This document shows positions 1 to 64,000 of a stretch of 64,000 bases of DNA, in pieces. The first letter of the stretch is position 1; each line of letters starts with the position of its first letter. The stretch comes from Bacteroidaceae bacterium (GTDB taxonomy: Bacteria; Bacteroidota; Bacteroidia; Bacteroidales; Bacteroidaceae), in NCBI GenBank assembly GCA_017547165.1, contig JAFYQK010000002.1, positions 28,085 to 92,084 on the forward strand, read 5' to 3'. Under the pieces are notes generated by a model that was given only the letters and a program-made list of their open reading frames with translations, had not been told where the DNA came from and ran no database searches. The position numbers were made by a program, and so were the translations under genes.

Positions 1-161
1 AAAAAGCATGTGCTGAGATATTTATGGCTGGAAAAAAAGCAAACCGTGAGGTTTTAAAACAATACGAGAATTATTATCAGTCTTGTATCAATATATTGGA
101 TAATGGTGCAAAGAGTGATTACAATTCATATAGGATGCTAAAGAAGAATAATGGATTGTAG
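1..161 (+). CDS. C-terminal end of an unidentified protein (cut by window edge)
   Basis: An open frame runs in from the left edge (reading frame starting at base 3) and stops at TAG 159-161, giving the last 52 residues of a protein. The tail is basic and asparagine/tyrosine rich, with no motif I recognise. It ends 42 nt before the DUF3575 gene on the same strand, with no terminator hairpin between, so it may belong to the same operon. I cannot name the family from this fragment. Confidence 0.55.
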   Translation, partial: KACAEIFMAGKKANREVLKQYENYYQSCINILDNGAKSDYNSYRMLKKNNGL

Positions 162-203
162 GGCGGGCAAAAATATAATTAGGTCATATATAGAAATTAA
201 TAA

Positions 204-1964
204 ATGTTGGTTTTAAGATTATATATTCGTAAGACAGAAACGCTGCGATTATTGCTGATCTTGCAGATAATATGTGCCTCGGTGTTATGTGGAGCGATAC
301 CAGTTTACGCACAAACTGATGGCAATGTTGTTGCCAAGGTTTCTGTTCTTGATACCATCCCTGAGGATGCAAGGGCCTTGTTCAATAGTTATGTGCGCAA
401 GCCTGATGCAAAGGCTGATTCTATACTCAAGAAATATACTCAAGATAAGTTTATCAAAAGAATAAGTATACATACCAATGCTGTAGATTGGGCAATGCTT
501 ATACCGAATCTGGGCTTGGAGGTTGATATCAAGGACACTCCACGAAACAATTATAGTGTGGCGCTTTTTGGCAAGTTTAATGGCAGAAGTATGCACGGCA
601 AGTTTGTCTTTAATGTCAATGCCGTACGTGTTGAGGCAAGAAAGTATTGGCGCACTGGTAAGTATGGTAAAGCAAAGGAATATTACGACAGTTTTGAAAA
701 ACTATACACTAGTTCGAAAAGTATTTATTATAATGCAGACTCTCTCGCCGGTGTGTCGTATTATGTAGATACATTAAGGGCTAGGATAAAAGAATACGGT
801 ATCACCTCCGATGAATTCGGAAACAAGTTTATACCCTTGCGCGACACTACGGGTATGACTCAAGCAGAAATAGATTCTCTGGATTTTGCTGACGATTCAT
901 TGGGTATAAAGGAAAGCCGATTTCGCAAGTGGTTTTACAACACTTATCATAAGGTGCGTAGAAACGTGATTTCTGGGAGAACCCTTGACAATCCGAGAAA
1001 CTGGCGTGCCTATTATGTTGGTGTCTGGGCTGGAGTAGATAATTGGAGCATCTCGTTTACGGGCAAGGGTAATCAGGGTAATGGCGTCGGTGCAGGTATT
1101 GTGGCAGGCTATACTTTGCCTCTGTTTTCTCAGAAATATCCTCGCGAGGGAAGTCTTGACTTGGATTTCGGATTAGCAGCAGGTTGGAAGGCAGTGAAAT
1201 ACGAGGGTTATAGATACGAAGAAGCTACTCAGCACTATGTGTATGACCCTGCTAGTAGTCATCCGTCGTGGAAGATAGTGCCATATCCTATAATACAGGA
1301 TATTCATGTGAGTCTGGTGTGGAGGTTCCGTGGCATCAAGCATAAGGTGGACAGGTCGTTGATTGATGACTATGAAAAGCAGGTTTCAAAGTACAATGAA
1401 CGTATCAATGCTAAAGACAGAAAGTTCCGTGACGTAAAGGACAGAAGGGAAAGAATTATAAATGCCATTAACCGCAGAACGCATATTATGGCAGACAGTG
1501 CAGAGATTTGGAATGGGTTCCATCGCCGCCGCTTGGAGGCTGCCATAAAAATAAAACCAGATACAATATTTGCAGGACAAGACCAGGATTTGTATTTACT
1601 GCTGTTTAAGGGCGTCAGCAAAGAGGGGCAGGAAAAGTATATTGAACAGGAACTGGACAGGAAGAAGAAGGCCGACAAGCAAGCCCGTAAGGAGCAAGAA
1701 CGTAGAGACAAGGAAAGAAGAAAAGAAGAAAAGAGAAGGCCTAAGGAGCAGAAGAAGGATGAGAGTGCTAATGATACAACCAATAACACTGCGCCCATTA
1801 TTGTAACTCCTGTCGAGAACGCAGACAGTGTGGCAGTGGATGTGCCTCCAGTGGACAGCGTTGAGACAGTGGTGCCGGTTGTTACAGAGTCAAACGACTC
1901 AACATCGGTGAATATGCAATTGGTACTTGGTTATTTAATTCAAAGAAAGAAGTATAGAAATTGA
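204..1964 (+). CDS. DUF3575 domain protein with charged C-terminal extension
   Basis: A 586-residue exported protein. An uncleaved-looking N-terminus is followed by a hydrophobic segment and a signal-peptidase-like site (VYA-QTD, about residue 35). Around residues 90-115 it has the SIHTNAVDWAMLIPNLGLEV type block that marks DUF3575, a Bacteroidetes outer-membrane beta-barrel family usually encoded with fimbrillins. After the barrel-like part comes a strongly charged Lys/Glu/Arg segment (about 480-530), likely helical and periplasmic, then a Thr/Val/Pro-rich tail. The stop overlaps the next start (TGATG), so translation is probably coupled. By context it is an envelope component of the fimbria-like operon. 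The family call is good; the exact role is inferred. Confidence 0.8.
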   Translation: MLVLRLYIRKTETLRLLLILQIICASVLCGAIPVYAQTDGNVVAKVSVLDTIPEDARALFNSYVRKPDAKADSILKKYTQDKFIKRISIHTNAVDWAMLIPNLGLEVDIKDTPRNNYSVALFGKFNGRSMHGKFVFNVNAVRVEARKYWRTGKYGKAKEYYDSFEKLYTSSKSIYYNADSLAGVSYYVDTLRARIKEYGITSDEFGNKFIPLRDTTGMTQAEIDSLDFADDSLGIKESRFRKWFYNTYHKVRRNVISGRTLDNPRNWRAYYVGVWAGVDNWSISFTGKGNQGNGVGAGIVAGYTLPLFSQKYPREGSLDLDFGLAAGWKAVKYEGYRYEEATQHYVYDPASSHPSWKIVPYPIIQDIHVSLVWRFRGIKHKVDRSLIDDYEKQVSKYNERINAKDRKFRDVKDRRERIINAINRRTHIMADSAEIWNGFHRRRLEAAIKIKPDTIFAGQDQDLYLLLFKGVSKEGQEKYIEQELDRKKKADKQARKEQERRDKERRKEEKRRPKEQKKDESANDTTNNTAPIIVTPVENADSVAVDVPPVDSVETVVPVVTESNDSTSVNMQLVLGYLIQRKKYRN

Positions 1965-3298
1965 TGAATCGCATATATATATATATAATAGGTGTGTGTG
2001 CATTGTTGTTGACAGGTATGACAGGATGCAACAATGCTAATATGGACCTATGTTACGATCAGCATCCACATCGTGGGCAATTGATAGTAGAGTATGATTG
2101 GTCGGGTTTGGAATACGAGAAACCCGACAGCATGATAGTTATGGCTGTACGTCCGGTGTTCAGAACCAAGATGGCAAGCAACTGGGCAACTACTGTAGCA
2201 TCAGGCGAGAGCAGATTATATGGTAGACTGATTGCTCCTTTTGGATTGGATTTTTCCAAACCAATGAATTACGAAGAAGGTGATACTGATAGTGAAGTGG
2301 ATGGCGACACCGATAGCGAAGTAGACAGTGACACAGAAATAGGTGTGGATGGTGACGCAGAAGGCGAGGTAGAAGATGGTGCTGATACCGATGTTGATAT
2401 CAGTACGGACCCAGATACAGAAGATGAAGGTAGTAATGTTATCTCTGAAAGGAGAGACTGGCTGTACCTTACATCTGGCGAATGGGAGATTACGTCGTAT
2501 ACATCTAATGAGTCCACATTGGACTTGGCATATGGATATGTTAGCGATGTTATGAATGACAATTCGAAATTCTATTTCCAACTGGAAAAATTTACCGAAT
2601 TACCAGAGAAATATTCTTATTGGTATGACAGAAATGCCTATTCCAGTTGGGTCAGCGTATCGTCAAATTCTACAGTATGTCTGGCGCGCGGCAAAGTTGT
2701 TGTTGACGAGTTTGCCAATACCCAAAAGGATTATAAGGTAGTACTCAGACCAGTATCTGTTGCCCAGAAGGTGAATATCAGCTTTGATGCTGAACTTGTT
2801 GACGATGATATAGAAGTGGACAGCATAGTGGCTGCAATCAGCGGTATTGCTGGAATGATGAACCTTTCTACAATGGAATTGGATATCAATACTACTTATC
2901 AAGGCATATTCAAGACAGAACTGACGGAAAACGCATTGGGACATATTACGTCGAAGAGTACGATACATGTGCCAGGACTTGTGAGAAGTTCTTCTGGATT
3001 GAAGTTGCAAGGACCGGGCATATTGAATGTCAGTGTGTTTGTGAAATATACTGATGACAAGGGACTTAAGCATCAACGCCGTTTGGACGGAACACTCAAC
3101 CTGTATGGCCTTTTGACAGAAACCCCTTCTGTAAAATACGATGAAGATAACAGGGTCGTACAGGCTTGCTCAGTATTGAATCTAGACATAAATAGCAGAA
3201 TGTTGATATCAAAGGATAAGTTGTCAAATGCACATGATGCTATTGACAATTGGGTTGATGAAACAATAATAGATGCAAATACAGATAAATATAATTAG
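1964..3298 (+). CDS. DUF5119-type lipoprotein with acidic repeat insert
   Basis: A 444-residue lipoprotein. I place the start at ATG 1964, overlapping the previous stop, rather than at the TTG three bases upstream. The signal peptide ends in a lipobox (TGMTGC, Cys22). The block after it (DLCYDQHPHRGQLIVEYDW) matches my recollection of DUF5119, a Bacteroidetes family found beside fimbrillin genes. Residues about 103-155 form a degenerate Asp/Glu/Ser/Thr/Val/Gly repeat that splits this domain. The rest is beta-rich and fimbrillin-like. It is probably an accessory or tip/anchor subunit of the surface structure built by this operon; that role is inferred from neighbours only. Confidence 0.7.
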   Translation: MNRIYIYIIGVCALLLTGMTGCNNANMDLCYDQHPHRGQLIVEYDWSGLEYEKPDSMIVMAVRPVFRTKMASNWATTVASGESRLYGRLIAPFGLDFSKPMNYEEGDTDSEVDGDTDSEVDSDTEIGVDGDAEGEVEDGADTDVDISTDPDTEDEGSNVISERRDWLYLTSGEWEITSYTSNESTLDLAYGYVSDVMNDNSKFYFQLEKFTELPEKYSYWYDRNAYSSWVSVSSNSTVCLARGKVVVDEFANTQKDYKVVLRPVSVAQKVNISFDAELVDDDIEVDSIVAAISGIAGMMNLSTMELDINTTYQGIFKTELTENALGHITSKSTIHVPGLVRSSSGLKLQGPGILNVSVFVKYTDDKGLKHQRRLDGTLNLYGLLTETPSVKYDEDNRVVQACSVLNLDINSRMLISKDKLSNAHDAIDNWVDETIIDANTDKYN

Positions 3299-3307
3299 GT
3301 ATAATAT

Positions 3308-4798
3308 ATGATAAGACGATTATTGATATTGTCAGTTGGAATGTGTTTGTTTGCTTCTTGCAACGAATCATTTAACTCTATATATGAGGAGATAGAGGAA
3401 CAGGACCCTAATGTTGTGCCTCCAGAAATAGTGGATGGCAATAAGGTGAACATCCTGCCTACCTTGTCTGACCCATTGTTCAGTATTGATATGACTCGTG
3501 CCTGGACTGGTCCTTTCGGTGATTTCAATGAGGACAAGTCGCATTGGTTCCATACAAGATTCAATGTCTTTGGACTGTTGACTAAAAACGATTTCGGTGG
3601 TTCAGCAAATTATCTGGCTGCACAGCAAGAGGCAGAACAACGTATGCCACATGAGTCCAGAACGTATGGTTTGCTGTGGAATGATACTCTTGGTCTTTCC
3701 GACCAACATGGACATACCATATTCTATGAAGGAAACGAAGAAGATGGCCACGAATCACCAATCATTCGCAAGTACAAGGCTGATGGACCTTTGAACAGGT
3801 ATAAATTCTTCTTATTAGGTACAGATGGTTTAAAGAGCGATTTTCGTGTTGAATCCGATAAGGTGTTAGCGCGACTGGAACTGGATGGCTCTAACGATAT
3901 CATGCATAGTTTTGCCTATCATAGTGACGAAGAGTATTCGAAGGCAGTGCTACAGTTGCCTTCTGATGAAACGACAAAGATGTTTGTGGACGGTGGACAA
4001 AATCATCTATACAACAGATTGTCTGGTAATCGTGGTGTGCACCCCATTTTCAATGTAAATCATCTTATGGGCCGATTTGATATCCGTGTGAAGGGTGGTA
4101 ATCCCGACTTGGATAATTCGTGCGACTTCCTGAAGGTTTTCGTCACAGACGTTGAAATTGAGGCTGCAAAGACAATAGATGTGGTAGTGGCAGACGACAA
4201 ATGGGAACGTGATGGCTACATCGCGCAGTTTAAGAACAATCAACTATTCAACCCCATAGGCGAACCTCAAATGTATCCCTTGACTGTGGTTGCAAACGAG
4301 TTGGGAAACACTCCTTTCACACAGAGCAATCGCGGAGATATGGATTTCGATTTTCTGAAAGCTGAGGCCGATGCATTGGCTGAGAAAATCGGTGAGGAGG
4401 TTATTCCAGAGAAATCGCACTGGGTAAATTCAAGCGAAAGAGACTCGTTATGCAAAACGGTATTGCTGCCTCCGCATCCTACACGTGGTGGACACTTTTA
4501 CTTGAGATTTAAATACAGGTATGTGTTTATGCATTATGATGCAGAAGATGGTAAATATCATATAGGTCAGTCAAAGAATACCATTAACAAATCCTCGTTG
4601 TGGGAGGAATTCTCAGACGTAATTAGAATACCTAACGAGGATATTAATGGCAAAAAAGTAGAATATATAGGTGGCAGAAAATACACTATTGTGATTACGG
4701 TATATGGTAAGTCGGTGGTTATGGTAGATGTGTTGCAACCAACCATGTGGGAGGATGGCGGTGATGTTGAAACCGGAAAGGATGAAATAGAGATTTAA
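3308..4798 (+). CDS. Fimbrillin-like lipoprotein (large)
   Basis: A 496-residue lipoprotein with lipobox LFASC (Cys18). It begins 9 nt after the DUF5119 gene stops. Two features tie it to the fimbrillin superfamily. One is a mid-protein block HPIFNVNHLMGRFDIRVKG at the place where fimbrillins have K-x-EH-hydrophobic-L. The other is the C-terminal MWEDGGDVETG, close to the WTDGGEINVG ending of the fimbrillin at 4846. It is longer than the two fimbrillins downstream, which suits an anchor or tip subunit, but that is inference. I cannot assign a specific Pfam family. Confidence 0.65.
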   Translation: MIRRLLILSVGMCLFASCNESFNSIYEEIEEQDPNVVPPEIVDGNKVNILPTLSDPLFSIDMTRAWTGPFGDFNEDKSHWFHTRFNVFGLLTKNDFGGSANYLAAQQEAEQRMPHESRTYGLLWNDTLGLSDQHGHTIFYEGNEEDGHESPIIRKYKADGPLNRYKFFLLGTDGLKSDFRVESDKVLARLELDGSNDIMHSFAYHSDEEYSKAVLQLPSDETTKMFVDGGQNHLYNRLSGNRGVHPIFNVNHLMGRFDIRVKGGNPDLDNSCDFLKVFVTDVEIEAAKTIDVVVADDKWERDGYIAQFKNNQLFNPIGEPQMYPLTVVANELGNTPFTQSNRGDMDFDFLKAEADALAEKIGEEVIPEKSHWVNSSERDSLCKTVLLPPHPTRGGHFYLRFKYRYVFMHYDAEDGKYHIGQSKNTINKSSLWEEFSDVIRIPNEDINGKKVEYIGGRKYTIVITVYGKSVVMVDVLQPTMWEDGGDVETGKDEIEI

Positions 4799-4845
4799 AA
4801 AATAATGTGTTAAATAATAAATTACTAACTTTTAATTCTTTAATT

Positions 4846-6057
4846 ATGAAAAGTTATTTCTATGCAGCAGGTTTGGCTGTTGCGCTGATGAGCAGTTGCT
4901 CTAATGAGAGTGAGGTTAATCTTCCCGTTGAAGATTTGGAGAAGGACTTGATGCCTGTATCATTGGGCCTGAACATGAGTTCTGCAAATGTTGAAGAGAG
5001 CAGAGGTACTGGTACTGTCGGTGGTACTACCGATGGCGAGAATGTTTGGCGTTATGAAAACCTTTATGTTTTGATGACAACAAGCGACAAGGAAGCTCTG
5101 GAAGACAAGAATGCAGAGTGGGGCTTTACAAGTGTATGCGGTACAGTGTTGAAGGAGCAGTTCGACAATACTTTCTACTCTCGTCCTGAGGAGATTGACC
5201 GCAATGGTACTAAGGTATGGGGCATTAACTACAAGTGCGATCCCAACGAAGGTGCTAACATTAAGTACTATCCTGCTCAGGGTAAGAGCGATTTCTTCGC
5301 ATATTATGTAGACGACGCAGCTAAGGCTGACGCTAAGGGCAATCCCGAGTACAAGATTGAGAACAACCAGATGTATGTTCCCTTTGAAATTACTGGTAGC
5401 CAGGATCTTCTGACCGGTAAGGCTGATGTGGCTCAGACTGGTACTGAGGGTGGTTTCTCTGCCAAGACTGCTCGTGCCAACATCATTCCTCAGCTCAAGA
5501 TGGAGCACATGCTGACACGTCTTACCTTTACTTTGAAGAATGGCAATGCTCATACTGCAAATGTTAAGGTAAAGAGCATTTCTGTTGAGTCAAAGTATCA
5601 GGGTAACTTGTATGTTGCCTATAAGACTGCTCCAGCAGAGGTTATTACTTTCACTGACAAGTATGCAAAGTTGTATCTGAAGCAGGAGGATCCCAACAAC
5701 AATACAAGTTCTTTGGCAACAGGCAAGTGCCCCTTGGTTGACTTTGTACCCATCACCATGAATGGTGTTGATGATGTTGATGCTGGTGAGGCTCTGTTGG
5801 TTTGTCCCGGTGAAACAGTGTACAAGATGTATGTTGAGATGGAGCATGCTATCAATGTAAACGGTGAAGACAAGGTTGAACCCGTTACTTTGCCCCTCGA
5901 CTTGAAGCTGGCAGACGGCAAGGCATTTGAAAAGGGTAAAAGCTATCATGTAAAAGCTACCATCTATGGTCTTGAGGAAATCAAGATTGAAGCTCAGTTG
6001 GAGCAGTGGACCGACGGTGGTGAGATTAATGTAGGTTCTGACAACTTGGGCTACTAA
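4846..6057 (+). CDS. Fimbrillin family protein 1
   Basis: A 403-residue lipoprotein precursor. I chose ATG 4846 because it starts directly on the signal peptide (lipobox LMSSC, Cys18); an ATG 39 bases upstream would add an implausible N-terminus. The fimbrillin hallmarks are QDLLTG followed by LKMEHMLTRLTFTL, and a C-terminal EQWTDGGEINVG strand. In this superfamily (FimA/Mfa-like) the lipidated precursor is trimmed by an Arg-specific protease and polymerises by strand exchange. Here Arg65-like EESRGTG near the N-terminus could serve as such a site. Codon use looks more biased than in its neighbours (many AAG and CCC codons), which suggests high expression and a major structural subunit. Confidence 0.85.
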   Translation: MKSYFYAAGLAVALMSSCSNESEVNLPVEDLEKDLMPVSLGLNMSSANVEESRGTGTVGGTTDGENVWRYENLYVLMTTSDKEALEDKNAEWGFTSVCGTVLKEQFDNTFYSRPEEIDRNGTKVWGINYKCDPNEGANIKYYPAQGKSDFFAYYVDDAAKADAKGNPEYKIENNQMYVPFEITGSQDLLTGKADVAQTGTEGGFSAKTARANIIPQLKMEHMLTRLTFTLKNGNAHTANVKVKSISVESKYQGNLYVAYKTAPAEVITFTDKYAKLYLKQEDPNNNTSSLATGKCPLVDFVPITMNGVDDVDAGEALLVCPGETVYKMYVEMEHAINVNGEDKVEPVTLPLDLKLADGKAFEKGKSYHVKATIYGLEEIKIEAQLEQWTDGGEINVGSDNLGY

Positions 6058-6089
6058 TCAACAAAAGAAAAGGTAAAAATACAAGAAAT

Positions 6090-7211
6090 ATGAAAATGAC
6101 AAATAAATTGTTTCTTCTTGGTGCAGCTGTTGCATTTTGCGCTTGTTCCAATGAAGAGGTTGTTGCTCCTGAGATAAACGTAGATAACTCAGAAGTTGCA
6201 ATACAGTTGGGCAGTTCAGATGCAGTGACTGTTACACGTGCTGCTGTAACAAACGAGAACAAGGATTTGGCAGGTATCGGTGTATGGTGCTTGGCAAAGG
6301 ACGTTATGCAGGAGAATCTTAATCCTCAGGATATTAAGTGGTTTGGCACTCAGCCCGAGAATTTGACATGCTGTATCATGAAGAATGTGAAGTCTTCTGT
6401 TAAAAATGGCAATGTTAGATGGGATGACCCCAATGCACAGTATTTCTATCCTCAGACTCAGTTCTACAGATATGAGTTCTATGCAAACTATCCTTATACT
6501 ACTAACTTGAATTATACCCAGACTTCTGTTTCTGCCAACTATACCATTGATGGTACTCAGGACCTGATCTGGGGTCGTGCTACAAGCGATGCTGACTATG
6601 CATGGAGTGCAAAGTATTTCCGAGTTAATGGCGGTCAGACAGAGTCAAACCGCCCTAAACTTAAAATGGAGCACTTGTTGACTCGTCTGGTTTTCTTCGT
6701 TCAGCCTGGTGCACAGGTTGAGATAGATGGTGCTACAGAGGATGAGTTGGATTTTACAGCTGCTCGTAGCATGATAATTGATACTTTGCAGATTTGTGAT
6801 GCAAGTACAAGATTGACCATGAATGTTGCCAATTTCAACAGATTGGATATGAGCATTGGCGATCGTTTGATACGTTCTTCAAGTAAGACCGATACCCTTT
6901 ATCTTAAGGATGCTAGCGGTGCAATAGTTAATCCCAAGCAGGTTCCTTCTCTGCCTTCTTTGAAGGAACAGTGGGGTGAGAGCATCATGTTGTTCCCCTC
7001 TAACCAGTACACTATCCGTGTTGTGCTGCATGACAATGCCGGTCACAGATTCTGTTCAGAGATTCCTCTGGTATTGGCAAACCAGCCTAATGGTTTTGAA
7101 AGAGGCAAGAGCTACAACATTACTGTTACCGTACATGGTGCAACATCACCCACATTGGGCGCAGAGTTGACCGACTGGGAAGAGGTTGAAGGACCAAGCT
7201 TGAATCTGTAA
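6090..7211 (+). CDS. Fimbrillin family protein 2
   Basis: A 373-residue lipoprotein precursor (lipobox FCAC, Cys19), 32 nt after the first fimbrillin. It shows the same landmarks: QDLIWG, LKMEHLLTRLVFFV, GFERGKSYNITVTVHG, and a C-terminal TDWEEVEG. An alternative start at codon 3 (ATG 6096) is possible. Sequence between landmarks diverges from the first fimbrillin, so it is a distinct subunit and not a recent duplicate. It is followed by two hairpins (7224-7248 and 7261-7290) before the next gene of the operon. Confidence 0.85.
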   Translation: MKMTNKLFLLGAAVAFCACSNEEVVAPEINVDNSEVAIQLGSSDAVTVTRAAVTNENKDLAGIGVWCLAKDVMQENLNPQDIKWFGTQPENLTCCIMKNVKSSVKNGNVRWDDPNAQYFYPQTQFYRYEFYANYPYTTNLNYTQTSVSANYTIDGTQDLIWGRATSDADYAWSAKYFRVNGGQTESNRPKLKMEHLLTRLVFFVQPGAQVEIDGATEDELDFTAARSMIIDTLQICDASTRLTMNVANFNRLDMSIGDRLIRSSSKTDTLYLKDASGAIVNPKQVPSLPSLKEQWGESIMLFPSNQYTIRVVLHDNAGHRFCSEIPLVLANQPNGFERGKSYNITVTVHGATSPTLGAELTDWEEVEGPSLNL

Positions 7212-7223
7212 AAATATAGATGA

Positions 7224-7290
7224 CCGGATAAAATTTCAACTAATCCGGAACTAATACTTAATGGGCTGGGAGGACAGCCTTCCAGCCCAT
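7224..7290 (+). other. Paired hairpins inside the fimbrial operon
   Basis: Two inverted repeats lie in the 114-nt gap after fimbrillin 2: CCGGAT 7224-7229 with ATCCGG 7243-7248, and ATGGGCTGG 7261-7269 with CCAGCCCAT 7282-7290 (9 bp, perfect). Neither is followed by a run of T, so full termination is unlikely. They could protect the 3' end of the abundant fimbrillin mRNA or partly attenuate expression of the barrel genes. Confidence 0.6.
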
Positions 7291-7325
7291 ACATCAAAAA
7301 GAAAATAAAAATAAAGAAAGCGCAA

Positions 7326-7865
7326 ATGATGAAGAAGATTATAGTTGCAATCTTGTTGATAGCAGTTGGTACAACAGTCAAGGCTCAAATGTTGGCAGTA
7401 AAGACCAATGCCTTGATGGATGTCGCCCTAGTGCCGAACTTAGGTTTTGAGGTGGCAACAGGCAGTCGTACTTCTATTTGTGCTAATGGTTTTGCCAGTT
7501 GGAATATATATGGCATGAAGGCAAAGACTTATGGATTCATACCAGAATTCCGTTACTGGCTCTCGGGAAATACTTTCTCGAAATTGTTTCTTGGAGCAGG
7601 CGCAATGCTTGCACACTATGATTTGACGGCATCGAAAACAAATTATGTTGGTTCAACATATGGAGTAGGCTTGAATATGGGATACGACTATTGGTTGTCT
7701 AAGCGTATATCTGTAGAGTTTCATGCCGGTGTAGGTGTTTTTTATTACCACCATGCACGTACAAGGGAGGACGATATTTTACCAGAAGTTCCCAAATACA
7801 ATGATAGGGGTTGGACAGTACTACCATATCAGTTAGGAATTAGTTTTGTTTACATTATCAAATGA
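7326..7865 (+). CDS. DUF3575 domain protein (short)
   Basis: A 179-residue protein with a signal peptide (cleavage near VKA-QML). The whole mature part is one DUF3575 barrel: it opens with AVKTNALMDVALVPNLGFEV, has alternating aromatic beta-strands such as FIPEFRYWLSG, and ends in an outer-membrane-like strand (YQLGISFVYIIK). It is the single-domain relative of the protein at 204-1964. Its stop overlaps the start of the giant barrel gene (ATGA, 7862-7865), so the two are translationally coupled and probably act together in the outer membrane. Confidence 0.85.
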   Translation: MMKKIIVAILLIAVGTTVKAQMLAVKTNALMDVALVPNLGFEVATGSRTSICANGFASWNIYGMKAKTYGFIPEFRYWLSGNTFSKLFLGAGAMLAHYDLTASKTNYVGSTYGVGLNMGYDYWLSKRISVEFHAGVGVFYYHHARTREDDILPEVPKYNDRGWTVLPYQLGISFVYIIK

Positions 7866-10800
7866 TGTTAGGTATTTTGCACGATATTAAACATTGGTGT
7901 TCTGCCAGGATTTCTGGTAGAATTGGATGTCTCATATATATAACTGTCTGGTCATCTCTGTCGCTTTCTGCTCAAACAGATTCGACTGTAGTGGCAGATC
8001 CCGAGGATAATATAGAATATAGAACAATATCATATGCCCCGGAATCAGTTTGGGAACAGAAAAAATATACTCCACGCGAGAATGATACTTTGTTTTTTAA
8101 CTCTCCAATATGGAGACGCTTTTATGTTGGAGTTGGCGGAGGTATTCAGGGACTGTCGGACAATATAGGTTCGGTAAGTAATGCTTCATTTAATGCTTTT
8201 GTAGGCTACAAGTTTACCCCCATACATAGTCTCAGATTGCATGGTAGTATGATTAACTATACTTATGCAACAAACAAACCTGCTGCAAAAAGTATAGGTA
8301 TGGGCATTGACTATGTGGCAAATTTAACTAACTTTGCCTTAGGTTATAATCCTGCGAGAATGTTTGATGTAAGTTCTGTGGTGGGATTAGGAGTAAGGTA
8401 TAACAGTAAGGTGCTGGGTAGTCGCATTGCTCCATATGCTCATCTAGGTTTGTCTGCCAATCTGCATCTTAACAGCAATTTCTCGCTTTTCCTGGAACCT
8501 TATGTTGGCTTGCAGAGAAGCAACGAAGTGCTTTTTGGCAGAGAGAATCCTGAAAAGTGGAATTTGATGTATGGTTTCAGCGGTGGTTTGCAGCTTGCCT
8601 TGAATAGTCGTAAGAACAACTATGCTGAGGCTGATAGCATTTATCGCAAATTCTTTTTTGACAGTAGCATAGGTGTGGCGCTTCCCTTGGGGGCAAGCGA
8701 AATGATGCATAGTAGCGGTACTAGTTATCAAATGGCATTGGGTATGTGGCTTAACCCAATGCTGGGTTTACGTATTGGTGCTCATGGCCAAAGTTCTTAT
8801 TGGAGTACAGGAATGACAACTGTCAACGGTGTTCCCGTGCGTAGTTCTAAACCACAGGCAATTATGGGCGGTCGTGCAGAACTTATGTTGAACCCTTTGA
8901 ATTTTTCAAAAAAATGGAGGGATCAAAAGGATGGGCATGATTTTGCATTGAATGTCCTGATGGGTGCCGACTTTGGTTGGAATATGAAGAGTGGCATGGC
9001 AAATACCACATCTGGTCCGTTCAGATGTTACTATTATGGCATGACTGGTGCCTTGCAATTTCAATATCGTATTGCTAAGCCGGGTACATATATTTACATA
9101 GAACCAAGATATCTGGCTTCTATGTACCATGTTCCATACCAGAATACCCACAATAGTCTGTTGACAGTCGAAAACAGTATGTCGGTTAATGTCGGCACGC
9201 GTATCTATATGACACACCCCACACTTACTGGTTCCGGAAATGATGAGTTTACACCTCATTGGTGGGCTGGCGTAGACGTTGGTGGCGTAAAGTGGCAGAG
9301 AGTGTCAATGATGACTACTGGCGGTCTGGGTATAAATCCATCAGTAGGCTTCTCTCTAGGCTATGATTGGAAACCTTTGCTTTCTCTCCGTGGACAGGTC
9401 GCATACCAGAGAATGTACAATACACATACCAGTGGATATGCAGGTTATGCAGAGGGTGCTCTGAAAAGTGGATATGGATTATGGGATTCTTCGTACGACG
9501 CATTGGATGTACGCTTATCCTATATGCTTAATTTGAATAATCTGTTGCAAGGATATGATGCTGAACGCAGATTTAACCTGTGGTTGACAGCAGGTCCTAC
9601 TTTGAGCTATATCTTCGGTGAAAATAATAAATGGGTAGATGGTCAGAAGCAGAGTGCTCCCAAACTGTCCTTGTTGAAACTAAGTGATTCTCGTAAGGGA
9701 AAGGCATCGCCAGGAATGTCTGCATCATTGATGGCGGCATTGCGTGTGGCAAAGAATCTGGAGGTTACCGCAGAGGCTATGGGACAGTATAACTTCCTGC
9801 TTGGAGCAGCTCCCGAAACTTCTTCACGCTTGAATAATATAAAGTATGGATTTGCCTTAGGTACTAGATACCATTTTATGCCAGGCGTAGACCAACTCAA
9901 GGCATACAGAGGTCTTGACGAGAACAGATTCTTCTTTGATAGCAATGTGGCTTGGGCAACAAGTGCGATGACCAACTCTTTCCGCTTGGGTGGAAGTCAA
10001 TATGCTGCTTCTTTGGGTATGTGGTTTAATCCTGTAGTTGGTGCACGTCTGGGTATTAATGTGCAGACGATGCAGAATTCCACAGGTACCGTTGATATTT
10101 TAGGAGCAAAGATGCGTCGTTCTTATGCCATGGCTTTGGGCGGGGCACGTGCCGAATTGATGCTGAATCCTTTGAATTTCATTAGCAGTTGGCGTAATAG
10201 AGAGGGAGGCAATGACTTTGAAGTGAATATGTTGGTTGGTGCCGACTTAGGTGGCATAACAAAATCTGGAGGTTCATTCAAGGGAGATAGGCTTCGTATG
10301 TATTATGGCTGGACAAGTGCTATGCAGTTCTTGTATCGAATAAACTCTCCTGGAACTTATATCTTTGTCGAACCAAGAGTAATGTCTGCGAAATACAATT
10401 CGCTGTATGGCAATACTGGAGTGCAGACCAAGACAAATGATTATCTTTTCTCTTTAGGCGTAGGTACAAGAGTTTATTTGACTAATCCCTCGTTCAATCC
10501 AGCCAATTCCAATGATTTCGTGTCACATTGGTGGGCAGGTCTTGATTTTGGTGGCGTAAAGACACAACATAAATCAACCTTGCACAAACAGGGAGGCATC
10601 GGTTTTAATCCAGCAGTTTCAATGTCTTGGGGTTATGATTGGAAACCTTTGGCATCGTTCCGTGCACAACTTGCATATCAGAGGCTTACAGAGCATATGG
10701 TTTCTTCGTATTCTGGATTCAATGCCAAAGGAAACAAGACTACTGGTACTGGTTTGTGGGAGAATGGGTATAATGTCATGGACCTAAGACTGGGATACAT

Positions 10801-12463
10801 GCTGAATATAAATAATTTCCTGCAGGGATACAATGCAGATCGCAAGTTCAACCTGTGGTTGATAGCAGGTCCTACATTGTCATGGATTATGAGTGAGGAT
10901 AACAAGTGGAACGAGGATCAGAAGACAGCAATGCTACCTGTCACAGACCTGAAACTTTCCAAGTCTTATGCCGGACATGTTTCACCTGCACTAACTGGTT
11001 CCATGATGGCATCATTGAATGTTGCAAAGAATGTTGATGTCACAGCAGAAGTGCTTGGACAGTATAACTTTATCAGAAATACAAATCCTGGCGACCACTC
11101 TTTGATAAATAACATAAAATATGGTGTTTCTGTCGGTGCGAGATACCATTTCGGACAGGATGCGTTGAAGAACCTCTTCTCTGATTTTTCTTCAAAACCA
11201 TGGCATAAGGGACTTTTCGTTGATGCTGCATATGGTTGGGCAATTCCTACGGATGGTGGACTAGGAATGCATGGAAGTGGTAGTAGCATGCAAATTTCTA
11301 TGGGATATTGGTTCAATAGTCTCATTGGTGCGAAGATAGGAGTTGTAGGGCAGCAGACATATTGGGATAAGACGCAGGTTGCTGCAGTAAAGGAACCCCT
11401 AAGTGGAACTCAGGTGCATGCTCCTTATTCTGTATATAAGACGCAACTTATGCTTGGCGGTCGCGCAGAATTGATGCTTAATCCTCTCAACCTGATTTCC
11501 TCAAGAAGAAATGCAGAGGATGCACCACGTTGGGATATGAATATGTCATTGGGTATGAACTTTGGCGGTATGGTTAAGGTACAGGGGCTTACTCGTGGAT
11601 ATGTCGGTTTTACCAGTGCATTGACCGCATTGTTCCGTTTGTCGAAAACAACACAGATATATTTGGAACCAAGATATGATGTGTTCAATTATACAGCATA
11701 TAATGATGCCTTCAAATATGACCAATCTTTTTCGGATAAAGTGTTTACAATTAGTGTTGGTACGCGTATTACCCGTCCTGTAGGAGAGTCAAAGGATAGC
11801 ATGCGTCCTAAGGATAAGGAAAAGATGGCGCATCGTGGTTTCTGGGCGGGCGCTTCATTGGGTGGAAGTAAAATGATACAGACCTTACGCAATGGCAACG
11901 GCGGTGTGGGCATACAACCATCAATGGGCTTGACTGCAGGTTATGACTTTGACAGGTTGAATTCTGTTCGTGCTCACATATCTTATGACATCCACAGCCG
12001 TTATCGCACAGATCAACCCTATTCAGTTGTTACACCAATGGGCATGCAAATGCGATATAAGGGTGCAATGAACAGCTCTTACCACCAGCTTGATCTACGT
12101 CTGCTGTATATGCTGAACGTTACAAACATGTGGACTGGCTATGATAAGAGAAATGTCTTTAATATGTATTTTGAAATTGGCCCTTCGTTCTCGTCTATCG
12201 TGTCTGAGAGCAATACCCTTGCTGAAGGAGAATATCAAGGCGGACAAGACTTCAAGTACATCGGAAAACAATATGCAGGAAATAAATCAATGGGATTGGC
12301 TATGGGTATTATGATGGCATTAAAATTGACACCAAAATGGGACTTGACTTCCGAACTGATGGGACAGTTCCACTTTAATCGTCAATATATGCCAGAGAAT
12401 TATGCTAGATTTGTTAATGCCATAAAGATGAATTTCTCTGTTGGAACAAGATATAACTTTTAG
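7862..12463 (+). CDS. Giant outer-membrane protein with seven tandem beta-barrel-like domains
   Basis: A 1533-residue exported protein (signal cleavage near SLSA-QTD). I read it as one unique barrel-like domain (about 82-250) followed by three copies of a two-domain unit. The A domains start near 264, 690 and 1118. They share W[LF]NP/WFNS-x-x-G-x-[RK][LI]G, then R-A-E-L-M-L-N-P-L-N, then a closing VGTR strand. The B domains start near 466, 889 and 1327. They share [HG][WF]WAG-x-x-x-GG, then SFGYDWKP-like and LRLxYMLN, then a closing strand ending [GA][TA/R]RYHF or TRYNF. The last domain ends in Phe at the C-terminus, as outer-membrane barrels do. Each domain is about 180-215 residues, a size that fits an 8-12-strand barrel. 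No plug, TPR or OmpA peptidoglycan-binding domain is visible. By context it serves the fimbria-like system, perhaps in export or anchoring. The barrel reading and function are inference. Confidence 0.75.
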   Translation: MMLGILHDIKHWCSARISGRIGCLIYITVWSSLSLSAQTDSTVVADPEDNIEYRTISYAPESVWEQKKYTPRENDTLFFNSPIWRRFYVGVGGGIQGLSDNIGSVSNASFNAFVGYKFTPIHSLRLHGSMINYTYATNKPAAKSIGMGIDYVANLTNFALGYNPARMFDVSSVVGLGVRYNSKVLGSRIAPYAHLGLSANLHLNSNFSLFLEPYVGLQRSNEVLFGRENPEKWNLMYGFSGGLQLALNSRKNNYAEADSIYRKFFFDSSIGVALPLGASEMMHSSGTSYQMALGMWLNPMLGLRIGAHGQSSYWSTGMTTVNGVPVRSSKPQAIMGGRAELMLNPLNFSKKWRDQKDGHDFALNVLMGADFGWNMKSGMANTTSGPFRCYYYGMTGALQFQYRIAKPGTYIYIEPRYLASMYHVPYQNTHNSLLTVENSMSVNVGTRIYMTHPTLTGSGNDEFTPHWWAGVDVGGVKWQRVSMMTTGGLGINPSVGFSLGYDWKPLLSLRGQVAYQRMYNTHTSGYAGYAEGALKSGYGLWDSSYDALDVRLSYMLNLNNLLQGYDAERRFNLWLTAGPTLSYIFGENNKWVDGQKQSAPKLSLLKLSDSRKGKASPGMSASLMAALRVAKNLEVTAEAMGQYNFLLGAAPETSSRLNNIKYGFALGTRYHFMPGVDQLKAYRGLDENRFFFDSNVAWATSAMTNSFRLGGSQYAASLGMWFNPVVGARLGINVQTMQNSTGTVDILGAKMRRSYAMALGGARAELMLNPLNFISSWRNREGGNDFEVNMLVGADLGGITKSGGSFKGDRLRMYYGWTSAMQFLYRINSPGTYIFVEPRVMSAKYNSLYGNTGVQTKTNDYLFSLGVGTRVYLTNPSFNPANSNDFVSHWWAGLDFGGVKTQHKSTLHKQGGIGFNPAVSMSWGYDWKPLASFRAQLAYQRLTEHMVSSYSGFNAKGNKTTGTGLWENGYNVMDLRLGYMLNINNFLQGYNADRKFNLWLIAGPTLSWIMSEDNKWNEDQKTAMLPVTDLKLSKSYAGHVSPALTGSMMASLNVAKNVDVTAEVLGQYNFIRNTNPGDHSLINNIKYGVSVGARYHFGQDALKNLFSDFSSKPWHKGLFVDAAYGWAIPTDGGLGMHGSGSSMQISMGYWFNSLIGAKIGVVGQQTYWDKTQVAAVKEPLSGTQVHAPYSVYKTQLMLGGRAELMLNPLNLISSRRNAEDAPRWDMNMSLGMNFGGMVKVQGLTRGYVGFTSALTALFRLSKTTQIYLEPRYDVFNYTAYNDAFKYDQSFSDKVFTISVGTRITRPVGESKDSMRPKDKEKMAHRGFWAGASLGGSKMIQTLRNGNGGVGIQPSMGLTAGYDFDRLNSVRAHISYDIHSRYRTDQPYSVVTPMGMQMRYKGAMNSSYHQLDLRLLYMLNVTNMWTGYDKRNVFNMYFEIGPSFSSIVSESNTLAEGEYQGGQDFKYIGKQYAGNKSMGLAMGIMMALKLTPKWDLTSELMGQFHFNRQYMPENYARFVNAIKMNFSVGTRYNF

Positions 12464-12466
12464 TGC

Positions 12467-13558
12467 ATGAAGATGAGAAGAAATTTTGTATATATTGTGC
12501 TTGCTTTATTATCATTGCTTACAGCTTGTTCGGATAATGAAAATGTTCTTGACACGCAAATTGGTCAGGCGAAAATACCTATGCGGTTTAGTCTGGGCGA
12601 TTTGGTGAATATGACTACACGAGGAACAGGGGAGGAACTTGGCTATACTACTTTTGAACCAGGACAGAGTGTAGGTGTCTTCGTTATGTATGAGCGAGAT
12701 TTGGACTCTTTAAGAGAGGGTTCTGATTATCACAACATCTCTTATTACTATGATAATGTAGAATGTCGCATTGATGAGAGTGGCAATCTGCATCCAAAAA
12801 GTATAGAGGAGATGTTCTATCCGATGGGACTGGATTCCAAAATTGCTGTTTTTGCCTATGCTCCATACGATTCAACAATGACAAGGAAGAGACTATTGAA
12901 TTCGCAGGATACTATTTTTGTCTCAAGTAATCAGAGTATAATCAGAGAGACCCAAAATAACGACCTTATTCTTGGTACGCCCTTGCAAGGCAATCCTTTA
13001 TTGCGACCAGCTATAGATGGAACCTCAGGTTCATTCCCGACGGCAAGTATAAAGCTTAATTTTCGTCATCAGAGAAGTAGGGTAGTGCTTAATGTAACAT
13101 TGGATGGAGGGTCAGAGTTTATGGATGGCAAGGATTTCCTGTTGATAGATACAATGTATGTTTATGCTGAAAATGTACCTATGTGTGCCCCGTCTGGTTG
13201 CAAATTAGATGATACAATGAATAATTTTGCACCAGCTGACATATTGCAGAATGATACTATGCTGATGGCATGTTTTACCGATATTGATTTACTTAATACA
13301 CAGAAAAAGACTTTTACCTCAATCGGTATTGTTTTGCCTTCGAATGCACCCGTAGAATTGTCGTTTCGTATAGAGTTTGTTACTGCACAAAAGCGTTCAA
13401 AAGTACGTCGCAAAGCAGTAGTGCCAGTTATGTTTGAACGTGGAGCATCTCTAAACTTTAAGACAACAATTTCGGAGAGTATGACTGAGGAAGATGACGA
13501 GTCAACAGACTATGATGAAGTGCCGGTAGTTCCTGATACTCCTGGCATTCCAGCTTAA
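12467..13558 (+). CDS. Fimbrillin-like lipoprotein (distal gene of operon)
   Basis: A 363-residue lipoprotein (lipobox LLTAC, Cys21) starting 3 nt after the giant barrel gene. It has fimbrillin-type features: an N-terminal strand IPMRFSLG followed by TTRGTG (a candidate Arg processing site), then NNDLILGT and IKLNFRHQRSRVVLNVTL in the place of the EHxLxRL block. It lacks the usual C-terminal W-x-DGG strand and ends in an acidic, proline-rich tail (about 335-363). Loss of the donor-strand ending would fit a terminal (tip or anchor) subunit, but this is inference. Confidence 0.7.
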   Translation: MKMRRNFVYIVLALLSLLTACSDNENVLDTQIGQAKIPMRFSLGDLVNMTTRGTGEELGYTTFEPGQSVGVFVMYERDLDSLREGSDYHNISYYYDNVECRIDESGNLHPKSIEEMFYPMGLDSKIAVFAYAPYDSTMTRKRLLNSQDTIFVSSNQSIIRETQNNDLILGTPLQGNPLLRPAIDGTSGSFPTASIKLNFRHQRSRVVLNVTLDGGSEFMDGKDFLLIDTMYVYAENVPMCAPSGCKLDDTMNNFAPADILQNDTMLMACFTDIDLLNTQKKTFTSIGIVLPSNAPVELSFRIEFVTAQKRSKVRRKAVVPVMFERGASLNFKTTISESMTEEDDESTDYDEVPVVPDTPGIPA

Positions 13559-13568
13559 AATCCAATGG

Positions 13569-13595
13569 GGCATTAGTGCGTAATAGTCTAATGCC
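13569..13595 (+). terminator. Hairpin at end of fimbrial operon
   Basis: GGCATTAG (13569-13576) pairs with CTAATGCC (13588-13595) across an 11-nt loop, 10 nt after the last operon gene stops. The T-tract is poor, so it may terminate weakly or act as a 3' stabiliser. Confidence 0.5.
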
Positions 13596-13699
13596 TCATT
13601 GAGGTTAAATGGTTTCTTGTAGTGTTATTTTTTGTGATAAATTTTAGCAGGCCTAGGCAGTGGTCTAATGATGTCAAGAAGATATTTTAGTTAGATTTG

Positions 13700-13730
13700 T
13701 TTGTATATACGAAAAAATGTTGTATCTTTG
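13700..13730 (+). promoter_or_regulatory. Promoter of tRNA-Leu
   Basis: A -33 box TTTG (13700-13703), a 19-nt spacer and a -7 box TATCTTTG (13723-13730) match the Bacteroidetes housekeeping consensus. The tRNA begins 14 nt later. Confidence 0.85.
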
Positions 13731-13743
13731 CAACATCTAAGTT

Positions 13744-13825
13744 GCGCCTGTGGTGGAATTGGTAGACACGCCAGACTTAGGATCTGGTGCAGCGATGCGT
13801 GTAGGTTCGAGTCCTATTAGGCGTA
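13744..13825 (+). tRNA. tRNA-Leu (anticodon TAG)
   Basis: An 82-nt class II tRNA. The acceptor stem GCGCCTG pairs with TAGGCGT with G-T wobbles at both ends. The D-loop region is GGAATTGGTAGACACG. The anticodon stem CCAGA/TCTGG encloses CTTAGGA, giving anticodon TAG. The variable arm is long, as expected for leucine, and the T-arm is GTAGG-TTCGAGT-CCTAT. The CCA end is not encoded. It stands alone with its own promoter and terminator. Confidence 0.95.
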
Positions 13826-13833
13826 CAACGTGA

Positions 13834-13861
13834 AGAGGAGTCATTGTGGCTCCTCTTTTTC
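13834..13861 (+). terminator. Terminator after tRNA-Leu
   Basis: AGAGGAG (13834-13840) pairs with CTCCTCT (13850-13856) and is followed by a T-run, 8 nt after the tRNA end: a standard intrinsic terminator. Confidence 0.8.
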
Positions 13862-13992
13862 TTTCCCCTCCCCCATCTCCCCTTGATGGTAATGCCAGCG
13901 CGTCCCGATGGAAAAAGTTTGCTTGGGTGGACAAAGGTTAGTAGTTCTATCAGCATTACTATGTTCTCGCAACAATAAGAGTTAGCTTCTTG

Positions 13993-14229
13993 TCAAGCTG
14001 ATTTTTGCGTTACCTTCCTATGCCCAAACATTATGGTAGGAATGAGCACCAGATAGCCTGCGAGGCACAGGAGGGGAGCGATTCTTATCCTTCGTGCAGA
14101 GAAGATGTCAGGGCAGAAGGTTTCGTTTGTGCTCCCCTCACCTGCCATGAGCAGGAGGCCCGACAGAATGAGGGATGCGGCAATGGTGCAAAGCATATAG
14201 TGCGGATATTTTACAAAGATTCGTTTCAT
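13993..14229 (-). CDS. DUF3098-like small membrane protein
   Basis: A 78-residue protein. I prefer the ATG at 14229 (MKRIFVKYP); a start 12 bases upstream is also open. It has two predicted membrane helices (about 12-30 and 54-72) flanking a short loop with PDIFSARRIRIAPLL. That loop matches the conserved F[NS]PEIFSFRRI-x-[VL]AP block of DUF3098, usually found in Bacteroidetes between ftsX and an undecaprenyl-diphosphatase gene. Here it sits just downstream of the DUF2723 gene, 12 nt after its stop or overlapping it by one base if the longer start is used. It may help the DUF2723 enzyme in the membrane; that is inferred from linkage alone. Confidence 0.65.
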   Translation of the reverse strand: MKRIFVKYPHYMLCTIAASLILSGLLLMAGEGSTNETFCPDIFSARRIRIAPLLCLAGYLVLIPTIMFGHRKVTQKSA

Positions 14230-14240
14230 GATTATAAGCA

Positions 14241-17200
14241 TTACTTTAATGTTTGTTCAGCGAAATAGGTGCTGAGAAGTTCTTTACGGTCATAGTAATA
14301 CAATAGGGATATAGTCTTTTCCATTGTATGTCTCCACTGGTATTCCGTAAAGGCTGAACCACGACGGCGCTCGGGACACAGTGTTTCTATCCATTCCATC
14401 CACTCAAGAGAGCGGGAGAGCATATCCCTGGCAAGTGTATCGGCTTCTGCATAGCGCCCTGTGTGGTAGAGGCAACGTAGCATAGAGAGGGCGGCTGCGT
14501 CGTATGGAACAACTTGCTGAGGCATTTCCTTTTGCCATTTGCGTACAACGGCCATGGCACGTTCATTGTCGCCTTGTTCAAGCAGGGCATCTATCAGGGT
14601 TGCCATCTTGTGCTGATGCCCGTATGCCATCTTCCTCACGTCATAATCGGCATACACATTACCGGCAGACAAACCTCCGTAGGAGAAGTTCTCCATGATG
14701 TTCTCGTACAGGCGTTCCACATTTACACGTGTTTCAGTTTCGGAAGTTTCAGAAGGGACGATACGATACAGCAGGCCCTCCAGCACAAGGTGAGGTTTCA
14801 GGTATGGCCTTTCATCTATGTTCATGGACGTTGTCAGGTACAAAGGTCTGGCTTCATCGCCATTTGCGAGAAGCTGGAGTATCAGCAAGTCACTCTTCAG
14901 AAGCATGTCCATGCCAGCAAAGGAAAGAGGCGTCTTCTTTCCCGACCTCTGCATAACAAAAGCCGAGTCCGTGGGAATGCAACGTATGTCCAGCGTTTCC
15001 CATTCGTCCTCTCGTCCGTAGGCAAGTGCCTTCACATATTGTCGCAGACGTACATCTTCCTCGCTCATACCGTCCGTACGGTTGAACACCCAATGCCTCA
15101 GGATGTTTGCCATGTCAAAGGGGTCCTCGCCAAGAATTCTCTTCAGCGTATGTGATTCCTGCCGGTACAATGCCAGCACCCTATCGTGCAATTCAGGTTC
15201 TATACGCACGGCATCATTGTTGCCATAACTGTAGTCTTCGGTTTCCCATCCCAATGGCAAGGCAGGAGAATCGTAGGCAGGACGTAGCATCTGGTCAATG
15301 TACCAATCGGCACTGGCATAAGACAAGTTGCATACCCTTGCGTCCGTGCGCTTCCCTTCCACTTCCTGCATGTACCAAAGGGGGAAGGTGTCGTTATCGC
15401 CATTACAGAAGATGATGGGTTTGCCCTCCTTAGGTGCGCTCTTCAAGTAGTTTTGACCAAAGTCGCGACAAGTGTATCGTCCGCTACGGTCGTGGTCGTC
15501 CCAAGTTTGGCATCCCATCTGTATGGGAACAAGCAGGCAGAGAAGCACGCCAATAATCACCGATAACCGCTCTCCAAACCTCAACCGCCTCAAGACCGAC
15601 ACCACCGCACCCGTGCCAAGTCCCACCCAAATGCAGAAAGCATAGAAGGAACCTGCATAGGAATAATCTCTTTCCCTGGCCTGCAGGGGTGTTTGGTTCA
15701 GGTACAGAACTATGGCTATTCCCGTCATAAAGAACAACCAGAAGGTAATGAGAGACTGGTTTCTGCCCAACTCGCCCTTCCTTCTTTGCCACCAGATGCC
15801 CAAGATACCCAAGAGCAATGGCAAGGCATAATAGACATTGCGTCCTTTATTTTCTTCCAAGTCGGATGGCAGTTTGTTCATATCACACCCCAAAAGCAAA
15901 CCGTCTATGACATCTATGCCCGTTATCCAGTTGCCGTGCTCCGTTTCGCCGTTGCCTGGAATATCATTCTGCCTGCCCACGAAGTTCCACAGGAAGTACC
16001 TTATATACATATAATATAATTGATAGGAGACGAAGAAACCGATGTTTTCCTTCATCGTAGGACCTTTCACACCACCCATCCACTGCTCGTAAGCCCGGGC
16101 ATGACGCGAAGAGTGCATACGTGGGAAAAGCATATTTTGGTCGTAAACATACTCTATCTTCTTGCCCACATCCATGTAGCGCCCCGTCTTGTCCGACTTG
16201 CGGTAGATTGTCTCACCCTCCTTACGTTTGGCAACCATAAAGTCGCCCTTACGCTCGTACGCAGGCTTTGCCTTGTAGGTAGGTCCATAGAACAGGGGAT
16301 GGTCCCCGTACTGCTCTCTATTGAGATAGCGCTTCAAGGCAAAGACATCTTCCGGAGAATTCTCGTCCATAGGCGGATTGGCGGAGGAACGGACAAGGAT
16401 GACGCCATAGCAACTGAATCCCACAAGTATCATGGTCACACAAGACAACACAAGCCTCCTTGTTCCATGCCAACGGTTCAATCCCCAAACAATTAGCACT
16501 GAAAGCAACAAGATAAAGCCTGCAAGTCCAGAATTGAAAGGAAGTCCCAGCAGGTTAACAGCCAAAAGTTCCGCCCTGCCAACCAGCCACAACACACCGG
16601 GGACAAGCCCATAGAGTATGCCGCCGAGCAAAATAAAACTAACCAACAGAGCCTTGAACACTCCCCACATCGTTGTCTTCTTCGTCTTCCTGAAATAGTA
16701 TACCAGCACCATGGCAGGTATGCAAAGGAGGTTCAGCAGATGCACACCTATGGAAAGACCTATCAGATATGATATCAGCAATATCCAACGGTTAGAGCTA
16801 GGACTATCTACCTCATCATCCCACTTGAGAATTAACCAGAATACCAGTGCCGTAAGAAAACAGGAATAGGCATAAACCTCTGCTTCCACGGCAGAGTACC
16901 AGAAGGAGTCGCTGAACATGCAGGCAAAGGCACCTACCATGGCGGAACCTTCTATCAGGAGGAGGTCCTGCACCCGTCCCACTCTGCCATATCCACACAG
17001 CAGGCGACGCATTAGATGCGATATCGTCCAAAACAGAAGCATTATGCAACCGGCACTGAGCAAGGCAGACATGATGTTCACCATATATGCCACTTGAGAT
17101 GGGTCGGAAGCAAACTGAGAGAACAGATTAGCCGTAAGCATGAAAAACGGTGCGCCTGGCGGATGACCTATCTCCAGCTTATAAGCAGAAATAATGAACT

Positions 17201-17318
17201 CGGAGCAATCCCACAAGCTGGCTGTGGGCTCAACCGTAAGACAATAGACTGTGGCGGCAATGGCAAAGACCAGCCACCCCACGATACGGTCAACAAATTT
17301 GAATAGGTTTTGTTGCAT
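14241..17318 (-). CDS. DUF2723 family membrane protein, probable protein O-mannosyltransferase-like
   Basis: A 1025-residue protein. The first 600 residues hold many membrane helices, starting with the DUF2723 signature EPTASLWDCSEF (acidic residues Asp37 and Glu40) and KLEIGHPPGAPF, the arrangement seen in GT-C-fold glycosyltransferases. The last 400 residues are soluble, with TPR-like pairs toward the end (about 920-1000). Human TMEM260, which combines DUF2723 with TPRs, is a protein O-mannosyltransferase, so a lipid-linked-sugar transferase to exported proteins is the best guess here. A -7 box lies 26-33 nt upstream. The gene is visibly richer in G+C than the fimbrial operon. Confidence 0.85.
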   Translation of the reverse strand: MQQNLFKFVDRIVGWLVFAIAATVYCLTVEPTASLWDCSEFIISAYKLEIGHPPGAPFFMLTANLFSQFASDPSQVAYMVNIMSALLSAGCIMLLFWTISHLMRRLLCGYGRVGRVQDLLLIEGSAMVGAFACMFSDSFWYSAVEAEVYAYSCFLTALVFWLILKWDDEVDSPSSNRWILLISYLIGLSIGVHLLNLLCIPAMVLVYYFRKTKKTTMWGVFKALLVSFILLGGILYGLVPGVLWLVGRAELLAVNLLGLPFNSGLAGFILLLSVLIVWGLNRWHGTRRLVLSCVTMILVGFSCYGVILVRSSANPPMDENSPEDVFALKRYLNREQYGDHPLFYGPTYKAKPAYERKGDFMVAKRKEGETIYRKSDKTGRYMDVGKKIEYVYDQNMLFPRMHSSRHARAYEQWMGGVKGPTMKENIGFFVSYQLYYMYIRYFLWNFVGRQNDIPGNGETEHGNWITGIDVIDGLLLGCDMNKLPSDLEENKGRNVYYALPLLLGILGIWWQRRKGELGRNQSLITFWLFFMTGIAIVLYLNQTPLQARERDYSYAGSFYAFCIWVGLGTGAVVSVLRRLRFGERLSVIIGVLLCLLVPIQMGCQTWDDHDRSGRYTCRDFGQNYLKSAPKEGKPIIFCNGDNDTFPLWYMQEVEGKRTDARVCNLSYASADWYIDQMLRPAYDSPALPLGWETEDYSYGNNDAVRIEPELHDRVLALYRQESHTLKRILGEDPFDMANILRHWVFNRTDGMSEEDVRLRQYVKALAYGREDEWETLDIRCIPTDSAFVMQRSGKKTPLSFAGMDMLLKSDLLILQLLANGDEARPLYLTTSMNIDERPYLKPHLVLEGLLYRIVPSETSETETRVNVERLYENIMENFSYGGLSAGNVYADYDVRKMAYGHQHKMATLIDALLEQGDNERAMAVVRKWQKEMPQQVVPYDAAALSMLRCLYHTGRYAEADTLARDMLSRSLEWMEWIETLCPERRRGSAFTEYQWRHTMEKTISLLYYYDRKELLSTYFAEQTLK

Positions 17319-17343
17319 GATTGCACGGATTAGGTTTCTCCGG

Positions 17344-17351
17344 CAAAGGTA
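17344..17351 (-). promoter_or_regulatory. -7 promoter box of DUF2723 gene
   Basis: TACCTTTG on the minus strand, 26 nt before the DUF2723 start. No clear TTTG lies at the expected distance, so only the -7 element is supported. Confidence 0.55.
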
Positions 17352-17439
17352 TGAACAAAGGGCACACCTTCATGCAATATCTACCTTACATTACCCTTAC
17401 AATTACCCTAAAGCAATGTACGGCATTACCTCATCAACA

Positions 17440-18276
17440 CTACCGACGGACAAAATCTCCCTTTTCATCGGCAAGGAAGTATTCACGCCCTCTCTTGTTC
17501 TCTATCCTGTAGCAAGAAGATTGTCTTGCCAACGAAGACTTCATTCTGCTGATAAAGGTATATAGTGTGTCATCAGGATTATCCTTCTTTGGCCAAAGGA
17601 CAGAGCATATCTCCTCTTTGGTAAGAGTACGGGTGGGACTTTTCAGAAACATGTTCATAAGCTGTTCCTGCATGGGAGTCAGAGTTAGGTTTGCACGCAT
17701 GGATGAATGGACAACCGCCACTTTGAAAAGCCTGCGGTTGGCAAGCATAAAGACAAGCATAAGCAAACCCGCAAGGAAAGAAAGCATAGGCCATTCCATG
17801 CTGGCATGATTGAACACGCTTGCCATGGTGGGATTGGCATAAGCACGTACTGCAAGAACCACCTCGTCCCCTTTGACACCGCATCTTGCTAACATGATTG
17901 TATCACTGCATATACGGGCACGGGAAGTTCCGGTTTCATGACCTTCTACATGTGCCTGAACCAGGGAATAGGAGACATGTGCCGTATCGCGCAAGGAAGG
18001 GATATGTAGAAAGTTGGCAAAGCCATGGTGGTTTCCGTTGAAGGTAAGCATGGGACTCCCTGGAATAGAGGACAAGGAGTCAAGTATACCTTCCACGGTG
18101 GCATCTGTTAGTGCCATACTTTGCAATGCCTGGTTTAGGTCCTCTGCCATCTCTGTCCTGGCCTTGTCATAGCATCTCCATCCTGTGATAACGGATACCG
18201 CAATCATCAGTAATGGAAATATCACCATATAACGTAAGTTCTTCATTCTTCCGTGCGTATTGCCGTTTAAGCCCAT
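17440..18276 (-). CDS. Membrane-anchored winged-helix transcription regulator
   Basis: A 278-residue protein with a topology unlike soluble response regulators. A membrane helix (about 17-33) is followed by a 125-residue periplasmic-type segment, a second helix (about 162-179), and then a cytoplasmic OmpR/PhoB-type winged helix (about 195-270: LTLTPMQEQLMNMFL, LTKEEICSVLWP, then DDTLYTFISRMKSSL and the wing YRIENKRGREYFL). It therefore resembles ToxR/CadC one-component regulators in principle, with the DNA-binding part at the C-terminus. The start follows the S41 protease stop by 4 nt; a second ATG at codon 11 is possible. The signal sensed and the targets are unknown; co-transcription with a lipoprotein protease suggests proteolytic or ligand control. 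Confidence 0.75.
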   Translation of the reverse strand: MGLNGNTHGRMKNLRYMVIFPLLMIAVSVITGWRCYDKARTEMAEDLNQALQSMALTDATVEGILDSLSSIPGSPMLTFNGNHHGFANFLHIPSLRDTAHVSYSLVQAHVEGHETGTSRARICSDTIMLARCGVKGDEVVLAVRAYANPTMASVFNHASMEWPMLSFLAGLLMLVFMLANRRLFKVAVVHSSMRANLTLTPMQEQLMNMFLKSPTRTLTKEEICSVLWPKKDNPDDTLYTFISRMKSSLARQSSCYRIENKRGREYFLADEKGDFVRR

Positions 18277-18280
18277 TTCA

Positions 18281-19285
18281 TCATTCTCTGAGCAACTTGC
18301 GTGCTGCCTCTATCAAAGTATCCTTGCCCTTTGCAACATCCTCGGCCTTCAACTCGCATGGAATGGTGGGAGGGATACCGAATTCGATGTGCTGCTGGTG
18401 TTTGTCATATTGGGGACAGGCACTGAATCTCACCAACCATCCGTTGGGTAATTCGCTCGTGAATGGCATGCCACTTCCTCCACCAGTATAATCCCCCAAG
18501 GTCTTTACCTGTGGGCAGCACAGCATATTTCTGACAAAAGTGTTTGTCGCACTGTAGCATTCGCGGTTGGTCAACACTATGGCAGGTTTCTGCCATCTTA
18601 CCGTAGAGCTGGGTTCAAGGTATTCGGCAGATAGTTCAGAGAATTCTGAATGTCCAGGTCCAGTCTTGTGTGAACGATAACCCACTAAAATACGTTCGTT
18701 GGTAAAATGCGACGAAAGGCGTTCGGCATAGTCCAACTGTCCGCCTCCATTGCCTCTGACATCTATTATCAGTCCAGTGCATAACCTTAAATAATGTAGG
18801 ACTTCTGCGATGTTGCCTTCGCCAATGCCAGAAGAGAAACTTGTGTAAACGATATAACCGATGTTATCGTCCAGAATGCGGTAACGGATGCCTCCGGCAA
18901 TACGATAGTCATTCCCCAGATAGTTGTTCCGGATGTCGTCATTAATGTTTCGTGGATAATCATCCTTCCATGCCCAATAGCGTCCGACGTCTGCCGCGGT
19001 GTATAGGTTGACATGTCCGTCTCGCAGTTCTGAAAGCATATTGCACAAGACTTCTCTTAGTTGGGATGATGACATATTCTTGTGAACTTGGCTCATGTAT
19101 CTGCCACGCACTTCGTTCCAATCAAGTCCAATCTTCTCAGCCTTGTAATCAAGGAAACAATAGTGTTGGTCGATTATTTTCCAGAGAGCCTCAGCATTTC
19201 CTTCTGGTGTATTGTCGAATTGCTCTTCATTTATGCACGAAGAGATTGAAAGCATGGTAAGGAGAATAAGTATGAGTCTTTTCAT
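18281..19285 (-). CDS. S41 family serine peptidase, lipoprotein
   Basis: A 334-residue lipoprotein (lipobox SISSC, Cys17). The N-terminal helical part (LRDGHVNLY) and the tail-specific-protease core are visible: IGYIVYTSF, LIIDVRGNGGG, then the nucleophile region NRECYSATNTFVRNM, then GDYTGGGSGMPF. This is the S41 arrangement common in Bacteroidetes envelope proteases. The PDZ domain of classical CtpA is short or absent. It sits at the outer or inner membrane facing the periplasm. It precedes the membrane-bound regulator with a 4-nt gap, so the two are almost certainly co-transcribed. Confidence 0.85.
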   Translation of the reverse strand: MKRLILILLTMLSISSCINEEQFDNTPEGNAEALWKIIDQHYCFLDYKAEKIGLDWNEVRGRYMSQVHKNMSSSQLREVLCNMLSELRDGHVNLYTAADVGRYWAWKDDYPRNINDDIRNNYLGNDYRIAGGIRYRILDDNIGYIVYTSFSSGIGEGNIAEVLHYLRLCTGLIIDVRGNGGGQLDYAERLSSHFTNERILVGYRSHKTGPGHSEFSELSAEYLEPSSTVRWQKPAIVLTNRECYSATNTFVRNMLCCPQVKTLGDYTGGGSGMPFTSELPNGWLVRFSACPQYDKHQQHIEFGIPPTIPCELKAEDVAKGKDTLIEAARKLLRE

Positions 19286-19350
19286 ATTTTAGAAACAAAT
19301 CACCAAGATTCCATTTATAATAGTTACCTACTAATCTATAGACACTTCTT

Positions 19351-20187
19351 TTATAATATCAACGCTTTGCTATCTCTTTCTGACTTGCCAATTAAACGGA
19401 AATGGCGTACAAAGCCAATCATGAAGGAGTGAGACCTGTCGTGCATCTTTATGTGGTTGATGTGGCTTTGCTTTATATCGCAGAGATAACCTACGCGAAG
19501 AACAAACTTTTTCCCTAATGGAATGTCTGCAGTTATCTGTTGCCAAAGGCTAAATGCGTTTAAGGGATATGTAAAACAGATGTTGTTGTTCAGGTGCCCT
19601 TCTCCAATCTCGTAATAGCTTTGGCCAAATTGAGGTGAGAACATAAATCCCAATACAGGCAAATTGGCTTGATACCTGATGTTGACTGGTAAGCCAAGGC
19701 ATTTGAATTTGTATATTGCCATAATGGAAGCAGATATGTCTGCCCCAAGTCTTGCCTGCGCCGGATTGTTTCCTCCTCTTGAGTTGTATAGAAATCCTGC
19801 ATCAGCACCAGCTCCTCCACCAACCATAAGGCGCAAGTTTCTGGCTGGTGTCCAATTGTAGTGCCAAAGTGCGTCATACGAAATCCGTCCTCCCCAATCG
19901 GTGGCTGATTGCGAAGCATTTTGGGAGTGTGAAAAGGCTCCTTGCCAAATGCTTTGGAATGAGATGCGACGTTGGACCATTCTCGTCATTCGAATGGTTT
20001 CGCGTAGAATATTTATTTGTAGACCAGAATAGTTTTGGGGCGAAAGATATGTGTCTAATTGGTGTGAACTGCCTATTCCGACTGCAAATGCATGGGAGTG
20101 TATGGAGTCACTCGTTTCTTGTGCTGTAGCAACTGAAACTGTCCCAATTGAAACAACTAAAGTTATGATGTACCGGAGAATGCTCAT
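19351..20187 (-). CDS. DUF3316-like exported beta-barrel protein
   Basis: A 278-residue protein with a signal peptide (cleavage near ATA-QET). Repeated amphipathic strands are visible throughout (for example LRLMVGGGAGADAGFLYN and VNIRYQANLPVLGF), consistent with an outer-membrane barrel. The block HLDTYLSPQNYSGLQI-like at about 39-55 agrees with my memory of DUF3316, a Bacteroidetes family. It follows the topoisomerase IV gene with a 21-nt gap and is probably co-transcribed, though a functional link is not obvious. Confidence 0.65.
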   Translation of the reverse strand: MSILRYIITLVVSIGTVSVATAQETSDSIHSHAFAVGIGSSHQLDTYLSPQNYSGLQINILRETIRMTRMVQRRISFQSIWQGAFSHSQNASQSATDWGGRISYDALWHYNWTPARNLRLMVGGGAGADAGFLYNSRGGNNPAQARLGADISASIMAIYKFKCLGLPVNIRYQANLPVLGFMFSPQFGQSYYEIGEGHLNNNICFTYPLNAFSLWQQITADIPLGKKFVLRVGYLCDIKQSHINHIKMHDRSHSFMIGFVRHFRLIGKSERDSKALIL

Positions 20188-20208
20188 AGGCGTGACAGTG
20201 TTTGGTAA

Positions 20209-22869
20209 TCAGTCAAACAGATGCATTTGCCCAGTGAGTTCGTCTTTAACATCCTGCTGGCTCTTGCCTTCATCGAGGTCTAATGCCTCTTGCGTTTCGG
20301 TGCCGTTTACCGCCTCATCTTGTTCATTCTCCTCTGGGAAGCGTAGCGGTTCAAGTTCCTCTACGTTTTCCACACTAAGTGTTGTTATGCGTTTGCCTTT
20401 GGCCTTGAAACTCTTTACACCAATAAATTCTTCGGCATCAATCTCTATTGGCTCGCGGAATGAATCGCTGCCACCATAAGTGACTTTAATGCGTGGATAG
20501 ACCGTGTCTGTCAGAAGTAACAATTCATTTGCCGCGTTTTCACCAAGGAAATTCTGGTGCTTGGCAGTTGCCTCGAAATGGAAGCGTTTCATATATGCAA
20601 AACCATTTTGGTCTTTGTCGTAAAGAACCGCAGTCCACACCTTATTGGCGTCGTACTTCTCTATCTTTAAGATTTTGTCTTCGTAATGGTTGTTGGTGTC
20701 AAAGTTGGTGGCATAGAAATCACCGTTTGACAAGATGACAAGAATCTGGTCGTCACTATGGAACTCGCCTAAATACTGCCCTTGCTCGTCATAATTAATG
20801 CGGTTAACATCGGGATCCCACCATACTTTTCGTCCTCCTAGAGTGCTTCCTCCATGACTTTTTAGGGTGATGCGCGCAATCTCGTTCTTCGACAGTAGAT
20901 TGCCTAAGGATGCTCTTCCCTTGATGGCAAGTATAGAGAAATCGTAGTCGAAGAACACCTTCTTCAGTTTGGGGTTGGGCTTCATTACAACCTTGATTGT
21001 CTCTGCCTCGCCGTTTGGATTTGCTGTAAAGTATATCACCTTACTGCCAGGGGTACCCTTGGTGATGTCGTATTCTCTGTCGCGAGTCAAACTGGTTACA
21101 TTAAAACGTTTGACATAATAGTTGCCGGCTTTGCCGTCGCGATAGACTGCATTGTAAATGATGCGACTGTCGCTCTTCTTGAAGATGGCGACATGCATTA
21201 TCTCAACCTTGCGCTTTTCTTTCTTCGAACGTTCTGTCTCGCCGATAAAAATCTTATCGGCAACTTTGACAACTTTGTATGTACCGTCCTTGTAGAAGAT
21301 GATGATGTCATCGATGTCCGAACAGTTGCAGATGTATTCGTCCTTCTTAAGTGATGTGCCAATGAAACCATCCTCGCGATTGATATACAGTTTTTCATTG
21401 GCTTCAACTACGGTGGCGGCCGAGATGGTGTCGAAATTCTTTATTTCGGTGCGACGGAGATGATTCTTGCCATATTTCTCAAGGATGAAGGTGAACCATT
21501 GGCTTGTCACCTCAATCATATTGCCGAGTTCCTTGTCGATTTGCGCGATTTCTTCACGAATGCGAGCCATAGACTCTTCTGCCTTATCCTTGTTAAATTT
21601 GAGGATACGTGCCATCTTAATCTCCATAAGTTTCAAGATGTCATCCTTGGTAACCTCACGAACCATCTTGGGGTACCAAGGTGTCAGGCGCTCGTCAATC
21701 CATTCACAGGCTTCATCCATGGTTTTTGCATTCTCAAATTTCTTGTCCTTATATATGCGTTCTTCTATGAAAATCTGTTCTAACGAAGCAAAGTGAAGTT
21801 GTTCAAGCAGTTCACCCTTACGGATAATCCTTTCCTGACGCAGAAGATTCAAGGTATTGTCAACAGAACGGCGCAATACATCGCTGACGGCAAGAAATTG
21901 TGGTTTCTTATCATCAATAACGCAGCAGTTAGGACTTATGCTTACTTCGCAATCAGTGCATGCATAGAGTGCATCAATTGTTTTGTCAGATGAGGCTCCT
22001 GGGGTGAGGTGTACTAAAATCTCTACATTAGCAGAGGTCATATCCTCAACCTTACGTACCTTGATTTTGCCTTTTTCGGCGGCCTTTAGTATGGAGTCAA
22101 TAAAGGTTGACGGTTTTGAGGCTGTGCCAGTAGTCTTTCCAAAAGGAATTTCCGTTATGGCAAGTGTCTTGTTGTCGCGTTTCTCTATTTTTGCCCTCAC
22201 TCGCACAGTTCCACCGCGCTGACCGTCGTTGTAACGACTGACATCAATGCTGCCGCCTGTAGGGAAATCAGGATACAACTGGAAATCCTCGTCATGAAGG
22301 TATTTTATCGCAGCCTGACATATTTCGGCAACATTGTGTGGTAATATTTTGCATGACAAACCAACAGCAATGCCTTCGGCGCCTTGTGCTAATAGAAGAG
22401 GGAATTTGACTGGTAAGGCAATTGGTTCTTTGTTGCGTCCGTCGTAACTTAATTTCCATTCGGTTGTTTTGGGGTTAAAGACAATATCCAACGCAAACTT
22501 AGACAGACGTGCCTCGATATAACGGGCAGCGGCTGCATCGTCTCCGGTGAGAATATTACCCCAGTTTCCCTGGCAATCAATCAAAAGTTCTTTTTGTCCC
22601 AACTGGACCAACGCATCTTTGATGCTTGCATCACCGTGAGGGTGAAACTGCATGGTGTGGCCAACGATATTGGCAACCTTGTTATATCGACCGTCGTCTA
22701 TACGTTTCATTGAATGCAGGATGCGGCGTTGGACGGGTTTGAATCCATCTCCGATATGTGGAACCGCACGTTCCAATATAACATATGATGCGTAGTCTAA
22801 AAACCAGTTTTGGTACATGTTGCCCAAATGGTGCGCAGGACCGCCTGAACTCTGTTTCTTGTCTGCCAT
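20209..22869 (-). CDS. parC: DNA topoisomerase IV subunit A
   Basis: An 886-residue type IIA topoisomerase subunit. The opening (NWFLDYASYVILERAVPHIGDGFKPVQRR) is ParC-like and not GyrA-like. The catalytic tyrosine is in AAAARYIEARL (Tyr117). The breakage-reunion core and a six-bladed C-terminal wrap region follow, then an acidic tail. With ParE it decatenates daughter chromosomes. In the quinolone region the sequence is HPHGDASIKDA: the serine that usually follows HPHGD and anchors the drug-magnesium bridge is Ala81, while the acidic partner is Asp85. A divergent nuclease gene starts 84 nt away. Confidence 0.95.
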   Translation of the reverse strand: MADKKQSSGGPAHHLGNMYQNWFLDYASYVILERAVPHIGDGFKPVQRRILHSMKRIDDGRYNKVANIVGHTMQFHPHGDASIKDALVQLGQKELLIDCQGNWGNILTGDDAAAARYIEARLSKFALDIVFNPKTTEWKLSYDGRNKEPIALPVKFPLLLAQGAEGIAVGLSCKILPHNVAEICQAAIKYLHDEDFQLYPDFPTGGSIDVSRYNDGQRGGTVRVRAKIEKRDNKTLAITEIPFGKTTGTASKPSTFIDSILKAAEKGKIKVRKVEDMTSANVEILVHLTPGASSDKTIDALYACTDCEVSISPNCCVIDDKKPQFLAVSDVLRRSVDNTLNLLRQERIIRKGELLEQLHFASLEQIFIEERIYKDKKFENAKTMDEACEWIDERLTPWYPKMVREVTKDDILKLMEIKMARILKFNKDKAEESMARIREEIAQIDKELGNMIEVTSQWFTFILEKYGKNHLRRTEIKNFDTISAATVVEANEKLYINREDGFIGTSLKKDEYICNCSDIDDIIIFYKDGTYKVVKVADKIFIGETERSKKEKRKVEIMHVAIFKKSDSRIIYNAVYRDGKAGNYYVKRFNVTSLTRDREYDITKGTPGSKVIYFTANPNGEAETIKVVMKPNPKLKKVFFDYDFSILAIKGRASLGNLLSKNEIARITLKSHGGSTLGGRKVWWDPDVNRINYDEQGQYLGEFHSDDQILVILSNGDFYATNFDTNNHYEDKILKIEKYDANKVWTAVLYDKDQNGFAYMKRFHFEATAKHQNFLGENAANELLLLTDTVYPRIKVTYGGSDSFREPIEIDAEEFIGVKSFKAKGKRITTLSVENVEELEPLRFPEENEQDEAVNGTETQEALDLDEGKSQQDVKDELTGQMHLFD

Positions 22870-22940
22870 TGTGATATGAATTTCAGTACAAATTTATAAA
22901 AAAAACACCACAAAATAGTTTAGTGCACATATCTTTTTGC

Positions 22941-22948
22941 TAACTTTG
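22941..22948 (+). promoter_or_regulatory. -7 box immediately upstream of nuclease gene
   Basis: TAACTTTG ends only 5 nt before the ATG at 22954, so the transcript would begin at or almost at the start codon. Confidence 0.6.
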
Positions 22949-22953
22949 TCTAC

Positions 22954-23889
22954 ATGAGGATTTTATTTGTGGCTTTGGTACTGTTTGCCCCAATGTTTTT
23001 GGTGCATGGGCAGGTGTTCCGTGTGGCAACATGGAATCTGGAAAATGCTTTTGATACGGTGCATGATGTTGGAAAAGATGATTATGAATTCCTTCCTTCG
23101 TCAGAACGAAAATGGCATGGAGGACGCTATTGGCGCAAGTTGCGTGGAATTACGCAAACGATTGCTGCAATGGAACTTCCTGCTTTGATAGGGGTACAAG
23201 AGGTGGAAAATGATACTGTGTTGCGCGACTTGACGAGGCGTACAGCATTATGGTCAGCACGTTACCGCTATTTGGTAACAGATTCGCCTGACGAGCGTGG
23301 AGTGGATGTTGGTTTACTATACAACCCGAAGGTGTTTTCTTTAATTGAATGGAAATCCTTGTCGGTACCCGCTAAGAAATATGGCTTAAGGTCAACAAGA
23401 GATATGTTGTTGGCCTCTGGTATAGTTGGTGACGATACGTTACATGTTTGTGTGGTGCATTTTCCTAGTCGACGCAACGATGATGAGGCTACGCGAAGGT
23501 TGCGTTCTCTTGTATCGGATGTCCTTGCCAATGTATTAGATTCTCTAAAGGGGAAGAATGTTATTGTAATGGGGGACTTTAATGCAGAAGTGGGGGATGA
23601 ACTCTTCTCGAGATTTTCTACATCACTGTATTCCTTGTTGCCTCAAAGCAAAAAGAATTCCAATAAGGTGAGGGGAACTTACTATTTTAGGGGAATATGG
23701 GGGTATTTGGATCATATTTTGGTTTCTCCTCAGTTGTTGCCGTTTGTGAAGGGAAATGCAATGGAGTGCCGTTTTCTTTGGTTATTGCGCACAAAAAAGC
23801 AAATTCCTCACCGAACCTATGGTGGGAAAAATTATTTAGGAGGGTTAAGTGACCATCTTCCGTTGGTTGTTGATATTGATATGAAATGA
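22954..23889 (+). CDS. Secreted endonuclease/exonuclease/phosphatase family protein
   Basis: A 311-residue exported protein (signal cleavage near VHG-QVF). It has the EEP superfamily motifs in order: ATWNLEN (about 25), IGVQEVEND (about 73, catalytic Glu), GVDVGLLY, VMGDFNAE (about 203) and SDHLPLV near the end (catalytic Asp-His pair). These proteins cleave phosphodiester bonds in DNA/RNA or phosphoinositides. With a signal peptide it likely acts in the periplasm or outside the cell, perhaps scavenging nucleic-acid phosphate or degrading extracellular DNA. It is transcribed alone, divergently from parC. Confidence 0.85.
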   Translation: MRILFVALVLFAPMFLVHGQVFRVATWNLENAFDTVHDVGKDDYEFLPSSERKWHGGRYWRKLRGITQTIAAMELPALIGVQEVENDTVLRDLTRRTALWSARYRYLVTDSPDERGVDVGLLYNPKVFSLIEWKSLSVPAKKYGLRSTRDMLLASGIVGDDTLHVCVVHFPSRRNDDEATRRLRSLVSDVLANVLDSLKGKNVIVMGDFNAEVGDELFSRFSTSLYSLLPQSKKNSNKVRGTYYFRGIWGYLDHILVSPQLLPFVKGNAMECRFLWLLRTKKQIPHRTYGGKNYLGGLSDHLPLVVDIDMK

Positions 23890-23894
23890 GTGGC

Positions 23895-24194
23895 TTACTT
23901 TTTGGCGCACGCAAACATTTTGTCCAACGTGTCTTGTGGATAAGGGCATGGCTCGCCAATTTTTTTGGCTTGTCTGAATTGAAAGCATGCTCTTATAACA
24001 GACTCTTCTTCAAAGCATTTAAATAAGGCACTTTTTATTTCATCGAGTTTTGCAATATCGTCCTTGTGAAACAGGTCGCATTCTGAATAACTTACATTTT
24101 TCTCGGGCATAACTCCGTGGTAGTAGTACGACCATACTAGAAACATCATGCACACTTCTGGTGTTATTAAGATATCATTCATGTTACGATTCAT
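23895..24194 (-). CDS. Unidentified 99-residue protein coupled to comF
   Basis: The ATG overlaps the comF stop by 4 nt (ATGA, 24191-24194), a strong sign of real, coupled translation. The protein is soluble, with five cysteines, a tyrosine cluster (WSYYYHG, about 22-28) and a helical middle (DDIAKLDEIKSALFKCFEEES). No known motif is recognised. It is convergent with the nuclease gene, whose stop is 5 nt away. I cannot assign a function. Confidence 0.65.
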   Translation of the reverse strand: MNRNMNDILITPEVCMMFLVWSYYYHGVMPEKNVSYSECDLFHKDDIAKLDEIKSALFKCFEEESVIRACFQFRQAKKIGEPCPYPQDTLDKMFACAKK

Positions 24195-24892
24195 TTGTCT
24201 TGTTTGGTAAATCCTAATGTATAAAGTTGTATACGCACAGTGGGGAAGTGTTGGCGAAGTGCCCTAATGCAGTCGCATAGAGTCGCCCCAGTTGTCATTA
24301 TGTCATCAACAAGCAGAATTGTCTTGTCGTTCAAATCACAACAATTCTGTTTTACTGCAAAGATATTGACTGTATTCTCTTTGCGTTCGTGTCCTTTCTT
24401 TTGTGTTTGTGAGGTGTTGTTGCGTATTCTGGTTAAGATGTTGTTATTTACAGGAATTCCTGTGCAAAGAGAAACTCCTTGCGCTATCCACTCCGCCTGG
24501 TTATAGCCGCGTTTGAATTTCCTTGTTTTTGCCAATGGGACAGGAATAATATAGTCAACTTCATTTCCAAGTCCTAATTTTTTCCAATATGGAAATGACA
24601 GGAATGCCATCTTTTTCCCCACTTGTGGACATCCGTGGTATTTTATGGCAATAAATATATTGTGGAATTTATTTTCCGGACAATAAAAGAACGAACTTCC
24701 TGCTGCATCCACATTGTGGGTGTTCCAGATTATTCGTAGGAAGGGATTGTCGGTGGCGTCTTCCCATCTAATATATTCTGTGTTGAAAAGACATACATTG
24801 CATAAATCTTTTTCTGAATTGTTAAGTTCTATGTCGCAAACAATGCAGTGTCTTGGCAGCAGAATGTCAAGAAATGTACGCCAAAAATTCAT
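24191..24892 (-). CDS. comF: ComF family phosphoribosyltransferase-like protein
   Basis: A 233-residue ComF homologue. The N-terminal zinc ribbon has cysteines at about 16, 19, 31 and 34. The phosphoribosyltransferase core carries IIPVPLAKTRKFKRGYNQAE and the PRPP-binding loop ILLVDDIMTTGAT (about 195). In naturally competent bacteria ComF helps import or process transforming single-stranded DNA; elsewhere its role is unclear. The start lies inside the end of the PHP gene (26-nt overlap). Confidence 0.88.
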   Translation of the reverse strand: MNFWRTFLDILLPRHCIVCDIELNNSEKDLCNVCLFNTEYIRWEDATDNPFLRIIWNTHNVDAAGSSFFYCPENKFHNIFIAIKYHGCPQVGKKMAFLSFPYWKKLGLGNEVDYIIPVPLAKTRKFKRGYNQAEWIAQGVSLCTGIPVNNNILTRIRNNTSQTQKKGHERKENTVNIFAVKQNCCDLNDKTILLVDDIMTTGATLCDCIRALRQHFPTVRIQLYTLGFTKQDK

Positions 24893-25580
24893 CAGGCCAA
24901 TAGTTCATAATCAATTCCTTCGGGAAATTCGCTTCGTCAATCATTTTCCAAAGGTATTTGTAGTCTGCAATGGAAAAAGAGACATGTGCATCGCTTCCTA
25001 ATATTACTGGAACACCATACTTACGGCTTAATCGCAGTATTTCTAAATTGTTGGCATAGGCCTGCACTTTACCTCTTGAGGGAATAAGGCTGCTATTGTT
25101 TATTTCCAAAAGAGTTTTTTGCTCACCAGAGGCAATAACCAAAGGTTTAAAGTTCAAATCTGCGGTGCCGTCTCCTGGGTGAGAAATAATCTGCACCCAA
25201 GGATTCCTGATTACGTTCAGCATACCTTGGGTGTTTTCTTCGCGTGTTCCACCATCCCAGCACAAAGCGTGAATGCCAGCAATGCGCAGGTCAAGAATAC
25301 GATAGTAGTTTTCGTCAAGATCTAATGTCCCATCCTTGTCTAAAATGTTAAGTTCTGCTCCCAATAAAAGCTTGATTCCATATATTTCTCGCGGAACTAC
25401 ATGCATATTGCGGAAATATATAGGATCGCATGTGCCCGGAATGCTCGGTGCATGTTCTGTTATGCCAAGAATTTGCAACTTTTGGTTGGCTGCTTCTTGG
25501 GCCATTTCCTGTATGGTGCTATATGCGTGGCCAGAAACAATGGTGTGCGTATGCACATCTAATTTTGGAGTAAGTTGCAT
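24867..25580 (-). CDS. PHP-domain phosphoesterase (YcdX-like)
   Basis: A 237-residue PHP (polymerase and histidinol phosphatase) protein. Metal-binding motifs are in order: DVHTHTIVSGHAY (about 8-20), GITEHAPS, GAELNI, IISHPGDG and GSDAHVS (about 200). The layout matches the YcdX-type trinuclear zinc phosphatases, whose natural substrate is not firmly known. It is the middle gene of a run with tight overlaps (SecB-like gene, PHP, comF, 99-residue protein). Confidence 0.85.
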   Translation of the reverse strand: MQLTPKLDVHTHTIVSGHAYSTIQEMAQEAANQKLQILGITEHAPSIPGTCDPIYFRNMHVVPREIYGIKLLLGAELNILDKDGTLDLDENYYRILDLRIAGIHALCWDGGTREENTQGMLNVIRNPWVQIISHPGDGTADLNFKPLVIASGEQKTLLEINNSSLIPSRGKVQAYANNLEILRLSRKYGVPVILGSDAHVSFSIADYKYLWKMIDEANFPKELIMNYWPDEFLAYIS

Positions 25581-26053
25581 TATGCTTCAGCCTGTGGGGT
25601 TGGGGATTGTGGAGTGGCATTACGTGGGAAACGTAAATCGTCTCGCATGAATTGTTGTGGATTGACAAGTGGTAGCATGGCACGTGGAAAGCCAGCATCG
25701 TCAGTTCGCACTGCGAGAATACCTCTCGCTGCTCCTATGGTAATGTCTGTAAGGTGATGCACAAGGCCTGCCGGCAGTATCCATTGGTCACCGCTTAAAT
25801 TGTACATGGATGACCAGGACTCTCGTGAAAATTCAAAGACGCTTTCCACAGAAAGGAGAATTTGTGTTATATCGTTCTTTTTGTATTCGATATTAAGTAA
25901 GCACCGGACCAAACGGTTTTGCGTGTCGCTGCTGAAGTTGATTTGATTGCCAACTTGTAGTTCGCCTTCTGGCCATTCGTTGCATAATGCTACAAATTGC
26001 ACCTGACGAACATCGTTTAATTTGAATTGAATCTGTATTTGCTGTTTGCTCAT
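25580..26053 (-). CDS. SecB-like protein
   Basis: A 157-residue protein whose stop shares a base with the PHP start. The pattern resembles the SecB chaperone fold: an N-terminal strand (IQIQFKLNDVRQVQFVAL), a central pair of strands (NRLVRCLLNIEYKKND, ITQILLSVESVFEF), and then a helix plus the tail LTDITIGAARGILAVRT followed by LPLVNPQQFM. SecB proteins also end with a helix, a Gly/Thr-containing turn and a [LA]-P-x-[VI]N block. Solitary SecB-like proteins occur as chaperones in toxin-antitoxin systems, but no toxin is visible here. The family call is by motif resemblance only. Confidence 0.5.
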   Translation of the reverse strand: MSKQQIQIQFKLNDVRQVQFVALCNEWPEGELQVGNQINFSSDTQNRLVRCLLNIEYKKNDITQILLSVESVFEFSRESWSSMYNLSGDQWILPAGLVHHLTDITIGAARGILAVRTDDAGFPRAMLPLVNPQQFMRDDLRFPRNATPQSPTPQAEA

Positions 26054-26378
26054 ATGGCTTAATATTAAAATCTTACATTATCTGCGTTGTAAAGGTACAA
26101 CTTTTATCCTTAAATACTTGATAAGTAACATTCAAAAAATAACCAGTCCCGTATTTTATTGTTCTCTTGTAATTCTTATGTTTGTCTTTTTACCATTTTT
26201 CCTTCTTGCTCATCATCCATATTGTTCGCCCCTTCTTTGCAAAAACATGCAAAACAATCAAAAAATACTATTTAAAATTGATGCTGCTTATTATTTTCGT
26301 GTTACTAAAAAAACGATGCAATGATCATAAATTGCAAAAATAATTGTACTTTTGCATAGAGAGTAACCAAATAAGAAT
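26054..26378. other. 325-nt divergent intergenic region
   Basis: The region between the SecB-like gene (minus) and the BRCT-like gene (plus) is A+T rich and holds no convincing gene. An inverted repeat GTTGTA/TACAAC (26086-26101) overlaps a near-consensus minus-strand -7 box (TACCTTTA), and a plus-strand TACTTTTG lies at 26347-26354. Nothing else was recognised. Confidence 0.5.
26347..26354 (+). promoter_or_regulatory. -7 box of BRCT-like gene
   Basis: TACTTTTG fits TAnnTTTG and lies 24 nt before the ATG at 26379. No clear -33 box was found. Confidence 0.5.
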
Positions 26379-27155
26379 ATGCAGGGAGAACAACTGACTT
26401 TGTTTGACGATTTTGGGCAGGAAGAAAAACTTTTATGTCCTTTTGTGGGTAGAAAAGTATCTGTGACTGGAACTTTTTCATTGGGACGCCAGGCTTTACG
26501 CTCGAAATTATTGAAATTTGGGGCTTCTGATGTTCGCTTTGATTCGTTGCAACGAAATACACATTTTCTATTGGTAGGAGAGTCTCCTTCTACGTCTATG
26601 CTGGATTACTGGCGTTTGTATGTGCATGATGGCTATAATATTAGGAGGATATCCTTTGAAGATTTGGAGGAGATTGAGCGAGGTAATTACGCACCATATC
26701 AAACAGAGGCAGTTGTTTGCAAAAAGTTGCACCTTACTAAAGAGCATCTTTATTGGAGCGCTCCAGAGATAGAGGGACTAAAGAACATACGGACAAGTTC
26801 CCCATTGATGCTTGAGTCAAATTCTGCTCTCTATGGCAAAGAGATTTATATCCACTTATCTTTGGCGGAGCAGATGCCCGAGTTACCACAGTTATTGGGG
26901 TGCTTGGGAGCTTATGCCAATGTTGAAATGGATGAAAAGACAGATTTGATAATAATGCAGGAAACAATGCCTGCGTTAGTGTGTCATGGAGTGGAGGAAT
27001 ATTATAATTCAAGTCGTGCGACACAGTTTGATATTCCTTTTCTTCTTTTGGAGGATTTGTTGTTGTATATCCAAAAACGTTTAGAGCAGTTCCCTGATAT
27101 TTTTATGCAACAATTGTATGAAAAAATGCATAAGACAGGAATAATGTTGGAGTGA
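26379..27155 (+). CDS. Protein with BRCT-like domain(s)
   Basis: A 258-residue soluble protein. Residues about 24-100 resemble a BRCT domain: GRKVSVTGTFSLGRQALRSKL, a G-A motif in LLKFGASDVRFDSL, THFLLVGE, and a later tryptophan (DYWRLY). A second, weaker copy may run from about 150 to 235 (LYGKEIYIHLSLAE, LLGCLGAYANVEMDEKTDLIIM). Free-standing BRCT proteins often bind DNA ends, nicks or ligase/replication partners. The N-terminal EQLTLFDDF resembles clamp-binding peptides (Q-L-x-L-F), which would point to the replication clamp; that is inference. Confidence 0.55.
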   Translation: MQGEQLTLFDDFGQEEKLLCPFVGRKVSVTGTFSLGRQALRSKLLKFGASDVRFDSLQRNTHFLLVGESPSTSMLDYWRLYVHDGYNIRRISFEDLEEIERGNYAPYQTEAVVCKKLHLTKEHLYWSAPEIEGLKNIRTSSPLMLESNSALYGKEIYIHLSLAEQMPELPQLLGCLGAYANVEMDEKTDLIIMQETMPALVCHGVEEYYNSSRATQFDIPFLLLEDLLLYIQKRLEQFPDIFMQQLYEKMHKTGIMLE

Positions 27156-27177
27156 AAATTACTAACATACACAAATT

Positions 27178-27654
27178 ATGAAGATAAGAGTTGGTTTTGG
27201 TTTTGATGTGCATCAGTTAGTTGAGCAACGTGAATTGTGGCTTGGAGGTATAAAGTTAGACCATAATCGTGGTCTTCTAGGACATAGTGATGCTGATGTG
27301 TTGATACATGCTATCTGTGACGCACTTTTAGGTGCAGCGAATATGAGGGATATTGGTTATCATTTTCCTGATACAGGTGCCGAATATAAAAATATCGACA
27401 GTAAAATCTTGTTACGTCGCACAGTGGAACTGATAGCGACAAAGGGGTATGTTGTAGGTAATGTAGACGCCACTATCTGTGCCGAGCGTCCAAAGTTAAA
27501 GATGCATATCCCAGCCATGCAAGAGTGTCTCGCTCAATGTCTGGGAATTGATGTGGATGATGTAAGTATAAAGGCTACGACAACAGAGAAATTGGGTTTC
27601 ACTGGCCGTGAGGAGGGCATTTCTGCTTATGCCACGGTTTTAATCAATACTTAG
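27178..27654 (+). CDS. ispF: 2-C-methyl-D-erythritol 2,4-cyclodiphosphate synthase
   Basis: A 158-residue enzyme of full family length. It converts CDP-methylerythritol 2-phosphate to the cyclodiphosphate with loss of CMP in the MEP isoprenoid pathway. Metal ligands Asp10, His12 and His44 lie in GFGFDVHQ and GHSDADVLIHAICDALLGA. The CDP-binding tail KATTTEKLGFTGREEGI is intact. It starts 22 nt after the BRCT-like gene. The next pathway gene in this window, dxr, is at 42316-43470. Confidence 0.96.
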   Translation: MKIRVGFGFDVHQLVEQRELWLGGIKLDHNRGLLGHSDADVLIHAICDALLGAANMRDIGYHFPDTGAEYKNIDSKILLRRTVELIATKGYVVGNVDATICAERPKLKMHIPAMQECLAQCLGIDVDDVSIKATTTEKLGFTGREEGISAYATVLINT

Positions 27655-27715
27655 GAGGTAATAATTGATATATATCAATAAAATCAAACATAAATAAAAA
27701 AATACACTTAAAGGT

Positions 27716-27746
27716 ATTGCGTATTTGGTAAAATGGCGTACCTTTG
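27716..27746 (+). promoter_or_regulatory. Promoter of candidate small RNA
   Basis: ATTG (27716-27719), a 19-nt spacer and TACCTTTG (27739-27746) match the Bacteroidetes promoter. No open reading frame follows. Confidence 0.75.
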
Positions 27747-27751
27747 CATTG

Positions 27752-27818
27752 TGTTTTTCATGGTATTAGATTTAAGGTTAACGAAAGATTGGTTGTCGTG
27801 ATGACAACCTTCTTTTTT
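27752..27818 (+). ncRNA. Candidate small RNA of about 67 nt
   Basis: The strong promoter at 27716-27746 is followed within 80 nt by a clean intrinsic terminator: GGTTGTC (27791-27797), loop GTGAT, GACAACC (27803-27809), then TTCTTTTTT. Nothing codes for protein between them. The 5' part (27752-27790) is A+T rich and would stay single-stranded, leaving it free for base-pairing. The start is placed about 6-7 nt after the -7 box and is approximate. It could also be a 5' leader or attenuator, but no gene follows on this strand for 4 kb. Confidence 0.65.
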
Positions 27819-27877
27819 ATATATACCTATAAATCATAATGTTATATTTCTAACATAGCTTATATGTGAACGAATAT

Positions 27878-27918
27878 GGGTGTACGCTGGGATTTTGATG
27901 TCCTCCCAATGTGCACCC
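27878..27918. repeat. Imperfect 15-bp inverted repeat
   Basis: Bases 27878-27892 pair with 27904-27918 (two G-T wobbles, one mismatch) across an 11-nt loop. There is no T-run on either side, so it is not an obvious terminator. It lies between the candidate small RNA and the end of the RecQ-tail gene. The rest of 27819-28013 holds no gene. Confidence 0.55.
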
Positions 27919-27980
27919 AATTTTGTGAAAGGCGTTACAGTAGCCATCAAAATAACCTGCGCCGTTTTGAATAAACCTAG

Positions 27981-27996
27981 TTTTAGGTAGGTTCTA
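27981..27996 (+). repeat. 16-bp sequence repeated inverted at 59508-59523
   Basis: TTTTAGGTAGGTTCTA here is the exact reverse complement of bases 59508-59523. Both copies lie in gene-free sequence next to hairpins. Here it overlaps a small inverted repeat (AACCTA/TAGGTT) just past the stop of the minus-strand gene at 28014. Confidence 0.5.
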
Positions 27997-28013
27997 TAAA
28001 TTATTTTTCCGTA

Positions 28014-28670
28014 CTAAGACAGAATATATCTAAGCAATCTTAATTCTTGCTCGTTATAAACATCTCCCCATTCATTAGTCATAGTTTTCATGTCAAATTT
28101 GCCAGAAGGCAGACTATCTTTGACTTCGGCAATATCTTCGGGGTTTATGATTTCATTTACAAAGTATGTGATATCCATTCGCTTGCCCATGGCAAGAAGG
28201 GCCTCTAAGTCGTCCAATACATCATCAAGGTCAATGTTCTCGTTTTCTGCGAAGTCGTCTAAAGCGATTTTGCGATCTATTGTTTGAATTAACTTTATTT
28301 GTCGTTTGCTTCGCTCGCTCGTTGATATGGTTGGGTTGGGAGAAGTTATTTCTGTCTCTGAATTTTTGTTTCCGTTGACACTTATTGTATGAGGCTTCTT
28401 GCGGAACTTTTTGCCTTCTGGAGTGTAGGTTAGGGTTTGGGCTTTTTGATTTTTAATTTTTAAGAACCCTTCTGACATTGCTATGTTAAAAACAGTATTC
28501 CAATCGTCACTTCCTGTTCCTATCGCTATTCCAAAGGATTCCAATTGGTCAAGTTCCGGATTTTCGGTGGGTGTGCCTACAAGGATATTTTGCAATTGTT
28601 CACGTGTCAATCCTTGCCCAGCCTCCTGAATAATAGTTATTATTTTTACGAGTTTATCCTGTATGTCCAT
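28014..28670 (-). CDS. Free-standing RecQ C-terminal (RQC-like) protein
   Basis: A 218-residue protein with no helicase domain. Residues about 1-95 follow the RQC winged helix of RecQ: LTREQLQNILVGTPTENPELDQLESFGIA, GTGSDDWNTVFNIAMSEGFL, and TYTPEGKKFRKKP. Residues about 120-218 match the tail seen in Bacteroidetes RecQ (IKLIQTIDRKIALDDFAE, LDDVLDDLEALLAMGKRMDI, then an acidic helix ending QELRLLRYI). It looks like a duplicated and detached RecQ tail. It may bind G-quadruplex or forked DNA, or regulate RecQ by competition. The resemblance is by motif; function is inferred. Confidence 0.65.
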   Translation of the reverse strand: MDIQDKLVKIITIIQEAGQGLTREQLQNILVGTPTENPELDQLESFGIAIGTGSDDWNTVFNIAMSEGFLKIKNQKAQTLTYTPEGKKFRKKPHTISVNGNKNSETEITSPNPTISTSERSKRQIKLIQTIDRKIALDDFAENENIDLDDVLDDLEALLAMGKRMDITYFVNEIINPEDIAEVKDSLPSGKFDMKTMTNEWGDVYNEQELRLLRYILS

Positions 28671-28693
28671 ATTATGGTATTTGATTTTCTTTG

Positions 28694-30352
28694 TTAATGT
28701 GTTCTTACTCCTTTAGCTTGCATTATCTTGAAGTCTAAAGATTCCAGGCATCTGTCAAAAGTAAGTGGTTCGTTGTGATCATTTAGATATGTTCGCTGTG
28801 TTTTTGTAATGTACTTGTCGGATGTCAGCGATAGTGAGTCCTGGCCATAGGGAGTGCTTATACCTCCGAGACCGAGCATTGTCGGAAATACGCAGTCTGT
28901 CTGTATAGGTTCTGATTTGCGCGAATCTAAAAGTGCTATACGCTTCTGGTATCTGGTCTTATACAAATCGTTTGACCATATAAAAAATGGAACATGCATT
29001 TGATAGTAGCTTGGCCATGGAGATGCGTGCAAGAATAGGTTGCGTTCGTCGTCATAAATGTCTTCGCCATGGTCGCTGACAAACAACATCACTGCAGGTA
29101 TGTCCAACATATTCAATTCTGAAATTATATTATGCAAGAGTTTGTCTGTATACCTGATAGTGTTGTCATAGGCATTCATCAAGATTTCGCGATTTTCCTT
29201 TGTTGACTTAGCGACCTGATCTGGCTGAAAGTGAGCCTGGTGACGCTCGTATCGGTCGGAGTATGTGCTATGGCTTCCATAAGTGTGAACTACAAGCAGA
29301 AGGTTCTTGTTAATATTGGATAGTGTGCGTCGCACTTCCGGAATCAAAAGAGAGTCCATCGGACTACCGCCAAGGCTATCGCGCAAGAAAAGAACTTCTT
29401 GTGCCTGCTCTCCCAAGTGGTCGTTGAATGATTTGTTGCGAGGTTCGTTGCTTATGAATGCTGTACGGTATCCTGCCTCGTTGAATGCCGCCAATAAACC
29501 TTTGGAGTGGTATAACGCATCGTAGTTTTCTGCTGTAGCAGGAGAAAGAAGGATGGGGATGCTCTTGTGAGTGGTATTGCTTTGCGACATACAGTCTTTG
29601 AAGAATATCAAATTTGGAGTATTGCTCAACAAAGGGGTGGTTTCTCTATTATATCCGTCCAATTGCCAGTTTGTAGCGCGACTTGTTTCTCCAATTACAA
29701 GCAGCACAACTTTAGGTATAGAGTCATTGTCGGTGTTGATTGAGTTAAAGCAGAAGTTTTTGCTCTTTTCAGGATATTGTTCGCTGAGTGTTTGGCGTTC
29801 TACTGCCAAACGAAGATTGTAGCAGACATTTACGGGGAACAAGTCGTTGAGGATAGACCAATTTCCTGTTTTTGTGGCTATGATTGTAAAAGGTAATGCC
29901 AAAACCAAAAGACTCAATGCTATAATTCTTTGTATTCTCAGGAAATTTTGTGGCAGCGTTGTCCTCTTGCGGATATCATATGTGGCATATATAAGTGTTG
30001 GAATGTATATTACAACAACAGCAACAACAGCAGGATATATCTGTGAAAGCATTTCTCCCATCTCGTTAGGACTACTTGTGGTCAGGTTCAACCACATGTC
30101 TACGGCGATAACGCCTTTGCCAAATAGATAACTTAATACGATATTAAATGCTCCGAGGAAAATAAATGGGAACATCCACCACAGAGTTTTTGATTTACGT
30201 GGAGTCAGACTAAGCAAAAACCAATAAAATCCTAATGGAAGCAGTATGAGTACAATTTTTCCACTAAGGGGCATCGATTCTGTAATACAGAGTATGATAT
30301 TGGGCAGTATGAGTACTAGAAGATATACGAAAAATATCAACTTTTGCTTCAT
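28694..30352 (-). CDS. Phosphoethanolamine transferase (EptA/sulfatase family)
   Basis: A 552-residue inner-membrane enzyme. About five membrane helices occupy residues 1-165, followed by a periplasmic alkaline-phosphatase-fold domain. The nucleophile is the threonine in VIGETSRATNW (about 219-229). Metal ligands lie in FVSDHGEDIYD and in the LHASPWPSY block. It would transfer phosphoethanolamine from phosphatidylethanolamine to lipid A or another envelope glycan. Such modification lowers negative charge and can raise polymyxin tolerance. The gene ends 23 nt before the RecQ-tail gene begins, on the same strand. Confidence 0.88.
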   Translation of the reverse strand: MKQKLIFFVYLLVLILPNIILCITESMPLSGKIVLILLPLGFYWFLLSLTPRKSKTLWWMFPFIFLGAFNIVLSYLFGKGVIAVDMWLNLTTSSPNEMGEMLSQIYPAVVAVVVIYIPTLIYATYDIRKRTTLPQNFLRIQRIIALSLLVLALPFTIIATKTGNWSILNDLFPVNVCYNLRLAVERQTLSEQYPEKSKNFCFNSINTDNDSIPKVVLLVIGETSRATNWQLDGYNRETTPLLSNTPNLIFFKDCMSQSNTTHKSIPILLSPATAENYDALYHSKGLLAAFNEAGYRTAFISNEPRNKSFNDHLGEQAQEVLFLRDSLGGSPMDSLLIPEVRRTLSNINKNLLLVVHTYGSHSTYSDRYERHQAHFQPDQVAKSTKENREILMNAYDNTIRYTDKLLHNIISELNMLDIPAVMLFVSDHGEDIYDDERNLFLHASPWPSYYQMHVPFFIWSNDLYKTRYQKRIALLDSRKSEPIQTDCVFPTMLGLGGISTPYGQDSLSLTSDKYITKTQRTYLNDHNEPLTFDRCLESLDFKIMQAKGVRTH

Positions 30353-30426
30353 GAGTTATTGTTCGTCCTATAAATGTTTTCGACGTGCAAAGGTAGTATA
30401 TTTTCTGTATATTCCAAATCTTAGAC

Positions 30427-30458
30427 AAAAAAAGTTCCTCTTGCTGGAAAAGAGGAAC
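30427..30458 (-). terminator. Terminator of rpe-TPR operon
   Basis: On the minus strand GTTCCTCTT pairs with AAGAGGAAC across a 7-nt loop and is followed by seven T. It lies 7 nt after the TPR gene stop. Confidence 0.9.
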
Positions 30459-30465
30459 GTGAGGG

Positions 30466-31308
30466 TCACTTCTTGATCGCGTCAACAGGTATTACCATCA
30501 ATGAGGCGCATTCTTCGGCTGAGGCTCCGAGAGATACTGCTTTCCTGAAATCTGCAATTGCCAACTTGTCCTTACGGAAGTCTTTGTATAGCAATGCTCG
30601 GGAAATGTAGAAGTCTGGGTTTTCTGGTTCTAATTCGATCGCCTTGTTGATATCTTTAAGAGCTAACTCATATTGTCTCCTTTTATGATACATGCCTCCG
30701 CGTATCACATATATGGTTGCTTCGTTTGGCCAATATCTCATAAGGATGTCCATATGTTCCATTGCTTCATGTGGGCGTTTGTCCTTGTCGCACAATAGTG
30801 CTAGACCTATGCGGGCTTTGAAATGTCTAGGCTGTAGGGTGATAAGACGCTCATAGTCGATACGTGCTTTTGAATTGAGTTTTTGTTCAGTGTAAATGTA
30901 GGCGCGAAAAAATAAGGCTTCACAGTTGTCTGGGTTAATGGTAAGTAAGTCGTTGAGGTCACATAGGGCTAAAGAGAAATTTTCCTTTTCCAAATGTAAC
31001 GATGCACGGTCTAATAATAAGGGCACAAACGTCGGGTTTAGGCGCAAGCCTGTAGAGAATGCATCTAATGCCTCGTCGTATCTTTTTTGCCTTAGGCGTA
31101 ACTCTCCTAAATATTGATATAGGACAATATTTGTTTTTTCTGAAGGCTGAGTGTCTAGGGCTTTTAAGAAGATGTGCTCGGCTTTAGTGAGTGAATCCTT
31201 CTTTAATGCCTCTATTCCTTCTTTAACAAGGTTGGTGTAGTCTGTAGTGTCGCCAAAGACTGGTGTCCATGCGATTGTTGTAAGGAAGAGTAATAGGATA
31301 TTTTTCAT
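30466..31308 (-). CDS. TPR-repeat periplasmic protein
   Basis: A 280-residue protein with a signal peptide (cleavage near VFG-DTT). From about residue 27 to the end it is a row of seven or so tetratricopeptide repeats, visible as repeated patterns such as LGELRLRQKRYDEALDAF, GLRLNPTFVPLLLDRA and KAIELEPENPDFYISRAL. TPR arrays bind protein partners, so it is probably an envelope scaffold. Its ATG overlaps the rpe stop by 4 nt, so expression is coupled to rpe though no functional link is known. Confidence 0.85.
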   Translation of the reverse strand: MKNILLLFLTTIAWTPVFGDTTDYTNLVKEGIEALKKDSLTKAEHIFLKALDTQPSEKTNIVLYQYLGELRLRQKRYDEALDAFSTGLRLNPTFVPLLLDRASLHLEKENFSLALCDLNDLLTINPDNCEALFFRAYIYTEQKLNSKARIDYERLITLQPRHFKARIGLALLCDKDKRPHEAMEHMDILMRYWPNEATIYVIRGGMYHKRRQYELALKDINKAIELEPENPDFYISRALLYKDFRKDKLAIADFRKAVSLGASAEECASLMVIPVDAIKK

Positions 31309-31943
31309 TTGCTCATAATTTCACAAACAGCCATTGGATCTTCTGCTCCATAGACTGCTGATCCTGCCACCAATACGTCGGCTCCGGCTTCACGCAATTC
31401 TTTCCAATTATCCAAACCGACCCCTCCATCTATCTGTATAAGGGCTTTACTGCCTTTCGTGTCTATCAATTTGCGAAGGGTGCGAACCTTCTCAAAAGTG
31501 TGTGGAATAAATTTTTGACCGCCAAAACCTGGGTTTACGCTCATAAGCAGTACAAGGTCGACGTCACAGATGATGTCTTCAAGCACACTGATTGGGGTTG
31601 CAGGGTTTAGTGTTACGCCTGCTTTCATGCCTGCATCGTGTATTTGGCCTATTACTCTGTGCAAATGTGGGCATGCTTCGTAATGAACATTCATTAAATA
31701 TGCCCCAAGAGCTTTGACTTCAGGAATGAATTTTTGTGGCTCGACAATCATTAAATGTACATCCAACGGCTTTTGTGTAAGTTTGGCGACATATTTGAGA
31801 ACAGGAAATCCGAAAGAAATATTTGGAACAAAAACACCGTCCATAATGTCCAGATGTAACCATTGGGCGGCACTGCGATTGAACCATTCCATGTCTTTTT
31901 CAAGATTGCCAAAATCGGCACTTAGTAACGAGGGTGATAGCAT
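31305..31943 (-). CDS. rpe: Ribulose-phosphate 3-epimerase
   Basis: A 212-residue TIM-barrel enzyme that interconverts ribulose 5-phosphate and xylulose 5-phosphate in the pentose phosphate pathway. Motifs: PSLLSADFGNL, the metal-binding HLDIMDGVFVPN and LDVHLMI, MSVNPGFGGQ, IQIDGGV, and the phosphate-binding VAGSAVYG. Length is normal for the family. A strong minus-strand promoter lies about 125 nt upstream at 32069-32100. Confidence 0.96.
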   Translation of the reverse strand: MLSPSLLSADFGNLEKDMEWFNRSAAQWLHLDIMDGVFVPNISFGFPVLKYVAKLTQKPLDVHLMIVEPQKFIPEVKALGAYLMNVHYEACPHLHRVIGQIHDAGMKAGVTLNPATPISVLEDIICDVDLVLLMSVNPGFGGQKFIPHTFEKVRTLRKLIDTKGSKALIQIDGGVGLDNWKELREAGADVLVAGSAVYGAEDPMAVCEIMSK

Positions 31944-32068
31944 ATTTAGTGTATTTGTTAGACTATTTTATGTAGTTATTTGATTTATTACAATATTGTG
32001 TGGCTATTATATAAATAAGGTATATTTCAAATGTTGTTGGAATAACGGAATAAAATATTCCTTCGTTG

Positions 32069-32100
32069 CAAAGTTATGCTTTTTCCTATATTTATACAAA
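32069..32100 (-). promoter_or_regulatory. Promoter of rpe-TPR operon
   Basis: On the minus strand TTTG (32100-32097), a 20-nt spacer and TAACTTTG (32076-32069) match the consensus. It implies a leader of roughly 120 nt before rpe. Confidence 0.8.
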
Positions 32101-32136
32101 TAAATGAGTTTTTTTTAGAAAAAGTGTACCAAAGTG

Positions 32137-32167
32137 CTTGTATATTAGTGGAAAAGTAGTACCTTTG
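32137..32167 (+). promoter_or_regulatory. Promoter of rplM-rpsI
   Basis: CTTG (32137-32140), a 19-nt spacer and TACCTTTG (32160-32167). Transcription would start near 32174, giving a leader of about 134 nt. Confidence 0.8.
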
Positions 32168-32173
32168 CACGCC

Positions 32174-32307
32174 GATTATTATCAACGGAACCCTGATGGG
32201 GTCCCGTGGTTTGTGTGGATAGATGCCTGATTGGCCTCAGCATTGGTCCGTGAATCATTCCGAAAGAATCGAATTGAAATTTAATTAGCAACAAACAAAA
32301 AAGAACA
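32174..32307 (+). promoter_or_regulatory. Structured mRNA leader of rplM-rpsI
   Basis: The leader contains a hairpin at 32186-32206 (CGGAACCC / GGGGTCCCG, one mismatch) and a second imperfect stem built on TGATTGGCC (from about 32229) with GGTC and AATCA downstream. Ribosomal protein operons commonly carry such leaders, which bind one of the encoded proteins (here most likely L13) to repress translation. The structure is seen; the autoregulation is inference. With the rpe promoter it fills the 364-nt gap between genes. Confidence 0.6.
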
Positions 32308-32769
32308 ATGGACACATTGAGTTACAAGACCATCTCTGCCAACAAGGCAACCGTTAAGAAGGAGTGGGTTGTAGTTGATGCTACAGACCAAGTCCTCGGT
32401 CGTTTGGCAAGTAAGGTGGCTAAAATCCTTAGAGGTAAGTACAAACCTGAGTTCACACCCAACGTGGACTGTGGCGACAACGTGATTATCGTAAATGCAG
32501 AGAAGATCATCATCACTGGTAATAAGATGACCGAGAAGGAATATCTTCGTTATACTGGTTATCCTGGTGGTCAGCGTAGTGAAACTCCTGCTGATATCTT
32601 GGCTAAACCCAATGGTGCTGAGAAGTTGATTCGTCGTACTGTTAAGGGTATGCTCCCCAAGAATAAGTTGGCACGTCAGATTATTACTAATCTGTATGTT
32701 TATGAAGGTGCAGAGCACAAGCATGCTGCTCAGACTCCTAAAACAATTGATATTAACCTCTACAAGTAA
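32308..32769 (+). CDS. rplM: 50S ribosomal protein L13
   Basis: A 153-residue protein with the L13 landmarks: WVVVDATDQVLGRLASKVAKIL near the N-terminus, GDNVIIVNAEKI, YTGYPGG, and VKGMLPKNKLARQ. It is an early-assembly protein of the large subunit. It precedes rpsI by 9 nt, the usual L13-S9 pair. Confidence 0.98.
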   Translation: MDTLSYKTISANKATVKKEWVVVDATDQVLGRLASKVAKILRGKYKPEFTPNVDCGDNVIIVNAEKIIITGNKMTEKEYLRYTGYPGGQRSETPADILAKPNGAEKLIRRTVKGMLPKNKLARQIITNLYVYEGAEHKHAAQTPKTIDINLYK

Positions 32770-32778
32770 TACAAGAAG

Positions 32779-33165
32779 ATGGCAGTAATTAATGCATTGG
32801 GCCGCCGCAAAAGCGCCGTAGCCCGCGTATATGTTGAGGAGGGTAGCGGTAAGATTACCATCAACAAGCGTGACTTGACCGAGTACTTCCCCAGTAGCAT
32901 TCTGCAGTACGTTGTAAAGCAGCCTTTGAATCTGCTTGGCGTTGCAGAGAAGTATGATATTAAGGTTAATCTCCAGGGTGGTGGCTTTACAGGTCAGAGT
33001 CAGGCTTTGCGTTTGGCAATTGCTCGCGCACTGGTTAAGATTAATGCAGAGGACAAGAAGGCTCTTCGTGCTGAAGGATTTGTTACACGTGACAGCCGTG
33101 AGGTAGAACGTAAGAAACCAGGTCGTCCCAAGGCACGTCGTCGCTTCCAGTTCAGCAAGCGTTAA
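32779..33165 (+). CDS. rpsI: 30S ribosomal protein S9
   Basis: A 128-residue protein of normal length. It shows NALGRRKSAVARV, GGGFTGQSQALRLAIARAL, RDSREVERKKPGRPKARRR and the invariant C-terminal FSKR, whose tail reaches the P-site tRNA. Confidence 0.98.
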   Translation: MAVINALGRRKSAVARVYVEEGSGKITINKRDLTEYFPSSILQYVVKQPLNLLGVAEKYDIKVNLQGGGFTGQSQALRLAIARALVKINAEDKKALRAEGFVTRDSREVERKKPGRPKARRRFQFSKR

Positions 33166-33180
33166 TATTTTATATATTAT

Positions 33181-33275
33181 TGTTCTGGCGGAACAGACGC
33201 GAGTTTAGTATCTAAACCTTCGAGATTCTCTTGTTATTTAGAGACTACTCGCAGGTTGGTTGCCTAAATGGCAAC
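33181..33275 (+). promoter_or_regulatory. Structured leader between rpsI and rpsB
   Basis: The 147-nt gap before rpsB holds three nested or serial hairpins: TGTTC/GAACA (33181-33195), GCGAGT/ACTCGC enclosing 42 nt (33199-33252), and GTTGCC/GGCAAC (33259-33275). There is no T-run, so read-through from rpsI is possible. The arrangement suggests an S2-responsive leader or a processing site; that is inference. Confidence 0.55.
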
Positions 33276-33312
33276 AACAAAAAGAAAGTAAACAATTAAA
33301 ACAGTAAAACAA

Positions 33313-34053
33313 ATGTCAAGAACATCATTTGAAACTCTATTAGAGGCTGGCTGTCACTTTGGTCACCTCAAGAGAAAGTGGAATCCCGCAATGGCTCCTT
33401 ATATCTTCAAGGATATGAACGGAATCCACATCATCGACCTTCATAAGACTGTAGGTATGGTAAATACTGCAGCCGAGGCTCTTAAGAATATAGCAAAGAG
33501 CGGAAAGAAGGTTTTGTTTGTTGCAACTAAAAAGCAGGCCAAAGACGTTGTTGCCGAGAAGGCACAGTCTATCAATATGCCATACGTTATCGAGCGTTGG
33601 CCCGGTGGTATGTTGACCAACTTCCCAACAATCCGTAAGGCAGTGAAGAAAATGAGCACTATTGATAAGCTCATTGAAGATGGTACATATAGCAACCTCT
33701 CAAAGCGTGAGTTGCTTCAAGTTACCCGTCAGCGCGCTAAGCTTGAGAAGAATTTGGGTTCAATTTCTGATTTGACTCGTCTTCCCAGTGCTTTGTTCGT
33801 AGTTGACGTAATGAAGGAGCATATTGCAGTAGCAGAGGCTAATCGTTTGGGTATTCCTGTATTTGGTATTGTTGATACTAATTCTAACCCTGACAATATT
33901 GACTTCGTAATTCCTGCAAACGACGATGCAAGTAGCAGTGTTGAGGCTATCTTGAACGCTGTTTGCTCTGCAATTAACGAGGGTCTTGAGGAGCGTAAGG
34001 CTGAGAAAGCTGATGAAGCTCCTGCAAAGAAGGAAGAAAAGGCAGAGGCTTAA
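33313..34053 (+). CDS. rpsB: 30S ribosomal protein S2
   Basis: A 246-residue protein. Landmarks include LLEAGCHFGHLKRKWNP, IHIIDLHKT, VLFVATKKQAKD, ERWPGGMLTNF and GIPVFGIVDTNSNPD. The C-terminus has the charged Lys/Glu/Ala extension common in Bacteroidetes. It is followed by an intrinsic terminator before tsf. Confidence 0.98.
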   Translation: MSRTSFETLLEAGCHFGHLKRKWNPAMAPYIFKDMNGIHIIDLHKTVGMVNTAAEALKNIAKSGKKVLFVATKKQAKDVVAEKAQSINMPYVIERWPGGMLTNFPTIRKAVKKMSTIDKLIEDGTYSNLSKRELLQVTRQRAKLEKNLGSISDLTRLPSALFVVDVMKEHIAVAEANRLGIPVFGIVDTNSNPDNIDFVIPANDDASSSVEAILNAVCSAINEGLEERKAEKADEAPAKKEEKAEA

Positions 34054-34079
34054 TAACAGAGTCCCGCTTTGAATAATAA

Positions 34080-34120
34080 GGGTTAGAGGACGCTAATAAT
34101 GGCATTCTCTAACCCTTTTT
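34080..34120 (+). terminator. Terminator-like hairpin between rpsB and tsf
   Basis: GGGTTAGAG (34080-34088) pairs with CTCTAACCC (34107-34115) and is followed by five T. It looks like a full intrinsic terminator inside the usual rpsB-tsf pair. Confidence 0.8.
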
Positions 34121-34175
34121 CTTCAATAATGTATTTGATATTACATAATCATTAATATATTTAAATAATACTACT

Positions 34176-35168
34176 ATGGAAGTTACAATGACTGACATCA
34201 AGAAGCTCCGTGAGATGACCGGTGCTGGCTTGGCTGACTGTAAGAAGGCTTTGGCAGAAAGCGATGATATGGATGGCGCAGTTGCATACTTACGCAAAAA
34301 AGGTGCTGCTGTTGCTGCGAAGCGTAGCGACCGTGAGGCTGCTGAGGGTTGTGTTCTCGTTAAGTCTGAGAACGGTTTTGCCGCAATTATTGCTTTGAAG
34401 TGTGAAACTGACTTTGTTGCTACAAATGCAGACTTTGTTGCTTTAACTCGTGAGATTCTTGATGCTGCTGTTGCTGCAAAGTGCAAGACTTTGGATGAGG
34501 TAAAGGCTCTTCCTATGGGCGATGGTACTATTCAGGATGCTGTTATCGCTCGTAGCGGTATCACAGGTGAGAAGATGGAGTTGGATGGTTACTGCGTTAT
34601 CGAGAGTGAGAATGTAGCTACATACAACCATATGAATCGTAATGGCCTTTGTGCTATGTTGGCATTCAATAAGCCCGTTTCTGATCCAGACTGTGGCAAG
34701 AATATCGCTATGCAGATTGCTTCTGCAGCTCCTGTTGCTATTGATGAGAGCGGTGTAAGCCAGGAGGTTAAGGATAATGAGGTTGCTGTTGCTATCGAGA
34801 AGACAAAGGCAGAGCAGGTTCAGAAGGCAGTTGAGGCTGCTTTGAAGAAGGCTGGTATCAATCCTGCTCATGTTGATAGTGAGGATCATATGGAGAGCAA
34901 TATGGCCAAGGGTTGGATCACTGCAGAAGACGTAGCACGCGCTAAGGAGATCATCGCAGCAACTTCTGCAGAGAAGGCTGCCAACCTTAACGAGGCAATG
35001 ATTCAAAATATCGCTAAGGGCCGTCTTAACAAATTCTTGAAGGAGTCTTGTCTTCTTTCCCAGGAATATATTTGGGATAAGAACTTGACAGTTGAGCAGT
35101 ATTTGCAGAGCATCGACAAGGAGTTGACTATCGTTGACATGAAGCGTTTCACTCTTAAAGGTGAATAA
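34176..35168 (+). CDS. tsf: Elongation factor Ts
   Basis: A 330-residue nucleotide-exchange factor for EF-Tu. The N-terminal UBA-like part has IKKLREMTGAGLADCKKAL; the core has the EF-Tu contact motif ALKCETDFVATN. The start may be ATG 34176 or 34188 (MTDIKKL). It follows an rpsB terminator by 55 nt; no clear -7 box was seen in that gap, so it may depend on read-through. Confidence 0.97.
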   Translation: MEVTMTDIKKLREMTGAGLADCKKALAESDDMDGAVAYLRKKGAAVAAKRSDREAAEGCVLVKSENGFAAIIALKCETDFVATNADFVALTREILDAAVAAKCKTLDEVKALPMGDGTIQDAVIARSGITGEKMELDGYCVIESENVATYNHMNRNGLCAMLAFNKPVSDPDCGKNIAMQIASAAPVAIDESGVSQEVKDNEVAVAIEKTKAEQVQKAVEAALKKAGINPAHVDSEDHMESNMAKGWITAEDVARAKEIIAATSAEKAANLNEAMIQNIAKGRLNKFLKESCLLSQEYIWDKNLTVEQYLQSIDKELTIVDMKRFTLKGE

Positions 35169-35192
35169 TCAAATTTATTCTACCCATATTTA

Positions 35193-35229
35193 GGCGCTAT
35201 TCTTTCTTGGAATGGCGCCCTTGTTTTTT
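35193..35229 (+). terminator. Terminator of tsf
   Basis: GGCGCTATTC (35193-35202) pairs with GAATGGCGCC (35210-35219), with one wobble, and is followed by a T-rich run. Confidence 0.85.
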
Positions 35230-35249
35230 ATATACATAAGATAATACAA

Positions 35250-35276
35250 AAAGAGGTGAGCTAAACTCACCTCTTT
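35250..35276. terminator. Terminator of HU gene (possibly bidirectional)
   Basis: AAAGAGGTGAG (35250-35260) pairs with CTCACCTCTTT (35266-35276), an 11-bp perfect stem. The minus strand gives the better T-run, so it mainly serves the HU gene. Confidence 0.85.
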
Positions 35277-35299
35277 AATATAAATACAATTGTTGTATA

Positions 35300-35596
35300 T
35301 TAATCTTTCTTTAATTCCTTAACCTCTGCAACCATATCTTGAAATTCAGGGCATGCCTTAAATGCTGGGATAAAGTGTTCTGGAACGATGATTGTTTCTT
35401 TTTTAGTGATATTGCGAGCTGTTTTTGCAGCGCGCTTCTTTAGATTGAAAGTTCCGAAACCACGCAAATATACATTTTCTCCATTTGCCATAGTTTCCTT
35501 AATGATGCTCATCAAAGCTTCTACTGTAGCCAAAACTGCAGGTTGCTCAATGCCAGTTTGGTGCGAAATACCACGCACAAGTTCCTGTTTTGTCAT
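35300..35596 (-). CDS. HU family DNA-binding protein
   Basis: A 98-residue histone-like protein. MTKQELVRGISHQTGIEQPAVLATVEALM is the HU dimerisation helix pair, and GENVYLRGFGTFNLKKRAAKTARN leads into the DNA-binding arm. The arm has PEHFIPAFKAC in place of the usual V-P-x-x-x-x-x-F-K-x-G-K. It is convergent with tsf. Confidence 0.93.
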   Translation of the reverse strand: MTKQELVRGISHQTGIEQPAVLATVEALMSIIKETMANGENVYLRGFGTFNLKKRAAKTARNITKKETIIVPEHFIPAFKACPEFQDMVAEVKELKKD

Positions 35597-35666
35597 AATT
35601 TTATAGTTGTATTGTTTAAATTTGTCCTATTTTTTATAATAATTCAATCAAACTCTAATATCTATG

Positions 35667-35674
35667 CAAAGTTA
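35667..35674 (-). promoter_or_regulatory. -7 box of HU gene
   Basis: TAACTTTG on the minus strand, with CTTG 20 nt further upstream (35698-35695) as a possible -33 box. It lies 70 nt before the HU start. Confidence 0.6.
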
Positions 35675-35715
35675 CAAAGAAGGTCGCGAATACGCAAGTA
35701 AAAACAAAATTTTTA

Positions 35716-35871
35716 TTATTCTTCTTCTGTAAGTACTTTGTAAAAATTTTCAATCTTTTCACTCCAATTGTTTTTGAAATAAATATAGTCAAGATACGCA
35801 TAGATATATACACATAGGACAAATACAATCCATACAATTACTATATAATAATCTTTAATGAAATTAATCAT
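35716..35871 (-). CDS. Small single-pass membrane protein (unidentified)
   Basis: A 51-residue reading frame starting at ATG 35871 (MINFIKDYY). It has one hydrophobic helix (about 8-30, rich in Val/Ile/Tyr) and a charged C-terminus ending in acidic residues. A longer frame to 35946 would overlap the CobW gene. It sits 31 nt after that gene on the same strand. No family is recognised; it could be a spurious frame. Confidence 0.4.
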   Translation of the reverse strand: MINFIKDYYIVIVWIVFVLCVYIYAYLDYIYFKNNWSEKIENFYKVLTEEE

Positions 35872-35902
35872 ATTAACTCGGTTATAGATTGTGCGCTTTA
35901 TT

Positions 35903-37153
35903 TTATTCGCAAAGGCAGGCTTGCAGTTTTTCTTTGAGGTCTTCAATATCTATGTTTATGCCTATGAACACGATTTTCTGCATCCTGTCGCCATATTTTG
36001 GATGCCAATCTGCAAGCAGTCGCTTATCTTTTGCAAGTATGGGTCTTAATTCTTCGTCAGGCATAGTCGCATACCATTGACCAGCTTGGTGCATTGACAC
36101 TTGGCGACCCGCTTGCTCAAATAGATAGCACATATTTTCTTCGCCTTTAAAATAGCACATCCCTTTAGCTCTTATTATACTCTTAGGCCATTGACGAACC
36201 ACAAAATGGTCGAAGTTTGTCAGATTTAAGGGACGTCTACTATGAAAAACCCAAGTGTTGATACCATATTCGTCACCATGCTTATGTCCTTCCTTATGCT
36301 TATGTCCGCAACAGCAGTGTTCTTCCTCATGGTGATGCCCGCAATATGGGCAGGACTCCTTCTTATGGTCGTGGTGGTGATGATGCTCTTCGTGGTGATC
36401 AGTAAGAATATGCTCCTTATCCAATTCTTCAATCCACCTTGCAGATGTTGCTACATCCTCAAAATTAAATTTGTTGGTGTTTAGCAGTAAATCTAAGTCA
36501 ACATTGCAATAATTACATGTTATTATATTGGCTTGGGGTTGGATGTTCTTTAATATGGATAATATCTTGCCACACTCTTCGTCTGTAACCTCATCAATCT
36601 TGTTTAAGAGGATTGTATTGCAAAATTCAATTTGTTGTATTACCAAGTTAGCGATATCATTCTCTGCTATTTTATTTCCAGAAAAATCCAATCCGCATCC
36701 AAACTCGTCTTTAAGCCTTAGGGCATCAACTACAGAACAGATACAGTCAAGTTTGGGGATATGTGTAACAGGCGCACTATTATAGGTGTTAAGGTCTATA
36801 GTCTGTTGGTAGGCACAAATTGTTTGTGCAATGGGAGAGGGCTCGCATATACCTGACGCTTCTATTACGATGTAATCAAATCGTTCTGAGTATAGTATAT
36901 CACGTAACTGCATAACCAGATCCATTTTCAGGGAGCAACATATACAACCGTTTTGCAGTGCAACCAATGAATCGTCTTCTTGATCAACAATGCCACCTTT
37001 TTGTATCAAGTCTGCATCGATGTTAACTTCTCCGATATCATTAACAATCACAGCAAAACGAATACCTCTTTTATTGTTAAGGATACTATTCAATAATGTG
37101 GTTTTCCCACTGCCGAGATATCCAGTAATCAATAGAATGTTGGTTGTTGTCAT
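35903..37153 (-). CDS. CobW/COG0523 family GTPase with metal-binding insert
   Basis: A 416-residue G3E GTPase. I use ATG 37153 (MTTTNILLITGYLGSGKTT, P-loop), which fits the 4-nt gap to the DUF4250 gene. The family's metal site GCICCS follows ALQNGC. Between the GTPase and C-terminal domains lies a striking His/Cys-rich stretch (about residues 250-300) containing HHHHHDH, CPYCGHHH and CCCGHKH. The CobW C-terminal domain has WVFHSRRPLN and later SMHQAGQWYA. COG0523 proteins insert or store metals (zinc, cobalt, iron) for target enzymes. The insert suggests zinc or nickel/cobalt handling, but the client is unknown. Confidence 0.9.
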   Translation of the reverse strand: MTTTNILLITGYLGSGKTTLLNSILNNKRGIRFAVIVNDIGEVNIDADLIQKGGIVDQEDDSLVALQNGCICCSLKMDLVMQLRDILYSERFDYIVIEASGICEPSPIAQTICAYQQTIDLNTYNSAPVTHIPKLDCICSVVDALRLKDEFGCGLDFSGNKIAENDIANLVIQQIEFCNTILLNKIDEVTDEECGKILSILKNIQPQANIITCNYCNVDLDLLLNTNKFNFEDVATSARWIEELDKEHILTDHHEEHHHHHDHKKESCPYCGHHHEEEHCCCGHKHKEGHKHGDEYGINTWVFHSRRPLNLTNFDHFVVRQWPKSIIRAKGMCYFKGEENMCYLFEQAGRQVSMHQAGQWYATMPDEELRPILAKDKRLLADWHPKYGDRMQKIVFIGINIDIEDLKEKLQACLCE

Positions 37154-37157
37154 ATTT

Positions 37158-37337
37158 CTACCAGAATTTATTTGTGATAGGATTGTATTCCATTCCGATG
37201 CTTCCAAGGGTGGTGGTAATTATTTCCTTTTCAATATTCATGTCTTCGCATAAAGCATCCAAATTTGGATAATAATCGCGAAGTTTCATGTTTATGACAC
37301 TCATAAGCATGAAAGGGTCGTGTGGAAGATCTGTCAT
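37158..37337 (-). CDS. DUF4250 domain protein
   Basis: A 59-residue gene too short for most ORF cut-offs. ATG at 37337, TAG at 37158. It matches DUF4250 closely: LPHDPFMLMSVINMKLRD, then NLDALCEDMNIEKE, then LGSIGMEYNP. It sits exactly between the DUF1846 gene (1 nt away) and the CobW gene (4 nt away), so all three form one transcription unit. No function is known for this family. Confidence 0.88.
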   Translation of the reverse strand: MTDLPHDPFMLMSVINMKLRDYYPNLDALCEDMNIEKEIITTTLGSIGMEYNPITNKFW

Positions 37338-37338
37338 A

Positions 37339-38802
37339 TTATTTTTTACTAACGGGGTCGCATGTAAGCGATATGCCCAGTTTCTTTAGGATTTTTTGGT
37401 CGACCTGACTTAACATTACCGTCGCATGTGCTTGCAGTCCGTTTAATTTAGGAAGCATTGTCAGCGCACGTCGGCAGTTTGCATCATTAAGCGAGAGCAC
37501 AGATAGAGCCACCAATACTTCATCCATGTGTAAGCGTGGATTCTTTCCTCCAAGGTAGTCTACTTTAGTTTTTTGTATGGGCTCGATAAAGTCCTGCGAG
37601 ATAAGTTTAACAGAGTGGTCTATGCCAGCCAGGTGCTTGATTGAGTTGAGAAGCAAACTGGCACATGTTCCTAATAATATGCTGCTTCCTGCCGTTATCA
37701 TAGTACCATCGCTAAGTTGAATTGCAGAAGATTCTTCTCCGCTTTCTTGCGCTCGTTTCTTTGCTGCTATGGTGGTTGCACGATAATCTGTATTGATATG
37801 GGCTTGTTGCATCAGAAGCCGTATCTTGTTGACTTCTGTTTCGTTCATCGCACCCATTGCCATTTTATTCAAAGAAGTATAGTAGCGTCTAATAATCTCT
37901 TGTTTGGAAGCTTCTCTGCACACTTCGTCATCAGATATGCAGAAACCGAGCATGTTCACTCCCATCTCTGTAGGGCTCTTATATGGACACGTGCCATAGA
38001 TGCCATCAAAGATACTTGTAAGCACGGGGAATATCTCGACATCTCGGTTGTAATTTATGGCAACCTCATGATATGCTTCCATATGGAATGGGTCAATCTC
38101 GTTTACATCGTTAAGATCTGCTGTCGCTGCCTCATATGCGATATTTACTGGATGTTTGAGTGATAGATTCCATACAGGGAAAGTTTCAAATTTCGCATAT
38201 CCTGCACATGTACCACGCTTGTGCTCATTGTAAAGCTGTGACAGGCACACTGCCATTTTTCCAGAACCAGGTCCAGGGGCGGTTACGATTACCAATGGAT
38301 GTTCTGTTTCAACGAAATCATTCTTGCCAAAACCTTCATCTGAGTCAATCAAAGCAACATTATTGGGATAACCTTCGATAGTATAATGGCAATAGGTCTT
38401 AATACCCATTGACTCCAAACGACGGCGGTATGTGCATGCAGAACTTTGGCCATTGTAATGTGTGATTACCACACTGCCAACCATAAAACCTCGCATCTGG
38501 AATTCGTTCCTTAAACGCAATACATCTTCATCATATGTAATGCCCAAATCTTGACGCACCTTGTTCTTTTCAATATCAACAGCGCTTATGACTATCACAA
38601 TTTCAGCTTGGGACGACAGTTGTGATAACATGGTCAGTTTTGAATCTGGCTTGAATCCAGGAAGAACACGGCTTGCATGATGATCGTCAAAGAGTTTGCC
38701 ACCAAGTTCCAGATAAAGTTTACCCTTAAACTGGGCGATTCTCTCCTTAATATGTTCGCTTTGTATACGAATGTATTTGTCGTTGTCAAATCCGTACTTC
38801 AT
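37339..38802 (-). CDS. DUF1846 domain protein
   Basis: A 487-residue cytosolic protein. The opening (GFDNDKYIRIQSEHIKERI) and the blocks LYLELGGKLFDDHHASRVLPGF, TAPGPGSGKMAVCLSQLYNEH and GTCAGYAKFETFPVWNL identify DUF1846, a widely conserved family whose solved members show a nucleotide-binding-like fold but no assigned reaction. It heads the operon DUF1846, DUF4250, CobW. Confidence 0.93.
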   Translation of the reverse strand: MKYGFDNDKYIRIQSEHIKERIAQFKGKLYLELGGKLFDDHHASRVLPGFKPDSKLTMLSQLSSQAEIVIVISAVDIEKNKVRQDLGITYDEDVLRLRNEFQMRGFMVGSVVITHYNGQSSACTYRRRLESMGIKTYCHYTIEGYPNNVALIDSDEGFGKNDFVETEHPLVIVTAPGPGSGKMAVCLSQLYNEHKRGTCAGYAKFETFPVWNLSLKHPVNIAYEAATADLNDVNEIDPFHMEAYHEVAINYNRDVEIFPVLTSIFDGIYGTCPYKSPTEMGVNMLGFCISDDEVCREASKQEIIRRYYTSLNKMAMGAMNETEVNKIRLLMQQAHINTDYRATTIAAKKRAQESGEESSAIQLSDGTMITAGSSILLGTCASLLLNSIKHLAGIDHSVKLISQDFIEPIQKTKVDYLGGKNPRLHMDEVLVALSVLSLNDANCRRALTMLPKLNGLQAHATVMLSQVDQKILKKLGISLTCDPVSKK

Positions 38803-38870
38803 AAGATAATATTTTGCATGTTGCTTCTATATTAATGTTGTAATTAGATATATGAGGAACAATGTTGTTT

Positions 38871-40085
38871 TTACCATTTAATTTCTACTGCGTATTCGAA
38901 TATACGTAATGGATCACCCCAAAGTTCTTCTGAGAGTTCTCTATTTTTCTTAGATGCTTTTACCTTACCATGAAACATTTCTTTTCCGTTTATTCGTATT
39001 CTGACTTTTTGTGTTAAATCAACCAAATTATCATTTAGGAATACTCGTATTTTACCATGTATTGCAGGAGTATGTTTTTTAGTAAATAGCATATCAATCC
39101 CCCAGCGTGGATCCTTCCATGTGGTAATGTATTCTACATTCTCAATTTTTATGTCTATAGTATTATCTTGATTGGCGCTAAATTCGTATTGGGTTCTGTA
39201 TTTAGGTTCTTCTTCTAATACCTGCATATTATAGAATGCATTTCTTTTGATACCATCCATTTCAAAATTTTCCCAAATGAAATGATGTGGTATTGGCTTT
39301 CGATTGAATTCTCGTAACCACGTAGTAGTGGGAGTGTAATCTATTGAATGACCTCGTTCGGGGATAAGTTCTACACGATGCAGATATTTGTCAGGATAAA
39401 TTCGTCGCATGCTGTCTAATTTCTCACTGGTAGTCCGTGTTAGAAGTGAGCGGTAAAACATAAGATCCTGTTCTCCAGTAAGAAAACTGAATGCAACATT
39501 ACAGAGATTTTCAACCGGTGCATTCTTCAATGGTTCTCCGCCAGCCATAGGTCCTGCCGCAGCCCAATAGTCAGCATAAAACGAAGCTAAACGTTGACTG
39601 CCATATCCTCCTTCAGAGATACCGAAGATGTATATGCGATTTTTATCCACTTCTGGAATATTCAAGACAAGGCGAAGCAACCTTTTCCAAACCCATTGTT
39701 TTCCACGTTGCCACCACCTATACCATTCTCCCTCTTGTGGAATTTGAGGGATTATATACATTGAAGGACCATCTTGAAAATGATGTGCTAATTTTAAGCC
39801 AGTGCTCCATTCTCTGTCTCTTGGACCAGAACCATGTAAATATATAAATACGGGATAACCATTTTCTGGCATGGAACCTTTGCAACCCAAGTAAAAATTC
39901 ATTTTTGCATTGGGTTCTAAACTATCAGGAATAGTCCATGTAATCACATTGCCTTTTGATAATGAGTCTGTGAGAGATTTTCTGAACGAAGCAAAATCCT
40001 CGGTATTGGTTTGCAAATTCTTATTGTCTGCCCAACATAAGGTAACTATCAGACAAAATATAATAAAGAGAAACTTGGTTTTCAT
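38871..40085 (-). CDS. Exported alpha/beta hydrolase
   Basis: A 404-residue protein with a signal peptide (cleavage near CWA-DNK). The alpha/beta hydrolase core spans about 75-275: the oxyanion region FIYLHGSGPRDRE, the nucleophile elbow IYIFGISEGGYGSQR (Ser in GISEGG), and the histidine in ERGHSIDYTP. A beta-rich C-terminal domain (about 300-404) follows. It resembles prolyl-oligopeptidase-type or feruloyl-esterase-type secreted hydrolases; the substrate cannot be told. It stands between DUF1846 and the zinc peptidase with gaps of about 70 nt on each side. Confidence 0.8.
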   Translation of the reverse strand: MKTKFLFIIFCLIVTLCWADNKNLQTNTEDFASFRKSLTDSLSKGNVITWTIPDSLEPNAKMNFYLGCKGSMPENGYPVFIYLHGSGPRDREWSTGLKLAHHFQDGPSMYIIPQIPQEGEWYRWWQRGKQWVWKRLLRLVLNIPEVDKNRIYIFGISEGGYGSQRLASFYADYWAAAGPMAGGEPLKNAPVENLCNVAFSFLTGEQDLMFYRSLLTRTTSEKLDSMRRIYPDKYLHRVELIPERGHSIDYTPTTTWLREFNRKPIPHHFIWENFEMDGIKRNAFYNMQVLEEEPKYRTQYEFSANQDNTIDIKIENVEYITTWKDPRWGIDMLFTKKHTPAIHGKIRVFLNDNLVDLTQKVRIRINGKEMFHGKVKASKKNRELSEELWGDPLRIFEYAVEIKW

Positions 40086-40156
40086 TAGATTGCGAACTTT
40101 TTTTTACTTGTGTCGCCTAACCTCTTTTAAGAAATAGGTTTTATTTGGCATTTGTA

Positions 40157-40834
40157 TTACTCCCTATTTCTTCCTAAAAACATCAATATGTAGTAAACTA
40201 ATGTCGCTAATGAACCAAGAGCTGCTGCAACATAAGTATATGCAGCACTACGCAACGCTTCATTTACCATTGGATGTGTTTGATAAGTTGTTATTCCTGC
40301 ATTTTGCAACCATGCAGAAGCTCTCATACTTGCGTTTATTTCCACAGGTAAGGTTACGAATGCAAAAAGTGTCGTCATTGCAAACAACACTATGCCTCCA
40401 AGCATAATTTGCGGGAATGCCTCAATTGTGAATATGCCGATTAGCAAGATCCATTGCATCCAGCTTGACGCAAAACTTACAACGGGTACCATGGCGTTGC
40501 GCATTTTCAATGGGGCATAGGCCTTGGCATGTTGTAAGGCATGTCCGCATTCGTGTGCAGCAACGGCAGCAGCAGCCACAGAGCAATTGTTATATATGCT
40601 GTCGCTTAAATTGACTGTTTTGTCTATTGGATTAAAGTGGTCGGTCAGTTGTCCCGGAGTGCTTATTACTCTAACGTCATAAATTCCATTATCGTGCAGC
40701 ATTTTTATAGCAACGTCTCGTCCAGTCATGTGGTTAGGTAGCATGACTTTCCCGTATTTCTCAAATTTACTTTTAAGATTCCATTGTACGAGGAAACTCA
40801 CTAAGGCTATAATGCCAAACAAAATAAAATACAT
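40157..40834 (-). CDS. Zinc-dependent membrane peptidase (YugP-like)
   Basis: A 225-residue membrane protein of the Zn_protease_2 (COG2738) family. A helix at the N-terminus is followed by a soluble part with LSDSIYNNCSVAAAAVAAHECGHALQ; the zinc site is His94-Glu95-x-x-His98. Two or three membrane helices follow. It starts 25 nt after rseP stops, suggesting joint expression with this site-2 protease. Confidence 0.88.
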   Translation of the reverse strand: MYFILFGIIALVSFLVQWNLKSKFEKYGKVMLPNHMTGRDVAIKMLHDNGIYDVRVISTPGQLTDHFNPIDKTVNLSDSIYNNCSVAAAAVAAHECGHALQHAKAYAPLKMRNAMVPVVSFASSWMQWILLIGIFTIEAFPQIMLGGIVLFAMTTLFAFVTLPVEINASMRASAWLQNAGITTYQTHPMVNEALRSAAYTYVAAALGSLATLVYYILMFLGRNRE

Positions 40835-40858
40835 ATATAATGAAATGTTTTAGAATGA

Positions 40859-42292
40859 TTAATTTAATAATCCCATTAACCAAGGAAACATTTTGTTTAT
40901 AAAGTCGTTGCAGAATGCCAATATCATTAGAGCAAATAGGATGAACAATCCTGCTTTTTCTATAATTTCCAATACTTTGGGAGAAGGTTGTTTCCTAAAT
41001 ATTCCCTCATAAATAAGCATCATAATGTGTCCTCCATCTAAACCGGGTATAGGCAAAACGTTCATTACTGCAAGAATTATGCTGAGGAAGGCAGTTATGC
41101 TCCAAAAATTCAACCAATTCCAAGTTTCAGGAAATAAATCGCCAATAGTGATAAACGAGCCAACTTGTTGCACCCCCTCTTTGCTGAATAGGTATTTTAG
41201 GGAGATAACATAGTTTGAAATTGTTTTCCATGCCTGTGTACATCCTTCGGGTATGCTTTGCAGGAAAGTGAACGAGATATGCTCTTTATTAATTTCTTCA
41301 ATAGAACTCATGTCCCATTCCACCCCAAGTTTTACTTCCGGTGTCAGTTCCAACGTCAAAGTGTCATTCATTTGGGATTTTGGTTGCAAGACAGCAATGG
41401 TCAGATTTAAAGCTCGTAAACTATCTTCTGCATTACAACCCTCTGCATTGATGATGTCTCTCCGGCGAGCCAATTCCATTGTGACATCTGTTATGTCGGG
41501 AGTGGCTTTTCCGTCAATTGATAAGATTGTTTCGCCTTTTCTTATGCCTGCAATATCGGCAGGACTATTCTCCAATACATTCTTAATACATGGTTTTACT
41601 GGCAAAGAGAGGAAAGTCGGAAATTTTTGCATATCCAATAACGAAATTCCACCTTTGGGCATATGGATGTCTACTTCTTTGTTGTTGCGGAGTACTGTAA
41701 CGACATTGGCTTCTGAAATATCCATCAAGATGGCATTACTGAAGCCTTCAATGTCTTTTCCATCTATACGGATTGGAGTATCACCGTTTTTGAACCCGAC
41801 AGTTTGTGCCACTTTATTGAAGTTTAGTCCATTCGGTAGATTACGCATAGGTATAATCTCCTTGCCCCATGTGAACATAATGGCAGTATATATTACCAAT
41901 GCTGCGATAATGTTGAACATCACTCCGCCTGCCATAATTAAAAAACGTCTCCATACAGGTTTTTGGTTGAAGTCGCTTTCTTGTGGTTCTCTTTTTGCAA
42001 TGTCATCGGCACCCTTTGTCTCATCAACCATACCGACAATGCTGACATACCCACCTAAAGGTAGCCATCCTATTCCGTATTCAGTTTCATTGTCCTTAAA
42101 GTAAGGGAATAATCGAGTAAACCATTTGTCCCTTGTTGAAAACAGGTGAAAGTATGGGTTGAAAAAGAGATAAAATTTCTCGACCTTAACTCCGGAGAAT
42201 TTTGCAAAGAGAAAATGTCCTCCTTCATGTAGGAAGACAAGCAGGCTCAAACTGCAAATTAATTGTATAGCTTTAATAAATATGATGTCCAT
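40859..42292 (-). CDS. rseP: Site-2 protease RseP family
   Basis: A 477-residue intramembrane zinc metalloprotease. The catalytic HEGGH is at residues 22-26 in the first membrane helix; the third zinc ligand is in NVLPIPGLDGGH near the C-terminus. A periplasmic PDZ region lies between (about 205-290, with NSPADIAGIRKGETILSIDG). It cleaves anti-sigma factors or leftover signal peptides inside the membrane. It is 23 nt downstream of dxr, a pairing that recurs in many bacteria. Confidence 0.95.
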   Translation of the reverse strand: MDIIFIKAIQLICSLSLLVFLHEGGHFLFAKFSGVKVEKFYLFFNPYFHLFSTRDKWFTRLFPYFKDNETEYGIGWLPLGGYVSIVGMVDETKGADDIAKREPQESDFNQKPVWRRFLIMAGGVMFNIIAALVIYTAIMFTWGKEIIPMRNLPNGLNFNKVAQTVGFKNGDTPIRIDGKDIEGFSNAILMDISEANVVTVLRNNKEVDIHMPKGGISLLDMQKFPTFLSLPVKPCIKNVLENSPADIAGIRKGETILSIDGKATPDITDVTMELARRRDIINAEGCNAEDSLRALNLTIAVLQPKSQMNDTLTLELTPEVKLGVEWDMSSIEEINKEHISFTFLQSIPEGCTQAWKTISNYVISLKYLFSKEGVQQVGSFITIGDLFPETWNWLNFWSITAFLSIILAVMNVLPIPGLDGGHIMMLIYEGIFRKQPSPKVLEIIEKAGLFILFALMILAFCNDFINKMFPWLMGLLN

Positions 42293-42315
42293 CAGTAAAT
42301 GTTTTATTTATATGT

Positions 42316-43470
42316 TTAATGTTTTTTTAGTAGTGATATGGCTTTCTCACGTGCGATTTTATCCGTTTCAAGATAATCTTCCAAAGTTGGCTCTTGTATA
42401 TGCTCCACTTGTGAAAGGGTTTCGCTGATTATGTCAGCCATTTGAATGAACCCACAACGTTGCTCCCTAAATGCAAGATTGACAATTTCATTTGCTGCAT
42501 TTACCACACAAGGCGCATTACCGCCAATACGTATGGAGTCATAGGCGAGCGCCAGACATGGGAAACGATTTTGGTCGGGTTGTTCAAAACTTAAGTCTTT
42601 CATGTCCCACCAGTTGATACGTGGAAAACTACTTTTGAGCCTCACTGGGTATGACATCGCCAATTGGATAGGAACCCTCATGTCGGGCGTTCCAAGTTGT
42701 GCCTTAACTGCACCATCCTCGAATTGTACTGCGCTATGCACTATACTTTGAGGGTGGACAACCACTTGTATCTTTTCGGCCTCTACCCCAAAGAGCCATT
42801 TCGCTTCAATTACCTCAAAGCCTTTGTTCATCATGGTTGCAGAATCTATGGTTATTTTTGCGCCCATATCCCAATTGGGGTGTTTTAAAGCTTGGACTGC
42901 AGTCACATTTTTCATTTCTTCCAATGTGAATTTGCGGAATGGACCACCAGATGCAGTGAGAATAATCTTTTCAATTGGACTTTCTTCACCCATTAGGCTT
43001 TGGAAGATCGCAGAATGCTCACTGTCAACAGGCAGCATTGGAACATTGTATTTCTCGCATAGTGATGTTATAAGCTCTCCCGCCACCACCAATGTTTCTT
43101 TGTTGGCAAGTGCGATAGCCTTACTTGCCTTTATTGCTGCAATAGTAGGGCGAAGGCCACTGAAACCAACTAAAGCAGTTAGAACCATGTCAATAGGTTC
43201 CATTGTCACAACTTGACAAATAGCTTCGCTGCCAGCATAAACCTGTATGGGTAAATCTTCTAAAGCAGAACATACATGGTGATATTTGCTTTCATTAGCA
43301 ATAACAACTGCACAAGGCAGAAATTTACGCGCTTGTTTGATAAGCAAATCCGCATTGTTGCCGGCAGTCAGAATATATGCCTCGAACAGGTCGTCATGTT
43401 CCTCTATAACTTGTAGAGCTTGGGTGCCAATGCTTCCGGTTGAACCCAATATACATATCTTGCGTTTCAT
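42316..43470 (-). CDS. dxr: 1-deoxy-D-xylulose-5-phosphate reductoisomerase
   Basis: A 384-residue enzyme making methylerythritol 4-phosphate from DXP with NADPH, the committed step of the MEP pathway. Motifs: the NADPH-binding GSTGSIGTQAL, ANKETLVVAGE, PVDSEHSAIFQ (metal and substrate), TASGGPFR, and the MNKGFEVIEA block. It is of normal length. It lies 9 nt after rimM on the same strand. Confidence 0.97.
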   Translation of the reverse strand: MKRKICILGSTGSIGTQALQVIEEHDDLFEAYILTAGNNADLLIKQARKFLPCAVVIANESKYHHVCSALEDLPIQVYAGSEAICQVVTMEPIDMVLTALVGFSGLRPTIAAIKASKAIALANKETLVVAGELITSLCEKYNVPMLPVDSEHSAIFQSLMGEESPIEKIILTASGGPFRKFTLEEMKNVTAVQALKHPNWDMGAKITIDSATMMNKGFEVIEAKWLFGVEAEKIQVVVHPQSIVHSAVQFEDGAVKAQLGTPDMRVPIQLAMSYPVRLKSSFPRINWWDMKDLSFEQPDQNRFPCLALAYDSIRIGGNAPCVVNAANEIVNLAFREQRCGFIQMADIISETLSQVEHIQEPTLEDYLETDKIAREKAISLLKKH

Positions 43471-43479
43471 TTTATATCT

Positions 43480-43980
43480 TTACAAATCTAATAGTCCTTC
43501 TGGGAGTGAAGTGAAAACGATTCGCTCATTTGGGTCAATCTTTTCAATGAAGTCTTCTGTCGCAGGGATGAGTTTGTCTCCGATGCAGAATATGGTATTA
43601 ACTGTGGAATCCTCAACATAATCGACTGTGCCTTCAAATCCAGAATTATTGTCAATAAGTTTCCAACCGGTAAAGTGCTTCCAGGTGAGTTCTTCGTTTT
43701 CGTCTGGTTCAGGCGTTAGGTCATGTGGAAAATAAACATCACATCCAACAAATTCCCGTGCATCCTCGGAAGTATCTATATTTTGAAACTTTAGAAGAGC
43801 AACAGAATCGCTTCTGAAACGCCATCCTTCCAAAAAGAAAGGAACCTGTATGCCGTCTACTTCTAAGAAAAGATAATCTGCATCGGCACGATCCCAGACA
43901 TCATCAGTGAAATTCATTGATATTTCACCTTCGATACCATGTGTGCGTGTTAAGGAACCAATTTTATATGTTTTAATCAT
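43480..43980 (-). CDS. rimM: 16S rRNA-processing protein RimM
   Basis: A 166-residue 30S maturation factor. The N-terminal barrel has IGSLTRTHGIEGEISM; the PRC-barrel C-terminal half has LTWKHFTGWKLIDNNSGFEG-type and LIPATEDFIEKID. Its ATG overlaps the murA stop by 4 nt. Confidence 0.92.
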   Translation of the reverse strand: MIKTYKIGSLTRTHGIEGEISMNFTDDVWDRADADYLFLEVDGIQVPFFLEGWRFRSDSVALLKFQNIDTSEDAREFVGCDVYFPHDLTPEPDENEELTWKHFTGWKLIDNNSGFEGTVDYVEDSTVNTIFCIGDKLIPATEDFIEKIDPNERIVFTSLPEGLLDL

Positions 43981-45284
43981 TCTACTCTTGTAATATTTGC
44001 TCCAAGGCAGTTCAAACGTTCTTCTATGTTTTCGTAGCCACGGTCAATTTGCCCGATGTTGTCTATGCAACTTGTTCCCGATGCACTCATTGCGGCTATA
44101 AGCAAGGCGATGCCGGCACGTATATCCGGTGATGTCATTCGCGCAGCCTTGAGTTGAAAACGCTTGTCGTGTCCTATCACTACTGCGCGATGTGGGTCAC
44201 ACAAGATAATCTGTGCTCCCATATCAATGAGTTTGTCCACAAAGAACAAGCGGCTTTCAAACATTTTTTGATGAATAAGAACACTTCCCTTGGCTTGTGT
44301 GGCAACAACAAGCAAGATGCTTAAAAGGTCAGGTGTAAGTCCTGGCCATGGAGCATCAGCGATTGTCATGATGCTTCCATCTAAGAATGATTCAATCTCA
44401 TAATGTTCCTGCTTTGGGATGAAAATATTGTCATCTTGTATCTCCAATTTTATACCAATGCGTTGGAAAATAGATGGAATGATGCCAAGTTGGTCGAGTC
44501 TTGCATTGCGTATCAACACACCTTCTCCGCACATTGCAGCCATACCTATGAAAGAACCGATTTCAATCATGTCTGGCAGAATACTATGCGATGTCGAATA
44601 CAATTTTTCAACACCGGTTATGGTCAATAGATTAGAACCAATGCCAGAAATTTTGGCTCCCATTTTACATAGCATTGTGCACAATTGTTGTATGTATGGT
44701 TCGCAGGCAGCGTTGTAGATAGTCGTTGTATCCTCTGCCAATACTGCAGCCATAACAATGTTGGCTGTTCCCGTTACAGAAGCTTCGTCCAGAAGCATAT
44801 AGGCTCCTTTTAGTTTGTCTGCTTTTATTTCAAAAACATTTTTTGTGGTATTGAATGAGAACTCTGCTCCTAATTTCTGTATACCAAGGAAATGTGTGTC
44901 CAAACGACGGCGGCCAATTTTGTCCCCACCGGGTTTGCTGACAGAAGCTTTGCCAAATCGGGCTACCAACGGACCAACAAGCATCACGCTGCCTCTTAAG
45001 CGTGCGCATCTGTCAAGAAATTCTTCGCTCTCAAGATAACAAAGGTCGACCTTGTCTGCCTGAAAGGTCATATCACCTTGCCCGTGACGTGTCACATGAA
45101 CTCCGATGTCTTGTAATAACCTGATTTGGTTGTTGACATCAGCTATGTCTGGCAAGTTGGATATTCTTACAGGTTCGTCAGTAAGAAGTGTTGCGCACAA
45201 TACCTGCAAGGCTTCGTTTTTTGCTCCCTGTGGCGTGATTTCTCCTTTGAGAGGATGTCCTCCCTCTATTATGAATGCTGGCAT
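43977..45284 (-). CDS. murA: UDP-N-acetylglucosamine 1-carboxyvinyltransferase
   Basis: A 435-residue EPSP-synthase-fold enzyme that starts peptidoglycan precursor synthesis by adding enolpyruvate to UDP-GlcNAc. Motifs: PQGAKNEALQVLCATLLTDE and RLRGSVMLVGPLVARFG. The active-site loop reads KPGGDKIGRRRLDTH: the catalytic cysteine of the E. coli enzyme (GGCTIGARPVD) is replaced by Asp121 (codon 44924-44922). Aspartate at this place keeps activity but prevents covalent attack by fosfomycin. It lies between rimM and DUF4290. Confidence 0.97.
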   Translation of the reverse strand: MPAFIIEGGHPLKGEITPQGAKNEALQVLCATLLTDEPVRISNLPDIADVNNQIRLLQDIGVHVTRHGQGDMTFQADKVDLCYLESEEFLDRCARLRGSVMLVGPLVARFGKASVSKPGGDKIGRRRLDTHFLGIQKLGAEFSFNTTKNVFEIKADKLKGAYMLLDEASVTGTANIVMAAVLAEDTTTIYNAACEPYIQQLCTMLCKMGAKISGIGSNLLTITGVEKLYSTSHSILPDMIEIGSFIGMAAMCGEGVLIRNARLDQLGIIPSIFQRIGIKLEIQDDNIFIPKQEHYEIESFLDGSIMTIADAPWPGLTPDLLSILLVVATQAKGSVLIHQKMFESRLFFVDKLIDMGAQIILCDPHRAVVIGHDKRFQLKAARMTSPDIRAGIALLIAAMSASGTSCIDNIGQIDRGYENIEERLNCLGANITRVE

Positions 45285-45288
45285 CCGA

Positions 45289-45885
45289 TTATTTCTTTTT
45301 CTTTTTCTTTAAAATGTTTGTGGGCAGAGTGTGCAATGTCGCGTATTTGTGTCCCAGAAGGGCCAATGAAAGAGAAGTCCCTCTTGCATAGGTGTCAATA
45401 TCATTCTTAACTTTTTCTTCGCTCATGATGTCTGGGTTCCAAGTAAACAGATTTTGCTTCATTCTATCTGCTGTTTGCCGTACCAATGCGTCTCGCTCTT
45501 CGCTTTCTGGCATTTCTTTAAGTTTACATATGGCTTCCTCTACTATATGTCCATAATGGCGGTACTTGATTCGGCCTTGAGGTACGGGCATGGGGGCAGG
45601 GTGTGATGTGACTTCTGCTTTAGGGATAATCTCTACAGGATAGTCGATATCTAATTTAAAGTCACTTATTACGGCCAAATGATTCCATAATTTGTTCTGC
45701 ACCTCAGATTTAGAAAGCTTTTCTTGTGCTATTGAAGCCATTGTCTTGATTATGACCTCTGCACATTGCTGGCGTTTGTCCTTCTCCTCAATTGTCATAC
45801 AATGCTTTACCATATCTTGTATGATGCGGCCATATTCGGACATTTGCAGATGTTCTCTGTTGGTGTTGTACTGAATGTTGCTCAT
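45289..45885 (-). CDS. DUF4290 domain protein
   Basis: A 198-residue Bacteroidetes-specific protein. The opening block LQMSEYGRIIQDMVKHCMTIEE, then NKLWNHLAVISDFKLDIDYP and YRHYGHIVEEAI, identify DUF4290. It is mostly helical, cytosolic and ends in a poly-lysine tail. The gene sits 4 nt before murA, so it probably shares its transcript; some link to envelope or ribosome metabolism is possible but unproven. Confidence 0.9.
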   Translation of the reverse strand: MSNIQYNTNREHLQMSEYGRIIQDMVKHCMTIEEKDKRQQCAEVIIKTMASIAQEKLSKSEVQNKLWNHLAVISDFKLDIDYPVEIIPKAEVTSHPAPMPVPQGRIKYRHYGHIVEEAICKLKEMPESEERDALVRQTADRMKQNLFTWNPDIMSEEKVKNDIDTYARGTSLSLALLGHKYATLHTLPTNILKKKKKK

Positions 45886-46574
45886 AAAAGATTTTTAGGT
45901 TTTGTCGCTTGGAAGTCTTTTAAATAGAAGGGTTCAAAATAGGCAGTGGAAGCAATTTCTCCACGTCTTAATCTTTGTTCTGCCAATGGTGCTGCATTGT
46001 ATGCCAAAGGATGGATATTGTCAATGAAAATCGCATTTGGATGTGAGATGACATCTTTGCATTTTGTGCTTCCATTTCCAAAAAACACAACCGGACCACG
46101 ATTCAGGTATTCAAGATATGTCTCTGCATCAATAATGTCTGGTTGTATTCCGCGAATTTCTTTTAAACTTCTGTCGTAGATCGCCGAATAAACTTCCATT
46201 CTTCTAGCATCAAGCATTGGAATCAACAAGGAGTCTTCAGGTATTTCCTCATGATAGAGTAAAACAGGTACACAGAGAAGTTGGAGGGTAGGTATAGCCA
46301 AAAGGGGGATGTCGCGTCCATAGGCAACTCCTTTGGCCATGCTCACCCCAATTCTTAAACCAGTGTAACTACCAGGGCCTTCGCTTACGGCTACAGCATC
46401 CAAAGGAATTGCATGACTTTCTGCAAATGAAAGTGCTTCCTCAACAAACAATCCGCATTGTACGGCATGTGATGGACCTTTATAGTCTTCGTTGCGAAAG
46501 ATTACATGATTATCCTGAGCCACAGCAACAGAACACACGTTAGTGCTTGTTTCTATACTGAGTATTGTTGCCAA
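45882..46574 (-). CDS. tsaB: tRNA t6A biosynthesis protein TsaB
   Basis: A 230-residue ASKHA-fold protein, the scaffold of the TsaB-TsaD-TsaE complex that makes threonylcarbamoyl-adenosine-37 in tRNAs. Motifs: ILSIETSTNVCSVAV and VSEGPGSYTGLRIGVSMAKG. Its stop overlaps the DUF4290 start by 4 nt, and its start overlaps gmk by 22 nt. Confidence 0.95.
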   Translation of the reverse strand: MATILSIETSTNVCSVAVAQDNHVIFRNEDYKGPSHAVQCGLFVEEALSFAESHAIPLDAVAVSEGPGSYTGLRIGVSMAKGVAYGRDIPLLAIPTLQLLCVPVLLYHEEIPEDSLLIPMLDARRMEVYSAIYDRSLKEIRGIQPDIIDAETYLEYLNRGPVVFFGNGSTKCKDVISHPNAIFIDNIHPLAYNAAPLAEQRLRRGEIASTAYFEPFYLKDFQATKPKNLL

Positions 46575-47155
46575 AATGTATTACTATCTTTTAAAAATTT
46601 CTGTATTGTCGTTAAAGTCTCGCTTTTGGCAATGTCTAAATCGTCGTTGATGATGATGGTGTCAAATTGTGAAGCAAATGACATTTCGTATTCGGCTTTG
46701 CCCAAACGCTCTTCTATTTGTTCCTGTGAGTCTGTCGCCCGTCCCACGAGTCTTTTTCTTAACTCGTCCACTCCTGGCGGCTGTATGAATATGGCCAAAG
46801 CACGTTCTCCAAAGTATTTCTTGATGTTTAATCCTCCCTTGATGTCAATGTCGAAGATTACGTTTTTGCCGTTTCGCAAAAGCTCCTCAATCTGCCCTTT
46901 TAACGTTCCGTAGTATCGATTGGTATAAACTTCTTCATACTCCAAAAATTCATTGTCATTGATCTTTTGCTTGAATTCCTCAGGAGTTAGGAAAAAGTAT
47001 TCTATGCCATGTTGCTCTGTACCTCTTGGGGGGCGGGATGTTGCGCTTATGCTGAAAGCAAGGTTCAGTTCGGGATGCTCCCTTGTTAACCATTGCACTA
47101 TAGTGCTTTTCCCACTACCACTGGGAGCACTGAATATTAAACATTTACCTGCCAT
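46553..47155 (-). CDS. gmk: Guanylate kinase
   Basis: A 200-residue enzyme phosphorylating GMP to GDP. P-loop SAPSGSGKST (about 9-18); GMP-binding region SATSRPPRGTEQHGIEYFF; FDIDIKGGLNIKKYF; lid region RLVGRATDSQEQIEERL. Normal length. Confidence 0.96.
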   Translation of the reverse strand: MAGKCLIFSAPSGSGKSTIVQWLTREHPELNLAFSISATSRPPRGTEQHGIEYFFLTPEEFKQKINDNEFLEYEEVYTNRYYGTLKGQIEELLRNGKNVIFDIDIKGGLNIKKYFGERALAIFIQPPGVDELRKRLVGRATDSQEQIEERLGKAEYEMSFASQFDTIIINDDLDIAKSETLTTIQKFLKDSNTFWQQYSV

Positions 47156-47184
47156 ATCTGTATTTAAATGTAATTATATCAAAC

Positions 47185-48063
47185 TTACAAGACGTTTAGA
47201 ACTTGTTCTTTTATTTGTTCCAACTCGTCTTTCATCATTACAACGATATTCTGCATTTCGGCCTGGTTTGATTTAGAACCAGTAGTGTTTATCTCTCTGC
47301 CCATTTCTTGAGCGATAAAACCAAGTTTTTTGCCCTGCCCATATTCTGAAGCGAGCGTTTCACGGAAATACTCAATATGCTGGGCTAAACGTTGTTTCTC
47401 TTCGTTGATGTCAAGCTTTTCGATATAGAAAATCATTTCCTGTTCCAGTCGTCCTCTGTCGTATTCCACTTCGGGAATGGAAGATAATGCGTCTGTAAGG
47501 CGTTGGCGTATTCTTTCTGTTCTTGCCTTTTCGTATGGCTCAATACTTTTCATCAGCGACTCTATATTGGCAAGCTTTTCCAAAAAATTATGTTCCAGAG
47601 CCTCTCCTTCTCGTTTACGGAAAACTAAAAGTTGTTCTATGGCTTGCTCCGCCACATGCAAGGCAGTTTGCCATTCCTCCTCCGTTAGTTCTTCGGTGCT
47701 GTCCTGACGACTTATGGCATCTGGCATCTTTATCACCACTTCGGTGATATTTTCAGGCAAAGGTATTCCAAACTTTTTGTTAGCTTCTTTAAATTGTTCA
47801 AGGTAATTTTGGATCAAGGGGATGTTAAGTTGTGCAACCTGTTCTACATTGTCACGTTCAATCCAAAGGCAGAATTCGATTTTGCCACGTAGCAAATGCT
47901 CGCTAATCATTGTGCGCAGCACCATTTCCTTTTCTCTGTATGTATTTGCTATGCGTACACTTAAGTCCAATGCCTTGCTGTTAAGTGATTTTATCTCGGC
48001 AGTTATCTTCTTGTCACCATAATGTGCTGAAGCTTTGCCGTATCCAGTCATTGAAAGTATCAT
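47185..48063 (-). CDS. YicC/YloC family endoribonuclease
   Basis: A 292-residue protein. It starts with MILSMTGYGKA and ends with EQIKEQVLNV, the conserved ends of the YicC family; the middle has LNSKALDLSVRI and the metal-site-like RLAQHIEYFRETL and GREINTTGSKSN. Members cleave certain small RNAs. It lies 29 nt upstream of gmk, as in many bacteria. Confidence 0.92.
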   Translation of the reverse strand: MILSMTGYGKASAHYGDKKITAEIKSLNSKALDLSVRIANTYREKEMVLRTMISEHLLRGKIEFCLWIERDNVEQVAQLNIPLIQNYLEQFKEANKKFGIPLPENITEVVIKMPDAISRQDSTEELTEEEWQTALHVAEQAIEQLLVFRKREGEALEHNFLEKLANIESLMKSIEPYEKARTERIRQRLTDALSSIPEVEYDRGRLEQEMIFYIEKLDINEEKQRLAQHIEYFRETLASEYGQGKKLGFIAQEMGREINTTGSKSNQAEMQNIVVMMKDELEQIKEQVLNVL

Positions 48064-48117
48064 ACCTTATAAATATAAAATTCTGTGCAAAAATAACAAA
48101 AATTCAGCAGAAAGGAG

Positions 48118-48125
48118 TAACTTTG
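48118..48125 (+). promoter_or_regulatory. -7 box immediately upstream of nadD
   Basis: TAACTTTG ends 8 nt before the ATG at 48134, implying a transcript with almost no 5' leader. Confidence 0.6.
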
Positions 48126-48133
48126 TGTGCGAA

Positions 48134-48742
48134 ATGTGTACTCAAAACAGAAAAAAGGTAGTAACAGGTGTGTATGGTGGAAGTTTTAATCCCATACATA
48201 TTGGACATACCCGAATGGCGCGTGAAGTGGTCGCCCGTGGGTTGGTGGATGAGTTGTGGTTAGTTGTGAGTCCTCAAAATCCATTGAAGGGTGACGGGCT
48301 TTGGGAAGATGCTTTTCGCCTTGAATTGGCCAAGATGGCAGTGGTAGAAATAGATGGGGTTGAGGTTTCTGATGTGGAGTTTCATTTGCCTAAACCGAAT
48401 TATATGTTTACAACTTTGCAGTCCTTGTCTGATAGGTTTCCTGATAGAGAATTTGTGCTGATTATTGGCATGGATAATTGGGAGTGCTTCGTAAAATGGT
48501 ACAGGTGGCAGGATATTCTTCAAAACTATAGACTGATTGTTTTGCCACGCCAGAGTTTTTGCGATTCGAAGCCTTGTCTGTCATGTGTGCCGGAATTTTC
48601 TTTAGGGATTGAGTTTGCTGAGGTAGAACTGGTGAATATCAGTAGTTCTTGGATACGTTCCCAAATGGCGGAAGAGCCTTCTTATAATGGAATGGGATTA
48701 TTACCAGCTGTATGGAAAAAAATTAAAGAAGAAAAGCGATGA
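48134..48742 (+). CDS. nadD: Nicotinate-nucleotide adenylyltransferase
   Basis: A 202-residue enzyme adding AMP to nicotinate mononucleotide in NAD synthesis. I chose ATG 48134 because it lies just after a -7 box and just before the conserved core; an upstream frame to 48035 overlaps yicC on the other strand. Motifs: GVYGGSFNPIHIGHTRMA (nucleotidyltransferase His-x-Gly-His), VSPQNPLKG, LIIGMDNWECFVKWYRW and ISSSWIRSQ. Confidence 0.94.
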   Translation: MCTQNRKKVVTGVYGGSFNPIHIGHTRMAREVVARGLVDELWLVVSPQNPLKGDGLWEDAFRLELAKMAVVEIDGVEVSDVEFHLPKPNYMFTTLQSLSDRFPDREFVLIIGMDNWECFVKWYRWQDILQNYRLIVLPRQSFCDSKPCLSCVPEFSLGIEFAEVELVNISSSWIRSQMAEEPSYNGMGLLPAVWKKIKEEKR

Positions 48743-49392
48743 AAAGGATAATTTTTATATTTATACTATGCGTGTTTACAGTCTCGTTGACGAAGGCGCA
48801 ATATACTCCTTTGAAAAAATATGAGGTGGCGCCATCTGCATATGAAGATGTCTTTTTAGATTATGTGTCGGATTTTCAGAGTAGGATTTTGAGTATATCC
48901 GGAGGTCAGTATGTCGGACAGATAGACTATCGTCATTCGCTGTATGGCTATGGCCAATATGTTAGTGATGGTGGAGATATGATTTTGGGAAAGTTCCGTA
49001 ACGGTGAACTGTTGCAGGGAATTAGCATCGGGCGTGATAATGTTACTGTTGGCAATAAGGAATTTTATTGCAGTTATAGTCTTTCTACTGGCAACTTGGA
49101 ATATATATGTATAAAAGGAGAACTTATTGTCCCGCCTGATACGATTGCTTCGGACTATAAATTTCTTACTCAAACTTTTTCTAATGGCGATAGTTATGTG
49201 GGGGAATTGTATAAAGGTTTGCGGCATGGACTAGGAATATACTATTATGCTGCTGGCGGTTTGTGGTTTGGGACATACTGCAATGATATTCGTGATGGGT
49301 TCGGGGCTTGGTTTAAAGTATCAAATGATATGCTTATCGGTCATTGGGCTGGTGAGGATGAACGTCGTACAATATATATACCTTTGAAGTGA
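48739..49392 (+). CDS. Exported MORN-repeat protein
   Basis: A 217-residue protein with a signal peptide (cleavage near TKA-QYT). It carries MORN-type repeats: GGQYVGQIDYRHSLYGYGQY, GDMILGKFRNGELLQG, GDSYVGELYKGLRHGLGIYY and GGLWFGTYCNDIRDGFG. MORN repeats form curved beta-sheets that bind lipids or proteins. Its start overlaps the nadD stop (ATGA). No function can be assigned. Confidence 0.82.
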   Translation: MKRIIFIFILCVFTVSLTKAQYTPLKKYEVAPSAYEDVFLDYVSDFQSRILSISGGQYVGQIDYRHSLYGYGQYVSDGGDMILGKFRNGELLQGISIGRDNVTVGNKEFYCSYSLSTGNLEYICIKGELIVPPDTIASDYKFLTQTFSNGDSYVGELYKGLRHGLGIYYYAAGGLWFGTYCNDIRDGFGAWFKVSNDMLIGHWAGEDERRTIYIPLK

Positions 49393-49426
49393 CGCTTAGT
49401 GCATTAAATAGAGTTTTGTAAGTTTT

Positions 49427-50449
49427 ATGGTAAATATTTCTCTCATAGGTCTTGGTCAGCGAGGACAGGCAACTTTAGAGCGTTTGGCTTTACTATCGAA
49501 CGCCAATGTGCTTATCAAGTGTGATGTTGAGACGGATTGGCAAGAGGCGGCCTCCCATCCGGACGTTGATTTGGTATGGGTATGCACACCATGGGAGTGG
49601 CATGTTCGTATGGCGGTGTTTGCGATGCGTTCGGGAAAAGATGTTGCTTTAGAGGTGCCTGCTGCCATGACTGTTGCTGAATGCGAAACTTTGTTGGCGG
49701 TAGCCCTAGAGACAGGAAGGCATTGTGTGATGCTCGAAAATTGTTGCTATGATACATGGCATTTGGGCGTACGCGAGATTGTGCGTAGCGGTATTCTTGG
49801 TCGTGTGAAGCATCTCGAGGGAGCATACGCTCATACTGTACAGGAGGGCTGGATGCGTTCGCAGGGACGCAGGCGTGGAGGTAATCCTTATCCAACTCAT
49901 GCTTTGGGGCCAATGTGCCAGCTGTTGCCCGAGGGGGATACATTGGATTATCTGGTTTCCCTTTCTTCTCCTATTCCAGGAGACCATACAAACACTTCAT
50001 TGATACGCTCCGTTTCTGGTGTGAGTATGCTTTTGCATTATGATATTTCAACTCCCCGTCCATATAGCCGTATGCAGACGGTTTGTGGTACTTTGGGTTT
50101 CTTGCAAAAGTATCCGGTACCTATTGTGCAGATTCAGTTTAAGGACAAAGAGATTTGTTTGTCCGGAGATGAGGCTGTTGAGTATGTCGAGAATTTTATT
50201 CCTTTGGTGTATAAAAATATTATAGCAGAGGGTAAAAAGGCTGGTGCCAAGAATCTTATGAATTATATGATGGATTATCGTTTGCTGTCATCAATTGAAG
50301 AGATGCGTGACAGACGTCAAGATGGGAATGGCGATTTTTTTCAAATGGATATGGATGTTTATGATGCTGTATTATGGTCTTCTGTTATAGAGTTGACAGA
50401 AAAGTCGGCATTAAATGCTTCGCTGCCAGTAAAGTTCCCGAGATTTTGA
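49427..50449 (+). CDS. Gfo/Idh/MocA family oxidoreductase, GH109-like
   Basis: A 340-residue NAD-dependent protein. The Rossmann motif is ISLIGLGQRGQATL; CTPWEWHVRMAVFAMRSGKDVALEVPAA is typical of the family. The blocks MLENCCYDTWHLGVREIVR, HLEGAYAH and NPYPTHALGPMCQLL resemble GH109 glycosidases (NAD-dependent alpha-N-acetylgalactosaminidases), including the catalytic-region histidine. Unlike most GH109 enzymes (about 450 residues, exported), this is short and has no signal peptide. It may be a cytosolic glycosidase or a sugar dehydrogenase. Confidence 0.8.
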   Translation: MVNISLIGLGQRGQATLERLALLSNANVLIKCDVETDWQEAASHPDVDLVWVCTPWEWHVRMAVFAMRSGKDVALEVPAAMTVAECETLLAVALETGRHCVMLENCCYDTWHLGVREIVRSGILGRVKHLEGAYAHTVQEGWMRSQGRRRGGNPYPTHALGPMCQLLPEGDTLDYLVSLSSPIPGDHTNTSLIRSVSGVSMLLHYDISTPRPYSRMQTVCGTLGFLQKYPVPIVQIQFKDKEICLSGDEAVEYVENFIPLVYKNIIAEGKKAGAKNLMNYMMDYRLLSSIEEMRDRRQDGNGDFFQMDMDVYDAVLWSSVIELTEKSALNASLPVKFPRF

Positions 50450-50631
50450 CATTTATTCCTTCGTGCTTGGTTTGTGTGCTGAATAATTTATATGTGGAAT
50501 ATGAAAACGGAGATGTTTAAAAGGCTTCGTAATATTTTATCAGTATTGTTGTGACAACAAAATAGTGTACTTGAGTCAAAGCGGCTAAATGCGGGCAATT
50601 GTTTGATTTTTATAATGTTTTTTGTAATAAA
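50450..50631. other. Gene-free gap with a 15-bp dyad
   Basis: No gene is seen between the GH109-like gene and the sigma-factor terminator. TTGTTGT-G-ACAACAA (50546-50560) is a perfect dyad that could be a protein binding site. Confidence 0.35.
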
Positions 50632-50666
50632 AAATGCTATCGGTTCGTTCTGAAACGATAGCATTT
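50632..50666 (-). terminator. Terminator of sigma factor gene
   Basis: AAATGCTATCG (50632-50642) pairs with CGATAGCATTT (50656-50666). The minus strand continues with a T-run, so it terminates the sigma factor transcript, 25 nt after the stop. Confidence 0.88.
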
Positions 50667-50691
50667 ATAAGTTTTAGTCTCTAGAGGTTGA

Positions 50692-51552
50692 CTATCCTAA
50701 ATATTGGCGTAGCAGACTTGTCTTGTTGGCATTGCGAAGTTTGCGAATGGCCTTTTCTCTGATTTGGCGAACTCTTTCGCGTGTAAGTTCAAAACGGTCT
50801 CCGATTTCTTCCAAAGTCATTTCTGGCTGTGCAATGCCAAAACTCATTTCTATGATATCTCGTTCGCGAGGATTTAGTATGTCCAAGGCACGTGAAATCT
50901 CCAATTGCAGGCTTTCGTTAATAAGTGTGTGGTCAGCAGCTGGAGAATCTGTGTTCTCCATAACATCAAGCGGACTGTTGTCCTCGCCCTCGACGAAGGG
51001 AGCGTCCATGCTGACATGGCGACCGCTTGCTCTTAAACTGTCGTTAATTTTCTCGGGTACCTCGTTCACCAATTCTGCCAATTCCTCAGGACTTGGTTTG
51101 CGCTCGAATTCCTGCTCAAACTTAATGATGGCTTTGCTAATCTTGTTTACGGCACTAACCTGGTTTAGTGGCAAACGGACAATGCGGCTTTGCTCGGCCA
51201 ATGCCTGCAAGATGGTTTGACGAATCCACCATACTGCGTAGCTGATGAATTTAAATCCACGTGTTTCGTCAAACTTTTCGGCTGCTTTAATAAGTCCTAC
51301 GTTGCCCTCGTTAATTAAGTCTGGCAGACTCAAACCTTGGTTCTGGTATTGTTTTGCAACTGATACAACAAAGCGAAGATTGCTCTTTACCAAGAGGTCT
51401 AAAGCTCGACGGTCTCCTTTTCGGATGCGTTGGCTCAATTCAACTTCCTCTTCCACTGTTAGAAGTTGTTCGCGACCAATTTCCTGCAGGTATTTGTCTA
51501 AAGACTGGCTGTCGCGACTGGTAATGCTCTTGGTAATTTTAAGTTGTCTCAT
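50692..51552 (-). CDS. rpoD: Primary RNA polymerase sigma factor (RpoD/SigA)
   Basis: A 286-residue sigma-70 protein. It has region 1.2 ([16 protein letters not shown]), region 2 ([52 protein letters not shown]), region 3 and region 4 ([14 protein letters not shown] and [22 protein letters not shown]). Region 1.1 is absent, typical of the short Bacteroidetes factor that reads TTTG/TAnnTTTG promoters. Those boxes are found across this window, including its own promoter at 51621-51652. Confidence 0.95.
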
Positions 51553-51620
51553 TGTCAGTATATGGTTGTTTTATTGTCTCCTTAAAATAGAATTGTTGCT
51601 AAAATATAAATTTCAGCGCG

Positions 51621-51652
51621 CAAATATACGTCTTTTTGCTCTAATTACCAAA
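51621..51652 (-). promoter_or_regulatory. Promoter of the sigma factor gene
   Basis: On the minus strand TTTG (51652-51649), a 20-nt spacer and TATATTTG (51628-51621). The leader would be about 60 nt. Confidence 0.8.
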
Positions 51653-51733
51653 GGTAATGTTGTTTTTTGTGCAAAAAAGGTGAAAGGGAATTGAAATGGG
51701 CGCCAGGAGTATGAAAATTTATCGTAAAGTGAC

Positions 51734-51741
51734 TAACTTTG
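51734..51741 (+). promoter_or_regulatory. -7 box of glyS
   Basis: TAACTTTG, 22 nt before the glyS start. No clear -33 box. Confidence 0.6.
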
Positions 51742-51763
51742 TACGAAAATATATTTTAAAGCA

Positions 51764-53308
51764 ATGGCACAACAAGAAGACGTATTTAAGAAGATTATTT
51801 CACATTGTAAGGAGTATGGTTTTGTTTTCCCTTCAAGTGATATATATGATGGTTTAGGAGCTGTTTATGACTATGGACAGAATGGTGTTGAATTGAAAAA
51901 TAACATCAAGCAGTATTGGTGGCAGTCTATGGTATTGCTTCACGAGAATATCGTTGGTATTGATGCAGCGATTTTCATGCATCCCACCGTATGGAAAGCA
52001 AGTGGTCATGTAGATGCTTTTAACGATCCTTTGATTGATAATAAGGATAGCAAAAAGCGTTATCGTGCAGACGTCCTTATTGAAGACCAATTGGCAAAGT
52101 ACGATGAGAAGATTGATAAGGAAGTTCAGAAAGCGGCAAAGAAATATGGAGATGCTTTCAATGAGGCAGAATTCCGCACGACCAATGTACGAGTAATAGA
52201 AAATCAGGAAAAGCGTGACGTTTTGCATGAGCGTTTTGCAAATGCCTTGAATAATAGCGATTTGACCGAATTACGTCAAATTATTATCGATGAGGAAATC
52301 GCTTGCCCCATTAGCGGTACCAGAAACTGGACAGAAGTTCGTCAGTTCAATTTGATGTTCTCTACTGAAATGGGTTCTACTGCCGACGGAGCAAGCAAGG
52401 TTTATTTACGTCCCGAGACAGCACAGGGTATCTTTGTGAACTATCTTAATGTGCAAAAGACAGGTCGTATGAAGTTGCCTTTCGGTATAGCCCAGATAGG
52501 TAAGGCTTTCCGTAATGAGATTGTTGCACGTCAGTTCATCTTCCGTATGCGTGAATTCGAACAGATGGAAATGCAGTTCTTTGTAAAACCTGGAACAGAG
52601 TTGGATTGGTTCGCAAAGTGGAAACAGACCCGTATGGCTTGGCATCAGGCACTTGGCTTTGGTTCCGATAACTATCGTTTCCATGATCACGACAAGTTGG
52701 CACACTATGCTAATGCTGCTACTGATATTGAGTTCCATATGCCTTTTGGTTTCAAGGAGGTTGAAGGTATTCATTCACGTACCAACTTTGACCTTTCAAG
52801 TCATGCTAAATATTGTGGCAAGAAGATTGAGTATTTCGATCCCGAGAGCAACGAGTCATACACTCCTTATGTAATAGAGACTTCTATAGGCGTTGACCGT
52901 ATGTTCCTGTCTATTATGTGTCATAGTTATGAGGAGCAGACACTTGCAGATGGACAGACACGTACTGTTCTTCATTTGCCTGCGGCATTGGCACCAGTGA
53001 AATTAGCGATATTTCCTTTGACCAAGAAGGATGGTATGCCTGAGAAGGCACAAGAGATTATGAACGACCTTCGTTTCCACTTCAATTGCAAGTACGAGGA
53101 GAAGGATCAGATTGGCAAACGTTATCGTCGTATGGATGCTATTGGATGTCCTTTCTGTGTTACTGTGGACCAGCAGACTTTGGTTGACAATACCGTAACA
53201 TTACGTGAGCGTGACAGTATGGAGCAACGTCGTGTTCATGTGTCAGAACTTCGTGGTATCATCGAGGATCAGGTTAGCATTACAAGTCTGTTGAAGAAGT
53301 TGCTCTGA
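51764..53308 (+). CDS. glyS: Glycine--tRNA ligase (single-chain, dimeric type)
   Basis: A 514-residue class II synthetase of the alpha2 type, not the GlyQ/GlyS heterotetramer. Motifs: FVFPSSDIYDGLGAVYDYG, HPTVWKASGHVDAFNDP, LRPETAQGIFVNYLN, motif 2 region GKAFRNEIVARQFIFRMREFEQ, and the C-terminal anticodon-binding domain from about 400 (LAIFPLTKKDGM, RYRRMDAIGCPFCVTVD). It charges tRNA-Gly. Confidence 0.97.
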   Translation: MAQQEDVFKKIISHCKEYGFVFPSSDIYDGLGAVYDYGQNGVELKNNIKQYWWQSMVLLHENIVGIDAAIFMHPTVWKASGHVDAFNDPLIDNKDSKKRYRADVLIEDQLAKYDEKIDKEVQKAAKKYGDAFNEAEFRTTNVRVIENQEKRDVLHERFANALNNSDLTELRQIIIDEEIACPISGTRNWTEVRQFNLMFSTEMGSTADGASKVYLRPETAQGIFVNYLNVQKTGRMKLPFGIAQIGKAFRNEIVARQFIFRMREFEQMEMQFFVKPGTELDWFAKWKQTRMAWHQALGFGSDNYRFHDHDKLAHYANAATDIEFHMPFGFKEVEGIHSRTNFDLSSHAKYCGKKIEYFDPESNESYTPYVIETSIGVDRMFLSIMCHSYEEQTLADGQTRTVLHLPAALAPVKLAIFPLTKKDGMPEKAQEIMNDLRFHFNCKYEEKDQIGKRYRRMDAIGCPFCVTVDQQTLVDNTVTLRERDSMEQRRVHVSELRGIIEDQVSITSLLKKLL

Positions 53309-53340
53309 TATTGTAGATTAGAACATTCCTGTAAAAACTG

Positions 53341-54012
53341 ATGAAAAAGTATATATACATATTTCTAACAAGCATTCTGTGTCTAGTTTCTTGTACTGAA
53401 GTGATTGAAGAGTACAATCCATATGAAGATTGGCAAGCTCGCAATGCCGCATGGTTTGAAGATACCGTCAAGGTTGCTCGTGCTGCTATTGTACAGGCAA
53501 AAGAAACCTATGGCGACGATTGGCAAAAACATTGCGAGTGGAGAATGTATAAGTCTTTGCTAAAAACTGGAACATCAGCAGGACCAATGACCGACAGCAT
53601 ATGCGTACGTATTATCAATTTTGGTAAAGACCTGTCAGGTAAGGGTAGTCCGGCCTATAATGATTCTGTTCGTATTAACTTCAGGGGGTGGTTGATGCCT
53701 ACGATCAACTATACAGGTAATGGTGATGAAATGGGCTTGGTGCAGGATGTCTTTACTACAACCTATTATGGTGAGTATGACCCAGCAAAGGCGGCTCCTC
53801 AGTTGATGGGAGTGCGTGATTTGGTTGAAGGTTTTAGTACAGCGCTTCAGTATATGGTTGAAGGAGATGATTGGATGGTATTCATTCCTCAAAATCTCGC
53901 TTATGGTGAAACTGACAGAAATGGCATCAAAGCATATTCTACACTTCAGTTCCGTATTCATATGATACGCTGGTACGAGAGCGGTACTGGCATTCCTACT
54001 ATTTGGGAATAG
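53341..54012 (+). CDS. FKBP-type peptidyl-prolyl isomerase, lipoprotein
   Basis: A 223-residue lipoprotein (lipobox LVSC, Cys18). The C-terminal half (about 100-212) is an FKBP domain: SVRINFRGWLM, VRDLVEGFSTALQYMVEGDDWMVFIPQNLAYG, and STLQFRIHMIRW. Several active-site positions are changed from the classical family, so catalysis may be weak. It probably folds envelope proteins at the periplasmic face. It lies 32 nt after glyS. Confidence 0.85.
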   Translation: MKKYIYIFLTSILCLVSCTEVIEEYNPYEDWQARNAAWFEDTVKVARAAIVQAKETYGDDWQKHCEWRMYKSLLKTGTSAGPMTDSICVRIINFGKDLSGKGSPAYNDSVRINFRGWLMPTINYTGNGDEMGLVQDVFTTTYYGEYDPAKAAPQLMGVRDLVEGFSTALQYMVEGDDWMVFIPQNLAYGETDRNGIKAYSTLQFRIHMIRWYESGTGIPTIWE

Positions 54013-54031
54013 TTTTGTGCTCGTATATCTG

Positions 54032-54077
54032 ATATGATTAAAGGTCACCTCCCTAAGGAAGTGACCTTTAATCATAT
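54032..54077. terminator. Bidirectional terminator between FKBP and asd genes
   Basis: Bases 54032-54048 pair perfectly with 54061-54077 (17 bp), with extra inner pairing. It lies between two convergent genes and has A/T-rich flanks on both sides. Confidence 0.88.
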
Positions 54078-54094
54078 TATATGTATTTGTAATC

Positions 54095-55111
54095 TCAAGC
54101 TTTTAGTTTAGGATCATTCTTGATGAGCCATTCAGCAATCTGTACGGCATTCAGGGCTGCGCCTTTCTTTATCTGGTCACTTACAAGCCAGAATGTTAAT
54201 CCGTTGGGATTAGAGATGTCTTTGCGTATACGACCGACATATACATCATCGCAACCCTCCAAGAAGAGAGGCATTGGGTAATCCTTTTGTTCGGGATTGT
54301 CCTGCAGACGAAGACCATCTCCATTCTTTACCGCCTCCTTGAATTCCTCTACGCTCACAGGTCTTTCTGTTTCTGCCCAAATGGCTTCTGAATGGCAACG
54401 GAGTGAAGGCACACGCACACACATAGCGGAACAATCTGCATTGGTATGCATGATTTTTTTTGTCTCGTGGAACATCTTCATCTCTTCTTTTGTGTAGCCA
54501 TTGTCGGTAAAGACGTCAATCTGTGGTATAACATTAAAGGCTAACTGGTATGCAAACTTATCTACTGTTGGTTTCTCTCCAGCCAACACCTGACGGTATT
54601 GCTCATAGAGCTCGGCCATAGCGGCCGCACCAGCGCCACTGGCTGCCTGATAACTGGCAACATGTATGCGGCGGATGTGGCTTATGTTTTCCAAAGCCTG
54701 CAATGCAACTACCATCATAATGGTGGTGCAGTTGGGGTTGGCAATAATGCCGCGTGGGCGGTTTAGAGCATCAACTGCGTTACATTCAGGAACAACCAAA
54801 GGTACATCTTCATCCATTCTGAACGCACTTGAGTTGTCAATCATTACAGCACCATGTTTTGTGATGGTTTCTGCAAAATCTTTGCTTGTGCCACCTCCTG
54901 CACTTGTGAAAACTATGTCAACGTCTTTGAAGTCGTCGTTGTGTTGTAAGAGTTTCACTTCAATCTCTTTTCCGCGGAATCTGTACTTTGTTCCTGCGCT
55001 ACGCTGGCTTCCAAAAAGCAACAACTCGTCAATAGGAAAATTTCTTTCGTCCAATACTTTTAAGAACTCTTGTCCAACAGCACCACTGGCGCCTACTATA
55101 GCTACTCTCAT
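54095..55111 (-). CDS. asd: Aspartate-semialdehyde dehydrogenase
   Basis: A 338-residue enzyme reducing aspartyl phosphate to the semialdehyde, feeding lysine, threonine, methionine and diaminopimelate synthesis. I chose ATG 55111, which begins at the NADP-binding [15 protein letters not shown]; a longer frame to 55237 adds a hydrophobic stretch not found in the family. The catalytic cysteine is Cys128 in ANPNCTT. The substrate-binding [14 protein letters not shown] block is present. Confidence 0.96.
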
Positions 55112-55144
55112 AATGTATCTTTGTCTGTTAATTCTAATTCGTTG

Positions 55145-55152
55145 CAAAATTA
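55145..55152 (-). promoter_or_regulatory. -7 box of asd
   Basis: TAATTTTG on the minus strand, 33 nt before the asd start. No clear -33 box. Confidence 0.5.
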
Positions 55153-55206
55153 CGTAAAATATTATAAATAAGGTGTGCCATAGATAATAAATAGCATAAA
55201 AAACCT

Positions 55207-55214
55207 TATCTTTG
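55207..55214 (+). promoter_or_regulatory. -7 box of antiporter gene
   Basis: TATCTTTG, 17 nt before the ATG at 55232. No clear -33 box. Confidence 0.6.
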
Positions 55215-55231
55215 TATGAGATTTTTATGAC

Positions 55232-57259
55232 ATGCATAGTATCATCGCAACATTACAAACTCCATTAGCACTCATAACTGATCCTACTTGGGTGTTTTTT
55301 GTCGTGTTGGTGATTATCTTGTTTTCTCCGATATTATTGCGCAGACTCCGTACTCCTCACATCATAGGTCTGATTTTAGCTGGTGTGATGATAGGACAAC
55401 ATGGTTTCAATGTTATTGAAAGGGATCGTAGTTTTGAGATCTTTGGTCAGGTTGGCATCTACTTTATCATGTTCCTTGCCGCATTGGAAATGAATATGGG
55501 AAGTGTTCACCAATATGGTCGTAAGGGCTTGTTGTTTGGATTGATAACCTATGTAGTTCCGTTTGTTGTGGGTTTTTTGGCAGCATACTATTTGTTGGAC
55601 TTCGGGGTGGCTTCTTCATTATTATTCAGTTGTATTTTGGCATCTCACACATTGATTTCCTATCCTATAGTCAGTAGATACGGTCTTACACGACATCCAA
55701 TAGTTATTGTATCAGTAGTTGCTACTGCTGTTGCTTTATTTGTAGCATTGTTAGTACTTGCCATAACGGTAGGTTCTCTTAATGAAACCACAAGTCTTTA
55801 TTGGCTATTTTTCGCTTTGAAATGTTTTTTGTATGCTGGTTTTATACTTTATATTTACCCAAAGGTAGGACGTTGGTTTCTGCGCAGATATGATGATGCT
55901 ATTATGCAATTCATTTTCATCATGTCGTTGGTGTTTTTGAGTGCAGCCTTGGCTGAATTGGCAGGTTTAGAGGGATTGCTTGGAGCTTTTCTCGCAGGAC
56001 TTACTGTAAACAGACTTATTCCTCGTACTTCTCCTCTAATGTCATATATCCAGTTTGTAGGAAACGCGTTGTTTATACCATATTTCCTTATTGGTGTAGG
56101 TATGCTGATAAACTTAAGGGTATTATTCAGTGATCTCTCAACAATCTGGATTGTGGTAGTTATGGTCGTGGTCGGCACTCTTTTTAAATGGCTTGCAGCT
56201 CACATTATGTGTTGGCTCTCAAAAGATATGAGAGGAGGAACATTGTTGATGTTTGGTCTAACCAATGCTCATGCGGCTGGTGCTTTGGCAATAGTGATGA
56301 TAGGTACCGACCCTAAGGTTGATCTTATGAACGAGTCCGTTTTCAATGCTACTGTAATGCTTATACTTTTTTCGTGCATCATCAGTAGTTTTGCAACCAA
56401 TGAAGGAGCGCGAAAATTGGTACTTGCCGATTTGGATACAGAGGAGAATCAAGGCGCATGGCATGGTAGGTGCCTTGTGACATATAGCCAGCCTGATAGT
56501 GTTGGTCTTTTGACACAGTTGGCTTTGGTTATCCGCAATACGCGTATTCCCGACTCGTTGATGGGTTTGACTGTAACTTTTAACGACTATGATGGTGAGG
56601 CAGAGGGTTACAGAGATGCACAACGTATGCTTGAGGAAGCTTCATCAGTAGCATCTTCTGCTCATGTTGATATGAAAACTTTGTCGCGCCTAAGTACCAA
56701 TGTTGCTGGCGGTATTCTTCATACGATACGTGAGTATGACTGTGGTGAGGTAATGGTGTGTCTTACCGATCGCACTACGGGTATGCCAAAATCCAGTCTC
56801 GGCCCAGTTATTGATCATGTCATTGAGGGTACTAACCGTCAGGTAATGGCAGTACGTCTTATTGTACCTCCTGGTACCTTGCATCGCATTATTGTTGCTG
56901 TACCGCAAAAGGCAGAATACGAGGCAGGTTTTTATAAATGGATAGAGCATATGTGCCGTATGGCCGAACAGCTTGATTGTTATCTGCAATATCATGCTCA
57001 TCCAGATACACTTCCCCACATAAAGAGTTATATGTGGCAAAACCATGTGTCGTTAAGGGCGGATTATATTGAGATGCCAATCTGGACAAAAATTGTTTCC
57101 TTGTCCCAACATTCCAGTTCTGATGACATCGTTGTTTTCGTTACCGCCCGTCCTGGATTTATTTCATACAAGGGAGCCTTCGCGGGTTTGCCCTTATTGA
57201 TACATAGATATTTTAGTAATACAAGTGTAATGTTGTTATTCCCCGATCAGTGGTCATGA
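55232..57259 (+). CDS. CPA2-type cation:proton antiporter
   Basis: A 675-residue inner-membrane protein. About 12 membrane helices fill residues 15-400, with [29 protein letters not shown] and [17 protein letters not shown], characteristic of monovalent cation:proton antiporter-2 proteins. The C-terminal 250 residues are soluble and show universal-stress-protein-like pieces ([14 protein letters not shown]). It exchanges Na+ or K+ for protons and helps pH or salt balance. The downstream ABC ATPase start overlaps its stop by 4 nt. Confidence 0.88.
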
Positions 57260-57951
57260 TAAAAATAGAAGGAATAAGAAAGAGTTTCGGAAATCTTGAA
57301 GTTCTTAAGGGAATAGACTTGGAGATAAACAAGGGAGAGGTTGTAAGTATTGTTGGAGCTAGTGGCGCTGGTAAGACAACATTGCTTCAAATTATTGGAA
57401 CGCTTGATAAACCCGATTCGGGCCATGTTTTTATAGCAGAGCAGGATATTACTGTACTTGATTCTGATCAGATGGCACGTTTTAGAAATAAGCATATTGG
57501 TTTTGTCTTTCAGTTTCATCAATTATTGCCAGAATTTACCGCAATAGAGAATGTTATGATGCCTGCCTATATTGCTGGTAGTTCCGTAAATGCTGCAAAG
57601 GAGCGTGCGCTGGAACTTTTGAAGTTTATGGGATTGAACCAGCGTGCTAATCATAAGCCTAACGAACTTTCTGGTGGAGAGAAACAGCGTGTGGCCGTGG
57701 CGCGCGCTCTTATGAATAATCCAGAACTCATCCTTGCTGACGAGCCTTCTGGTAGTCTTGATACAAAGAATAAAGAGGAACTTCACCGACTTTTTTTCGA
57801 ATTACGTGATAAATTTGGTCAAACCTTCGTGATAGTTACTCACGACGAAGAGTTAGCAACAATGACAGATCGTACCATACGTATGAAGGATGGAATGATA
57901 GTGGAAACGGAATTAATGGTCGATTCCCGTAGGGACAGAAGTCAAAGGTGA
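57256..57951 (+). CDS. ABC transporter ATP-binding protein, LolD-like
   Basis: A 231-residue ATPase. I chose ATG 57256, overlapping the antiporter stop (ATGA), over a GTG 6 bases upstream. Walker A is GASGAGKTT, the signature is [15 protein letters not shown], and Walker B is [12 protein letters not shown]. The pattern [18 protein letters not shown] fits LolD/MacB/FtsE-type ATPases; LolD is the closest by eye. No permease partner is encoded next to it, so the partner must be elsewhere. Confidence 0.85.
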
Positions 57952-58004
57952 AAGTGTAGAATTTACCTTCAAGGGTGAGGGCCCTTATTTATTAATACAT
58001 AACT

Positions 58005-58841
58005 ATGGATATAAGATTAGGTGAAATAAATAACCTTAAGGTTGTAAAGCAGGTTCCCTTCGGTTATTATCTGGATGGAGGACGCATACATGGCGAGATA
58101 CTTCTGCCACAGAACGAGGTCGTGGGAAACGTGACTATCGATGAAGATGTGGAAGTTTTCCTGTATCTCGACCAGGAGGAGCGTCTCATTGCTACCATGC
58201 GCAAACCTTTGGCACAGGTTGGCGACTTTGCTTTTCTTGAGGTGGCATGGGTCAACAACTTTGGTGCCTTCTTGAATTGGGGACTGATGAAAGACCTTTT
58301 CGTCCCTTTCCGCGAGCAAAAGATGAAGATGCTAAAGGGACAGAGCTACATCGTGCATATTCATCTGGACAAGGATAGTAGTCGAATAATGGCCAGTGCC
58401 AAGGTGGAACGTTATCTCGACTCTGGGTATGCTCCCTACCGCAGAGGTGACAAGGTAGACATTCTTGTATGGCAGAAAACTGACCTCGGTTTCAAGGTAA
58501 TCATAGATAACCGTTGGGGTGGACTCCTATACGACTCTCAGGTGTTTCGAGAGCTCCATACAGGTGTGCGCACGCGTGCATATATAAATAAGGTGCGCGA
58601 GGATGGCAAGATAGATGTCACTCTCACCCGTCAGGGTCAGGAAGGTGTTACCGACTTCAGCGATGTCCTATTGGCATACATCAAGGATAATGGTGGTTAT
58701 TGCTCTCTTGGCGACAAGAGTCCTGCAGAGGACATTGCCTATACCTTCAATGTCAGCAAAAAGGTTTTCAAGAAAGCTGTGGGTGATCTCTACAAACGCC
58801 GCCTGATAGCAATTTCCGACAATGGTTTGAGACTTGTGTGA
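58005..58841 (+). CDS. S1-domain RNA-binding protein, CvfB-like
   Basis: A 278-residue protein arranged like CvfB/YitL. S1-like barrels span about 1-65, 70-130 (VNNFGAFLNWGLMKDLFVPF) and 145-215 (KTDLGFKVIIDNRWGGLLYDSQVF); a winged helix lies at the end (ISKKVFKKAVGDLYKRRL-like). Members bind RNA and influence virulence or translation in other bacteria. The stop is followed directly by a run of nine C. Confidence 0.88.
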   Translation: MDIRLGEINNLKVVKQVPFGYYLDGGRIHGEILLPQNEVVGNVTIDEDVEVFLYLDQEERLIATMRKPLAQVGDFAFLEVAWVNNFGAFLNWGLMKDLFVPFREQKMKMLKGQSYIVHIHLDKDSSRIMASAKVERYLDSGYAPYRRGDKVDILVWQKTDLGFKVIIDNRWGGLLYDSQVFRELHTGVRTRAYINKVREDGKIDVTLTRQGQEGVTDFSDVLLAYIKDNGGYCSLGDKSPAEDIAYTFNVSKKVFKKAVGDLYKRRLIAISDNGLRLV

Positions 58842-59473
58842 TCCCCCCCCCTATAATGTCTTATCGAATTTCTCCTTAACAAATCTAAAAGTATTATTTT
58901 TAATATTGTGTTTAAAGGTGACGAATAAACCGTCGTTTTAGTCCTCCTATTGTACCTAAAACTGGTTCTTACGCAGATTATTTTGATTCTGCGTGAAGCC
59001 TTAATGCTAATTATCTTTTCACTTCCGATCGTAAAATTTATTTACATTTGCTAGAATATGATTTTGTGTGGAGAATCCACCTATTGTATGTACTCTTTCG
59101 TCGTGATGATTTTGTTCGGAGAACATGATGTTTGGCAGTAGACGATACTTTAGAAATTAACAAAGTTGTTTGATTTATTTTAAGGAATATTAGACATCGA
59201 GAATCTATAATATCCCTTTCTGCGAATTATGCAGATTTTTGCGTATGAGTAAAAAATAACAGAAGCCTTTTTGCCATTTTCTTAAGCGAAATATGTGCAA
59301 AATGACCAAAAATACTACCCTAAATCGCGGTATTGGTTCTAACTGACAACCTTATAAGTACACGATACACCATTCTAATATGCTGAAAATAAATAAATTC
59401 AATGTTATTGAAATGACATGGCGTCGTCAGTCGTCAGTTAGATTTTAAACCGATATGAACTGAAAAGGTATAG
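58842..59473. other. Long gene-free region with hairpins
   Basis: Over 600 nt hold no plausible gene. I see C9 at 58843-58851, a hairpin ACGCAGA/TCTGCGT (58971-58994), a plus-strand -7-like TACATTTG at 59043-59050, a CTGC/GCAG hairpin near 59220-59235, and a short tandem repeat (TCGTCAG twice, near 59426). A terminator closes the region at 59474-59500. It may be a long 3' UTR, an RNA gene or a decayed insertion. Confidence 0.5.
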
Positions 59474-59500
59474 AGAGGGAAAACTCTTTCCTCTTTTTTT
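59474..59500 (+). terminator. Plus-strand terminator 630 nt after the CvfB-like gene
   Basis: AGAGGGAAA pairs with TTTCCTCT (one bulged G) and is followed by a T-run. Its distance from the gene suggests that an unrecognised transcript ends here. Confidence 0.75.
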
Positions 59501-59507
59501 GTTCATG

Positions 59508-59523
59508 TAGAACCTACCTAAAA
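59508..59523 (-). repeat. 16-bp sequence repeated inverted at 27981-27996
   Basis: TAGAACCTACCTAAAA is the exact reverse complement of bases 27981-27996. It lies between two terminators. Confidence 0.5.
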
Positions 59524-59525
59524 TA

Positions 59526-59559
59526 AAATAGGAGGAAAGCACAAGCTTTCTTCCTATTT
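59526..59559 (-). terminator. Terminator of rplS
   Basis: A 15-bp stem (59526-59540 with 59545-59559, one G-T wobble, loop of 4) is followed on the minus strand by a T-rich run. It lies 25 nt after the rplS stop. Confidence 0.85.
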
Positions 59560-59584
59560 GTGTGTCTTGTAAGGGACCCTTTTA

Positions 59585-59950
59585 TTAAGCCTCCTTTGTA
59601 GCAACGCGCTTCTCAGCAATGCGAGCCTTCTTACCAGTGAGGTTACGCAAGTAGTACAACTTAGCGCGACGAACCTTACCAATCTTGTTAACTACGATGC
59701 TGTCGATGTTGGGAGACTCGATGGGGAAGATACGCTCTACACCAACGGTACCAGACATCTTGCGAACGGTGAAACGCTTCTTGTCGCCGTGACCAGCGAT
59801 CTTGATAACTACACCGCGATACAACTGGATACGCTCCTTGTTGCCTTCGACAATTTTGTATGCTACGGTTACGGTGTCACCAGCCTTGAATGAGGGGTGT
59901 TGCTTGCCAGTAGCAAATGCTTCTTCTGCAATCTTGATTAAATCTGCCAT
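59585..59950 (-). CDS. rplS: 50S ribosomal protein L19
   Basis: A 121-residue protein with [53 protein letters not shown] and [15 protein letters not shown], the L19 landmarks. It sits at the subunit interface. It is monocistronic here, with its own promoter, leader and terminator. Confidence 0.98.
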
Positions 59951-60043
59951 TTCTCTATGACTTTATTAATAGGTTGTTTGTCATCACTCATAGGCATAAC
60001 GGGTCACACTTCTCCCCGCCAGCGACCTATGGTAAAGCGGTTG
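59951..60043 (-). promoter_or_regulatory. Structured leader of rplS
   Basis: The roughly 85-nt leader contains nested pairing: CATAGG (59990-59995) with CCTATG (60026-60031), and inside it GGTC with GACC. This could be an L19-responsive regulator; that role is inferred from similar leaders on other ribosomal genes. Confidence 0.5.
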
Positions 60044-60051
60044 CAAAGGTA
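60044..60051 (-). promoter_or_regulatory. -7 box of rplS
   Basis: TACCTTTG on the minus strand, 93 nt before the rplS start. Confidence 0.65.
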
Positions 60052-60163
60052 CAACTTTTTATTGAAACAACCTTCTTAATAATGTGAAAACTATGTGCTA
60101 CGCCATGATAATGTGCCAAATACAGCAGATTTCGTACTTTGCAAATGCTTATTTCTTTTAAAA

Positions 60164-60868
60164 TTATTCGAAATATAGCGAAAGAATTATCATATTTGAC
60201 GAACTGCTTTCTACTCCGTTTGTGAATTTCATCATTGACTGATCTAAAAGATCGTTTCTCTGTTTGCTGATGATGTCAATAAGACCAAAGCAGAATTTTA
60301 ATTCAGGAATAAGTTTAAAATATGGCAAGTAAATATCGCATCCCATGCCTACTTCCAAGTAGCAGTCAAACTTCTTGGCTTTAAACGCTTCCTGATTGTG
60401 GTTGTTCAGACAGAAGGTTGGAGCCATACCCAATGTGAAATAAGGTCGGAAGTTATTGTATCTGGGTGCGGAAAATTTCACTGATACCGGTAGACCTATG
60501 TAGTTGGTCCGCATGCTCTGTATGGTATCTCTGCCAGAAATGTTTTCATGCATTTTTATGACTTTTTGACCAAAATGCATTGAGGGAGTCAGCCTCAACT
60601 CAAAGTATTTGTTCAGTCTCCATGCTCCTAAAACTCCCACACTGAATCCTGGTTGGTGGCGGTTTACTTCTGCAAACCATTGTTCGCCAGTAGCAGGGTC
60701 TATTGCACCATTGTTCTTTATCTCCATATCCATGATATTCAGACCGAAGAAGAATCCCCAATGCAACTTCCTGTTATCTATAAATGGTTTGTTCATTATG
60801 CGCTCTTTCTGCGCAAGCGCATTGAGACATAACGAGAGAAATATGATGATTGATAGCAAACGTTTCAT
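60164..60868 (-). CDS. PorT family outer-membrane beta-barrel protein
   Basis: A 234-residue protein with a signal peptide (cleavage near ALA-QKE). The start of the mature part (DNRKLHWGFFFGLNIMDMEI), the conserved LRLTPSMHFGQKVI and the strand NYIGLPVSVKFSAPR identify PorT, a barrel first linked to the type IX secretion system. It ends in an outer-membrane-type strand (IILSLYFE). No other type IX genes are in the window, so secretion function is a family-based inference. Confidence 0.85.
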   Translation of the reverse strand: MKRLLSIIIFLSLCLNALAQKERIMNKPFIDNRKLHWGFFFGLNIMDMEIKNNGAIDPATGEQWFAEVNRHQPGFSVGVLGAWRLNKYFELRLTPSMHFGQKVIKMHENISGRDTIQSMRTNYIGLPVSVKFSAPRYNNFRPYFTLGMAPTFCLNNHNQEAFKAKKFDCYLEVGMGCDIYLPYFKLIPELKFCFGLIDIISKQRNDLLDQSMMKFTNGVESSSSNMIILSLYFE

Positions 60869-60891
60869 ATATTATATAACATGTTCTGTTG

Positions 60892-60899
60892 CAAAGATA
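60892..60899 (-). promoter_or_regulatory. -7 box of porT-like gene
   Basis: TATCTTTG on the minus strand, 23 nt before the start. No clear -33 box. Confidence 0.6.
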
Positions 60900-60974
60900 T
60901 TGTATAAATCATCAATTTTGATTATGCAAAACAACTTTTTATTGCTAAAACAAGTACAAATCATCAAAAATAAT

Positions 60975-60982
60975 TATCTTTG
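60975..60982 (+). promoter_or_regulatory. -7 box of ferredoxin gene
   Basis: TATCTTTG, 61 nt before the ferredoxin ATG. Confidence 0.6.
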
Positions 60983-61043
60983 CATTGCAATTTATCATTG
61001 CATTTGGCCTAAAATATAAGATTAACTAATAAAAACTACAATT

Positions 61044-61208
61044 ATGGCTTACTTGATTAATGACGATTGTGTTGCTTGTGGCACATGTATTGACGAGTGT
61101 CCCGTTGGTGCTATCTCTGAAGGTGAGAAGTATGTAATCAATCCAGACGAGTGCACAGAATGTGGCACATGTGCTGACGCATGTCCTTCTGGTGCAATTG
61201 TTTTGTAA
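61044..61208 (+). CDS. 2[4Fe-4S] ferredoxin
   Basis: A 54-residue protein, too short for most ORF cut-offs. Two cluster motifs C-x2-C-x2-C-x3-C-P are complete: cysteines 9, 12, 15, 19 and 37, 40, 43, 47. This is a clostridial-type low-potential ferredoxin carrying electrons for pyruvate:ferredoxin oxidoreductase, hydrogenase or similar enzymes, as expected for an anaerobe. It is transcribed alone with its own promoter and tandem terminators. Confidence 0.96.
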   Translation: MAYLINDDCVACGTCIDECPVGAISEGEKYVINPDECTECGTCADACPSGAIVL

Positions 61209-61225
61209 GAAACATTACAAAAAAA

Positions 61226-61278
61226 TCCCTCAAAAAAGAGGGACTTTTTTCATGGGGACCCACAAGGGTCCCATTTTT
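61226..61278 (+). terminator. Tandem terminators after ferredoxin gene
   Basis: First hairpin TCCCTC/GAGGGA (61226-61243) followed by six T; second ATGGGGACCC/GGGTCCCAT (61252-61274) followed by five T. Two in series suggest a strongly expressed gene. Confidence 0.85.
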
Positions 61279-61290
61279 ATGTTATATATT

Positions 61291-62487
61291 TTACTTCAGC
61301 AGGGCAAGTGCTTCCTTGATGCGCTTTATTGCTTCAATAATGTTTTCGTCACTGGTAGCATAAGACATACGGAAGCATTCGGGGGAACCAAATGATTCGC
61401 CTCCTACGGTAGCCACATGTCCAACTTCAAGCAGATACATGGCCAAATCGTCGCTATTATTAATGGTCTTGTCACCATATTTCTTGCCATAGAAACTGCT
61501 ACATTTGGGGAATAGATAGAAGGCACCTTGGGGATTGTTCACTTCCAAACCAGGTATCTCCTTTGTCAGTTTTACAATAAGGTCGCGACGACGTTCAAAC
61601 GCAATACGCATATCCTCGACACATTGTTGGTCGCCAGCAAAAGCTGCTTCTGCTGCCTTTTGACTTATTGAGCATGGACCGCTGGTGTATTGACCTTGTA
61701 GTTTGTTGCATCCCTTGATAATCCATTCGGGAGCAGCGATGAAACCAATACGCCATCCAGTCATTGCGTATGCCTTAGACACACCATTGATGATTACAAC
61801 GCGCTCCTTAATTTCAGGGAACTGTGCCATGGAGGCATGTGAACCTACATAGTTGATGTGTTCATAAATTTCATCGGCTATGACGATAACACGCTCGTGG
61901 CGCATCAATACATCTTTAAGTGCCTCCAATTCCTCGCGACTGTATACGGAACCTGTAGGATTACTGGGAGAACACAATATTATTGCGCGTGTTTTATCTG
62001 TAATGGCTGCCTCTAATTGCTCAGGTGTTATCTTGAAATCCTGCTCGATAGAGGAGGGGATAAATACGGGAGTTGCATCTGCCAAAAGTACCATGTCGGG
62101 ATAACTTACCCAATAAGGTGCAGGGATGATAACTTCGTCGCCTTCACCTACCAATGCCATGATTACATTGCAAACGCTCTGCTTTGCACCATTTGAACAA
62201 AGAATCTGGCTGGGCTTGTATTCCAAACCGTTCTCTTTTTGCAGTTTGTCAACTATGGCTTTTTTAAGTTCTGGGTAACCAGGTACAGGACTATAACGAC
62301 TCCAGTTCTCCTCAATGGCCTTTATGCCAGCTGCTTTGATGTGGTCGGGAGTATTAAAGTCTGGTTCGCCAACGCTCATATTGATGATGTCGATGCCTTG
62401 AGCTTTTAACTCGCTACTTTTTTGGCTCATGGCCAAGGTGGCACTTGTTGACAGACGACCAAGTCTGTCTGAAAGAATGTTGTTCAT
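61291..62487 (-). CDS. Pyridoxal-phosphate aminotransferase (aspartate type, class I)
   Basis: A 398-residue fold-type I aminotransferase. SVGEPDFNTPDHIK, NGAKQSVCNVIMAL, PAPYWVSYPDM, SPSNPTG, ADEIYEHINY and the PLP lysine in SKAYAMTGWRIGF are all present, then RMSYATS (substrate carboxylate arginine). It is most likely an aspartate aminotransferase of the Bacillus/Thermus Ib subgroup. It follows ribBA by 45 nt on the same strand. Confidence 0.93.
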   Translation of the reverse strand: MNNILSDRLGRLSTSATLAMSQKSSELKAQGIDIINMSVGEPDFNTPDHIKAAGIKAIEENWSRYSPVPGYPELKKAIVDKLQKENGLEYKPSQILCSNGAKQSVCNVIMALVGEGDEVIIPAPYWVSYPDMVLLADATPVFIPSSIEQDFKITPEQLEAAITDKTRAIILCSPSNPTGSVYSREELEALKDVLMRHERVIVIADEIYEHINYVGSHASMAQFPEIKERVVIINGVSKAYAMTGWRIGFIAAPEWIIKGCNKLQGQYTSGPCSISQKAAEAAFAGDQQCVEDMRIAFERRRDLIVKLTKEIPGLEVNNPQGAFYLFPKCSSFYGKKYGDKTINNSDDLAMYLLEVGHVATVGGESFGSPECFRMSYATSDENIIEAIKRIKEALALLK

Positions 62488-62532
62488 GTTTTACGATTCT
62501 TTATGTGTGGGGTTAATGATTTATTCTATAAA

Positions 62533-63738
62533 TTAAAGTTTGTGTCCCATGCGCAATTTCTTGGTTTCAAGATATCTGCGGTTGTATTCGTTTGGAGTGA
62601 TGATTACTGGTACGTTTTCTACGATATCCAATCCGTATCCCTCCAATCCAACTCTTTTTACAGGGTTGTTGCTGATAAGGCGGATTTTGCTGATGCCAAG
62701 CTCGCGTAGAATCTGTGCGCCTACGCCATAATCCCTTTCATCAGCCTGGAATCCAAGGTGTATATTAGCTTCAACGGTGTCATCTCCCTGCTCCTGGAGT
62801 TTGTAGGCAGCAATCTTGTTCATAAGACCTATGCCACGTCCTTCCTGTTGCAGATATACTATAACACCTTTGCCTTCCTTGTCTATCATTTGCATCGCCT
62901 GGTGAAGCTGGTCGCCACAATCGCAGCGCTTGCTGGCAAAAATGTCTCCTGTCATGCAGCTTGAGTGCATTCTCACCAAAACTGGTTCGTCCTGCTTCCA
63001 TTCGCCTTTAAAAATGGCGATGTGCTCAAGTCCGTTGCTCTTTTGGCGGAATGGAATAATGCGGAAATGACCATATTCTGTGGGAAGGTCTGCCTCTACT
63101 CCTTTTTCAACCAGACTCTCTTTTTTCAAACGGTATGCAATAAGGTCTTTTATGGCAATAATCTTCATATCGTGTTCTTTAGCCACCTCTTTCAGTTGTG
63201 GCAGTCTTGCCATCGTCCCATCTTCGTTAAGAATTTCTATCAGGGCAGCAGCTGGCTGCAAGCCACATAGTCTTGCCAAATCAATGGCTGCTTCGGTATG
63301 TCCCGCTCTCTTCAGTACACCACGATCCTGAGCATACAGGGGATTAATATGTCCGGGTTTTCCAAAATCAGAGGGTTTTCTGGTGGGATCCGCCAAAGCT
63401 TTGATAGTTGCAGCACGATCGTGGGTGCTGACACCAGTTGTGCAACCGTCAAGTAAATCAACGGTAACGGTGAATGGCGTGCCGAGCATGCTGGTGTTGG
63501 TCTGTACCTGGCGTTCCAGTTCTAGTTCTTCGGCACGACTCATGGTAATGGGAGCACAGAGCACTCCACGGCCATGTTTCAGCATGAAGTTCACCTTCTC
63601 CTCGGTGATCAGTTCTGCCGCAGTAATGAAGTCTCCTTCATTTTCTCTATCCTCATCATCAACTACAATGACGAATTTGCCTTCTTTGAAATCCGCCAAA
63701 GCCTCTTCGATGCTGCTAAGTTTTATTTCTTTATCCAT
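62533..63738 (-). CDS. ribBA: Bifunctional riboflavin biosynthesis protein RibBA
   Basis: A 401-residue fusion. Residues 1-200 are 3,4-dihydroxy-2-butanone-4-phosphate synthase ([37 protein letters not shown]). Residues 205-401 are GTP cyclohydrolase II with the zinc cysteines in [17 protein letters not shown] and [23 protein letters not shown]. It makes both riboflavin precursors. Its ATG overlaps the stop of the upstream permease gene by 8 nt. Confidence 0.97.
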
Positions 63739-64000
63739 TATATTGTTGTTTGTTTATTCTCTCTGTAATGAAATGTGCTTGTTTCTCTACTATTCTTATG
63801 TCTTCTTGCAATCTCAGTCTGAAAAACCACACCCTGCACCAAAACAAGATTCCAACAGGGAAACAAAGTCCGGCAAGAATGTTTTTCTTCTTTGTGTTGA
63901 ATGGACGAGTATGAGCTTTGGTATAAAAAATAGGAATATAGTTCAATGCATCAACTATGACATTGTCTTGTGAGTTGTGTAATTGCTCGATTATCTTTTC
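63731..64000 (-). CDS. C-terminal end of LptF/LptG-type permease (cut by window edge)
   Basis: The last 89 residues of a minus-strand protein continue in frame to the window end. A final hydrophobic helix ([21 protein letters not shown]) is followed by a basic-acidic tail [14 protein letters not shown]. That ending resembles Bacteroidetes YjgP/YjgQ (LptF/LptG) proteins, the LPS-transport permeases. Coupled to ribBA by an 8-nt overlap. The call rests on the tail only. Confidence 0.6.

Follow-up and report, generated by a model that had tools for sequence, protein, structure and literature searches.

Chains of OmpA-type barrels beside fimbrillin-like lipoproteins in Bacteroidales: a possible outer-membrane platform for surface lipoproteins

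Outer-membrane barrels are, to our knowledge, nearly always made one per chain, and those of the eight-stranded OmpA type are not wide pores. Many multi-barrel proteins, mostly composed of eight-stranded barrels, were reportedly found by Solan et al. in 2021. Proteins with more than one barrel per polypeptide, such as GfcD and YjbH, form a described class, and GfcD has two barrels, of 12 and 13 strands, with a periplasmic domain between them (PMC8592465, PMC9603273 and PMC11494523). The family analysed below shares with this class the presence of several barrels in one polypeptide and differs from GfcD in having 2–13 barrels of the OmpA type connected by short linkers.

Two further systems invite comparison. 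In Myxococcus, GltC, a periplasmic TPR protein, is bound by two OmpA-like barrels, GltA and GltB, which enter the membrane with the help of the outer-membrane lipoprotein CglC (PMC4488436). The make-up of that complex, GltA/GltB/GltC with CglC and also CglE, is comparable to the one proposed here, and the NCBIfam model for CglE matches our chain below threshold (42.3 bits against a cut-off of 70), so that the chain is not assigned to CglE; GltA and GltB, in contrast, are single barrels from separate genes and part of a gliding motor. The DUF3575–DUF3868 pair of Mfa-type fimbrial loci, represented in B. thetaiotaomicron by BT4233–4234 (PMC10434189), combines a DUF3575 protein with one that shares its OmpA-like domain with protein X, the partner of the chains described below. 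Our X profile matches the OmpA-like part of DUF3868 proteins, several of which adjoin DUF3575 genes, whereas X is longer (678–959 aa) and is joined by a multi-barrel gene.

With OmpA itself the likeness lies in the fold, each repeat type aligning over its full length with an OmpA-type barrel of equal strand number; here, however, seven barrels share one chain, and a degenerate OmpA-like domain is placed in the partner X. Literature searches of titles and abstract beginnings gave no earlier report of the barrel family among the matches listed. With Solan et al. 2021 outside the comparison, what seems to be new is the graded series of 2–13 OmpA-type barrels, the lengthening of chains by A-B pairs in some members of the family, and the cassette of DUF3575 and X.

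A seven-domain protein within a fimbrillin operon

The window, by which we mean the whole stretch of 64,000 nucleotides analysed here from a gut bacterium of the Bacteroidaceae, contains an open reading frame with an ATG start at positions 7862–12463 of the forward strand, which encodes a protein of 1533 amino acids. Domain borders and repeat alignment divide this protein into seven domains, a first domain, D0, followed by three copies of a two-domain unit, A-B, as the original prediction had stated. The sequence blocks on which that prediction was built are all in place: RAELMLNPLN occurs exactly three times, once per A copy (aa 338, 763 and 1201), VGTR stands at the A-copy ends (aa 444, 867 and 1299) and once more at aa 1527, the WAG opening of the B copies lies at aa 468, 891 and 1328, and their closing strands contain RYHF (aa 669 and 1094) or RYNF (aa 1530). 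The A copies are 39–46% identical to one another (z 18.8–27.2 versus shuffles) and the B copies 35–54% (z 20.7–43.9), whereas comparisons of A with B reach a z of only 1.0–4.6. Nonetheless, the first domain is not unique, as had been thought, since the family profiles of D, A and B align mutually from end to end with a probability of 99.9 and E 5e-30 to 3e-36. The proposal that closing strands ending in an aromatic residue recur along the chain holds for the B copies and fails for the A copies (VGTRIYM, VGTRVYL, VGTRITR) and D0 (GGLQLAL); a broader pattern, G-x-x-hydrophobic-x-hydrophobic, is present at six of the seven domain ends, a number reached by none of 5000 shuffles. A signal peptide recognised by eye, devoid of a lipobox, occupies aa 1 to ~38 (7862–7975, ending in SLSLSAQ), and together with the closing-strand pattern it suggests that the chain resides in the outer membrane.

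The neighbouring genes, all on the forward strand, are those that had led to the proposed link with DUF3575 and fimbrillins. A DUF3575 protein of 179 aa with a signal peptide by eye (7326–7865; PF12099, E 9.9e-37) is encoded immediately upstream, the end of its gene overlapping the start of the barrel gene by 4 bases. Further upstream are a second protein of the DUF3575 type, which has an insertion and a charged tail at its C-terminus (204–1964; PF12099, E 8.8e-11), a lipoprotein with a lipobox and a weak, below-cut-off match to DUF5119 (1961–3298; PF17145, E 1.1e-4), a lipoprotein related to the fimbrillins of the operon by iterated local profiles, with no Pfam match (3308–4798), and two fimbrillin-like lipoproteins with a lipobox and an Mfa_like_1 domain (4807–6057, E 1.5e-11; 6090–7211, E 7.3e-15). 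A third protein of this last kind lies downstream of the barrel gene (12467–13558; E 1.6e-12, lipobox). By lipobox, the operon encodes five lipoproteins, and with three Mfa_like_1 genes among them it has the Mfa/FimA-type lipoproteins of a type V fimbrial operon, the barrel protein itself being no fimbrillin. The gene for X stands first in the operon and lies outside the window, ~2.4 kb ahead of it (L106 15077–17602, corresponding to 23176–25701 of contig C1 in genome G000).

Directly upstream of X there is a cluster of genes for proteins with DUF4493 and PCMD domains (L106:1779–14441, contig C1), possibly a second set of surface fibres. Two hairpins (L106:14453–14505 and 14606–14689), either a terminator or a regulatory element, stand between this cluster and X. 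A scan for an invertible promoter ahead of the operon, made at the level of hairpins and paired segments, gave only these two hairpins and weaker, distant pairs, and the idea was abandoned.

Fold of the repeated domains

A Pfam scan of the 1533-residue protein returned no match. Thirty-two D and B domains were combined into a profile, which gave ten matches among PDB sequences (E 9e-4 to 0.56), all of them outer-membrane barrels with OmpA at the top; the A-domain profile matched no barrel in the same database, its one match being a flagellar protein at E 0.14. In genomes of the window's bacterial family, the domain HMMs also match single proteins of ~360–420 aa. Five of these were scanned, and four contain an OmpA C-terminal domain, the fifth having no match; three of the four match OMP_b-brl as well, one above the cut-off (E 4e-10) and two just below it. 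When compared with 21 such singles over their barrel part, the D, A and B profiles reach probabilities of 99.8, 99.6 and 99.9 over 169–179 columns, whereas DUF3575 reaches 7.5 and a fimbrillin profile 0.1; the comparison is not blind, because the singles were found through matching repeats, and their OmpA annotation is independent. Homology to the OmpA barrel is shown by profile-profile comparison, beyond the reach of a single-sequence Pfam scan. Of the barrel types originally suggested for comparison, DUF3575 was rejected as a homologue of the repeats (no PF12099 match, and profile-profile values of 9.6, 0.6 and 1.7 for D, A and B), and the OmpA-type barrel took its place. The chain does not belong to the OmpA family proper, as no match to PF00691 is found in its 1533 residues and the C-terminal peptidoglycan-binding domain is absent.

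An AlphaFold2 model was obtained for D0-A1-B1-A2-B2. Eight long strands are present in each of its domains, and four of the five match closed eight-stranded barrels, in line with the expectation that several full barrels share one chain. In the window, the modelled barrels correspond to D0 (aa 78–252; 8093–8617), A1 (aa 260–451; 8639–9214), B1 (aa 462–675; 9245–9886), A2 (aa 684–874; 9911–10483) and B2 (aa 885–1098; 10514–11155), and two more, A3 (aa 1112–1305; 11195–11776) and B3 (aa 1322–1533; 11825–12463, ending in the C-terminal VGTRYNF), are assigned by homology to A1/A2 and B1/B2. Gaps between domain matches in this protein are 8–15 residues long, and the median over 178 linkers is 10 residues. 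An amphipathic-strand scan yielded 11–13 peaks per domain and proved too coarse for counting strands.

For coevolution, 300 repeat domains and 21 singles (321 rows) were submitted to mean-field coupling analysis. With strand windows chosen after the couplings had been seen, the seven neighbouring hairpins have mean z values of 1.09–3.77; every one exceeds the 95% background (0.96), and five also exceed the 99% background (1.27). Pairing of the first strand with the last scores 0.82 (background P 0.11), so that closure is not demonstrated by coupling alone. Between neighbouring domains of a chain (236 consecutive pairs), coupling of the last strand to the first strand of the following domain scores 0.38, which gives no sign of merged barrels; certain other inter-domain bands score up to 1.69. 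The alternative offered in the original prediction, that the repeats assemble into fewer, larger barrels, therefore finds no support in the AlphaFold2 model or in the coevolution of consecutive domains. Conservation is lowest in all four predicted outer loops (0.10–0.15), compared with 0.23–0.44 in strands and periplasmic turns. Profiles, structure model and coevolution agree in predicting one separate eight-stranded up-and-down outer-membrane barrel per domain, homologous to that of OmpA, A3 and B3 being included by homology.

Barrel number and partner genes across the family

Matches of some kind, short single-barrel ones included, occur in 82 of 201 genomes of the window's bacterial family. 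Sixty stretches were taken from them, with long proteins in L035–L075 and single-barrel proteins in L076–L094. Iterative domain HMMs were applied to a first set of 48 proteins, comprising the long ones of L035–L075, five from a search for related loci and that of the window; with five contig-cut proteins excluded, the 43 complete ones have 13 domains (one protein), 9 (one), 7 (eight), 5 (14), 4 (two), 3 (16) or 2 (one). A second set covered 20 loci, to which other families of the order contributed 11. Its 19 complete proteins have 8 (two), 7 (one), 6 (three), 5 (seven), 4 (two) or 3 (four) domains. Homologues with other repeat counts do exist, and they span 2 to 13 barrels per chain.

Odd numbers prevail (52 of 62 complete proteins in both sets), and a general odd-number rule was considered; it fits 40 of 43 proteins in the first set and only 12 of 19 in the second, where 8, 8, 6, 6, 6, 4 and 4 are found, and was given up. 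When the proteins are split by HMM label, a division made after the counts were known, those with an A-type domain are odd in 40 of 41 cases (34 of 35 in the first set and 6 of 6 in the second, the exception being the two-domain L053), and those with D labels only in 12 of 21 (6 of 8 and 6 of 13). Near-duplicates in the data (L059/L060/L063, L058/L065 and L037/L101) keep these proteins from being independent rows. One of them, L101, is a three-barrel relative from Paraprevotella clara. Growth in pairs is thus characteristic of the family members with A and B domains.

A tree was made from the first set's 203 domains. For 202 of the 203, the closest domain from a different protein is of like position type (first, even or odd), and 35 of the 203 have their closest relative within their own chain. 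The A and B copies of the 13-barrel chain show parallel kinships (A6-A10 with B7-B11, and A8-A12 with B9-B13), which is what would be expected if pairs were duplicated. On a tree of 36 X proteins, a quick one with long branches, at least 12 changes of barrel number are needed. Within the window's own clade there are five barrels in L097 and seven in L095 (the same locus as L035) and L098, while L096 and L099 run off their contigs. A-B barrel pairs were probably duplicated in a chain that started as D-A-B. The barrel protein of L051 provides a separate observation: its B barrels at domains 3 and 5 are 97% identical and their A partners 61%, and either a recent duplication or gene conversion within the chain is proposed.

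DUF3575 and X are constant neighbours of the barrel gene and are inherited with it. In genomes chosen for long barrel proteins, a hand count found a DUF3575 gene on the same contig and within ~7 kb in 40 of 41, the single genome lacking one nearby (G076) being in short contigs. X usually sits between the DUF3575 gene and the barrel gene; it is one or two genes upstream of the barrel in 39 of 48 proteins, a count of 43 rows including four repeat copies of loci, and is also found beside L075. In three loci (the window, L035 and L098) it is at the operon front, the search being limited by contig ends in L096, L097 and L099, and in L071 a piece of X lies at the contig edge. No readable X was seen near the four-barrel gene of L072, though DUF3575 is nearby, and X may be broken there. 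The fetched stretches of the second set contain X in 20 of 20 loci. At the level of the order, a long X match, DUF3575 and barrel occur together in 12 of 14 genomes picked for long frames from a scan that also lists further genomes with frames of ~600–870 aa; the other two (G205 and G323) have no DUF3575 and match X in part, the frame concerned being as long as that of the barrel match, 820–827 aa, so that barrel and OmpA-like matches seem to lie in one protein, which may be a long form of OmpA. Of seven genomes with no barrel match, six have other proteins that match X over its OmpA-like part only, some of them DUF3868 proteins, and one has nothing. The genes for DUF3575, X and barrels are doubled close together in single genomes in two instances: L044, with two barrel genes, and G188 (L038 and L075).

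The OmpA-like domain of X is recognised by Pfam below the cut-off (OmpA, E 3.9e-5) and by a probability of 90.7 to OmpA-type C-terminal parts. In OmpA, an aspartate binds peptidoglycan; X reads ASPEG at that position, which makes peptidoglycan binding by X doubtful.

Fimbrillins are less faithful companions, and homologues do not always adjoin them: with local profiles from the window's own genes, a fimbrillin-type gene was found within 9 kb of fetched sequence for 21 of 47 barrel genes, a figure lowered by contig ends and by the reach of the profiles, and Pfam Mfa_like_1 is wholly absent from 6 of 41 genomes, so that fimbrillins are frequent rather than constant partners. A Bacteroides finegoldii plasmid carries, in order, three fimbrillins, DUF3575, a hypothetical protein comparable to X in size and place, and a barrel relative; barrel relatives are annotated as hypothetical in two annotated plasmid records.

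Possible roles of the barrel row

The gaps of 8–15 residues are too short for the barrels to drift apart, which would result in a compact row or cluster of seven separate, closed barrels in the outer membrane. DUF3575 and X, the latter with an OmpA-like domain, are constant partners, which suggests a single envelope complex in which the barrels would lie in the membrane with their variable loops outside and X, exported, would be underneath, possibly touching peptidoglycan. We lean, with little more than even confidence, towards a reading in which this covalent row, the DUF3575 protein and X make up an outer-membrane platform that in Bacteroidaceae supports the fimbrillin-like surface lipoproteins, most likely holding or displaying those of the same operon. 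Of the original suggestion of an anchor or export port, the port is unlikely because eight-stranded barrels of the OmpA type are too small for it, and an anchor or platform for surface lipoproteins is favoured by the fimbrillin-like lipoproteins of the operon, taken together with the fimbriae of P. gingivalis, described as lacking chaperone and usher (PMC8313007). The existence of relatives with two to thirteen barrels makes it probable that the chain is a cell-surface platform built to length, and not a pore. A bolder version is put forward only tentatively: that a built-to-length raft, its barrel number changed in A-B pairs, joins the DUF3575 protein and X in forming the missing outer-membrane base for a class of Bacteroidales surface fibres composed of fimbrillin-like lipoproteins, in which case the barrel row would fix fibre spacing, number or cell-wall anchorage.

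A different role, which we regard as rather unlikely, is that the chain itself is a surface adhesin or receptor array, many variable loops giving avidity that copy number would tune, with fimbrillins as mere operon companions. The low conservation of the four outer loops, the repeated changes of barrel number on the X tree and the inconstancy of fimbrillins are compatible with such an array, but variable loops are usual in any outer-membrane barrel and the chain is inherited so closely with DUF3575 and X that membership of a fixed complex is indicated. Distinctly improbable is a general device for envelope stability, an OmpA-like link between outer membrane and cell wall split over the barrel chain and X with no special fimbrial role: the homology of the barrels and of the central domain of X to the two parts of OmpA, and the lack of recognised fimbrillins beside many relatives, would suit it, but the binding motif of X is altered, lipoproteins abound in those Bacteroidaceae operons that were inspected, and two genomes (G341 and G364) have in addition a separate match of ~400 aa, an ordinary OmpA by length alone. 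That fewer, larger barrels, for example A and B as one of 16 strands, form a secretion port for fimbrillins is hardly credible, for although short linkers and pairwise amplification could suggest a two-domain structural unit, the model has eight long strands per domain and mostly closed barrels, consecutive domains are not coupled last strand to first, a stand-alone barrel can be aligned over the full length of every domain type, and usher-less fimbriae are described in P. gingivalis; nor does the chain, with eight long strands per domain and no Pfam match, resemble an usher, a single large barrel with a plug.

Whichever role applies, the family, tied to one gene cassette across several families of the order, offers a ready-made set of proteins with which to ask how long multi-barrel substrates are dealt with by the barrel-assembly machinery. 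It also bears on the deliberate clustering of barrels and, if the platform reading is right, on what holds surface lipoproteins that have no usher.

Ahead of the first barrel, the N-terminal tail of the window's protein contains a motif, YAPESVWEQKKY (aa 58–69; 8033–8068, forward strand), that by eye reads NALDYxLQKR in many relatives, a loose pattern fitting 48 of 64. It looks like a possible periplasmic docking peptide, and it is kept even where the mature protein apparently begins with it.
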